From: an uncultured Atopobiaceae bacterium | GTDB lineage: Bacteria; Actinomycetota; Coriobacteriia; Coriobacteriales; Atopobiaceae | Reading direction: 5' to 3' | Length of the DNA stretch: 40,739 bases | Assembly: GCA_947599965.1 (NCBI GenBank) | Contig: CANQFP010000006.1 | Location: forward strand, 1-40,739 | In this document: in pieces, positions 1-40,739 of the stretch | How the letters are laid out: every line of letters begins with the position of its first letter | Numbering within the stretch: position 1 is the first letter of the stretch | Position numbers and translations under genes: made by a program | Notes under the pieces: generated by a model | Told to the model about the DNA's origin: nothing | Seen by the model: the letters and a program-made list of their open reading frames with translations, nothing else | Database searches by the model: none

Positions 1-79
1 TGATGCTTCTCGTTCGACTTGCATGTGTTAAGCGCGCCGCCAGCGTTCATCCTGAGCCAGGATCGAACTCTCCGTTCAA
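1..79 (-). rRNA. rrs: 16S ribosomal RNA, 5' end only (partial)
   Basis: Read on the minus strand, positions 70 down to 51 match the universal 27F site at the start of 16S rRNA (GAGTTCGATCCTGGCTCAGG), followed by the usual GATGAACGCTGGCGGC and a CACATGCAAGTCGAACG stretch. Aligning with E. coli numbering puts nucleotide 1 near position 78-79. Only about 80 nt are inside the window; the rest lies beyond the left edge. The GTTCGATC variant and the GGATGAACGCTGGCGGCG string are typical of Actinobacteria including Coriobacteriia. The first variable region is cut off, so genus cannot be assigned. Confidence 0.97.
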
Positions 80-350
80 AAAGGTTTGTGAGGGTTTGGG
101 ACCCTCGGACGTGCAATGTGAGATGTTTGAAAGGAAAGTCCAGCCCCAGCCTTTAGATTCGAGTGTGTTCCTTGTTTTAAGGAATCGACATCAAACAAAG
201 GCTTTCAACCAACCGTTAAAGGTTGTCGAAGCATTCGCTGGTTTGCCGTCTTGGCTGCTCGTAGCAGCCACAGTATCCGGTTTTCAAGGTTCGCGGCGCC
301 CGCTCGATCGGTCCCTTCAAGGCCTCACTGCTTTTTGGGCGCGGAGATCA
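80..350 (-). other. rRNA operon leader RNA with hairpins and a boxA-like element
   Basis: This is the transcribed leader between the proximal promoter and 16S. It is clearly less GC-rich than the genes around it and holds simple hairpins: an 8-bp stem TGGCTGCT/AGCAGCCA with a 3-nt loop at 252-270, a TTCCTT/AAGGAA stem at 168-184, and a CAACC/GGTTG stem near 205-225. The minus strand at about 276-290 reads CCTTGAAAACCGGATAC, resembling the CTTTGAAAAC elements seen near boxA antitermination sites in leaders of Gram-positive rRNA operons. The stretch next to 16S probably pairs with sequence downstream of 16S for RNase III processing, but that partner is outside the window. Confidence 0.6.
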
Positions 351-379
351 ACCATAACGCGTATCGTTCCCAGATGCAA
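351..379 (-). promoter_or_regulatory. rRNA promoter P2 (proximal)
   Basis: On the minus strand TTGCAT (-35, 379 to 374) is followed after 17 nt by TATGGT (-10, 356 to 351). Transcription would start near 344, giving a leader of about 265 nt before 16S. Spacing is ideal for the housekeeping sigma factor. Confidence 0.65.
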
Positions 380-447
380 GATCTTTTTACGGGAATTTCG
401 CATTCATGGCTTCTCCAAAGGCCGGGGCCTCGGGCAAGCGCGGAAGC

Positions 448-475
448 AGTCTACCATGCGCGGGGGCACCGTCAA
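448..475 (-). promoter_or_regulatory. rRNA promoter P1 (distal)
   Basis: On the minus strand TTGACG (-35, 475 to 470) is followed after 16 nt by TAGACT (-10, 453 to 448). This is the best consensus promoter in the window. Together with P2, 96 nt downstream, it forms the tandem arrangement common for bacterial rRNA operons. It lies about 105 nt past the stop of the upstream phosphohexomutase-like gene. Confidence 0.72.
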
Positions 476-580
476 GGGTCGATTCGAGACGAATTTCGCC
501 TCCACATCCACTCCACGCCCCATCCGCGAATCTCGGGCCGCTGGGGGGCGGAAGGGCGAGTACGGCGCCCGATCCTCGCG

Positions 581-1978
581 CTAGCGCTCGGCGACCTTGG
601 CCACGATCTCCTCGGCCGCGTCGAGCAGGCGGTCGCGCTCCTTGCGCGTGGGAGCCTCGGCGAAGATGCGCACGAGGGGCTCGGATTCCGAGGTGCGCAC
701 GAGAAACCAGGATTCGTCTGCGAAGTGCATCTCGAGGCCCATGGCATGGCTCATCGAGACGGGCTTCCTGCCGAGGACGGAGCCGGGGTTCACGCCGGGC
801 AACAGGTTCTTGAGCATCTGCTTCATGGCCACGTCGACGGGCACGGTGCGCAGGGCGTAGGCCGTGGTACCGAGGGTGCGGTCGAGCTCGCTCACGAGGG
901 CGGAGAGCGGCTTTCCCGCCTGCGCCATGAGCTCGAGGACGCAGAGCGCCACCACGAAGGCGTCGCGGCTCTCCCCGAAGGCGGGCACCGTGAGGCCGCC
1001 GAGGACGTCGGTCGTGGAGAGGACGCCGCCGGTGTTCACCTCGTCGCGCGCCCAGGCGCGATCGTCCCCCACGCGCACGATCTCGAGGCCGAGGCGCTTG
1101 GCCTGCCGCGCGGGCACGACCGAGGCCGTCCGCGGCACCACCACGCGGCCCGTGAGGCCGCGATGCTCCACGAGATGCGCCATCACGAGGGCGTGCACCT
1201 TGGGCGAGGGCACGAGCCTGCCGGCCTCGTCGATGACGGCGAGGCGGTTCGAGGGGCCGTCGAAGACGAGGCCCACCTCGGCGTCGCCTGTCGCCACCAC
1301 GCGCTCGGCCTCGTCCACCCAGGGCTCGACCGCCGCCGGGTGGAGGCCGCCGAAGTCGTCGAGGAGGGCGCCGTGGATCTCGCGGGCGCGAAGCCCCCAG
1401 CCGACCAACAGCGAACGCGCCGTGGTGCGGGCCGTGCCGAAGAGCGGATCGACGAGGCAGCTCGCCCGCCGCTTCGCGAGCGGGGCGAGATCGAAGGATT
1501 CGCGCAGATGCACGAGGTAGGAGCCCGTGAGGTCGGCGAGCCCGAAGGAGGCCGCGCTGTCGGGCACGGAGCGCGGCGCCATGCGCTCGATGAGGGCCGC
1601 TTCCTCGGCGCCCATGGCGTGACCGCGCCCATCGCGCACGCGAATGCCGAGGTAGCTCGCCGAACGGTGGTCGGCGCCGACCATGAAGCCGCCCGCTGCC
1701 TCGTCGTCTTCGGCGAGGGCGTGGTTGAGCGCCGGCATGGGCGAGGGCGCCTCGGCGAGCGTGACCTCGAAACCCTCGGCCGCCGTGAGGCCGGCCACGG
1801 CGCGGGCGATCTCATCCGAGCCCGCGCGGGTGTCGAAGGCCACGTAGGCCCTGGTGCCCCGATCGTCGTGTTTCCAGAGCTCGGCCACGGCCCAGGCGAT
1901 GCGCAGGGCGACGTCCTTCGCCTCGTCGAGGGACTTCCTCGAATACCAGCCGTCGTTGGTGAAGCGGATGTAGGCCAT
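581..1978 (-). CDS. Alpha-D-phosphohexomutase-like protein with degenerate catalytic loops
   Basis: A 465-residue protein with the domain order of the phosphoglucomutase/phosphomannomutase superfamily: an N-terminal RFTNDGW motif (5-11), a VAFDTR strand (46-51), and a C-terminal phosphate-binding loop RTSESEPLVRIF close to the family RPSGTEPxxR. The residues needed for chemistry are missing. The phosphoserine loop (family TASHNP) reads GADHRS at 101-106, with Asp103 in place of the Ser. The magnesium loop (family DGDADR) reads DGPSNR at 240-245. No GEESG sugar loop is visible. The chosen ATG follows directly after galU (35 nt) and begins the recognisable domain. Position beside galU suggests a link to hexose-1-phosphate or UDP-sugar metabolism, but as written it looks like a pseudoenzyme that may bind a sugar phosphate. 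A working mutase with unusual loops cannot be excluded. Confidence 0.8.
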   Translation of the reverse strand: MAYIRFTNDGWYSRKSLDEAKDVALRIAWAVAELWKHDDRGTRAYVAFDTRAGSDEIARAVAGLTAAEGFEVTLAEAPSPMPALNHALAEDDEAAGGFMVGADHRSASYLGIRVRDGRGHAMGAEEAALIERMAPRSVPDSAASFGLADLTGSYLVHLRESFDLAPLAKRRASCLVDPLFGTARTTARSLLVGWGLRAREIHGALLDDFGGLHPAAVEPWVDEAERVVATGDAEVGLVFDGPSNRLAVIDEAGRLVPSPKVHALVMAHLVEHRGLTGRVVVPRTASVVPARQAKRLGLEIVRVGDDRAWARDEVNTGGVLSTTDVLGGLTVPAFGESRDAFVVALCVLELMAQAGKPLSALVSELDRTLGTTAYALRTVPVDVAMKQMLKNLLPGVNPGSVLGRKPVSMSHAMGLEMHFADESWFLVRTSESEPLVRIFAEAPTRKERDRLLDAAEEIVAKVAER

Positions 1979-2012
1979 GCGCGGGCGATCCTTAAGACGT
2001 GCGGGTGTGTTG

Positions 2013-2900
2013 TTAGGGGATGAGCTGCGCGTCGTCGCCGAGCTCCTCGAAGAACGCCTCGAGGGAGCCCTCGTCGTGGAGGGCCATGCGGGCGTTGGCC
2101 GCGGCCCACGTGGCGGGCGTGCCGGTGTCGAGGCCGTCGCGGCCGTCGACGACGAGCGCGAACATCTCCTCCTCGGCGAGCAGGCGCACGAGGGCGTCGG
2201 TGAGTTGGATCTCGCCGCCCGCTCCCGTGCCCTGATCGGCGAGGAGCCCCATGACGCGCGGGGAGAGCAGGTAGCGCCCGACGATGGCGAGGTGCGTGGG
2301 GGCGACTTCGGGCGCGGGCTTCTCCACGAGCCCCGAGAGCTTGAGCACGGCGCCCGGCGCATCGGGGTCTGCGCCCTCGACGAGATCGCCGGCCACGATG
2401 CCCCAGCGTCCGGTCGTGGAGGGATCCACCGGCGCCACGCAGATGACGGAGGCGCCGCCGTGGGCCGCCGAGACGGCCGCCATCGCGGGGCTCATGCCGT
2501 GGGCCGGCACGACGTAGTCGCCGAGGAGCACGAAGAAGGGCTCCTCGCCCACCTCGCTCGCGGCCTGGAGCACGGCGTGGCCGAGGCCGAGCGGCTCATC
2601 CTGGTAGACGAAGGCCACGGGAAGCTCGCCCGCCTCGCGCACCTTCTCGGCGAGCGCCCCCTTGCCGTGCTCCTCGAGGAAGCCCTCGAGCTTCGGCGCG
2701 GGCGAGAAGTAGGCCTCGAGCATGGGCTTCTCGTGGGAGTTCACGATGATGGCGGCGTCCACGCCCTCGACGTCGAGGGCCTCCTCCACCACGTGCTGGA
2801 TGACGGGCTTGGAGAGCAGCGGCAACAGCTCCTTGGGCACGCCCTTCGTCGCGGGGAGGAACCGGGTGCCCAGACCCGCCGCCGGAATGATCGCCTTCAT
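2013..2900 (-). CDS. galU: UTP--glucose-1-phosphate uridylyltransferase
   Basis: A 295-residue nucleotidyltransferase that makes UDP-glucose from UTP and glucose-1-phosphate for cell-envelope glycans and galactose metabolism. The start MKAIIPAAGLGTRFLPATK is the family nucleotide-binding signature, followed by PKELLP, VIQHVVEEA, the acidic GDYVV motif, GRWGIV and GLVEKP segments typical of bacterial GalU. Length matches the family. The frame is open further upstream, but the ATG at 2900 sits behind a GAGAGG site and starts the conserved sequence exactly. It is followed on the same strand by the phosphohexomutase-like gene after 34 nt, so the two are probably cotranscribed. Confidence 0.95.
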   Translation of the reverse strand: MKAIIPAAGLGTRFLPATKGVPKELLPLLSKPVIQHVVEEALDVEGVDAAIIVNSHEKPMLEAYFSPAPKLEGFLEEHGKGALAEKVREAGELPVAFVYQDEPLGLGHAVLQAASEVGEEPFFVLLGDYVVPAHGMSPAMAAVSAAHGGASVICVAPVDPSTTGRWGIVAGDLVEGADPDAPGAVLKLSGLVEKPAPEVAPTHLAIVGRYLLSPRVMGLLADQGTGAGGEIQLTDALVRLLAEEEMFALVVDGRDGLDTGTPATWAAANARMALHDEGSLEAFFEELGDDAQLIP

Positions 2901-2960
2901 GCTCGCCGCCTCTCTCGCGCGGGCGCTCACGCCACCCGCTCGCATCGTCCTGAGATCAGA

Positions 2961-3476
2961 TCACTCGTGCACGCTCGCACCATGGACGCTATCGTCCGTG
3001 AAATCCTTCACCACCATGCCCTGACCCTCGAGGTGACGGGTCCAGCGGCGCATGGTCTCGGCCGACAGCGCGTGCTCCATGAGGCACGCCTCGGCGTCGG
3101 CCGTCGGCGGCTCCACGCCCAGCTCGTCTTCGAGGAAGGTCCGGAGCATCCGGTGGCACTTCCAGAGGAGCTCGGCGTAGGCGCGCCCCTGCTCGGTGAG
3201 GCCAACCCGCCCGTAGCGATGCTGCTCCACGTAGCCTTTGTCCTTGAGGGTCGCGAGCGCCTTGTTCACGCTCGCCTTCGAGACGTCGAGGAGCTCCGCC
3301 ACCGCGACCGAGCGCACGGCCTCGGCGCCGTCCTCCTCGAGCATGATTCGCCAGATGGCCTCGAGGTAGTCCTCGTTGGCCATGCTGAGGCTGTGGAGCT
3401 CGCCCCATGGAGCCACGGTGGGCTCCGGATCTGCTCGGACGTCGTTTTCGGCGCCCCGTTCCCTCGGCTGCGTCAT
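2961..3476 (-). CDS. DtxR/MntR-family metal-dependent transcriptional regulator
   Basis: 171 residues: an unusual 32-residue leader, a winged helix-turn-helix (about 33-96, NEDYLEAIWRI to GLTEQG) and the metal-binding dimerisation domain (97-155). There is no C-terminal SH3 domain, as in Bacillus MntR. Candidate metal ligands by alignment with MntR are Asp36, Glu39, His108, Cys131, Glu134 and His135. Asp36 matches the manganese regulator MntR, while Cys131 matches Cys102 of the iron regulators DtxR/IdeR, where MntR has Glu. It probably represses manganese or iron uptake genes in metal-replete cells. No transporter is nearby. The start at 3476 is chosen because AGGAGG lies 5 nt ahead; an ATG at 3383 would give the minimal family length. 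Confidence 0.88.
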   Translation of the reverse strand: MTQPRERGAENDVRADPEPTVAPWGELHSLSMANEDYLEAIWRIMLEEDGAEAVRSVAVAELLDVSKASVNKALATLKDKGYVEQHRYGRVGLTEQGRAYAELLWKCHRMLRTFLEDELGVEPPTADAEACLMEHALSAETMRRWTRHLEGQGMVVKDFTDDSVHGASVHE

Positions 3477-3499
3477 GTCTCCTCCTCGCGGCACGGCCC

Positions 3500-4759
3500 C
3501 TAGGCCGAAAGAAGGCTCACCTCGGCGCCCAGGCTCTGCAGCTTGGGCACGAAGTTCTCGTAGCCCCGTTCGATGTGGTGGATGTCGGAGACGGTGGTGT
3601 AGCCGTCGGCCACGAGCCCGGCCAGGACGAGCGCCGCACCACCGCGCAGATCGGGGGCCGTGACCGGCGCCCCGGAGAGGGCGGGCACGCCGTGGACGAT
3701 GGCGTGGTGGCCCTCGATGGTGATGTCCGCCCCCATGCGTGCGAGCTCGGCCGCGAGCATGAAGCGGCTCTCGAAGATGTTTTCGGTGACCACGCAGGTG
3801 CCGCCGGCCACGGAGAGGAGCACCATGGTCTGGGCCTGCATGTCGGTGGGAAAGCCCGGGAAGGGCAGAGTCTGGATGTCGAGGGAGCGGATCTGCCCAT
3901 CGCGGCGGATGGTCACGCGGCGCTCGCCGCGCTCGACGCCCATGCCCATGGCCTCGTATTTGCGGAGCACCATCTCCAGGTGCACCGGCTCGAAGCCCTC
4001 GACGGTCACGGGGCCGCCGGCGAGCGCGCCCGCGGCGAGGAACGTGCCCGCCTCGATGCGATCGCCCACCACCTCGTGCTCCACGGGATGCAACTCGGAG
4101 ACGCCGTGGACGACGATGGTGGGGCTGCCCGCGCCCTCGATCTCGGCACCCATCTCGGCGAGCATCTCGGCGAGGTCGCAGATCTCCGGCTCGCGCGCGG
4201 CGTTCTCGATGGTCGTATCGCCCTCGGCGAGGACGGCCGCCATGAGGAGGTTCTCCGTGGCGCCCACGCTCGCGAACTCGAGCGGCACGACGGTGCCACG
4301 CAGGCGATCGGGCACGTGCGCCTTGATGTCGCCGTGGTCGACGCTGAACTCCACGCCGAGCGCCGTGAGCCCGGCGAGATGCATGTCGATCTTGCGGGCG
4401 CCGATGTTGCAGCCGCCCGGCATGGCCACCCGAGCCTCGCCGAAGCGCGCGATGAGCGGCCCGAGCACGGCCGTGGAGGCGCGCATCTGGGCCACGAGCT
4501 CATAGGGGGTGACCCACGAGGCCACGGGTGCGGTGTCGATCACGAGGGTGTGCTCGTCCTCGACGTCGATGGTGGCGCCGAGGCGCTTCAGGACCTTGCC
4601 CATCACGTGGACGTCGGAGATGTTGGGGACGTTCGTGAGCCGCGAGACGCCCGGCGCCATGAGCGTCGCCGCCATGAGCTTCAAGGCTGAGTTCTTGGCG
4701 CCCTCGACCTTGACCGTGCCGGCCAAGGGCCTGCCGCCGACGACTCGGATCGCCTCCAC
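3500..4759 (-). CDS. murA: UDP-N-acetylglucosamine 1-carboxyvinyltransferase
   Basis: 419 residues; transfers enolpyruvate from PEP to UDP-GlcNAc, the first committed step of peptidoglycan synthesis in the cytoplasm. Visible family marks are the N-terminal VEGAKNSAL (substrate Lys-Asn pair), the loop GGCNIGARKIDMH carrying the catalytic Cys that fosfomycin attacks, and the C-terminal RGGAALVLAGL segment. Keeping Cys rather than Asp in the loop predicts fosfomycin sensitivity at the target. It starts with GTG at 4759, with GAGGAGG six nt upstream; the longer open frame upstream has no conserved sequence. The metal regulator follows 23 nt downstream. murA here follows the ATP synthase operon with 116 nt between. 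Confidence 0.96.
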   Translation of the reverse strand: MEAIRVVGGRPLAGTVKVEGAKNSALKLMAATLMAPGVSRLTNVPNISDVHVMGKVLKRLGATIDVEDEHTLVIDTAPVASWVTPYELVAQMRASTAVLGPLIARFGEARVAMPGGCNIGARKIDMHLAGLTALGVEFSVDHGDIKAHVPDRLRGTVVPLEFASVGATENLLMAAVLAEGDTTIENAAREPEICDLAEMLAEMGAEIEGAGSPTIVVHGVSELHPVEHEVVGDRIEAGTFLAAGALAGGPVTVEGFEPVHLEMVLRKYEAMGMGVERGERRVTIRRDGQIRSLDIQTLPFPGFPTDMQAQTMVLLSVAGGTCVVTENIFESRFMLAAELARMGADITIEGHHAIVHGVPALSGAPVTAPDLRGGAALVLAGLVADGYTTVSDIHHIERGYENFVPKLQSLGAEVSLLSA

Positions 4760-4875
4760 GCCCCCTCCTCGTTCGCGCGCCGCCGCGGAGCCCGAACGCC
4801 CCGCATCGGGCACCCATTCTAGTTGAGACGCTGTGGAGCTCGCGTGATGAGGGCGCAGCCGCGCCGGCGCGAGCC

Positions 4876-5301
4876 CTAGGAGTTGTACTGCTCGTTCACC
4901 TTCAGGAGCAGATCGCACCAGCGGATCTTGCTCTCGTAGTAGGAGCGGCCGGGGTCGTCGGCCGCGAGTTCCTCGAGGGCGTCCTCGGCGTCGTCCTTCG
5001 TATCCTCCACCACGTCGGGGTCGATGTCGTTCACCCGGCGCGCGTGGTCGGCCAGCACGATGACGTGCTCGTCGGTGATGCCCGCGTAGCCGCCGGAGAT
5101 GACGATCCGCGTGAGCGTCTCGCCATCCTCGTCGGGCACGTGGTTGATGCGCATGACGCCCTCGCCGAGCGCGCAGATCTCGGGCGCGTGATGGGGCAGG
5201 ACGCCGAGCTCGCCGGTGCGGGTGAGGAGCGTCACCGAGAGCGCGTCGCCCTCGGAGAGGAGCTTATCGGGGCGCACGATCTGGTATTTGAAGGTATCCA
5301 A
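4876..5301 (-). CDS. atpC: F1 ATP synthase subunit epsilon
   Basis: 141 residues. The epsilon subunit is part of the rotating central stalk and can inhibit ATP hydrolysis. The N-terminal beta-sandwich is recognisable (FKYQIVRPDKLL, GELGVLPHHAPEI, ISGGYAGI), followed by an acidic helical C-terminal part (about 85-141) longer in charge than usual. The start is a TTG at 5301: an in-frame TAG lies four codons upstream and no ATG precedes the conserved sequence. An AAGGA site is only about 2 nt from the TTG, so translation may be weak. Last gene of the atp operon, 81 nt after atpD. The minus strand just past its stop can fold into a GC-rich hairpin without a U-tract. Confidence 0.94.
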   Translation of the reverse strand: MDTFKYQIVRPDKLLSEGDALSVTLLTRTGELGVLPHHAPEICALGEGVMRINHVPDEDGETLTRIVISGGYAGITDEHVIVLADHARRVNDIDPDVVEDTKDDAEDALEELAADDPGRSYYESKIRWCDLLLKVNEQYNS

Positions 5302-5382
5302 CGTCCTTACCTAATCATTCATCGTCATCCATGGCGAGGCGTTCCGTGGTGCCCTGGATCGGTGCGATCGCGAAGGCACGGC

Positions 5383-7775
<2,393 letters not shown>

Positions 7776-7778
7776 GGG

Positions 7779-9479
7779 TTAGGCGGGCTCCCCCGGCGTC
7801 TCGGGGACGCTGCCGGCCGAGTTCTCGAGCTCCTCGGCGAGCTCCTCCGCGCCGATCTCGCCCTTCTGCGCCTCGGCCACGGTGGCCGCGTGGCGGCGCG
7901 CGGTGAGGGCGGCGACGAAGCGATCCTTGAAGCTCGTGATGGCGTTGTCGAGCTCGGCGGCCGTGTCGTCGGCGATCTTTCCGCCCTCGGCGAGCTTCTG
8001 GCGCAGCGCGTCGCGCGAGCTCCTGAGGAACTCCACGAGCCCGTCGCGGAAGCCGAGCACGTCGGTGACCTCGATGTCGTCGAGGTAGCCGTGGTTGCCG
8101 GCGTAGATGACGGCCACCTGGTCGCAGGCGGCGAGCGCCGAGAAGCGCCCCTGGCGCAGAAGCTCGGTCATGCGCGCACCGCGGCGGAGCTGGGCCGTCG
8201 TCGCCTTGTCGAGATCGGTGCCGAACTGCGCGAAGCTCTGGAGCTCGGCGTAGCTCGCCAGATCGAGGCGCAGGTTGCCGGCCACCTGCTTCATGGCCGG
8301 GATCTGCGCGGAGCCGCCCACGCGCGAGACGGAGATGCCCACGTCGACGGCCGGGCGCTGGCCCTGGAAGAAGAGGTTCGACTGCAGATAGATCTGGCCG
8401 TCGGTGATGGAGATCACGTTCGTGGGGATGTAGGCGGAGACGTCGCCCTCCTGCGTCTCGATGATGGGGAGCGCCGTGAGCGAGCCGCCGCCGTGGGCGT
8501 CGTCGAGCTTGCAGGCGCGCTCGAGCAGGCGGGAGTGCAGGTAGAAGATGTCGCCGGGATAGGCCTCGCGTCCGGGCGGACGATGGAGCGTGAGCGACAT
8601 CTGGCGATAGGCGACGGCCTGCTTCGAGAGGTCGTCGTAGACCACGAGCACGTGGCCGCCGGGGTTGTCGGCCGTGGCCGGCTCGCCATCCGCGCCGTTG
8701 TACATGAAGTACTCGCCGATGGCGGCTCCCGCCATGGGGGCGATGTATTGGAGCGGCGCCGATTCCGCGGCCGTGGCCGAGACGATGATCGTCTTGTCCA
8801 TGGCGTGGTGACGCTCGAGGGTCTCCTTGATGGTGGCCACCGTGGAGGCCTTCTGGCCGATGGCGACGTAGATGCAGATCATGTCGCTCGAGGCCTGGTT
8901 GATGATGGTGTCGACGGCGATGGCCGTCTTGCCGGTCTTGCGGTCGCCGATGATGAGCTCGCGCTGGCCCCGGCCGATGGGGATCATCGCGTCGATGGCC
9001 ATGAGGCCGGTCTGCACCGGCTCGCACACGGGCTTGCGGGCCATGATGCCGGGCGCCTTGAACTCGATGGGGCGCCGGGCGACGGTGTTCAGGGGGCCGA
9101 GGCCGTCGATGGGCTCGCCGAGCGGGTTCACCACGCGACCGAGCATGGCGGGCCCGACGGGGATGTCCATGACGCGCCCGGTGGTGCGCACCTCGTCGCC
9201 CTCGCGGATGGAGTCGACGTCGCCGAAGAGCACGGCGCCCACCTCGTCCTCATCGAGGTTCTGCGCGAGGCCGAAGACGTGCTTCTTGGTGATGGAGCTG
9301 GTGAAATCGAGGAGCTCGCCGGCCATGGCGCGCCTGAGCCCCGACACGCGGGCCACGCCGTCGCCGATCTCGGTGACGGTGGAGACGTCCGTGGTGTCGA
9401 TGTGGGGCTCCACCGCGTCCAGGCGCTGGCGGAGCAGATCGGCGATGGAGGCGGGCTTGATGTCGATCGTCGCGTCCAT
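7779..9479 (-). CDS. atpA: F1 ATP synthase subunit alpha
   Basis: 566 residues, about 50-60 longer than most bacterial alpha subunits because of a charged tail (from about 525, ending in a Pro/Glu-rich stretch). The P-loop GDRKTGKT is at 178-185, with [21 protein letters not shown] and SRVGGSAQ motifs following. It binds nucleotide at the non-catalytic sites and forms the stator ring with beta. AGGAGG stands 5 nt before the ATG, and this site overlaps the TAG stop of atpH, so the genes are closely coupled. Confidence 0.98.
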
Positions 9480-9486
9480 GGCCCTC

Positions 9487-9951
9487 CTAAGCTTCGCGTT
9501 GTGCGTTCTTCAAGGCCTGACGCGCGCTCTCGAGCTGGGTGCGCACGGAGGCGTCCTTGCGCTCGCCACGCGCGTTCACGATGATCCCGCCGATGATGGA
9601 GGGGTCGACCGTCTCCACGAGCTGGATGGGGCCCGAGTACTCGGCCTTGAGGAATTCCTTCACCTCCCGGCGGAGGTCGTCGTCGAGGGGGATCGCCGTG
9701 GTCACGTCCACGACCGTCACATCGCCTTGGGCGCGGAAGAGGTCGTTGTAGCGCGCCGAGATGAGCGGCAGGAGCTTGTCGTCCCCGCGCTCGAGGATGA
9801 CGCGCATCGTGTCGTTCACCTCGTCGAGGCTCTCGGCGAGATGGTCGATGACGGCGAGATCCTCGAGCTCGCGGCCCTGCGATTGGGCCGCCTCGAGCAG
9901 CGTGGCGGCGTAGGCCTCGACCTTGGCGTGATCCTCGGCGCTAAGACTCAT
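9487..9951 (-). CDS. atpH: F1 ATP synthase subunit delta, short form
   Basis: 154 residues. Delta caps F1 and ties it to the peripheral stalk b subunits. The C-terminal part is clearly delta/OSCP (a VDVTTAIPL strand, then [20 protein letters not shown], and a final QLESARQAL helix). The N-terminal helical domain is only about 75 residues instead of about 105, so one or two helices seem to be missing from the middle. The ATG at 9951 lies inside the end of atpF (11-nt overlap); the open frame further upstream is only the shadow of atpF. Identity is certain from position and C-terminus; the shortening is an observation worth checking. Confidence 0.92.
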
Positions 9952-10525
9952 CGATATCCCCTGCCTTGGCGAGGTAGCGCTCGATGATGCGCTTCTGCGC
10001 GTCCTCGTCGAGGGATTCGCCGATGATCTTCGACGCGAGGTCCACCGAGATGTCGGCCACCTGCTCGGTGAGCTCGTCCATCGTGGCGTCACGCTCGGCG
10101 GCGAGCGCCTCGCGCGTGCGTTCAGCGAGCTCACTTGCCTGCTTGCGGGCGTCTTCGAGGATCTCGGCCTTCGTGGCCTCGGCGGATTTCCTGGCGTCGG
10201 CGATGATGCCGTCGGCCTTGGCCTGGGCCTTCTGGATGACGGCCTCAGACTTGCGGAGCGCCTTCACCGCGTCGAGCTTCGTCTTCTCGGATTCATCGAT
10301 GTTGTCCTGGATCGTCTGCTGGCGGGAATCCAGCGTCTTGAGCACGCTCGGCCAGATGAACTTGGCGAGCACGACCCAGATGACGATGAAGGCGATGAGC
10401 GCCGGGAAGAACTCGGCGGGCTTGGGGATGAGGATGTCGAAGGCGGTGATCGCCAGGGCCGGGCGGGGCCAGAGGAGCACCCCGAGCATGGCGACCAGTG
10501 CCACCCCCTTCGGGAAGCGACGCAT
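9941..10525 (-). CDS. atpF: F0 ATP synthase subunit b
   Basis: 194 residues. Peripheral stalk subunit. It has a signal-like hydrophobic N-terminus (about 7-25, ending PALA), a transmembrane helix (about 40-60, FFPALIAFIVIWVVLAKFIW) and a long charged helix with heptad character to the end. The extra N-terminal hydrophobic segment resembles the b subunits of several Actinobacteria and Firmicutes. Whether it is cleaved is unknown. Starts with ATG behind GGGAGG and overlaps atpH by 11 nt. Confidence 0.97.
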   Translation of the reverse strand: MRRFPKGVALVAMLGVLLWPRPALAITAFDILIPKPAEFFPALIAFIVIWVVLAKFIWPSVLKTLDSRQQTIQDNIDESEKTKLDAVKALRKSEAVIQKAQAKADGIIADARKSAEATKAEILEDARKQASELAERTREALAAERDATMDELTEQVADISVDLASKIIGESLDEDAQKRIIERYLAKAGDIDES

Positions 10526-10545
10526 GCTGGGAACCTCCCGGTTGA

Positions 10546-10740
10546 CTACGACACGACGAGCGCGACCACGAAGCCGATGAGCGCGAGGGCTTCGACGAAG
10601 GCCGAGCCGAGGATGAAGACGGTGAAGAGGCGCCCTTGCACCTCCGGCTGGCGCGCCATGGACGTCGTGGCGCCGTAGGCCGCGATGCCGATGCCGATGC
10701 CGGCGCCGATGACGCCGAGACCGTATCCGATAACTCCCAC
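10546..10740 (-). CDS. atpE: F0 ATP synthase subunit c
   Basis: 64 residues, two transmembrane helices joined by the polar loop RQPE (30-33). Helix 1 is glycine-rich (GAGIGIGIAAYG), helix 2 carries the ion-binding carboxylate Glu50 in SAFVEALALIG. The positions that bind sodium in Na+-dependent rings (Gln in helix 1, Ser or Thr after the Glu) are Ile and Ala here, so the enzyme is expected to use protons. The start is the GTG at 10740, four nt behind GGAGG; the frame is open further upstream but that part is not c-subunit-like. Confidence 0.97.
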   Translation of the reverse strand: MGVIGYGLGVIGAGIGIGIAAYGATTSMARQPEVQGRLFTVFILGSAFVEALALIGFVVALVVS

Positions 10741-10750
10741 GATTCCTCCT

Positions 10751-11551
10751 TTATTCCTCTTCCTCGGCCAGCTGGACGTAGACGCCCGTGAGCATGGCGA
10801 AGACATAGGCCTGGATGGCCGCCACCAGCATCTCCACGAGGTAGATGATGATGAGCAGCAAGATCCACATGAGCGAGATGCCGGTGCCCGTGACAGCCTC
10901 GAGGGTGATGCCCTGGGCCAGGCGCTGGATGAAGAGCGACGCGAGGATGGCGAACGTGCCCATCACGACGTGCCCCGCGAACATGTTGCAGAACAGACGC
11001 ACGGCGAGCGTGATGAGGCGCAGGAAGGTCGAGAAGAGCTCGATCACCCAGACGAGCCAATCCATGGGGAAGGGCACGCCCGCGGGTTTGAGGCTCTTCA
11101 CATAGCCCCAGCCGCCGTACTTCTTCACGCCGACGCCGATGAAGTACACGAACGTCAGGAGCGCGAGCGCGAGCGTGACGCCGATGGTGCCCGTTCCGGG
11201 GTGCGCGCCCGGCACGAGGCCGATGAGGTTGTTGATGAGGATGAAGAAGAAGACCGTGGCGATGAAGGGGAAGTGCTGGCGCCACGTGGCCCCGAGGAGG
11301 TCGACGACGAGATCCTTGCGGGCGAACTCCACGAGGTATTCGATGGCGTTCACGAAGCGGCCCTCGGGCACGAGATGCGCCGCCTGGCGCTTCTTGAACG
11401 CGAAGAGCAGGATCACCAAGATCGCGACGGCGATGGCCATCCAGAACGTGTACTGTGTGACGCCGAAGTACTCGTCGCCGATGACCGGTTGGGCGACGAA
11501 GCTGTCCACCAGCTCGTTTACCGCATCGGGCAGTTGTTCGAACTCGCTCAC
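10751..11551 (-). CDS. atpB: F0 ATP synthase subunit a
   Basis: 266 residues, five or six membrane helices. It forms the proton half-channels next to the c ring. The essential arginine is Arg185 in LAVRLFCNMFAGH, and the polar helix near the C-terminus (AAIQAYVFAMLTGVYV) is typical. The start is a GTG at 11551 that shares GTGA with the stop of the preceding small gene, with GAGGAGG seven nt upstream. The next gene atpE follows after 10 nt. Confidence 0.98.
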   Translation of the reverse strand: MSEFEQLPDAVNELVDSFVAQPVIGDEYFGVTQYTFWMAIAVAILVILLFAFKKRQAAHLVPEGRFVNAIEYLVEFARKDLVVDLLGATWRQHFPFIATVFFFILINNLIGLVPGAHPGTGTIGVTLALALLTFVYFIGVGVKKYGGWGYVKSLKPAGVPFPMDWLVWVIELFSTFLRLITLAVRLFCNMFAGHVVMGTFAILASLFIQRLAQGITLEAVTGTGISLMWILLLIIIYLVEMLVAAIQAYVFAMLTGVYVQLAEEEE

Positions 11552-11847
11552 GCACCCACCTCCTCAGAGGACTGCGGGCGCATCCAGCGCCAGGCGATGA
11601 CGGCCTCGGCCCACCAGAGGCCGAGGAACGTGGAAATGAGGCCGAAGGCGAAGGGCTCGAAGGCGATGGAGGGGACCTCATAGCCGATGCCGAGGAGCAC
11701 CATGAGACCGGCAAGCGACCCCATGATGGCGGCGAGGCCGGCGGCGACGCTCGCGGGCACCCCGCGACGCGAACGTCGCGCAAGGTACAGGCCGGGAACG
11801 GATCCCAACGCGCCGCCAACGGCGCCTAGAACGATCTCGAGAACCAA
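11548..11847 (-). CDS. Small membrane protein heading the atp operon (AtpI position)
   Basis: 99 residues from a TTG at 11847, behind AGAGGGG. A longer version from TTG at 11892 is open but has no ribosome-binding site. Three hydrophobic stretches (about 2-22, 32-54, 62-82) separated by an Arg-rich loop (ARRSRRG) are visible, with many small residues that suggest tight helix packing. The gene overlaps atpB by GTGA. Position is that of atpI or atpZ, whose products aid c-ring assembly or magnesium uptake in other bacteria. I cannot see enough sequence similarity to call it AtpI; function is inferred from position only. Confidence 0.7.
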   Translation of the reverse strand: MVLEIVLGAVGGALGSVPGLYLARRSRRGVPASVAAGLAAIMGSLAGLMVLLGIGYEVPSIAFEPFAFGLISTFLGLWWAEAVIAWRWMRPQSSEEVGA

Positions 11848-12103
11848 GATGCCCCTCTCGCGAGCAACTTCGTGGTTGTGATGGTAGCGCAACGCCGTAT
11901 CGTCATTCAGCGATCACAAACCTACGATCACCGCAGCGCCGCAAACAAGCGAATCTTTGCCACGGGTGGATCAGATCGACAACGGCGAGACGCGTCGGGG
12001 TGCCCCGAACACGTGGGGTCTCGGCCACGTAGCGCACTGACGCCACGTGAGTGGCCGAGATCGCGCGTAGGCGGGGTGCATCCAGGGTGTCGCAGCGTCA
12101 TCC
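11848..12103 (-). promoter_or_regulatory. Intergenic region upstream of the atp operon
   Basis: 256 nt between the rpiB-upp stop and the first atp gene. It should hold the end of the upstream transcript and the atp promoter. On the minus strand TACCAT at about 11886-11881 could be a -10 box, but no convincing -35 lies 17 nt upstream, and I cannot fix the start site. The rest is occupied by the inverted repeat described separately. No tRNA or reading frame with a ribosome-binding site was seen. Confidence 0.4.
12020..12059 (-). terminator. Inverted repeat downstream of rpiB-upp, possible terminator
   Basis: Arms CTCGGCCAC and GTGGCCGAG (9 bp, perfect) enclose a 22-nt loop that also contains partly complementary CACGT/ACGTG pieces. 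It begins 44 nt past the rpiB-upp stop. There is no U-tract on the minus strand, so it is not a classical intrinsic terminator; it may act with Rho or be an operator for the atp operon. Confidence 0.4.
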
Positions 12104-13171
12104 TCAAAGAGTCCCGAAGATCCTGTCTCCCGCGTCTCCGAGGCCGGGGAGGATGTACGCATCGTCATTGAGGCCGCGGTCGATGGAGCAGGTGAAGATC
12201 CGAACGGCGGGATCGGCCGCCATGACCGCCTCGAGGCCCTCCGGGGCGGCGACGATGGAGAGCAGCCGCACGTCCTGGACGCCCTGCTCACGCAGGTAGC
12301 CGATGGCCATGGCGGCGGAGCCGCCGGTGGCGAGCATGGGGTCGACGACGAGGCAGGTGCGCTGGTCGACGTCCTCGGGGAGCTTGCAGTAGTACTCGTG
12401 GGGCTCGTGGGTCTCGTGGTCGCGATACATGCCGATGTGGCCCACCTTGGCCGACGGGATGAGCATGAGGAGCCCGTCCACCATGCCGAGGCCGGCGCGA
12501 AGGATCGGCACGACGGCCACCTTCTTGCCCGCCACGCGCTGGGCCGTGAAGGTCTCGAGCGGGGTCGTGACCTGCACATCCTCGAGGGGGAAGTCGCGCG
12601 TGGCCTCGTAGCCGAGGAAGAGCGCGAGTTCGCGGACGAGCTCGCGGAAGAGCTTCGTGGGGGTGTCCTCGGAGCGCAGTATCGAGAGCTTGTGCGCCAC
12701 GAGCGGGTGGTTCACCACGCGCACGCGCGGCTCGACGAGGCAGCCGCGATCGAGCTTGGCGACGCGGCCCTCGTGGCGGCCACCCTCGAAGGGCGTGGAG
12801 AGGAAGACGCGACAGAGCTCCTCGTTCACGTCGAGATCGACGAAGCGCCCCGAGAGGCAGAGCACGTTGGCGTCGTTGTGCGCGCGGGCGAGCTCGGCGA
12901 ACTCGGGCGTCTGGACGGCGGCGGCGCGAACGCCGGGCACCTTGTTCGCGCCCATGGCCATGCCGAGGCCGGTGCCGCAGACGAGCACGCCGCGCTCGGC
13001 GCGCCCATCGGCCACCGCCATGGCCACCCGGTAGGCGTAGTCGGGGTAATCCACGCGATCCTCGTTGGCGGGGCCGAAGTCGAGGACCTCGTGGCCCTCC
13101 TCGGCAAGCCAGGGAGCGAGCGCGGCCTTCTGCTCGAAGCCGGCGTGATCGGAGCCGATGGCGATCTTCAT
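12104..13171 (-). CDS. rpiB-upp: Fused ribose-5-phosphate isomerase B / uracil phosphoribosyltransferase
   Basis: 355 residues in one open frame. Residues 1-145 are RpiB: GSDHAGF at 6-12, [17 protein letters not shown] (64-80) with catalytic Cys65, and HNDANVL (98-104). Residues 148-355 are a complete uracil phosphoribosyltransferase: [13 protein letters not shown], the PRPP loop [12 protein letters not shown] and the uracil loop [16 protein letters not shown]. RpiB interconverts ribulose- and ribose-5-phosphate; ribose-5-phosphate gives PRPP, which Upp joins with uracil to make UMP. All expected active-site residues are present in both halves. The genes are neighbours in many Gram-positive genomes, often near atp, and here they are one gene. 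The downstream neighbour is the atp operon; 51 nt separate it from glpK upstream. Confidence 0.95.
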
Positions 13172-13222
13172 GCGGGTTCCTTCCTGCGGTTGTGGCCCTG
13201 CGGTGAACGTTCGCGCGAGCGA

Positions 13223-14728
13223 TTAGGCGAGGGTGTGGCGCACGGCGTCGTGCCAGCCGCCGAGCAACGCCTCGCGCTCCTCGGCTGCCATGGCGGGCTC
13301 GAAGCGATGCTCACCCGCCTGACGGGCGGCGAGATCCTCGACGCTTTCCCAGTAGCCCACGTTGAGGCCGGCGATGTAGGCCGCGCCGAGGGAGGTGCGC
13401 TCGGCGGCCCCCGGACGCGTGACCACCCTATCCAAGATGCCCGCCTGGAACTCCATGAGGAAGTCGTTCGTGGAGGCGCCGCCATCCACCCTGAGCTCGC
13501 GCACCGTGAGGCCGCTGTCGGCCTCCATGGCGCCGAGCACGTCGGCGGATTGGTAGGCGATGGATTCGAGCCCGGCGCGCACGATCTGGGCGCGCCCCGT
13601 GGCGCGGGTGAGGCCGGTGAGCGTGCCCCGGGCGTCGCTCGCCCACCAGGGCGCGCCGAGCCCGGTGAAGGCCGGCACGAGGTAGCAGCCGTCGGTGCTC
13701 GGCACGGAGCGCGCCACGGCGGCGCTCTCCTCGGCGCTCTGGATGAGGCCGAGCTCGTCGCGCAGCCACTGGACGACGCTTCCCGCCTGGAAGACCGAGC
13801 CCTCGAGGGCGTAGGAGACCTTCCCGCCGGCGGCGAGCCCTACCGTGCAGAGGAGGCCGCGCGAGGATGTGACGGGCTCCTCGCCCACGTTCATGAGCAA
13901 AAAGCAGCCCGTGCCGTAGGTGTTCTTGGCCATGCCCGGCTCGAAGCAGAGGTGCCCGAAGAGCGAGGCCTGCTGATCTCCCACGACGCCGGCGATGGGC
14001 GGGTGGTGCGAGAAGATGTCCGAGCTCACGCGGCCGAAATCGCCGTCGGAGGGCAACGCCTCGCCGAGCATGGAACGCGGCACGCCGAAGAGCTCGCAGA
14101 GCTCATCGCTCCACTCGAGCCGGTGGATGTCGAAGAGCATGGTGCGCGAGGCGTTCGTGTAGTCCGTGGCGTGGACCGCGCCATGCGTGAAGTTGTAGAT
14201 GAGCCACGTGTCCACCGTGCCGGCGAGGAGCTCCCCGTGCTCGGCCCGCTCGCGCGCGCCGGGCACGTCGTCGAGGATCCAGGCGATCTTGGTGGCCGAG
14301 AAGTACGGATCGGGCACGAGGCCCGTGAGCTCCTGGACGCGCGGGCCGTGCCCGGCGTTCTCCAGCTCGCGGATCATCGGGGCCGTGCGCCGGCACTGCC
14401 AGACGATGGCGTCCGCGATGGGTTGGCCGGTCTCGCGATCCCACACGACCACGGTCTCGCGCTGGTTCGCGATGCCGACGGCGCGAATGGAATCGGAGTG
14501 GATGCCGCTTTCCACCTGCACTTCCACCATGCAGGCGATGGAGCGCGAGAGGATCTCCATCGGGTCTTGCGAGACCCACCCGGCCTGCGGATAGCCGAGG
14601 CGAAGCGGCCGCTGGGCCATGGCGATGGCCACGCCGAAGCTGTCGTAGAGGATGGCCCTGACGCTCGACGTGCCGGCGTCCAGGGAGAGGATGTAGCCGC
14701 GATCTTCCACACTCGCCGAAGCGTCCAT
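13223..14728 (-). CDS. glpK: Glycerol kinase
   Basis: 501 residues of the FGGY kinase family. Converts glycerol and ATP to glycerol-3-phosphate. The ATP-binding start LSLDAGTSSVRAILYD, the GIANQRETVVVWDRETG segment with the catalytic region, DAIVWQCRRTAP, GDQQASLFGH, the GTGCFLLMN phosphate motif and PAFTGLGAPWW all match glycerol kinase rather than other FGGY sugars. Length is that of the family. No glpF or glpD is in the window, so the source of glycerol and the fate of its phosphate are not shown. A short gap of 51 nt to rpiB-upp suggests cotranscription. Confidence 0.95.
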   Translation of the reverse strand: MDASASVEDRGYILSLDAGTSSVRAILYDSFGVAIAMAQRPLRLGYPQAGWVSQDPMEILSRSIACMVEVQVESGIHSDSIRAVGIANQRETVVVWDRETGQPIADAIVWQCRRTAPMIRELENAGHGPRVQELTGLVPDPYFSATKIAWILDDVPGARERAEHGELLAGTVDTWLIYNFTHGAVHATDYTNASRTMLFDIHRLEWSDELCELFGVPRSMLGEALPSDGDFGRVSSDIFSHHPPIAGVVGDQQASLFGHLCFEPGMAKNTYGTGCFLLMNVGEEPVTSSRGLLCTVGLAAGGKVSYALEGSVFQAGSVVQWLRDELGLIQSAEESAAVARSVPSTDGCYLVPAFTGLGAPWWASDARGTLTGLTRATGRAQIVRAGLESIAYQSADVLGAMEADSGLTVRELRVDGGASTNDFLMEFQAGILDRVVTRPGAAERTSLGAAYIAGLNVGYWESVEDLAARQAGEHRFEPAMAAEEREALLGGWHDAVRHTLA

Positions 14729-14971
14729 GGCGCCTCCCGCCCTCAGCGCGGCGCCCGTGAGGGGCGGCCGCGAACGTCTCGACTAGTGTGGACCATCCCC
14801 TTCACAACAATGCGCCCGCAGCGTCTCTCGCACTGGCCAGACGGGGGCACGCGACACGTGGACGGGGCACGACCATGGTCGACGCCTGGTTGGCGAGGCG
14901 GCGCTGCGGACTGTTCGACGATTATAGATATGTTGTGGCCGATGCCGAGGGTTCATCGACGAACGGCGATC
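14729..14971 (-). promoter_or_regulatory. Intergenic region upstream of glpK with a consensus -10 box
   Basis: 243 nt. The minus strand reads TATAAT exactly at 14926-14921, which could start a transcript with a roughly 185-nt leader before glpK. The -35 region 17 nt upstream is not TTGACA-like, so an activator may be needed. This block is also less GC-rich around the -10 box than the genes. No other feature is evident. Confidence 0.4.
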
Positions 14972-15616
14972 TCACGCGAGTGCCTCCACGAGCGCACGCT
15001 CGCCGATGGCTCCGGCGCGGAGGATCCGCGGCTCGGCGCCTCGCGCGTCGACGACCGTGGAGGCCTCGCCGAGCGGCGAGGGTCCGCCGTCGACCACGAG
15101 GTCGACGGCGCGCGCGAGGGTGCCCTCCAGCTCCGCGACGCTCGTCGCGGGCGCCTTGCCGTGGAGGTTCGCGCTCGTGAGGGCGACAGGAGCGCCGATC
15201 CGGCGGCAGAGCGCGCGCACGAAGGGTTGGTCGGGCACGCGAAAGCCCACCGATCCGTCGGCGGCGCGGTAGGCCTCCGGCACGTTCTCGGAGGCGTCGA
15301 GGACGAGCGTGAGCGCGCCCGGCCAGAAGCGCTCGGCGAGGCGCCTCGCCCAGGGCCGCACGCCCCTCGCGAAGCGGGCGAGATCGGCGGGATCGCCGAG
15401 CACGAGCGGAAGCGTCTGGGCGAGATCGCGGCCCTTGAGCTCGAAGACCTTGGCGAGGCCGGGGTTATCCGCCGTGGCGGCGCAGCCGATCCCGTAGACG
15501 GAATCGGTGGGCACGACGATCACGCCGCCGTCTTCGAGCACGGCCGCGGCCCCATCGAGGGCGGCACGTTCTGCGGGGTCGCCCGCCGCGAGTGCGATCA
15601 CCCGGGCGCCTTCCAT
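14972..15616 (-). CDS. tsaC: L-threonylcarbamoyladenylate synthase (TsaC/YrdC type)
   Basis: 214 residues. Makes threonylcarbamoyl-AMP from threonine, bicarbonate and ATP, the first step of the t6A37 modification of ANN-decoding tRNAs. YrdC fold marks are VPTDSVYGIGCAA (ligand pocket), LKGRDLAQTLPLVL and ALTSANLHGK. There is no C-terminal Sua5 domain, so it is the short TsaC form. The ATG at 15616 is used here; an in-frame GTG at 15628 overlaps the prmC stop as GTGA and may be the true start. Adjacent to prmC and prfA, a common translation-related cluster. Confidence 0.93.
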   Translation of the reverse strand: MEGARVIALAAGDPAERAALDGAAAVLEDGGVIVVPTDSVYGIGCAATADNPGLAKVFELKGRDLAQTLPLVLGDPADLARFARGVRPWARRLAERFWPGALTLVLDASENVPEAYRAADGSVGFRVPDQPFVRALCRRIGAPVALTSANLHGKAPATSVAELEGTLARAVDLVVDGGPSPLGEASTVVDARGAEPRILRAGAIGERALVEALA

Positions 15617-15624
15617 GGCCGATC

Positions 15625-16536
15625 TCACGCTCCGAGGGCCCGGCGGGCGATGAGGAATCGTGGGCGGCCGGTGAGGTCGCGCTCCACGCGCACGGCTTCG
15701 AAGGCACGCCCGCCCGCGGCATCGCGCACGGATTCCACGAGCTCGGTGGCCTCGTCGGCGTGCCCCTCGAAGAGCTCGAGGGCGAGGACGCCTCCCGGGG
15801 CGAGCCACGCGGGCGCCCCCTCCACGAGGCGCCGGATGAGATCGAGCCCGTCTTCGCCGCCGTCGAGCGCGCGGCGCGGCTCGTGGTCGCGTACCTCGCG
15901 CGGGAGCTCGTCCACGACGGCGCTCGGCACGTAGGGCGGGTTGGAGACGATGAGGTCGAAGCCTCCGCGAAGCGCCTCGCCAAGCGGCGAGAACAGATCG
16001 CCTTCGAGCACGCCCACGCGATCCTCGAGCTCGATCGCGGAGACGTTCCCCCTCGCGAGCGCGACGGCCTCGGGCGAGACGTCCACGGCCCACACCCGCG
16101 CGTCTTTCCGCTCGGAGGCGATGGCGCACGCGATGCAGCCCGTGCCCGTGCAGAGATCGAGCACGCGCGGCTCGCCGGAGGCCGGCCCCGCGCCCCCGCC
16201 GAGCTCGGCCAGCGCGAGCTCCACCAGAAGCTCGGTCTCCGGGCGCGGGATGAGGACGCCCGGCTCGCAGGCGATCTCGAGCGCGCGGAAGGGCGCGCTC
16301 CCCGTGATGTACTGGAGCGGCTCGCCCGCGGCCCGCTTGGCGCACGCGGCCATCAATTGGAAGCGTTTCCCGAGCTCGAGGTGCTCGTCGGCGCGCGCGT
16401 AGAGCTCGGCGCGGGTGCAACCCGCCACCCACTCGACGAGCCATTCGGCGGAGAGCTCGGCGTGCTCGTCGCCCGCCCCCGCGAGGACGCGCTCGCACTC
16501 GAGGAGCGCCTCCCGAAGGCTCGTCCCCGCCGCCAC
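15625..16536 (-). CDS. prmC: Peptide chain release factor N5-glutamine methyltransferase
   Basis: 303 residues. Methylates the glutamine of the GGQ motif of release factors, using S-adenosylmethionine. The N-terminal helical domain ends near 80 (GEPLQYITG), followed by the IPRPETE motif, the SAM loop LDLCTGTGCIACAIA (126-140) and the catalytic NPPY (199-202). The start is a GTG at 16536 with GGGGAG five nt upstream. Its substrate RF1 is encoded directly upstream with 15 nt between, the classic prfA-prmC pair. Confidence 0.95.
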   Translation of the reverse strand: MAAGTSLREALLECERVLAGAGDEHAELSAEWLVEWVAGCTRAELYARADEHLELGKRFQLMAACAKRAAGEPLQYITGSAPFRALEIACEPGVLIPRPETELLVELALAELGGGAGPASGEPRVLDLCTGTGCIACAIASERKDARVWAVDVSPEAVALARGNVSAIELEDRVGVLEGDLFSPLGEALRGGFDLIVSNPPYVPSAVVDELPREVRDHEPRRALDGGEDGLDLIRRLVEGAPAWLAPGGVLALELFEGHADEATELVESVRDAAGGRAFEAVRVERDLTGRPRFLIARRALGA

Positions 16537-16551
16537 GAGGGCTCCCCGCCC

Positions 16552-17619
16552 CTAGACCGCGGCCGCGAGGCGCTCGGCGCGATCGGCCGCCGCGAGGGCG
16601 TCGATGACGCTCGGGAGCGTGTCGCCGAGGAGGACGCCGTTGTAGGTGCCGTTGAAGCCGACCCGGTGATCGGTCACGCGATCCTGGGGCTGGTTGTAGG
16701 TGCGGATCTTCTCCGAGCGGTTGCCGTGGCCGATCTGGCTCTGGCGCTCCGCGCCGAGCTCGGCCTGCTGGCGCTCGAGCTCGCGCTCGTAGAGCCTGGC
16801 GCGGAGCATCTGCATGCAGACCTCGCGGTTTTGGATCTGCGAGCGCTGGTCCTGGGACTGCACCACGGTGTTCGTGGGGAGGTGCGTGATGCGCACGGCG
16901 GAGTACGTCGTGTTCACGCACTGGCCGCCGGGCCCGCTCGCGCAATATGTGTCGATCCGCAGCTCGGAGGGGTCGATCTGGATGTCGATCTCATCCGCCT
17001 CGGGCAGCACCGCCACGGTGGCCGTGCTGGTTTGGATGCGGCCCTGGCTCTCGGTCTTCGGCACGCGCTGGACGCGATGCACGCCGCTCTCGTATTTCAT
17101 GATCGAGTAGACGCGGTCGCCCGTGACCTTGAACTCGATGGTCTTGAAACCGCCGGCCTCGGAGGGCGAGCTCGAGAGCACCTCCACCTTCCAGCCGCGC
17201 ATCTGGGCGAAGCGCTCGTACATCTTGAAGAGGTCGCCCGCGAAGATGGCCGCCTCGTCGCCGCCCACGCCGGCGCGGATCTCGACGATGGTGTCTTTGG
17301 CGTCGTTCGGGTCGCCGGGGATGAGCATCGCCTTGATCTCGTCCTCGAGGGCGGGGAGGATGGCCTCGTTGGCCTCGATATCGCTCTGGAGCAGGGCCTT
17401 CGCCTCGGGATCGGTCTCCTCGTGCAGGAGCTCCTTTGCGGCCTTGATGTCGTCGAGGGCGGAGAGGTAGGTCTGCGCGCGCTCGACGAGCGGCGCCTGG
17501 GCGGCATGTTCCTTCGCCAAGCGGGCATACTCCTGAGGGTCGTTGTAGACCGCGGGATCGGAGAGCTTGGCGGTGAGCTCCGCGTAGGCGTCGAGCAGCT
17601 TTTGGAGTTTGTCGTCCAT
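16552..17619 (-). CDS. prfA: Peptide chain release factor 1
   Basis: 355 residues. Recognises UAA and UAG at the ribosomal A site and triggers peptide release. The codon-recognition tripeptide is PKT (187-189, in RVPKTESQGR), a variant of the PxT motif of RF1; RF2 would have SPF. The catalytic GGQ is at 231-233 (SGPGGQCVNTT). The final HGNRSEKIRTYNQPQDRVTDHR region matches RF1. First gene of the prfA-prmC-tsaC group. A -10-like TAGTAT lies about 35 nt upstream. Confidence 0.97.
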   Translation of the reverse strand: MDDKLQKLLDAYAELTAKLSDPAVYNDPQEYARLAKEHAAQAPLVERAQTYLSALDDIKAAKELLHEETDPEAKALLQSDIEANEAILPALEDEIKAMLIPGDPNDAKDTIVEIRAGVGGDEAAIFAGDLFKMYERFAQMRGWKVEVLSSSPSEAGGFKTIEFKVTGDRVYSIMKYESGVHRVQRVPKTESQGRIQTSTATVAVLPEADEIDIQIDPSELRIDTYCASGPGGQCVNTTYSAVRITHLPTNTVVQSQDQRSQIQNREVCMQMLRARLYERELERQQAELGAERQSQIGHGNRSEKIRTYNQPQDRVTDHRVGFNGTYNGVLLGDTLPSVIDALAAADRAERLAAAV

Positions 17620-17651
17620 ACCTCGCCCTTTCTGAGGAGAACCGACCTTTC

Positions 17652-17678
17652 ATACTAGCATGGGCCCGTGCCGGGCCC
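17652..17678 (-). promoter_or_regulatory. prfA promoter region with a GC palindrome
   Basis: On the minus strand TAGTAT (17657 to 17652) is a plausible -10 box for prfA. The expected spacer and -35 area are filled by a perfect inverted repeat, GGGCCCG-TGC-CGGGCCC (17662-17678). This is either an operator dyad in the spacer or chance in GC-rich DNA. It also lies about 45 nt before the divergent plus-strand gene. Confidence 0.4.
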
Positions 17679-17720
17679 TCGCCCGAGAGACACTCTGTGC
17701 GCAATCGTGAAGGGATCGCC

Positions 17721-18569
17721 ATGGCCATCGAAATCGCCAAGCCCCTGCCCATCCGCCTCGGGAACCGCTACCTCTATACCCTCACGAGCTACGAGCCCGT
17801 GAGGGTGGAGGTCACGGTGGAGCGCCCGAGCGACGCCGAGGTGGAGCTCACCCTGGAATCGCTCGCCGCGGACGCCGGCGCCGCGCCCGAGGACGTCACC
17901 GACGAGTGGGTGCGCACGCACATCGGCGCCCCCTCCGTCGACGAGCTCAAGGCCTCGCTCGTGCGCGAGCGCGAGCGCGCCGTGGCGGCCCGCGCCGACG
18001 AGACGCGCCTGAGCCGCGCCGTGGCCAAGCTCGCCGAACGGCTCGGCCAGAAGGTGCCGGACGACGAGGTGGCGCGCTATCGTTCCCTGCTCCTGCGCAC
18101 GAACGAGCTGGATGCCGGGGCCCTCGGGCTCTCGCTCGACGATCTCCTGCGCCAGCTCGGCACGAGCCGCGCGGAGTTCGAGCGCAACCTCGACGCGCAG
18201 GCCACGACCATGGCCGAGCACGACGCGGCGCTCTCGGCCTTCGCCTCGGAGCGCAAGCTCACGGTGGATGAGAGCGAGATCCCCTACCTCGTCGGCGGCG
18301 ACCCCGCTCGCGCCCGCCAACTCGTCGAGCAGGCGAAGCGCGCGGGCACGCTCGAGGATCTGCGCGCCCAGTGCCTCACGTCGAAGGCCGCGCGCGTCGT
18401 GGCCGCCGAGGCCACGTGCGTCTACGTCGACGAGACGCCGGAAGAGGCCGCCGCGCGCCTGCAGTCCATGCGCGACGCGCTCTCCGCCATCCGCGAGCGC
18501 GGCACGCAAGAGAGCGCGCCCGCATCCTCGAAGGACGCGGGCGACGGACCGAATTTGCATTTGGTGTAG
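17721..18569 (+). CDS. Trigger factor C-terminal-domain-like protein lacking the PPIase domain
   Basis: 282 residues. From about 58 to 190 it follows the helical C-terminal chaperone domain of trigger factor: VTDEWVRTHIGAPSVDELK, a charged helix of Arg/Glu repeats, the VPDDEVARY helix, a SLDDLLRQLGTSRAEF helix and the RKLTVDESEIPYL turn. The FKBP-type PPIase domain is absent, and the N-terminal 55 residues lack the GFRxGxxP ribosome-docking signature. It is probably a cytosolic holdase-type chaperone; no signal peptide is seen. The ATG at 17721 has AAGGG upstream; an upstream GTG at 17697 is also open. It stands alone on the plus strand between minus-strand operons and ends 4 nt from the rpmE stop. 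Function is inferred from domain resemblance only. Confidence 0.75.
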   Translation: MAIEIAKPLPIRLGNRYLYTLTSYEPVRVEVTVERPSDAEVELTLESLAADAGAAPEDVTDEWVRTHIGAPSVDELKASLVRERERAVAARADETRLSRAVAKLAERLGQKVPDDEVARYRSLLLRTNELDAGALGLSLDDLLRQLGTSRAEFERNLDAQATTMAEHDAALSAFASERKLTVDESEIPYLVGGDPARARQLVEQAKRAGTLEDLRAQCLTSKAARVVAAEATCVYVDETPEEAAARLQSMRDALSAIRERGTQESAPASSKDAGDGPNLHLV

Positions 18570-18573
18570 GGGG

Positions 18574-19086
18574 TTAGGCCTCGGGAGCAGCCTCGGGCTC
18601 GGCGGCTTCGGGAGCCGGGGCGGCCTTCTCGTCGGCGATGGCCGGAGCGGCCTCGGGAGCCTCGGCGGCGATGGCGCCGCCCTCGAGCTCGGCCTTCTCG
18701 GCCGCCGTCTTCGCGGCTTCCTCGGCGAGGCGCTTCTGCTTCTCCTGCTCCGCGGCGAACGCCTTGGCGCGGGCGGCCTTCTCGGCGGCACGGCTCTGGG
18801 CCTTCTCGCGACGCTGGGCGTCGGCCTTGGCGGCGTTCTCGGCGCGCGCGGCCTTCGCGGCGGCCTCGCGCTTGAGCTGGTTCTCGGCGGCGCTGCCGAA
18901 CTTGTTGGCGAAGCGCTGGACGCGACCGCCGGTGTCGACGAGCTTCTGGGTGCCCGTGTAGAACGGGTGGCACTTGTTGCAGAGGTCGAGGGTCATGGTG
19001 GGCACGGTGGCACGCGTGGTCCACGTGTTTCCGCAGCTACAGCGGACGGTGCACTCCATGTACTCAGGATGGATGCCGGGCTTCAT
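18574..19086 (-). CDS. rpmE: 50S ribosomal protein L31 with long Ala/Glu/Lys tail
   Basis: 170 residues. The first 66 are a normal zinc-type L31: MKPGIHPEY, the Cys pairs CSC (16-18) and CNKC (37-40), and [25 protein letters not shown]. About 100 further residues follow, an Ala-rich charged segment ([12 protein letters not shown] type) predicted to be helical, then an Ala/Pro/Glu-rich acidic end. Typical L31 is 65-90 residues. The frame is continuous with no sign of a frameshift. Start ATG at 19086 is the first residue of the conserved domain. L31 bridges the two subunits, so the tail would be exposed on the ribosome surface. Confidence 0.96.
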
Positions 19087-19142
19087 GGGTTTCCTTTCCT
19101 TCTGCCTTGGTTTCCGACCAAGGCGAAACCCCGAGATGATAG
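19087..19142 (-). promoter_or_regulatory. rpmE leader with 7-bp hairpin and -10 box
   Basis: On the minus strand TATCAT (19141 to 19136) could be a -10 box. The short leader then folds as CCTTGGT-CGGAA-ACCAAGG (19123 to 19105), followed by AGAAGGAAAGG and the ATG. Ribosomal-protein leaders upstream of rpmE have been described by comparative genomics in several phyla, including, as I recall, Coriobacteria. An L31-binding autoregulatory hairpin is therefore likely here, but unproven. Confidence 0.5.
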
Positions 19143-19215
19143 CACGGGAATCGCCCCCCGCCCATCGAAGTTGGTGCACACTGGTCGCCGTCAACAATCG
19201 TCCACAGGAGGCGCG

Positions 19216-19992
19216 ATGTTCCTCGCCGTCGACGTCGGAAACAGCCAGACCACCTTCGCCCTCTTGGACGACGCGGGCAAGACCGTGGCCATCTGGCGCT
19301 GCAAGAGCGACCCCAAGGAGACGAGTGACGAGCTGGAGCTGCGTCTTCGCGGCTACCTCGCCATGGGCGGCTTCGCCGTGGCCGGCGTGGAGCGCGCGGC
19401 CGTCGCCGCGGTGGTGCCCGTGCTCGAGCGCGGCTGGCTGAGGGCCCTGGGACGCCTCGTCCCGCGCGTCGACGCCATTCGCCCGAACATGGAGGCGCCG
19501 GTCGCCGTGGCGATTCCTCGGCCCGAGACCCTCGGCGCCGATCGCCTCGCCAACGCCGTGGCCGCGCTCGAGCGCTACGGGGCGCCGGTGCTCGTGGTGG
19601 ATTTCGGCACGGCGACGAACATCGACGTCGTCGACGCCGAGCGCCGCTTCGTGGGCGGCGTCATCTCGCCCGGCCTCATGATCTCGGCCGAAGCGCTCTT
19701 CGCGCGCGCCGCCAAGCTCGCGAACGTGGCCATCGAGTGTCCGACCCACGCGATCGGCGGCACGTCGGAGGAGGCCCTCCAGGCCGGCCTCGTCATGGGC
19801 GCGGCCGCCGAGGCGGAGGGCCTCGTGGCGCGCATCCGCGCGGAGCTCGGCGCTCCGGACTGCCCCGTGGTGGCCACGGGCGGCCTCGCGCGCACGGTGA
19901 GCCGGGCCACGGAGTGCTTCACCGCCGTGGACGGCGACCTCACGCTCCGCGGGATCCGGCTCCTCGCGTTGGGGCAACGGTCGGATTCGTAG
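19216..19992 (+). CDS. coaX: Type III pantothenate kinase
   Basis: 258 residues. Phosphorylates pantothenate, the first step of coenzyme A synthesis. Family marks are the N-terminal phosphate motif [13 protein letters not shown], the [11 protein letters not shown] segment, [12 protein letters not shown] with the acidic ligand, and GGVISPG. Type III enzymes have the ASKHA fold and are not inhibited by CoA. The ATG at 19216 has AGGAGG four nt upstream. A single plus-strand gene diverging from rpmE and converging on folP-folK, with 13 nt between the two stops; its last codons form one arm of an inverted repeat. Confidence 0.96.
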
Positions 19993-20015
19993 GCGAGCTC
20001 GCCGCCTACGAATCC
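19983..20015. terminator. Bidirectional inverted repeat built from the ends of coaX and folP-folK
   Basis: GGATTCGTAGGCG (19983-19995) and its exact complement (20003-20015) form a 13-bp stem with a 7-nt loop. The left arm is the last codons (Asp-Ser-stop) of coaX; the right arm, read on the other strand, is the last codons (Asp-Ser-stop) of folP-folK. The hairpin would form in both transcripts. There is no U-tract on either side, so it may protect 3' ends or terminate weakly. Confidence 0.6.
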
Positions 20016-21574
20016 AACCATTCGAGTTCGCCGAGGTCGGCCCGCACGATGCCGATGCGCTCCTCGCGCGGCACCACGGAGAGCCCGAAGGCCGCGAGGT
20101 AGCGCTCGGGGTCGGGCATGAGGTCCTCCATCGGCACGAGCACGAAGTCGCGCTCGAGGAGGCCCGGGTGCGGCAGCATGAGCCGCGAGCCGGCGGAGCG
20201 TTCGTCCTCGTAGAAGACGAGGTCGAGGTCGATCGTGCGCGGCTGCGGGCCGGAGGCGCCGGGCCTGCGGATGCGCCCGAGGGTGCGCTCGATCTCGAGC
20301 AGGTGCCCGAGGAGCACACGCGGCTCGAGCTCGGTGCGGATCTCGCAGACGGCGTTGGCCACGGGGGTGGCGATGCCGAGGGCCGGGTCGCTCTCGTAGG
20401 CGTTCGACACGGCGAAGACGCAGGTCATGGGCAGCTCGTCGATGAGCTTCACGGCGCGAGCGAGGTAGCCCACGCGATCGCCCACGTTGGAGCCGAGCGA
20501 GATGAAGGCCCGCGAGATGGACTGCGTGGAGATGGCGCGCCAGGCGTCGAGCGCCTGGACGAGCGAGGCCACGTCGTGGGTCCGCACGATGCGCGCGCCC
20601 GCCTCCACGGCCGCGAGCGCCACGCCGAGGCTGGCCGCGTCGCGATCGGCCGGCGCCGCGACGCCGGAGACGGCGCCCACGAAGCGCTTGCGCGAGACGG
20701 CGCAGACGAGCGGGTAGCCCATGGAGACCATCTGGCCCACGGCGCGGCAGATGATGACGTCCTCGTCGACCGTGGTGCCGAAGCCGCAGCCGGGGTCGAG
20801 CGCGATGCGCTCGGCCTCCACGCCCTCGCGGCGCAGGATGCGGGCCTGGTCGCCCAGAAAGCCCATCACCTGGCGCATGACCGGCGCCGATTCGGGCATG
20901 GGGAAGCGGCGGTTCAGAGGGCGGTGCACCCCCAAGATCCCCGAGGTGCGCGCTCCGTCGTCGGCCATGAGCGCGACGAGCGGATCCCCATCCTTTGGCT
21001 CGGGCTCGATCTCGGGCAAGTCGGGGAAGAGCGATTGATCGGGTTCCTCGACCTCGGGCGCGTGGGCGCGCGGATCGGTGTCGAGGTAGGCGCGACGGCG
21101 CCGTGCACCGGGAACGGAGCGGTTCTTCGCCATCACGGAGCGGCAGACGACGAGGCCGCAGTCGGTCTCGGCGGCCATGGCCACCATGGCCGGGTCGATG
21201 AAGCCGGTGACGTCGTTCACGATGTGGGCGCCGAGGCGGCAGCAGAGCTTGGCCGTGGCCGCATGGCGCGTGTCGACGGAGACGATGGCGCCCGCGGCGA
21301 GGAGCTCGCGGACGACGCCGACGATGCGCGCCGACTCCTCCTCGGGCGTGAGCGCCACGAAGCCGGGGCGCGTGGACTCGCCGCCCACGTCGATGATGTC
21401 GGCGCCGGCATCGAGGAGCTCGTAGGCCTTGGAGAGCGCCGCCTTCTGGTCGAAGGCCTCGCCCCCGTCGGAGAAGGAATCGGGCGTGACGTTCACCACG
21501 CCCATCACGCGCGGCCGCTCGAGCGAGAGCTCCGCGCTGCCGATATGCCAGATCGTCTCGTTGCGTCGAGTCAT
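20006..21574 (-). CDS. folP-folK: Fused dihydropteroate synthase - HPPK (FolP-FolK)
   Basis: 522 residues. Residues 20-345 are dihydropteroate synthase: [12 protein letters not shown] (27-38), GGESTRPG (64-71), VSVDT, VNDVTG, DPGCGFG (260-266), SRKRF (294-298) and RTHDV (331-335). Residues 355-522 are [16 protein letters not shown], then [12 protein letters not shown] and [13 protein letters not shown]. The order is the reverse of the commoner FolK-FolP fusion. The synthase carries an insertion of about 70-80 residues (about 146-228), Arg-rich then Glu/Asp/Pro-rich, where the usual MHxxGxPxxMQ loop stands. HPPK makes the pyrophosphorylated pterin that DHPS joins with p-aminobenzoate, so the fusion joins consecutive steps. 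folE upstream supplies the pterin precursor; no folB is seen. Confidence 0.94.
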
Positions 21575-21654
21575 CGCATTCCTCCTCGGGCGTGCGGCCC
21601 GAGGCGGGCCGCGACGGGCGGCGACCCGTCTAGCCTAACCCCTCGGGAAGCTTC

Positions 21655-22233
21655 CTAGAGCCCGGAGGCCCGACCGTCGAAGATGAGCTTCATCGCCTCG
21701 GCGCGCGTGGCGGCGTTTCGGGCGAAGCCCCCGCGCACGGCGGAGGTGGTGGTCACGGCGCCCGGCTTGCGCACGCCGCGCATGGTCATGCAGAGGTGCT
21801 CGGCTTCCATCACCACGAGGACGCCGAGCGGATGGAGCGCCTCGTCCACCGCGTCGGCCACCTGCGAGCAGAGCCGTTCCTGGAGCTGGAGGCGCTTCGC
21901 GTAGACGTCCACGGTGCGCGCGAGCTTGGAGATGCCGCACACGCGCCCGCTCTCTCCCGGGATGTAGGCCACGTGGGCCGAGCCGAAGAAGGGCAGCAGA
22001 TGGTGCTCGCAGAGGGAGAAGAAGGGGATGTCGCGGACGACGACGATGTCGTGGCACGCGGCGTCGAAGCTCACCTCGAAGAGCTCGGAGGCGTCTTGGC
22101 GCATGCCGGCGAGGCACTCCCCCATCGCCCGGGCCACGCGCTTCGGCGTGTCGACGATGCCCTCGCGGGTGAGATCCTCGCCCACCCCCTCGAGGATGAG
22201 GCGGACGCCCTCCTCGATGCGCCGGGTGTCCAT
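21655..22233 (-). CDS. folE: GTP cyclohydrolase I
   Basis: 192 residues. Converts GTP to dihydroneopterin triphosphate, the entry to folate. Zinc ligands are seen in [10 protein letters not shown] (Cys and His) and EHLCMTMRG (second Cys), so it is the zinc-dependent FolE1 type. The GxxxR-type [19 protein letters not shown] segment and the C-terminal [10 protein letters not shown] are conserved. It begins 3 nt after the purN stop, tying folate synthesis to purine synthesis in one transcript; PurN uses formyl-tetrahydrofolate. Confidence 0.97.
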
Positions 22234-22236
22234 GGC

Positions 22237-22872
22237 TCAGCCCTCCTCGGCGGCCGCGGGCGCGGGGTCGATGAGCACGCGGCGATCCTCGAGCACGTGC
22301 ACGCGCCCCTCGGCGAAGAGCTGGATCGTGGCCGGGAGCAGCCGGTGCTCGACCTCGTGGATGCGCGCCTCGAGCGCCTCCACCGTCTCGCCCTCGAGGA
22401 TGCGCACCGGCTCCTGGGCGACGATGGGGCCCGCGTCGTAGTCCTCGTTGGCGATGTGCACCGTCACGCCGGTGACCTTCACGCCGCGACGCCAGGCGTC
22501 CTCGATGCCGTGGGCGCCGGGGAAGCTCGGCAGGAGCGCCGGGTGGAGGTTCACCACGCGGTCGGGCCAGGTGAGGAGGATCGCGAGGCCCACCTTGCGC
22601 ATGTAGCCGGCGAGCACCACGAGTTCGACGCCCGCGCGCTTGAGCTCGGTGGCGATCACCTGGTCGGCGACGCCGGGCTCGGCGTAGAGATCCTTGGAGA
22701 TGGTGAGCGTGGGGATGCCGGCGGCGTTCGCGCGCTGGAGCCCGTGGGCGTCGGCGCGCGAGGAGACGACGAGCTCGATCTCGGCGTCGAGCGCGCCCGC
22801 GGCGATCTCGTCGATGAGCGCCTGGAGGTTCGTGCCGCTGCCGCTGATGAGGACCCCGAGTTTGAGGCTCAT
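22237..22872 (-). CDS. purN: Phosphoribosylglycinamide formyltransferase
   Basis: 211 residues. Transfers formyl from 10-formyl-THF to GAR in purine synthesis step 3. The GSGTNLQALID start, the NLHPALLPSFPGAHG motif with the catalytic Asn-His, and HIANEDYDAGPIVAQE with the catalytic Asp are all present. Starts with ATG overlapping the purM stop as ATGA. The last 15 residues form a short acidic tail. Confidence 0.97.
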   Translation of the reverse strand: MSLKLGVLISGSGTNLQALIDEIAAGALDAEIELVVSSRADAHGLQRANAAGIPTLTISKDLYAEPGVADQVIATELKRAGVELVVLAGYMRKVGLAILLTWPDRVVNLHPALLPSFPGAHGIEDAWRRGVKVTGVTVHIANEDYDAGPIVAQEPVRILEGETVEALEARIHEVEHRLLPATIQLFAEGRVHVLEDRRVLIDPAPAAAEEG

Positions 22873-23942
22873 GCGTAGACCACCTTTCCCGAGCCCTTGA
22901 CCACGTGTCCGATGGGGAAGGGGGCGAGCCCGTGGCGCCGCAGCGCGGTCACCACCTCGGCCTCATCCGCGGGCGAGCAGGCGAGCGCCATGCCGACGCC
23001 CATGTTGAAGGTCTTCCACGCCTCCTCGGCAGAGAGCCGCGCCGCCTCGCAGACGACGGAGATGACGGGCGGAACGCGCCAGCCGGGCGTGCCCCCGCCC
23101 CACGCGACCTCGGCGTCGAGATCGCACGGCAGGAGCCGGTCGAGGTTCTCCGTGATGCCGCCGCCCGTGATGTGGGCGAGCGCGTGGATGGGCGCGCCCT
23201 CGGCGAGCACCTCCACGAGCGGCTTCGCGTAGATGACGGTGGGGGCGAGGAGCGCGTCGGCGAGCGAGGCGCCGTCGAGATCGGCGCGCGGCTCCTCGAG
23301 CTCCTCGTCGGAGAGACGATCGGTGAGGGCGGCGCGCACGAGCGAATAGCCGTTGGAGTGGATGCCCGAGGAGGGCAGGCCGATGAGCACGTCGCCCTCC
23401 CGGACCCGCGCGGGGCCGAGGAGCCTCGCCTCGTCCACGGCGCCCACGCAGAAGCCGGCGAGATCGTAGTCGCCCGCGGCCATGACGCCCGGATGCTCGG
23501 CCATCTCGCCGCCGATGAGGGCGCAGCCGGCGAGCTCGCAGCCCTTCGCGATGCCGCCGACGATCCGCGCCATCTGGGGCGCCTCGAGCTTGCCGATGGC
23601 CACGTAGTCGAGGAAGAAGAGCGGCTCGGCGCCGCAGACGACCACGTCGTCGGCGCACATGGCCACGAGGTCTTGCCCCACGCCCTCGGGGCGGCCGAGG
23701 CGCTGGGCGAGCGCGAGCTTCGTGCCCACGCCGTCGGTGGAGGAGACGAGGATCGGATGCTCCATGGAGGCGAGCACGGCGCCGTCGAAGAGGCAGCCGA
23801 AGCCGCCGAGGCCCTCGAGCACGCCGGGGCGGGAGGTCTTGGCCACGGCGTCTTTGATGGCGTCCACCGCGCGGGCGCCCTCCGCCGTGTCAACCCCGGC
23901 GTCGGCGTAAGTGAACTCGCGGGCCTCGCCCCCAACGCTCAT
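22869..23942 (-). CDS. purM: Phosphoribosylformylglycinamidine cyclo-ligase
   Basis: 357 residues. AIR synthetase, purine step 5. Family marks are FTYADAGVDTAEG, the STDGVGTKLALA ATP motif, GGEMAEHPGVM, SSGIHSNGYSLVR and HITGGGITENLDRLLP. The ATG at 23942 overlaps the purF stop by ATGA. The frame is open far upstream through purF but conserved sequence begins here. Confidence 0.97.
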   Translation of the reverse strand: MSVGGEAREFTYADAGVDTAEGARAVDAIKDAVAKTSRPGVLEGLGGFGCLFDGAVLASMEHPILVSSTDGVGTKLALAQRLGRPEGVGQDLVAMCADDVVVCGAEPLFFLDYVAIGKLEAPQMARIVGGIAKGCELAGCALIGGEMAEHPGVMAAGDYDLAGFCVGAVDEARLLGPARVREGDVLIGLPSSGIHSNGYSLVRAALTDRLSDEELEEPRADLDGASLADALLAPTVIYAKPLVEVLAEGAPIHALAHITGGGITENLDRLLPCDLDAEVAWGGGTPGWRVPPVISVVCEAARLSAEEAWKTFNMGVGMALACSPADEAEVVTALRRHGLAPFPIGHVVKGSGKVVYA

Positions 23943-25459
23943 AGCACGCCCTCCTTCTTCGCCACGGCACGGGCGAGTTCCTCGATGCTCATCTGCAGGC
24001 TCGCCGAGCGCCTCGAGAGGTGCTTCGGCTCGAAGCCCTCGAGGAAGCTCCCCTCGGAAAACGTCGGCGGGATCTCCACCGGGTATTCGCCGGTGAAGCA
24101 GGCGGCGCAGTGGCCGGCGCTCCTCGGGCAGGCGGCGAGGAGGCCGCCCACGGAGAGGAAGGCGAGCGAATCCGCGCCGATCTCCTCGCGGATGCCCTCG
24201 ACGGAGAGGTTCGCGGAGATGAGCTGGTCTTGGGTGGCGGTGTCGATGCCGTAGAAGCACGGCCACGTGACCTCGGGGGAGTTGATGCGCACGTGGACCT
24301 CGACCGCCCCCGCCTCGCGGCAGAGGCGCACGATCTGGCCCATGGTCGTGCCGCGGACGATGGAATCGTCCACGAGCACCACGCGCCGGCCGGTGAGCAC
24401 GTCGGCGAGCGCGCTCAGCTTGAGCTTCACGCCGAGCTCGCGAAGTTCCTGATCGGGCTGGATGAAGGTACGCGCCACGTAGCGGTTCTTGATGAGGCCC
24501 GTCTTCACCGGCAGCCCCGAGGCCTGCGCGAAGCCCTCGGCGCCGGGAAGGCCCGAATCCGGCACGCCGACCACGATGTCGGCCGAGGCCGGGGCCTCCT
24601 GCGCGAGCCGCCCGCCCATGGCGAAGCGCGTGGAGAAGACCGAGCGGCCGTTCACCACGGAATCGGGGCGCGAGAAGTAGACCTGCTCGAAGATGCAGCT
24701 CGCGGGCACCGCCGGCGGCAGGCCCTGCATCGTCTTGAGCCCGGAATCGGAGATGCGGATGATCTCGCCCGGGGCCACGTCGCGCACGTAGCGCGCGCCC
24801 ACCATCTCGAGCGCGCACGTCTCGCTCGCCACGACCCAGCCGCGATCGCGCCCGAGCTCGCCGAGGACGAGCGGGCGGATGCCGTTCGGGTCGCGGAAGG
24901 CGTAGAGCGCGTTCTCGCGGATGAGCGCCATGGCGTAGGCGCCCTGGATGAGCCGCATCGTGCGGGCGATGCCGTCGCGGATGCGGTGCGTCTTCTGGGT
25001 GTAGTAGCCGATGAGCTTCGTGGCCACCTCGGTGTCGGTGGTGGAGCGGAAGCCGATGTTGCGCCTTGCGAGCTCGTCGCGAAGGCCCTCGGTGTTCACG
25101 AGCGTGCCGTTGTGCGCGAGCGCGATGATCACGTCGTCGATGGCCGAGAGGTGCGGCTGGGCGCCCTCCCAATCCTTGGCGCCGCTCGTGCCGTAGCGCA
25201 CGTGGCCGAGGGCGGTCTTGCCCTGGAGCGCGGCGAGGTCGGCCTCGGAGAAGACCTGCTCCACGAGGCCGAGGTCCTTGCGGATGAGCACGGTGGATCC
25301 GTCGCCCACGGCGATGCCGGCGCTCTCCTGCCCGCGGTGCTGCAGGGCGCGGAGGCCGAAGTAGGTGAGGCGCGCGACGTCGGAGCCGGGAGCCCAGACG
25401 CCGAAGACGCCGCACTCGTCGTGGAGTTTGTCGATGTCTTGCACCAACTCCCCCTTCAT
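23939..25459 (-). CDS. purF: Amidophosphoribosyltransferase
   Basis: 506 residues. Commits PRPP to purine synthesis by adding ammonia from glutamine. A 15-residue propeptide precedes Cys16 (CGVFGVWA), the N-terminal nucleophile of the glutaminase domain, which must be exposed by cleavage. The PRPP loop VVLVDDSIVRGTT lies in the second half. Cysteines in PASCIFEQV, TWPCFYG and GHCAACF match the 4Fe-4S ligands of the Bacillus-type enzyme, predicting an oxygen-sensitive enzyme. The ATG overlaps the sortase stop as ATGA. Confidence 0.97.
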   Translation of the reverse strand: MKGELVQDIDKLHDECGVFGVWAPGSDVARLTYFGLRALQHRGQESAGIAVGDGSTVLIRKDLGLVEQVFSEADLAALQGKTALGHVRYGTSGAKDWEGAQPHLSAIDDVIIALAHNGTLVNTEGLRDELARRNIGFRSTTDTEVATKLIGYYTQKTHRIRDGIARTMRLIQGAYAMALIRENALYAFRDPNGIRPLVLGELGRDRGWVVASETCALEMVGARYVRDVAPGEIIRISDSGLKTMQGLPPAVPASCIFEQVYFSRPDSVVNGRSVFSTRFAMGGRLAQEAPASADIVVGVPDSGLPGAEGFAQASGLPVKTGLIKNRYVARTFIQPDQELRELGVKLKLSALADVLTGRRVVLVDDSIVRGTTMGQIVRLCREAGAVEVHVRINSPEVTWPCFYGIDTATQDQLISANLSVEGIREEIGADSLAFLSVGGLLAACPRSAGHCAACFTGEYPVEIPPTFSEGSFLEGFEPKHLSRRSASLQMSIEELARAVAKKEGVL

Positions 25460-26355
25460 GCCTGGGCGCGGGCCCGGGCGGCCTCGCCGGCGGGCACGCT
25501 CACCAAGAGCGTACGCCCATTGTCCTCTTCGTAGCTGCAGGTGGAGAGCGTGAGCACGTGGCTCGCGGCGGAGACGAGGGTCCGGGCGTCGGCGGCCTTG
25601 GCCGGGGCCTTCTCCACCAGCGCCTGCAGGTAGGCGTGGAAGTCGTCCTCGCTCGGCCACGTGAAGGCGCGCACGTTCTCGTCCGTGCCCACGGTGCGAT
25701 AGCAGAGCAGGGGCACGAGCTGCGTGGCCCCCTCGCGCGTGACGTACCAGAGGAGCCCGAGCTCGTCGAAGGCGCCCTGGTCGTCGAGCTCGGCGATGGG
25801 CGCGAACATGGATCCGTTCTGCAGGTGGTGGCCGTAGACGAGCGTCTGCTCGTCCACGAGCCCCGGGTTCGCGTTGTCGCAGTCGAGGAACACCTGCCCG
25901 CCGATGCCCCACTCGCCCTCGGCCGTGGTGTTGAGGTAGTACTCGTTGTCCTCAGCCTGGTAGATGGGGTAGTTGATGCTCGTGCCCGGCACCTGGAGCC
26001 ACGCGCACACGTTCGGATCGACCGCCTCCAGGGCGGCCCAATCCACGACGGGCGCCCCGTTCGGGTCGTCGGAAAGCGCGACGTAGGCCTGGAGCTCGGC
26101 GTTCAGCGAGTCCTGCGCGGCGTACTTCGAGAAGGCGTCCGCGAAGAGCCACGCGGCGCACGCGATGAGCGCCGCCGCGACGCCGATGAGCGCTGCGGGA
26201 AGCCAGCGTGCGCGAAGGGGCGCGCCTGCTGACGCCGGGATGCGGGGTTTCGCGCCGCGGGGGCGCGCGTCGCGGGGACGCGCGCCACGCCGGCGTCCTT
26301 CCACGGGTGCCGGGGCGGGCTGGCTCGGCGCGGCCATGTGCCTCGGGCTCGACAT
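25456..26355 (-). CDS. srtB: Class B sortase
   Basis: 299 residues. A cytosolic Arg/Pro/Ala-rich N-terminus (1-50), one membrane anchor (about 51-72) and an extracellular sortase domain. Catalytic residues are His176 (VYGHHLQNGSMF), Cys273 (LTLSTCSYE) and Arg281; the YGHxxxxGSMF and TLSTC patterns are those of class B. It would cleave a C-terminal sorting motif of surface proteins and join them to peptidoglycan. No LPXTG-like or NPXTG-like substrate is encoded in this window. The ATG at 26355 forms TGATG with the purE stop, and its own stop overlaps purF, so it is translated as part of the purine operon. Confidence 0.93.
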   Translation of the reverse strand: MSSPRHMAAPSQPAPAPVEGRRRGARPRDARPRGAKPRIPASAGAPLRARWLPAALIGVAAALIACAAWLFADAFSKYAAQDSLNAELQAYVALSDDPNGAPVVDWAALEAVDPNVCAWLQVPGTSINYPIYQAEDNEYYLNTTAEGEWGIGGQVFLDCDNANPGLVDEQTLVYGHHLQNGSMFAPIAELDDQGAFDELGLLWYVTREGATQLVPLLCYRTVGTDENVRAFTWPSEDDFHAYLQALVEKAPAKAADARTLVSAASHVLTLSTCSYEEDNGRTLLVSVPAGEAARARAQA

Positions 26356-26813
26356 CAAGCTCGGGCCATCTCCTCTTTGAGCCGGCGCATCCGCGCGCGC
26401 ACCTCGGGATGCGCGGCGCCCACGATCTGCGCCGCGAGCAGGGCGGCGTTGCGCGCGCCGTTGATGGCCACCGAGGCCACGGGCACGCCGGGCGGCATCT
26501 GCACGATGGAGAGCAGGGAATCGAGCCCGCCGAGGTCGCTCGTCTTCATCGGCACGCCGATGACGGGGAGCACCGTCTGCGCGGCCACGACGCCGGGCAG
26601 CGCGGCGGCCTTGCCCGCGGCGGCGATGATGACCTCGAGCCCGCGCTCCTCCGCGGAGTGCGCCCAGGCAGCCACCTTGGCGGGCGCGCGGTGGGCGCTC
26701 GCGACGATGAGGTCATAGGGGATGCCGAGGCCGTCGAGCTCGCCCAGGCAGGGCGCCATGGCATCCTCATCGGACGTCGACCCGAGGATGATCCCGACGA
26801 GCGGCTGTTCCAT
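26355..26813 (-). CDS. purE: N5-carboxyaminoimidazole ribonucleotide mutase
   Basis: 152 residues. Class I PurE, converting N5-CAIR to CAIR in purine synthesis. The start VGIILGSTSDEDAMAP, SAHRAPAKV, AAAGKAAALPGVVA (family GxAAHLPGMxA, with Lys here where His is common) and GVPMKTSDLGGLDSLLSIVQMPPGVPVA are clear. The partner purK is not in the window. First gene of the purE-srtB-purF-purM-purN-folE run. Confidence 0.96.
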   Translation of the reverse strand: MEQPLVGIILGSTSDEDAMAPCLGELDGLGIPYDLIVASAHRAPAKVAAWAHSAEERGLEVIIAAAGKAAALPGVVAAQTVLPVIGVPMKTSDLGGLDSLLSIVQMPPGVPVASVAINGARNAALLAAQIVGAAHPEVRARMRRLKEEMARA

Positions 26814-26915
26814 GGTGCTCCCTTCCCCGTGCGCGAAGTCGAGGCATTCGATGAATCAGTATAGGGGTATGATCTAACGGCTTTTGATGATCCGAACCTC
26901 GAAGGAGGTTCCACC
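26814..26915. promoter_or_regulatory. Divergent promoter region between purE and pdxK
   Basis: 102 nt, AT-richer than the flanking genes. On the minus strand TATACT (about 26862 to 26857) is a good -10 for the purine operon. On the plus strand TATGAT (about 26867-26872) is a -10 candidate for pdxK. The two overlap closely, so the transcripts may compete. Neither has a good -35 box. An AAGGAGG site precedes the pdxK ATG. Confidence 0.5.
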
Positions 26916-27809
26916 ATGCAAAATCCCGAGACCCTTCGGCTCTTCGAGCGCACGGGCGCCGTCATCCCGCGCGTCGCCTGCGTGCACGACCTCTGCGGCT
27001 ACGGTAAGTGCTCGCTCGGCGTGGCCATCCCCGTGCTCTCCGCCGCGGGCTGCGACGCCTGCCCGCTTCCCACCTCGCTCTTCTCGGCGCACACGCGCTT
27101 CCCGACGTTCTACATGTTCGACACGACGCCCATGCTCGAGGGCTATCTCGACGCCTGGCGCGAGGAGGGCATCGAGCTCGACGCCGTCTACTCCGGTTTC
27201 CTCGGCGCGGCCGAGCAGGTCGCCTCCATCAAGCGGCTCTACGCCGAGCACCCGCGGGCCCTGCGCGTCGTGGACCCGGTGATGGGCGACGGCGGGCAGG
27301 TCTACCCCACCTACACCCCCGAGCTCTGCGACGCCATGCGCGGCCTCGTGGAGGGCGCCGACCTCCTCACGCCGAACCTCACCGAGGCCTCGATCATCAC
27401 GGGCATCCCCTACGCGGGCCAAAACGTCGACGACGACTACGTTGACTCCCAGCTCGAGGCCCTGGTGGCCGCCGGCGCGAAGGTGGTCGTGCTGAAGGGC
27501 GTCACCCGCGAGGACGGCCTCATCAGAAACTACGTCGCGGGCGCCGATCTCGAGCGCGCCGAGGTGGCGGGCGAGCTCCTGCCCTTCATGCTCCACGGCA
27601 CGGGCGACCTCTACGCCTCCGCGCTCCTGGGCGCCGTCCTCTGCGGCAAGCCGCTCCTCGAGGCGGTGGGGTTCGCGAGCGTCTTCGTGCGCCACGCGAT
27701 GGCCTTCACGCCCACGCAGCCCGATTTCGAGGTCCGCGGCGTCTCCTTCGAGCCGCTCTTGGGCGAGGTGGCCGCGCTCGTGCCCGAGGCGGCGAAGGCC
27801 GAGGCCTAG
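26916..27809 (+). CDS. pdxK: Pyridoxal kinase
   Basis: 297 residues of the ribokinase superfamily, PdxK/PdxY type. Phosphorylates pyridoxal, pyridoxine or pyridoxamine in the salvage of vitamin B6. The motifs VACVHDLCGYGKCSL, SGFLGAAEQV, VVDPVMGDGGQVYP, LLTPNLTEA and the anion-hole FMLHGTGDLYASALLGA with the catalytic Asp are present. Starts with ATG behind a strong GAAGGAGG. Single gene on the plus strand; its TAG shares the palindrome CTAG with the stop of the facing gene. In many actinobacteria it is a lone salvage gene; no pdxS/pdxT here. Confidence 0.94.
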   Translation: MQNPETLRLFERTGAVIPRVACVHDLCGYGKCSLGVAIPVLSAAGCDACPLPTSLFSAHTRFPTFYMFDTTPMLEGYLDAWREEGIELDAVYSGFLGAAEQVASIKRLYAEHPRALRVVDPVMGDGGQVYPTYTPELCDAMRGLVEGADLLTPNLTEASIITGIPYAGQNVDDDYVDSQLEALVAAGAKVVVLKGVTREDGLIRNYVAGADLERAEVAGELLPFMLHGTGDLYASALLGAVLCGKPLLEAVGFASVFVRHAMAFTPTQPDFEVRGVSFEPLLGEVAALVPEAAKAEA

Positions 27810-28594
27810 CGCTCGGGCGCCCCGGGGAAGGTGACGAGCGTCGGCGTGTCGGCGCCCGTTATGAGCTCCTTCAGACGCGCCGTCATATCGGCGTCGATGC
27901 CCGTGATGGAGCAGGTGAGCGCGATGTCGCCCGCGTCGGTGACCTGCTTCGTCCAGGTGAACGTGGCGAAGGGGCGCACCTGCCCCGCCGGCTCGAGGAA
28001 GTCGAAGAGCGTGGCGTGGAGGAGGTTGCCCGCGTCGTCCACGTGGACGTTCACGCGGTAGGTGACCTCGTTGATGCTCGGGTTCATGAGCGCGTTCACG
28101 GCGAGCGCGGCGGCTTGGATCTGGCTCGCGGCAAGGGCCTCCACCTCGGTGGCGTAGCGGGTGTCGATGACGGAGACCTCGATGCGCCCGGTGGCCTGGT
28201 CGGCCTCCTGCACGGTGAAATCCTGCGGGAACTGCGTGAAGCCGCTCCCCCACTCCACGCCGTCGGTGAGCGCCACCGTGACGGTGTGGAGGTTCGCCTC
28301 GCGCGCGAGCGCGGCGGTGGCGTCGCGGCGGACGCAACCGGCGGAGTACTGCGTGAGCACGATCACGGCCACGAAGCCGAGCACGAGGAGGATCGAGGCG
28401 CGGGCCATGACCGTGCCGACGTTGGAGCCGGAGGGGTCGACGCCCGAGAGCGGGTCCACCGTGCGCCCCACGCCGAAGAGCCGCCGGCTCTGGCGTTCGC
28501 GCTCGGCCTCTGCGGCGTTCGCATGGCCGGTCTCGTCGACGGTGGCGAAGAGCGCCTCGGCCTCGTCGGCGGAAAGCGGCTTACGCCTCGCCAC
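27806..28594 (-). CDS. Membrane-anchored protein of unknown function
   Basis: 262 residues from a GTG at 28594 with GGGAGG about 8 nt upstream; the open frame before that is not supported. A charged cytosolic part (1-64), one membrane helix (about 65-83, ARASILLVLGFVAVIVLTQ) and an outside domain of about 180 residues with alternating beta-like strands are seen. Cys87 just outside the membrane could be a disulfide site but the context is not a lipobox. The gene overlaps the end of the ABC exporter by 14 nt, so the two are probably coupled and may act together. I do not recognise the domain. Confidence 0.8.
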   Translation of the reverse strand: MARRKPLSADEAEALFATVDETGHANAAEAERERQSRRLFGVGRTVDPLSGVDPSGSNVGTVMARASILLVLGFVAVIVLTQYSAGCVRRDATAALAREANLHTVTVALTDGVEWGSGFTQFPQDFTVQEADQATGRIEVSVIDTRYATEVEALAASQIQAAALAVNALMNPSINEVTYRVNVHVDDAGNLLHATLFDFLEPAGQVRPFATFTWTKQVTDAGDIALTCSITGIDADMTARLKELITGADTPTLVTFPGAPER

Positions 28595-30440
28595 GGCGCC
28601 CACCTCCCGAAGCGGCGCCCGCGAGGGTCGGCTCGCGCTCCGGCGCCCCGTCCGCGGCCCCATCCGCCGGCGCATCGCCCTCACCCGTCATCCCCTCGAC
28701 GTACATGGCCTGGTAGCGCGCGTAGAGCCCGCCCTTTTCCATGAGCTCCTCGTGCGTGCCCATCTCCACCACGCGCCCGCCGTCAAGGGCGCAGATCACA
28801 TCCGCGAAGCGGATGGTGGAGAGCCGGTGGGCGATGATGAGGGTCGTGCGCCCGGAGGCGAGCTCGAAGAGGGAGCGTTGCACCGCCCGCTCGCTCTCGT
28901 TGTCGAGCGCGCTCGTGGCCTCGTCGAGCACGAGGATCTTCGGATCCTTCAGGAAGACCCGCGCGATGGCGATGCGCTGGCGCTGGCCGCCCGAGAGGTG
29001 CGAGCCGCGCTCGCCCACCCGCGTGCCGTAGCCCTCGGGAAGCGACGCGATGTAGCCGTGGATCTGCGCGCGCTTGGCCGCCTCCACCACCTCCTCGAAG
29101 GTGGCGTCGGGGCGCCCGTAGGCGATGTTCTCGGCGATGGTGCCGTTGAAGAGGTAGACGTCCTGCTGGACGATGCCGATGGCCTGGCGCAGACTCTCCT
29201 GCGTGACGCTTCGCACGTCCTGGCCGTCGATCGCGATGGAGCCTGCGTCCACGTCGTAGAAGCGCGGCAGGAGCGCGCACGTGGTGGACTTCCCGGCGCC
29301 CGAGGGCCCCACGAGCGCGTAGGTGGTGCCGGGCGCGAGCTCGAGCGTGAGCCCGTTCAGCACCGGCTCGCCCGGCTGGTAGGAGAAGTGCACGTCGCGG
29401 TAGCTGATGGCGCCGGCCGAGACCTCGAGGGGCTTTGCGTCCGGCGCGTCCTCCACGTCGGGCCTCGTCGCGAGGATCTCGAGGAAGCGCGCGAAGCCGG
29501 CGCGGGCCTTCTGGAAGGTCTCGGTGAAGTTGATGAGGGTCTCCACCGGCGAGACGAAGAGGCTCACATAGAGGGCGTAGGTGGCGAGGTCGGTCACGTT
29601 CATGAGCCCGCGCGCCACGAGGTAGCCGCCGAGCACGATGATGATCGTGTAGAGGATCCCCGAGAGGAGCGCGGCCATCGCCTGGTAGGAGCCCATGGCG
29701 CCGTACATGCGCGCCTTCGAATCGAGGAACGCGTCGTTCGAGCTCCGGAACTTCTCCCGCTCGAGGCGCTCGTTGGCGAAGCTCCTCACCACGCGCGTGC
29801 CGGCGAGCGAATCGGAGAGCTGCACGTTCACGCCGGCGATCTTTTGCCGGTTGTCGTCGAAGACCTCGCGCATCTTCGCGTTCGCGTGGAAGTTCCACGC
29901 CACGAGCACCGCCGTGACCGCGGCCATGGCGGCCGCGAGCTGCCAGTTGATGGAGAACATGATGGCGAAGGAGCCGCAGATCTCGAGCCCGCAGATGATG
30001 GCGAACTCGGGGCCGTGGTGGGCGGCCTCGGAGATGTCGAAGAGGTCGTTCACGAGGCGGCTCGTGAGATCGCCCGTGTCGTGCTCGTCGAAGTAGGAGA
30101 ACGAGAGCCGCTCGTATTGGTCGAAGAGGTCCTCGCGCATGGCGCTCTCGATGCGCGCGCCCATGATGTGGCCCCACTTGGAGACGAACCACTTGCAGAC
30201 GTAGCGCACGAGGTAGAGGGCGATGAGCCCGGCGCAGATCATCCAGAGCGCGCCGAGGATGCGCTCGGGGCCCTCTTGGAAGAGCCCGTCGGCGAGCGTA
30301 CGCAGGATGAGCGGGAAGGCGAGGTCGCAGAGCGTGAGGACGATGGCGCAGGCGGTGTCGGCCCAGAAGAGCGCGAGCTGCGGCCGGAAGTAGCCGAAGA
30401 ACGTGGCCCAGGGGCCCCTCTCGCGCCTCGCCTCGCCCAT
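28581..30440 (-). CDS. ABC exporter, fused permease and ATPase (MsbA/MDR type)
   Basis: 619 residues: a six-helix membrane domain (about 20-320) and an ATPase domain (about 345-575). Walker A GPSGAGKS is at 378-385, then the Q-loop (GIVQQDVYLFNGT), the signature LSGGQRQR, Walker B KILVLDEATSAL and the H-loop IAHRLST. An Ala/Gly/Glu-rich tail follows. Works as a homodimer or with a partner half-transporter; none is nearby. The substrate (lipid, drug or peptide) cannot be read from sequence. It follows the NUDIX gene after 6 nt in the purA-purD run. Confidence 0.93.
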   Translation of the reverse strand: MGEARRERGPWATFFGYFRPQLALFWADTACAIVLTLCDLAFPLILRTLADGLFQEGPERILGALWMICAGLIALYLVRYVCKWFVSKWGHIMGARIESAMREDLFDQYERLSFSYFDEHDTGDLTSRLVNDLFDISEAAHHGPEFAIICGLEICGSFAIMFSINWQLAAAMAAVTAVLVAWNFHANAKMREVFDDNRQKIAGVNVQLSDSLAGTRVVRSFANERLEREKFRSSNDAFLDSKARMYGAMGSYQAMAALLSGILYTIIIVLGGYLVARGLMNVTDLATYALYVSLFVSPVETLINFTETFQKARAGFARFLEILATRPDVEDAPDAKPLEVSAGAISYRDVHFSYQPGEPVLNGLTLELAPGTTYALVGPSGAGKSTTCALLPRFYDVDAGSIAIDGQDVRSVTQESLRQAIGIVQQDVYLFNGTIAENIAYGRPDATFEEVVEAAKRAQIHGYIASLPEGYGTRVGERGSHLSGGQRQRIAIARVFLKDPKILVLDEATSALDNESERAVQRSLFELASGRTTLIIAHRLSTIRFADVICALDGGRVVEMGTHEELMEKGGLYARYQAMYVEGMTGEGDAPADGAADGAPEREPTLAGAASGGGRRGEA

Positions 30441-30446
30441 GCGGCG

Positions 30447-31202
30447 CTACGCCTCGGCCTCGGGGCCCGCCGCGCCCTCCACGCTCTCCACGACCACCTC
30501 GGCGGCGAGCGTGTCGAGCGGCTCTCCGGGGGCGAGGCGCCTCGAGATGGCGTCGAGCGCGAGGGCGCCCACGACGGTCTTGGCGTCTTCCACCTGCCCG
30601 TCGAGCACGGCGTCCACGAACTCCCCCACGGGCACCACGTCCACGTTCAAAAACTCGTCCTCGTCGGGGTGGCTCGCGCCGCGGGTGAGGCCCGTGGCGA
30701 GGTAGAGGTGGATGAGCTCGTCGGAGAAGCCGACGGAGGTGGCGATGGTGAGGATGCGCGCCATGGAGGCGGCCTCGAGGCCCGTCTCCTCGGCGAGCTC
30801 GCGCTGTGCCGCACAGAGGGGGTCCTCGCCGGGGTCGAGCTTTCCGGCGGGGATCTCCACGGTCACGCGGTCGAGGGCCACGCGGTACTGGCGCACGAGG
30901 TAGATCGCACCGTCGTCGGTGACGGCGAGCACGGCCACGGCGCCCGGGTGCCGCACGACGTCGCGCTCGGCGGGGGCGCCCGAGGGAAGCGTCACGTCGA
31001 TGCGGTCCACGTCGAAGATGAGGCCGGCATAGCGCGGGGCCTCGCCCACGATGTGCTCCTCGAGCGAGGCGTCTCCGGGGGCGTCTCCTCCGCGCACGAA
31101 GCCGGGCTCGGGCTCCGGCTCGAGGGGCACGGCCTCGGCCGCGCCTCCCGCGGCGGCCGCGGCTTGCGCCGGGCGCTCGTCAAACGGGTTCGCGTTCCTC
31201 AC
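30447..31202 (-). CDS. NUDIX hydrolase, ADP-ribose pyrophosphatase-like
   Basis: 251 residues. A complete Nudix box fits GX5EX7REUXEEXGU (GKLDPGE, then REL, EETGL). The following TSVGFSDELIHLYLA segment is typical of ADP-sugar pyrophosphatases of the NudF type, and the fold around RQYRVALDR and EIPAGKLD supports that. The first 55 residues are Ala/Pro/Glu-rich and not part of the fold. The GTG start at 31202 overlaps the purD stop as GTGA, with AAGGAGG upstream. Probable role: clearing ADP-ribose or related nucleotides. Confidence 0.88.
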   Translation of the reverse strand: MRNANPFDERPAQAAAAAGGAAEAVPLEPEPEPGFVRGGDAPGDASLEEHIVGEAPRYAGLIFDVDRIDVTLPSGAPAERDVVRHPGAVAVLAVTDDGAIYLVRQYRVALDRVTVEIPAGKLDPGEDPLCAAQRELAEETGLEAASMARILTIATSVGFSDELIHLYLATGLTRGASHPDEDEFLNVDVVPVGEFVDAVLDGQVEDAKTVVGALALDAISRRLAPGEPLDTLAAEVVVESVEGAAGPEAEA

Positions 31203-32506
31203 TCGTCCCAGGCCTCCTTCGAGCGCATGGCGCGATGGCCGATGTCGCGGCGAAGCGTCTTTCCCTCGAAGTCGATGAGATCGGCCGCTTGATAGGCGAG
31301 CTCGCGGGCCTCCTCGAAGCTCGGCGCCTGGGCCGTGACGTCGATCACGCGCCCGCCCGCCGTGAGGAGCGCGCCCGCCGCGTCCAGCTTCGTGCCGGCG
31401 TGGAAGACCGTGACGCCGGGCAGCGCCTCGGCCTCCTCGACGCCCGTGATGAGCTTGCCCGTCTCGTAGGAGCCGGGGTAGCCGGCGCTCGTGAGCACGA
31501 CGGAGACCGCCCAATCGCTATCCCAGCGGATCATCGAGGGATCGAGCGTGCCCGTGGCGCACGCCCAGAGCACCTCGACGAGGTCGCAGTCCATGCGCGG
31601 GAGCACCACCTGGGTCTCCGGGTCGCCGAAGCGGCAGTTGAACTCGAGGACCTTGGGGCCCTCCTCGGTGAGCATGAAGCCGCCGTAGAGGCAGCCGACG
31701 TAGGGGCTCCCGGCCCTCGCCATCTCGGCCACGACGCGCTCGTTCACGGCCACCATCTCGGTGACGTCGGCCTCGCTCGCCACGGGCACGGGGGAATAGA
31801 CGCCCATGCCGCCCGTGTTCGGGCCCACGTCGCCCTCGAGGGCGCGCTTGTGGTCCTGCGAGGTGGCGAGCGCCACGACCGTCGAACCGTCCGTGAGGGA
31901 GAGGAGCGAGCACTCGGGGCCCGAGAGGCGCTCCTCCACGACGACGACCGCTCCGGCCTCGCCGAAGGCGCCGTCGAAGCAGGCGCGGATGGCCTCCTCG
32001 GCCTCCTCCGCGCTCGACGCCACCACGACGCCCTTGCCGCCGCAGAGCCCGTCGGCCTTGACGACGCAGCCGCCCTCGAACTCGCGCGCGAAGGCGCAGG
32101 CCTCCTCGGCCGAGGTGAAGCTCTCCCAGCGCGCCGTGGGCACGTCGGCGGCCTCCATGACCTCCTTGGCGAAGGTCTTCGAGCCCTCGAGGCGCGCGGC
32201 CTGGGCCGAGGGGCCGAAGACCTTGATGCCCGCGGCGCGGCAGACATCGGCGACGCCCGCCACGAGCGGGGCCTCGGGGCCCACGACCACGAGGTCGATG
32301 GCGTGCTCCTTCGCGAAGGCGGCTACCGCGGCGCCGTCCTCGATCGCGAGGTCGACGTTTCTCGCGAGGTTCGCGGTGCCGCCGTTTCCGGGCGCAGCCC
32401 AGAGCTCGCCCAGCGTGGGCGAGGCGGCGAGCTTCACGAGGATGGCGTGCTCACGCCCGCCCGATCCGAGGACGAGGACGTTCTTCTTGGCAGCGCTGGC
32501 GCACAT
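31199..32506 (-). CDS. purD: Phosphoribosylamine--glycine ligase
   Basis: 435 residues. GAR synthetase, purine step 2, ATP-grasp fold. The start NVLVLGSGGREHAI, the VVKADGLCGGKGVVVA loop, GPNTGGMGVYSPVP and LEFNCRFGDPETQVVLPRM are diagnostic. The product feeds purN. It is separate from purE-F-M-N, being in the purA-degV run, 61 nt after degV. ATG behind GAGGGG. Confidence 0.97.
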   Translation of the reverse strand: MCASAAKKNVLVLGSGGREHAILVKLAASPTLGELWAAPGNGGTANLARNVDLAIEDGAAVAAFAKEHAIDLVVVGPEAPLVAGVADVCRAAGIKVFGPSAQAARLEGSKTFAKEVMEAADVPTARWESFTSAEEACAFAREFEGGCVVKADGLCGGKGVVVASSAEEAEEAIRACFDGAFGEAGAVVVVEERLSGPECSLLSLTDGSTVVALATSQDHKRALEGDVGPNTGGMGVYSPVPVASEADVTEMVAVNERVVAEMARAGSPYVGCLYGGFMLTEEGPKVLEFNCRFGDPETQVVLPRMDCDLVEVLWACATGTLDPSMIRWDSDWAVSVVLTSAGYPGSYETGKLITGVEEAEALPGVTVFHAGTKLDAAGALLTAGGRVIDVTAQAPSFEEARELAYQAADLIDFEGKTLRRDIGHRAMRSKEAWDE

Positions 32507-32567
32507 GGCAATTCCCCTCTTTCGCCGGCGACCTTCGCCCGGGCGCTCCCGGCGCCCGAGAAAAGGC

Positions 32568-33491
32568 CTACACCGGATTCGGCACCAATCTGGGCAGCTC
32601 GTCTCCGAGCAAGAGATAGCTTTCGGGCACGTAGGCGAGGCCGAAGCCGCCGAGCCCCGCGCGAAAGGCCACGACGCCCGACGCGTCCACCGTGCCGAGG
32701 CTCCGGGCCTCGGTGAGGCGCGTGGCCACGGCGTCGCGCAGCTTGAGCGTCTTCGGCACCGCTCCCGCCACGTAGCTCGCGTGCACCATGAACCCCTCGC
32801 GCTCGCTGTCCACGGCCACGAGACGCGTGATGAGGTTCGCGAGCTGCTCGGGATCCTTCGAGCTCTCCACGAGCTCCGGCGCGCCGTCTGCGTCGAAGGC
32901 CCAGAGGCTCCAGAGCCCGAGCGGCCTATCGAACTTCGAGCGCAGCCGATCGAGGAACGTGAAGGTGGGCGCGAGCGAGAAGGCGTTCACGGGGCTCGAG
33001 ACCATGAGCATGGAGGCGTGGGCGGCGAGCTCGCGGGCATGGGCGAGGGCGTCTTCGAAGGCGTAGCCCGAGATGCGCGTGCGCACGAGGTCGCAGACGA
33101 CCATGCCCTCCCCCACCGAGACGGCGCGCGTGTCGAAGACCTCGATCTCGATGGCCGCCGCGCCCTCGAGGGCCTTTCGGGCGAGGCGCGCCGTCGTGCA
33201 GGTGTTCGTGAGGCGCGAGGAGGCGCAGACGCACACGCACCGCTCCACGCCCTCGCGGGCGAGCCGCTGGAAGACCACGCGGAAATCGGCCACGGAGGGC
33301 GCGAGCACGTTCACGGGCGTGCTCGTGGAGAGGAGGCCGTAGACGTCCGCCGAGGAGAGTTGGAGCACGTCGTCGTAGACGCTCTGGTTGAAGCGCAGCT
33401 TGAACGGCACGACCGTGACGTCGTTCGCCTCGTACCACGCCGACGTGAGGTCGGCGCAGCTATCGCAGACGATGGCGAAGGGACGCGGCAT
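32568..33491 (-). CDS. DegV family protein
   Basis: 307 residues. The start IVCDSCADLT with the conserved Asp-Ser pair, then VPF and the two-domain pattern (VFDTRAVSVGEGMVV, SLAPTFTFLDRL) place it in the DegV fatty-acid-binding family, divergent in several motifs. DegV/FakB proteins hold a fatty acid for phosphorylation by FakA; no FakA kinase is encoded here, so its partner is unknown. Starts 10 nt after the purA stop, hence cotranscribed with it. Confidence 0.85.
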   Translation of the reverse strand: MPRPFAIVCDSCADLTSAWYEANDVTVVPFKLRFNQSVYDDVLQLSSADVYGLLSTSTPVNVLAPSVADFRVVFQRLAREGVERCVCVCASSRLTNTCTTARLARKALEGAAAIEIEVFDTRAVSVGEGMVVCDLVRTRISGYAFEDALAHARELAAHASMLMVSSPVNAFSLAPTFTFLDRLRSKFDRPLGLWSLWAFDADGAPELVESSKDPEQLANLITRLVAVDSEREGFMVHASYVAGAVPKTLKLRDAVATRLTEARSLGTVDASGVVAFRAGLGGFGLAYVPESYLLLGDELPRLVPNPV

Positions 33492-33501
33492 GCCGGCCCC
33501 C

Positions 33502-34788
33502 CTAGCGCCAGTGCCGGTCGATCGTCTGCTCGCGCTCCGGCCCCACGGCCACGATGGAGACGCGCACGCCGGCGAGCTGCTCGATGAGGTCGATGTAGTC
33601 CTTGGCCTCGCGCGGCAGGTCGAAGAAGGTGCGGCAGGAGCTGATGTCGCACTTCCAACCGGGAACCGTGAGGTAGACGGGCTTGGCCTTGTAGAAGATC
33701 GACTGGTGCTCGGGGACGGTCGTATAGCGCACGCCGTCCGCCTCGTAGGCCACGCAGATCTTGATCTCGTCCAGGCAGCCGAGCACGTCGAGCTTGGTGA
33801 TGGCGAGGTCGGTGAGGCCGTTCACGCGGGCTGCGTAGTTCACGACCACCGCGTCGTACCAGCCGCACCGGCGCTTGCGCCCGGTGGTGACGCCGTATTC
33901 GTGGCCCACCTCGCAGAGGAGTTCGCCGATCTCGTCGCCGGGCGCGAGCTCGGTGAGGAAGGGGCCGGAGCCCACGCGCGTGAGGTAGGCCTTGGCGATG
34001 CCGAGGACGCGGTCGATGGCCACGGGGCCCACGCCGGAGCCCGTGACGGCGCCGCCCGCCGTGCAGTTCGAGGAGGTGACGAAGGGGTACGTGCCGTGGT
34101 CGATGTCGAGCATCGTGGCCTGCGCGCCCTCGAAGAGGATGGACTGGCCGGCGTCGATGGCGTCGTTCAGGAAGCGCGAGGATTCGACGATGTAGGGCGC
34201 GAGGCGCCGCGCGAAGGGGCGGTAGCGCTCGGTGATCTCGTCCACGGTATAGGTGGGGAGCTCGTAGATGCGCTCGAGGATGGGGTTCTTCTCGGCGAGC
34301 GCCGTCTCGAGCTTCTCGCGGAAGACCTTCTCGTCGAGGAGATCCTGCACGCGCAGGCCGATGCGCGTGGCCTTGTCCGCGTAGCAGGGGCCCACGCCGC
34401 GACGCGTCGTGCCGATGAGGTTCTTGCCGAGGCGGCGCTCGTTCGCGCCGTCGAGATCCTTGTGGTAGGGCATCACGAGGTGCGCGTTGCCGGAGATCTT
34501 GAGGAGCTCGCAGCTGATGCCGTCGGCCTCGAGGGTGTCCATCTCGGAGACGAGGATCTCGGGATCCACGATGCAGCCGTTGCCGATGACGGGCGTGACG
34601 CCGGGATACATCACGCCGGAGGGCACCTGGTGGAGCCCGAACTTCTGATCTCCGACGATGACGGTGTGGCCGGCGTTGGCGCCGCCCTGATAGCGGCACA
34701 CGACGTCGAAATCACCGCTCACGAGGTCGGTGACCTTGCCCTTTCCCTCATCGCCCCACTGGGTGCCCACGAGCACGGTCACGCCCAT
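33502..34788 (-). CDS. purA: Adenylosuccinate synthetase
   Basis: 428 residues. Makes adenylosuccinate from IMP, aspartate and GTP, the first step to AMP. The GTP loop LVGTQWGDEGKGKVTD, the catalytic His in AGHTV, GTTRRGVGPCYADK, SNCTAGGAVTGSGVGP and the final RKRRCGWYDAV are all present. The ATG at 34788 has GAGGAG seven nt upstream and starts the conserved domain; the frame is open to 34911 without family sequence. Confidence 0.97.
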   Translation of the reverse strand: MGVTVLVGTQWGDEGKGKVTDLVSGDFDVVCRYQGGANAGHTVIVGDQKFGLHQVPSGVMYPGVTPVIGNGCIVDPEILVSEMDTLEADGISCELLKISGNAHLVMPYHKDLDGANERRLGKNLIGTTRRGVGPCYADKATRIGLRVQDLLDEKVFREKLETALAEKNPILERIYELPTYTVDEITERYRPFARRLAPYIVESSRFLNDAIDAGQSILFEGAQATMLDIDHGTYPFVTSSNCTAGGAVTGSGVGPVAIDRVLGIAKAYLTRVGSGPFLTELAPGDEIGELLCEVGHEYGVTTGRKRRCGWYDAVVVNYAARVNGLTDLAITKLDVLGCLDEIKICVAYEADGVRYTTVPEHQSIFYKAKPVYLTVPGWKCDISSCRTFFDLPREAKDYIDLIEQLAGVRVSIVAVGPEREQTIDRHWR

Positions 34789-34962
34789 GAAAGTCTCCTC
34801 GCCTACGACGCCCGCCGCCGCGCCCTCCCTGAGGCGCGCCGGCGCTCCCTCACTCGGCCCCAAGTATAGAAGAGCCCGAAAGCCCCACGCCCCCCCGAGG
34901 CGCTCCTTCATGGCGCCGCAACGTGGCGCGGACGCAGGCGCGGACGCGGGCGCGATCCGCGC
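34789..34962 (-). promoter_or_regulatory. purA upstream region
   Basis: 174 nt between dnaB and purA. The minus strand reads TATACT at 34868-34863, a likely -10 for purA about 70 nt before the start codon; the -35 area is not recognisable. The far end carries the short tandem repeat listed separately. No terminator for dnaB with a U-tract is visible. Confidence 0.45.
34925..34954. repeat. 12-bp tandem repeat, 2.5 copies
   Basis: GGCGCGGACGCA and GGCGCGGACGCG stand head to tail (34925-34948), followed by a half copy GGCGCG. It lies 10-40 nt past the dnaB stop. Probably simple repeat expansion in GC-rich DNA. Confidence 0.7.
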
Positions 34963-36402
34963 TCAGCCCTCGTGGTGCCGGTCGATCTCGTAGAACTTCG
35001 TGATGCGCCCGAGGAAGCCCATGGTCACGAGGTCGGAGGGGCCGGAGCGGTTCTTCGCGATGATGAAATCGGTCATGTCCTTATCGGGGCGATCGGGCCG
35101 CTCGGCCTCCTCGGGGGAGTTCGATTTGTCCATGAGGATGACGACGTCGGCGTCCTGCTCGATGGCGCCGGATTCGCGGAGGTCGTAGAGCTGCGGGCGG
35201 CGCGGGGTGGCGTTCGCGGACTGGCGGTTCAGCTGCGAGAGCGCGATCACGGGGACGCCGAGATCCTTCGCCATGATCTTGAGGCCGCGGCTCATCTCGG
35301 CCACCTCGGTGGCGCGGTTATCTGAATAGCGCTTGCCCGAGGAGAGGAGCTGGAGGTAGTCCACGATGATGAGCCCGCGCTCCTTCTTGTGGAAGTGCCG
35401 CCGGGCCTTGGCGCGGATCTCGGTGACGGAGGTGCCCGGGGTGTCGTCGATGGCGATGTCGTAGCGGGAGAGCTGCTGGCTCGCCGCCGTGACCTCGGGC
35501 CATTCGTTCGGGGAGATGGTGCCGCGGGCGATGGAGGAGAGGTTCACGCTCGAGGCGCCCGCGAGGAGGCGCTGCGCGATCTCGAGGCGGCTCATCTCGA
35601 GGGAGAAGATGAGGACCGAGGCCTGCGCGTCCGAATTATCGGGGTTGGCGGCGTTGGCGGCGACGTTCAGCGCGAAGGACGTCTTGCCCACGGCCGGGCG
35701 CGCGCCCACGACGATGAGCTGGCCGGGGCGCATGCCCATGAGCGTCTCGTCGAGGCGCGGATAGCCCGTGGTGATGCCGAGGATGTGCCCGCCGGCCTCG
35801 CGGCGCACCTCGATCTCGTTGTAGAGATCGACCATGGCGGCGCCGATGGAGACGGTCGCGTTGTCCACGCCGTTCTCCGTGGCCTTGTAGAGCAGCTCCT
35901 CCGCGGCGTCCACCACCTCGGAGGGATCCTCCGGGGCATCCGCCGCGAGGGCCGTGATCTTGGCCGCGGCCACCATCATCGAGCGCAGGAGGCTATCCCG
36001 CTTCACGAGCTCGGCGTGGTGCTGCCAGGAGACGAGCGAGAAGAGCTGGTTCGCGAGATCGTTCACGTAGGAGGCGTTCCCCGCGCGCTCGAGCGTGCCC
36101 TGGCTGCGGAGATGGCTCACGATGGAGATGGGATCGGTGGGGTAGTTCTTGGAGAAGAGCGTCTCCAGGGCCTCGAAGACGATCTGATTCCTCGGGAGGT
36201 AGAAGTCCTCCTTCTTGAGATCGACGAGGCACTCGCGCAGCACCTCGTCGGAGGTGATCATGGCGGCGAGGACGGAGCTCTCGGCCTTCGGATCGTGCGG
36301 GAGGATGAGATCGGGCTCGGAGCCGCTGTTCAGCGTGAGGCCCCGGCGCTCGATGCTCCCGGGCACCTCGCTCAGACGACGTTTCGTGGCAAATTCGGGC
36401 AT
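34963..36402 (-). CDS. dnaB: Replicative DNA helicase
   Basis: 479 residues. Hexameric helicase that opens the replication fork and binds primase. The N-terminal helical domain (about 33-150, starting LPHDPKAESSVLAAM) and the RecA-like domain follow the family. Walker A GARPAVGKT is at 233-241; IFSLEMSRLEIAQRLLA, IIVDYLQLL and ALSQLNRQ follow. No intein is present. It ends in the usual basic KNRSGPSD and TKFYEIDRHHEG segment. Separated from rplI by the AT-rich intergenic region; in many bacteria dnaB follows rplI directly. Confidence 0.97.
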   Translation of the reverse strand: MPEFATKRRLSEVPGSIERRGLTLNSGSEPDLILPHDPKAESSVLAAMITSDEVLRECLVDLKKEDFYLPRNQIVFEALETLFSKNYPTDPISIVSHLRSQGTLERAGNASYVNDLANQLFSLVSWQHHAELVKRDSLLRSMMVAAAKITALAADAPEDPSEVVDAAEELLYKATENGVDNATVSIGAAMVDLYNEIEVRREAGGHILGITTGYPRLDETLMGMRPGQLIVVGARPAVGKTSFALNVAANAANPDNSDAQASVLIFSLEMSRLEIAQRLLAGASSVNLSSIARGTISPNEWPEVTAASQQLSRYDIAIDDTPGTSVTEIRAKARRHFHKKERGLIIVDYLQLLSSGKRYSDNRATEVAEMSRGLKIMAKDLGVPVIALSQLNRQSANATPRRPQLYDLRESGAIEQDADVVILMDKSNSPEEAERPDRPDKDMTDFIIAKNRSGPSDLVTMGFLGRITKFYEIDRHHEG

Positions 36403-36538
36403 GTGGACTCCGCTCGCTCGATCGGTCGAGGAGCATGGTAGAGCCCGAACGTCTCAACAATTCGCCGATTCCTCCCCCGAATCAGCTCTCTACACGGCCA
36501 TGTGCAAAGTCCCTTGGGGATTTCTCGCGGAATGGGGG

Positions 36539-36590
36539 TTTTCAACGTTTTCTACAAATTTTCCGAGTTTTCGGTGAGAAGTTTTGAACA
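36539..36590 (+). repeat. Array of five TTTT-initial 9-mers, DnaA-box-like
   Basis: TTTTCAACG (36539), TTTTCTACA (36548), TTTTCCGAG (36559), TTTTCGGTG (36568) and TTTTGAACA (36582), with start-to-start distances 9, 11, 9 and 14. Against the DnaA box TTWTNCACA, the second and fifth have one mismatch and the first two. A further box with one mismatch, CTTTGCACA, lies on the minus strand near 36510. Confidence 0.55.
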
Positions 36591-36668
36591 CTCTCCAACA
36601 TTCCTCCACACACCCAAAAACGAGGCCGTCTACGTGCGGAAACGTCGGATCGTCGATGATCAATCTCG

Positions 36669-36698
36669 CAAAACCGCAGGTAAACCACCATGTAAACC
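36669..36698 (-). repeat. Three GGTTTAC-type direct repeats
   Basis: On the minus strand GGTTTAC at 36698-36692, GGTTTAC at 36686-36680 and GGTTTTG at 36675-36669. Spacing is 12 and 11 nt, near one helix turn, so they could be bound side by side by one protein. Confidence 0.55.
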
Positions 36699-36710
36699 GA
36701 AAGTCGATGC

Positions 36711-36746
36711 ATGAAAACGGCCGCCCGTCACACTTGACGAGCGGCC
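36711..36746 (-). terminator. Intrinsic terminator of the rpsF-ssb-rpsR-rplI operon
   Basis: On the minus strand GGCCGC-T-CGTC, a loop AAGTGT, then GACG-G-GCGGCC form a strong stem with one internal mismatch, followed by GTTTTC. It begins about 118 nt past the rplI stop. The only hairpin in the window with a U-tract. Confidence 0.8.
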
Positions 36747-36864
36747 TTCGGTTGTGGATTCGCAGGTATCTCGGCCGTTTGCGCGGCGCTTTTCGGAGAA
36801 GGGTATGTCGAAATCCCCCGTGCGCGGAGCGCAACCCCGAATCGACCGGCGGAGCGGCTCCGAG

Positions 36865-37443
36865 CTACTCGGCGGCCTCCTTTTCGGCGACCTCGAGATC
36901 GTGCGCGTCCTCGGCGAGCTGGGCGCCCTCGAGATCGGCCTCGGTGGCGAGCTCCTCCGCCTCCGCCTCGGCCTCATCGGCCGCGGGGAGATCCTCGGGC
37001 TTGCCCACCTGCACGTTCAGCGAGGCGGAGATGTCGCGGTAGAGGTTCACGTCGACGACGTGGAGGCCGGCCTGCTTGATGGGGGCCTTGAGCTCCACGC
37101 GGCGGCGGTCCACCGTGACCTTGAGCTGGCTCGCGATGGCGTCGGCGATCATCGTGGAGGTGACGGAGCCGTAGAGCTGGCCCTCGTCGCCCACGCGCAC
37201 GTCCTCGATGGAGACGAGCTTGCCCTCGAGCAGCTGCTGCACGGCCTCGGCGTCCTCCACGCGGCGGATCTCGCGCTTCTGGATGTTGTGGCGACGCTCC
37301 TCGAGCTGCTTCAGGTTGCCCTTGGTGGCGGGCAGCGCGATGCCCCGGCGGAAGAGGTAGTTCTCCGCGTAGCCCTGGGCCACGTCGATGACGTCACCCT
37401 CGCCGCCCTTGCCGCGGAGCTCGGTCAGAAGAATCACGTTCAT
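36865..37443 (-). CDS. rplI: 50S ribosomal protein L9 with acidic tail
   Basis: 192 residues. The start MNVILLTELRGKGGEGDVIDVAQGYAENYLFRRGIA is the L9 N-terminal domain (two-part motif), followed by the linker helix and the C-terminal domain (LYGSVTSTMIADAI, KAPIKQAGLHVVDV). About 40 extra residues at the end (153-192) are almost all Ala, Glu, Asp and Leu. L9 is usually about 150 residues. Last gene of the operon, 15 nt after rpsR. Confidence 0.97.
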   Translation of the reverse strand: MNVILLTELRGKGGEGDVIDVAQGYAENYLFRRGIALPATKGNLKQLEERRHNIQKREIRRVEDAEAVQQLLEGKLVSIEDVRVGDEGQLYGSVTSTMIADAIASQLKVTVDRRRVELKAPIKQAGLHVVDVNLYRDISASLNVQVGKPEDLPAADEAEAEAEELATEADLEGAQLAEDAHDLEVAEKEAAE

Positions 37444-37458
37444 GTGCGGCTCCTTCGC

Positions 37459-37746
37459 TTAGTCGCGCCTCCGGGCGCCGCGGTTGGTGACCACGGGCAC
37501 GACGTAGGGCATGAGGGCCATCGTGCGCGCGCGCTTGATGGCGTTCTGGACCATGTTCTGGTGCTGGCGGCACGCGCCGGTCACGCGGCGCGGCTTGATC
37601 TTGCCGCGGTCGGTGACGTACTTGCGAAGCAGCTGCGTGTCCTTGTAGTCGATCTCCTTGACGCCGTCTCGGCAGAACTGGCACACCTTGCGGCGCTGTT
37701 GCCTCTGGTAGTCCCCGGAGGACTTTGAACGAACTTTACGTGGCAT
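37459..37746 (-). CDS. rpsR: 30S ribosomal protein S18, zinc-ribbon form
   Basis: 95 residues. Cys22-x2-Cys25 and Cys59-x2-His62 form the zinc site of C+ S18, as in many Actinobacteria. The basic core [22 protein letters not shown] is conserved. S18 pairs with S6 on the ribosome, and their genes are in one operon with ssb. Nine nt after the ssb stop. Confidence 0.98.
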
Positions 37747-37755
37747 AACGCTTCC

Positions 37756-38346
37756 TTAGAAGGGGATGTCCTCGTCGTAGACCGTTCCCTCGGGCGGCAT
37801 GGGGGCCGCGGGGGAAGAGCCGTTCGACATTCCGTCGTCGATGTCCGTGCCCACGGGCGCCGGCACCGAATAGCTGGGCGCGGAGCCGTAGCCGCCGGAG
37901 CCCTCGCTCCCGTAGCCGCGGTTGCCGCCGCCGAAGGATTGGCCGCCCGAATAGCCCTGGCCTCCGCCTTGGAAGCTCTGGGGGTTCGAGTAGCCGCCGC
38001 GACCCTGGCCGTCGTTTCGGCGGGAGATGAAGTCGAGGTCGTCCACGACCACCTCGATCTTGGAGCGACGCTGGCCCTCCTGGGTCTCCCAGGTGCTGTA
38101 GCGCAGCTTGCCCTCGATGGCCACCTTCGTGCCCTTGGAAAGGAAGCGCGCGAGCGATTCGGCGCGCTGGCCGAAGAGCACGCAGTCGATGAAGTTGGGG
38201 AAATCCTCCCACTCACCGGTCTGCTGGTTGCGACGCCGATCATTCACGGCCACGCCGAAGTTCATGACGCGGGTGCCGTTCGTGGTCATGCGCAGTTGGG
38301 GATCACGGGTCAGGTTGCCGGTGATCAGGACGCGGTTGATGCTCAT
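37756..38346 (-). CDS. ssb: Single-stranded DNA-binding protein
   Basis: 196 residues: an OB-fold (1-110, SINRVLITGNLTRDPQLR to RSKIEVVVDDLDFI), a Gly/Ser/Tyr-rich linker and the acidic tip DEDIPF that recruits repair and replication partners. Coats single-stranded DNA at forks. In the usual place between rpsF and rpsR. Confidence 0.98.
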   Translation of the reverse strand: MSINRVLITGNLTRDPQLRMTTNGTRVMNFGVAVNDRRRNQQTGEWEDFPNFIDCVLFGQRAESLARFLSKGTKVAIEGKLRYSTWETQEGQRRSKIEVVVDDLDFISRRNDGQGRGGYSNPQSFQGGGQGYSGGQSFGGGNRGYGSEGSGGYGSAPSYSVPAPVGTDIDDGMSNGSSPAAPMPPEGTVYDEDIPF

Positions 38347-38398
38347 GGTTCATACACCTCTCTTACGCGCGCCCTTCGAAGGCGCGCGCCCAACCCGG

Positions 38399-38686
38399 CT
38401 ACTGGGCGCGCCGGGTGATCATGGACCGCTTGACCGCATCCGTGATGCGCAGGATGCGCTCGAGCTCTTCGATCTGGTCCGGATCCGCCTGGAAGTTAAT
38501 GAGGGTGTAGTCGCCTTCCTGGAGATGGTCGATCTCGTAGGCGAGCTTCCGCCGGCCCCATTCGTCCACGTTCTCGACGGTGCCCCCGACGCCGTTGATG
38601 GCGGCGTCGATGCGCGCCATGACGGCGGCGCGAGCTTCGTCGGTGAGATTGGGATCGAGAATGAACAGCAGTTCATAAGCCTTCAT
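38399..38686 (-). CDS. rpsF: 30S ribosomal protein S6
   Basis: 95 residues, ferredoxin-like fold. MKAYELLFILDPNLTDE, the WGRRKLAYEI motif and the ERILRITDAVKRSMI helix are typical. The ATG has a near-perfect AGGAGGTGA eight nt upstream, the strongest ribosome-binding site in the window. First gene of rpsF-ssb-rpsR-rplI. Confidence 0.98.
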   Translation of the reverse strand: MKAYELLFILDPNLTDEARAAVMARIDAAINGVGGTVENVDEWGRRKLAYEIDHLQEGDYTLINFQADPDQIEELERILRITDAVKRSMITRRAQ

Positions 38687-38856
38687 TACGTTCACCTCCT
38701 CTGGGCTTAGCGGCCCCGGGACATGAAGGTGTTGCCCGAGGCAGAAGGTCAAGGTCGCCATCCTAACACAAGGCGCGCCCCCCGGCCCTTCCAGCTGCGG
38801 ATTCCGTGAGCGGAAGGTTAGGGAACGCGCCTCGCAAACCACGTGCGCCGCGCCAG
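38687..38856 (-). promoter_or_regulatory. rpsF operon upstream region
   Basis: TAGGAT on the minus strand near 38767 is a -10 candidate without a clear -35. The leader between it and rpsF contains a small TGCC/GGCA hairpin. Many bacteria have an S6:S18-binding leader here, but I cannot match its CCG bulge with confidence. Confidence 0.35.
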
Positions 38857-38892
38857 CCGGGGGCCGACCACGAGCCGACCGGGGGCCGACCA
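38857..38892. repeat. 14-bp direct repeat with 22-bp period
   Basis: CCGGGGGCCGACCA occurs at 38857-38870 and again at 38879-38892, just past the stop of the DUF4013-like gene. No hairpin or U-tract is associated. Confidence 0.75.
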
Positions 38893-38901
38893 AGCGGGCG
38901 G

Positions 38902-40713
38902 CTAGTCCTCCTTCGGGCGGATGAGATGCTCCACCGTGCCATCCGCCTCCTCGGCGGCGATGGCCTCGTCGACGACCTCCTTCACCTCGGGAGAGTCGAT
39001 CGAGGGCACGGCGTCTCGGGACTGCAGGTCCACGTCGGGCCACGTCTTGGCCACGCGGGTGGCGACTCCGTCGTAGAGGTCCGCCGCGGCGGGCGGCGTC
39101 ACCCCGCCGTCGTCCTTGGGAATCGGCGGGTTCACAGTTCGTTCAATTTTCGGGCGCCCGAGCGAGCCCGTGCCGGGGAGCGGGGGTGTGACGACCTCGG
39201 TCCAGCGGGCCGTCTCCACGGCGGCCTCGTGGTAGAGATCCCGGGGCGTGGGCGGGGTCACGGGCGTCTGCTCCACCTCGGGCGCGGGCTCCGCGGCCCT
39301 CGGCTTCGCGGCCACCTCGGGCGCGGGCGGGCGCACGCCCTCTGCCTTCGCCTCTGCGGCGATGGCCGCGTTCACCTCGGCCGCCACCTCGGGCGTATCC
39401 ATCGTGGGCGTGGCGTCGCCCGTGCGAAGGTCGATGTCGGGCCACTCGCGCGCCACCTCGCCCGAGACCTCCGTGTAGAGCTCGGGAGGAGTCGGCGGGC
39501 GCACGCCGCCGTCGTCTGCCGGCGTCGGCGGCTCCTGCGTGGCGCCGCCCTCGGGCCAGGCCATGTGGAAGGTGGCGTCCGGCGTGGGGCTCACCACGTC
39601 CGTCCAGTGCGTCGTCTCGGCGGTGGCGTCGCGGTAGAGGTCCTTTGGCGTGGGCGGGGTCACGGGCTCGCCCACGTAATCGGGCGAGGAGGGCGTCTCC
39701 TCGGGCGCGAACGGGGCGCCTGCGGGGTTCTCGGAAGTGGGGGCAGTCATGGGGCTCGCTCCTTTCGGGGTCTCTTGGGGGTTGTACCCCTGCGCGGCGG
39801 CCGAGGCGCCGTCGAAGCGGTCATCGGCGGGGCCGCCCGCAAAGGGGCCTCCCGGGTGGCCGCCATGGGGGGCGCCGTAGGGCGAGGGCGGCTCTGCGGA
39901 GGGGATGCTCGGCGGCACGGGCTCAGCCGGCCCGCCCCAGGCGGGCACGTCGAACTGGCGGATCCAGAGGCCGAGCGCGTTGAAGATGATGAGGTCGAAG
40001 GTCGTGGAGATGAGGCCCTCGATGTAGGCGCACACGATGGCGAGCGGCCCCACCCACGCGATCGCGGAGAGCGTGAGGTCGAGCGCGCTCGAGATGAGGA
40101 ACTCCCGGCTCGCGCCGCCGTAGTAGTAGATCGTGGCGAGCTGCGCGAGCGGCCCGGCGAGCGCGAAGCCCACGATGAGGAGGATCGCGAGCATCACGGC
40201 GAAGTTGATCGCCACGCGGAGGAGCTCGATGAGGAAGATCCTCATGATCCCGCCGAAGTCGCGGCCGGCCATGTCGAAGATCTGCGAGAGCCCGTAGCCC
40301 GGGCCGATGTGCTGGTAGATGGCCGAGCGCAGCATCGCCACGCAGCAGACGAGGGAGTAGATGGCGAGCCCGAACCACACGAGCCAGAGGATCCACGGGC
40401 CGAGGAGCGCGATGCAGAGCCACGCGAGCAGCGTTCCCACGATGCCCCAGCCGAGCCCCACGACGAACGCCTTCCAGCCGCCGGCGATGCAGGCGCCCAC
40501 GTTCACGCGGGTCTGCTTCGGCGCGGAATCGATGCCCCACGCCGTGAGGCGCGCCCAGCCGAGCTCATAGCCCAGGATGCCGATCGGCCCGATGAGGGGC
40601 ACGAAGGCCACGAGGGCGAGCACCATGATCGGCTTGTACCAACCCTCGTCTTGCGTGAGCATGCGCCATGAGCGGGAGAGGTAGCTCCCGTCGAAGAACT
40701 CGGTGTCTGCCAT
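38902..40713 (-). CDS. DUF4013-like membrane protein with duplicated Pro-rich module
   Basis: 603 residues. The first 255 form a multi-helix membrane domain resembling DUF4013 (WYKPIMVLALVAFVPLIGPIG, then a polar loop and several long helices). A Pro/Gly-rich linker (256-350) follows. Residues 351-603 are a tandem duplication of about 134 residues, each with two half-units that begin near PPTPxDLY and carry a Trp about 13 residues later (Trp370, 424, 504, 558). The second half-units end in DSPEV followed by an acidic helix. No signal peptide; the tail is probably cytosolic but orientation is not certain. ATG behind GGGAGGAG, 7 nt. It begins 26 nt from the right edge, so its upstream neighbours are unknown. 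Function unknown. Confidence 0.85.
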   Translation of the reverse strand: MADTEFFDGSYLSRSWRMLTQDEGWYKPIMVLALVAFVPLIGPIGILGYELGWARLTAWGIDSAPKQTRVNVGACIAGGWKAFVVGLGWGIVGTLLAWLCIALLGPWILWLVWFGLAIYSLVCCVAMLRSAIYQHIGPGYGLSQIFDMAGRDFGGIMRIFLIELLRVAINFAVMLAILLIVGFALAGPLAQLATIYYYGGASREFLISSALDLTLSAIAWVGPLAIVCAYIEGLISTTFDLIIFNALGLWIRQFDVPAWGGPAEPVPPSIPSAEPPSPYGAPHGGHPGGPFAGGPADDRFDGASAAAQGYNPQETPKGASPMTAPTSENPAGAPFAPEETPSSPDYVGEPVTPPTPKDLYRDATAETTHWTDVVSPTPDATFHMAWPEGGATQEPPTPADDGGVRPPTPPELYTEVSGEVAREWPDIDLRTGDATPTMDTPEVAAEVNAAIAAEAKAEGVRPPAPEVAAKPRAAEPAPEVEQTPVTPPTPRDLYHEAAVETARWTEVVTPPLPGTGSLGRPKIERTVNPPIPKDDGGVTPPAAADLYDGVATRVAKTWPDVDLQSRDAVPSIDSPEVKEVVDEAIAAEEADGTVEHLIRPKED

Positions 40714-40739
40714 GGACGTCTCCTCCCAGCGTCCGCCGC

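Follow-up and report, generated by a model that had tools for sequence, protein, structure and literature searches.

Organization of the mutase locus

The window considered here, the whole stretch of 40,739 nucleotides from an uncultured Atopobiaceae bacterium (contig CANQFP010000006.1), carries at one end a gene for a phosphohexomutase-like protein with galU, an MntR/DtxR-type regulator gene and murA upstream of it and a 16S rRNA gene directly downstream (Table 1). The contig ends inside the 16S rRNA gene, a layout found in many Atopobiaceae genomes, and this adjoining rRNA gene is probably the reason why the mutase gene often lies at a contig end. At the structural level, Pfam recognizes the PGM_PMM domains I to III of the protein with scores that exceed the gathering threshold, which domain IV narrowly misses, and an AlphaFold2 model built on a 60-sequence alignment displays a confident, complete fold (pLDDT 93.9, pTM 0.92), with 1tuo as its best match in the PDB (TM 0.86/0.92). 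The protein thus has the four-domain, heart-shaped fold of the alpha-D-phosphohexomutases. When compared with the GlmM, Pgm and PMM/PGM equivalogs of NCBIfam, its best score was 166.8 bits, against a cut-off of 439.

Table 1. Features of the mutase locus, with positions in the window.
Feature	Position	Strand	Remarks
16S rRNA, 5' end	1..78	-	Directly downstream of the mutase gene, likewise in other Atopobiaceae genomes
Putative pseudo-phosphohexomutase, 465 aa + stop	581..1978	-	ORF, Pfam, 1tuo alignment, AlphaFold model
Loop 4, residues 428-434 RTSESEP	677..697	-	Phosphate-binding loop, partly kept
Domain IV motif, residues 393-415 LPGxNPxxVxGxxPxxxSHxxGL	734..802	-	Common to sister families, absent from the intact outgroup
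Loop 3, residues 322-328 TTDVLGG	995..1015	-	Replaces sugar-binding GGEESGG
Residue 308, Ala	1055..1057	-	Replaces Lys of GFK (loop 3B, proposed catalytic base); Lys in 42/42 intact, 0/83 Atopobiaceae copies
Loop 2, residues 240-245 DGPSNR	1244..1261	-	Replaces metal-binding DGDADR
Residue 113, Arg	1640..1642	-	Replaces invariant Lys; Lys in 42/42 intact, 1/83 Atopobiaceae copies
Loop 1, residues 101-106 GADHRS	1661..1678	-	Replaces T[AS]SHNP; Asp103 at the phosphoserine position
Loop 0, residues 6-14 FTNDGWYSR	1937..1963	-	Arg12 of FGTDGWRA replaced by Tyr
galU, UTP-glucose-1-phosphate uridylyltransferase	2013..2900	-	Intact catalytic motifs; 34 bp between its stop and the mutase start
MntR/DtxR-type regulator	2961..3494	-	Kept upstream neighbor in Atopobiaceae and f10
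murA	3500..4918	-	Kept upstream neighbor

Loss of the catalytic residues

The residues of the window protein were read against 1tuo and against 42 orthologues with intact motifs. These alignments confirmed three changes reported in a preliminary description made from the DNA alone: the TASHNP loop reads GADHRS, with Asp103 in place of the phosphoserine; DGDADR reads DGPSNR; and GEESG is missing, its place being taken by TTDVLGG. In the metal-binding loop Asp240 is kept and the two other aspartates are gone (Asp242 to Pro, Asp244 to Asn), and in the sugar-binding loop Glu324, Glu325 and Ser326 have become Asp, Val and Leu. The C-terminal phosphate loop, described as kept, is so in part: compared with RxSGTEP, Arg428, Ser430, Glu433 and Pro434 are retained, but Gly431 has changed to Glu and Thr432 to Ser. 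The losses extend further than the preliminary description had noticed, as they also include Arg12 (to Tyr), Lys113 (to Arg) and Lys308 (to Ala). Residue 12 is Arg in 41 of the 42 intact orthologues and Tyr in all ten copies of the clade to which the window belongs; in the superfamily, the loop 0 arginine and the loop 3B lysine have been proposed to act as the acid and the base, respectively (PMC7761743). Five other genomes of the same genus encode proteins with essentially the same motifs at 58-77% identity, so that the changes are due neither to chance nor to sequencing error, and local decay of the gene was ruled out on the same grounds.

Distribution of the orthologues and order of residue loss

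The family of the window (f1) was taken as Atopobiaceae, and we infer that f10 and f2 correspond to Coriobacteriaceae and Eggerthellaceae. An orthologue was found in 127 of 140 Atopobiaceae genomes (93/101 among the good ones), in 215 of the 301 genomes of the order and in 106 of the 120 of the class. From these draft genomes, 145 mutase copies were extracted with their flanks and aligned. All 42 copies outside f1, f10 and a third family, f3, hold the serine, the metal triad, Lys308 and Lys113, their other catalytic residues being essentially invariant as well, so that the same substitutions do not occur in every Coriobacteriia orthologue. In f10 the four features are together in 9 of 17 copies, some of the others being relaxed. 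Among the 83 Atopobiaceae copies, by contrast, Lys308 is never present and Lys113 appears once, the serine is found in 54 and the metal triad in 51; both of the latter coexist in 45, and 23 copies lack all four. Orthologues with intact motifs, which had been named beforehand as a possible sign of local decay, do exist, but those with every motif intact lie exclusively outside Atopobiaceae, where they mark the ancestry of the protein.

A maximum-likelihood tree places the Atopobiaceae copies in nearly one clade, with the long-branched copy of genome G006 falling outside. On this quick tree, which has some long branches and on which the counts depend, the minimum number of state changes was two for Lys113 and nine each for Ser103 and the metal triad. 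This difference indicates that Lys113 (and, within Atopobiaceae, the base lysine) was lost first, once or nearly so, and that the nucleophile and the metal site were lost later and many times, in several subclades including that of the window. Loss of the serine as the first step was ruled out, since Lys308 and Lys113 are gone across the family and the serine is still found in 54 of the 83 copies. The window clade comprises the genera g1, g3, g21 and g23, which have ADHR, DGPSNR and DxLGG in common at 42-46% identity between genera. In sister lineages, position 103 is occupied by Ser, Gly, Thr, Ala or Leu. An aspartate mimicking the phosphorylated serine, as had been suggested, would consequently not be a requirement of the family as a whole. 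Such mimicry is still conceivable: PDB entry 2fkm, one of the structure matches of the window model, shows the S108D mutant of Pseudomonas aeruginosa PMM/PGM together with glucose 1,6-bisphosphate, so that an aspartate in this position is in itself no bar to ligand binding.

Degenerate copies are also found beyond Atopobiaceae. In f10, residues of the metal site or the serine are missing from some copies, among them L193 and L195 (genus g82) and L191 (genome G171), with motifs such as TGGSRP and DGTGTR, apparently through an independent second round of degeneration. In the single f3 genome concerned (G047, locus L217), the order is mntR, galU, mutase and the mutase is degenerate (TAGHNG, GADATR); galU matches there as two pieces, probably owing to a frameshift or an assembly error.

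Selection and the domain IV motif

Pairwise Nei-Gojobori estimates over the usable Atopobiaceae pairs, in some of which dS is near saturation, gave dN/dS values of 0.03-0.33 for the mutase against 0.02-0.15 for galU, which places the mutase under purifying selection in this family. In the genus of the window the mutase value is about twice that of galU, which fits with a weaker constraint. Within the window clade the formerly catalytic loops are conserved at 0.82 versus 0.69 in the rest of the protein, a value reached by 18 of 2000 circular-shift controls.

A different behavior is displayed by the motif in domain IV. The conservation of segment 391-415 rises from 0.55 in the intact outgroup to 0.76 in f10 and 0.72 in Atopobiaceae, and that of the catalytic loops falls from 0.93 to 0.78 and 0.65, respectively. 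Gly395 and His411 of the motif are invariant (83/83 in Atopobiaceae, 17/17 in f10 and f3). The motif therefore predates the loss of catalysis and outlived it, and of all parts of the protein it is the likeliest to carry the function that would have been retained.

Linkage to galU

The proximity of the mutase to galU was already part of the preliminary description and is a property of the family: in 83 of 85 Atopobiaceae loci the gene immediately upstream, in the same orientation, is galU, and no more than 20 bp separate the two genes in 62 of 83. This arrangement makes co-transcription of the two genes likely. The full Atopobiaceae order is murA, mntR-like gene, galU and mutase, followed by the 16S rRNA gene where the contig continues; in f10, where galU is missing from the locus, it is mntR-like gene and mutase, at times preceded by murA. 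None of these neighbors was seen in the remainder of the class, except for a galU-like gene close to the mutase at two loci. In genus g17 the mutase stays and galU has moved elsewhere, and in genera g11 and g54 galU is kept and the mutase is absent. Genome G076, in which a full mutase gene was not found, has a 201-bp PGM_PMM_I match directly downstream of galU (C13:238305-238505), possibly a remnant or a very diverged copy.

The proposal that the protein is a scaffold or regulator of GalU has been weakened by these comparisons. Conservation extends over the entire murA-mntR-galU-mutase block, so that the adjacency could be simple synteny. In addition, evolutionary-rate covariation gave no GalU-specific signal for the mutase, which tracked MurA at least as well (partial correlations of 0.44 for mutase and GalU given MurA, and of 0.60 for mutase and MurA given GalU). 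From its gene context, a partnership with GalU is nonetheless plausible. It is important to remark that the curated cut-off of TIGR01099 misses the Atopobiaceae GalU, as the window protein scores 225 bits against 327 with all its catalytic motifs intact; a degenerate GalU was ruled out as an explanation on this basis.

Probable displacement by a PGM2/PgcA-type mutase

The genome of the window holds further mutases with intact motifs: a PGM2/PgcA-type enzyme on contig C44 (TASHNP, DPDADR, EES, RPSGTEP), apart from galU, and GlmM on C93. Across the 120 class genomes, the PGM2-type is present in all 20 Atopobiaceae, in most f10 and in four f2 genomes, and in none of the sampled genomes outside the order. 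Those four f2 genomes (G037, G176, G186, G192) are exactly the ones of their family without the orthologue, and each of the 12 listed f2 genomes that lack PGM2-type carries it, so that the two are mutually exclusive there. Families in which the orthologue is degenerate or relaxed have a PGM2-type enzyme. In the f2 genome G168, where GlmM and the orthologue are the only mutases, the latter presumably does the phosphoglucomutase job. This distribution fits with displacement of the orthologue by PGM2, followed by its loss in f2 or its re-use in Atopobiaceae. Two f10 genomes (G194 and G212) have two or three PGM2-type genes each.

Proposed role and alternative explanations

The best explanation of these observations, to which we assign a probability of roughly 0.6, is that the window protein is a lineage-specific pseudoenzyme, a displaced phosphoglucomutase kept for a non-catalytic and probably phosphosugar-binding role. 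The preliminary suggestion of a pseudoenzyme is in this respect strongly supported by the sequence comparisons, and the condition would be older and wider than was proposed, given the family-wide loss of Lys113 and the base lysine. Under this model, Coriobacteriia would have had an ancestral phosphoglucomutase-like enzyme whose catalysis became dispensable as soon as a PGM2/PgcA-type mutase was present in the ancestors of Atopobiaceae and Coriobacteriaceae, and which was then retained in a non-catalytic capacity. Maintenance under purifying selection despite catalytic loss suggests such a replacement and such a job. Since the arginine and serine of the phosphate loop are kept, the cleft with its rebuilt pocket may still bind a phosphosugar, with glucose 1-phosphate and glucose 1,6-bisphosphate as the probable ligands; in its closed or bound state the protein would act on a partner through domain IV. 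The likeliest partner would be the adjacent GalU, with UDP-glucose synthesis being tuned to the phosphosugar pool, although this step taken alone is less likely than not. A sensor operating throughout the family, in which the rebuilt pocket would detect either glucose 1-phosphate or glucose 1,6-bisphosphate while domain IV controls GalU (or the MntR/MurA step) so that UDP-glucose and envelope synthesis are tied to the sugar-phosphate supply, is a conceivable but rather unlikely elaboration. Residual or altered activity may persist in the roughly half of the Atopobiaceae copies that hold both serine and metal triad.

The invariance of the new pocket residues within the window clade could instead reflect a re-tooled enzyme, in which Asp103-His104 together with Arg105, Arg113, Arg283 and Asn244 would make up a new catalytic center, for example of a phosphatase or of a phosphotransferase with an Asp nucleophile, while in most other genera serine and metal triad carry out a different phosphoryl transfer. 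His104 is indeed found in 10/10 copies of the clade against 1/73 in the rest of the family, and the 45 copies with serine and metal triad would suit such a scheme. However, the clade lacks the metal triad and the proposed acid and base, and the pocket varies by subclade, with no single new active site for the whole family, all of which renders this reading improbable. Even less credit is given to a poor phosphoglucomutase with unusual residues that would still feed glucose 1-phosphate to GalU. The fold is correct, galU adjoins, and P. aeruginosa PMM/PGM kept some activity when the histidine that follows its phosphoserine was mutated, which indicates that single losses need not be fatal (PMC7761743). 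But the nucleophile, two metal ligands, proposed acid and base, Lys113 and the sugar-loop residues are all gone together in a genome with an intact PGM2-type mutase, and we regard this possibility as very remote.

A further alternative is that of a dying gene, functionless after relaxation of selection and kept by the recency of its replacement or by its position between galU and the rRNA operon. This would explain why the catalytic motifs vary widely between genera, the long terminal branches of the tree, the higher dN/dS relative to galU in the window genus, and the complete absence of the mutase in g11 and g54 together with the short match beside galU in G076. Against it, the listed Atopobiaceae matches are open and free of internal stops in 127 of 140 genomes and most genera, dN/dS is well below 1 in every usable pair, the new motifs are kept across 42-46% identity, and the two domain IV residues are invariant, so that we consider it quite improbable. 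The preferred reading of a retained pseudoenzyme has wider consequences. An old sugar-phosphate enzyme without its catalytic residues is kept in almost every species beside a gene for UDP-glucose synthesis, and labeling the protein 'phosphomannomutase/phosphoglucomutase' on the strength of a domain match would be an error across this family of gut and mucosal bacteria. Atopobiaceae moreover offer a graded series, from intact sister-group orthologues, by way of copies without the base lysine, to copies that lack the nucleophile and the metal site as well, and the PGM2-type is the likely replacement. This makes the order of events in the conversion of an enzyme into a pseudoenzyme directly testable.

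Comparison with known systems

Literature searches found no pseudo-phosphoglucomutase in Atopobiaceae or other bacteria; the documented pseudoenzyme of the superfamily is vertebrate PGM5. PGM5, or aciculin, is an alpha-D-phosphohexomutase without activity, and the herring protein still binds glucose 1-phosphate (PMC7761743, PMC5570346). Like the window protein, PGM5 preserves the whole four-domain fold, has lost its activity (a loss predicted in our case), coexists with an active paralogue and has a non-catalytic role, here proposed. Unlike it, PGM5 keeps the phosphoserine, the metal site, the acid and the base, whereas the bacterial protein has lost most catalytic residues, lies beside galU and arose in place, not as a recent duplicate of an active enzyme. 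The closest solved relative of both the intact class orthologue (E 2e-99) and the window model is 1tuo, a putative phosphomannomutase from Thermus; mutases of this kind differ in having every catalytic loop intact and possibly belong to the cd05800 glucose-1,6-bisphosphate synthase family of Slr1334 (PMC9426568). The PGM2/PgcA-type enzyme on C44 is of the same superfamily, with its motifs intact and its gene on a contig apart from galU, and probably took over the reaction. A precedent is provided by GalF (TIGR01105, 'GalU regulator GalF'), a proposed modulator of GalU, with the difference that GalF is a paralogue of GalU itself and the window protein is a homologue of the mutases.
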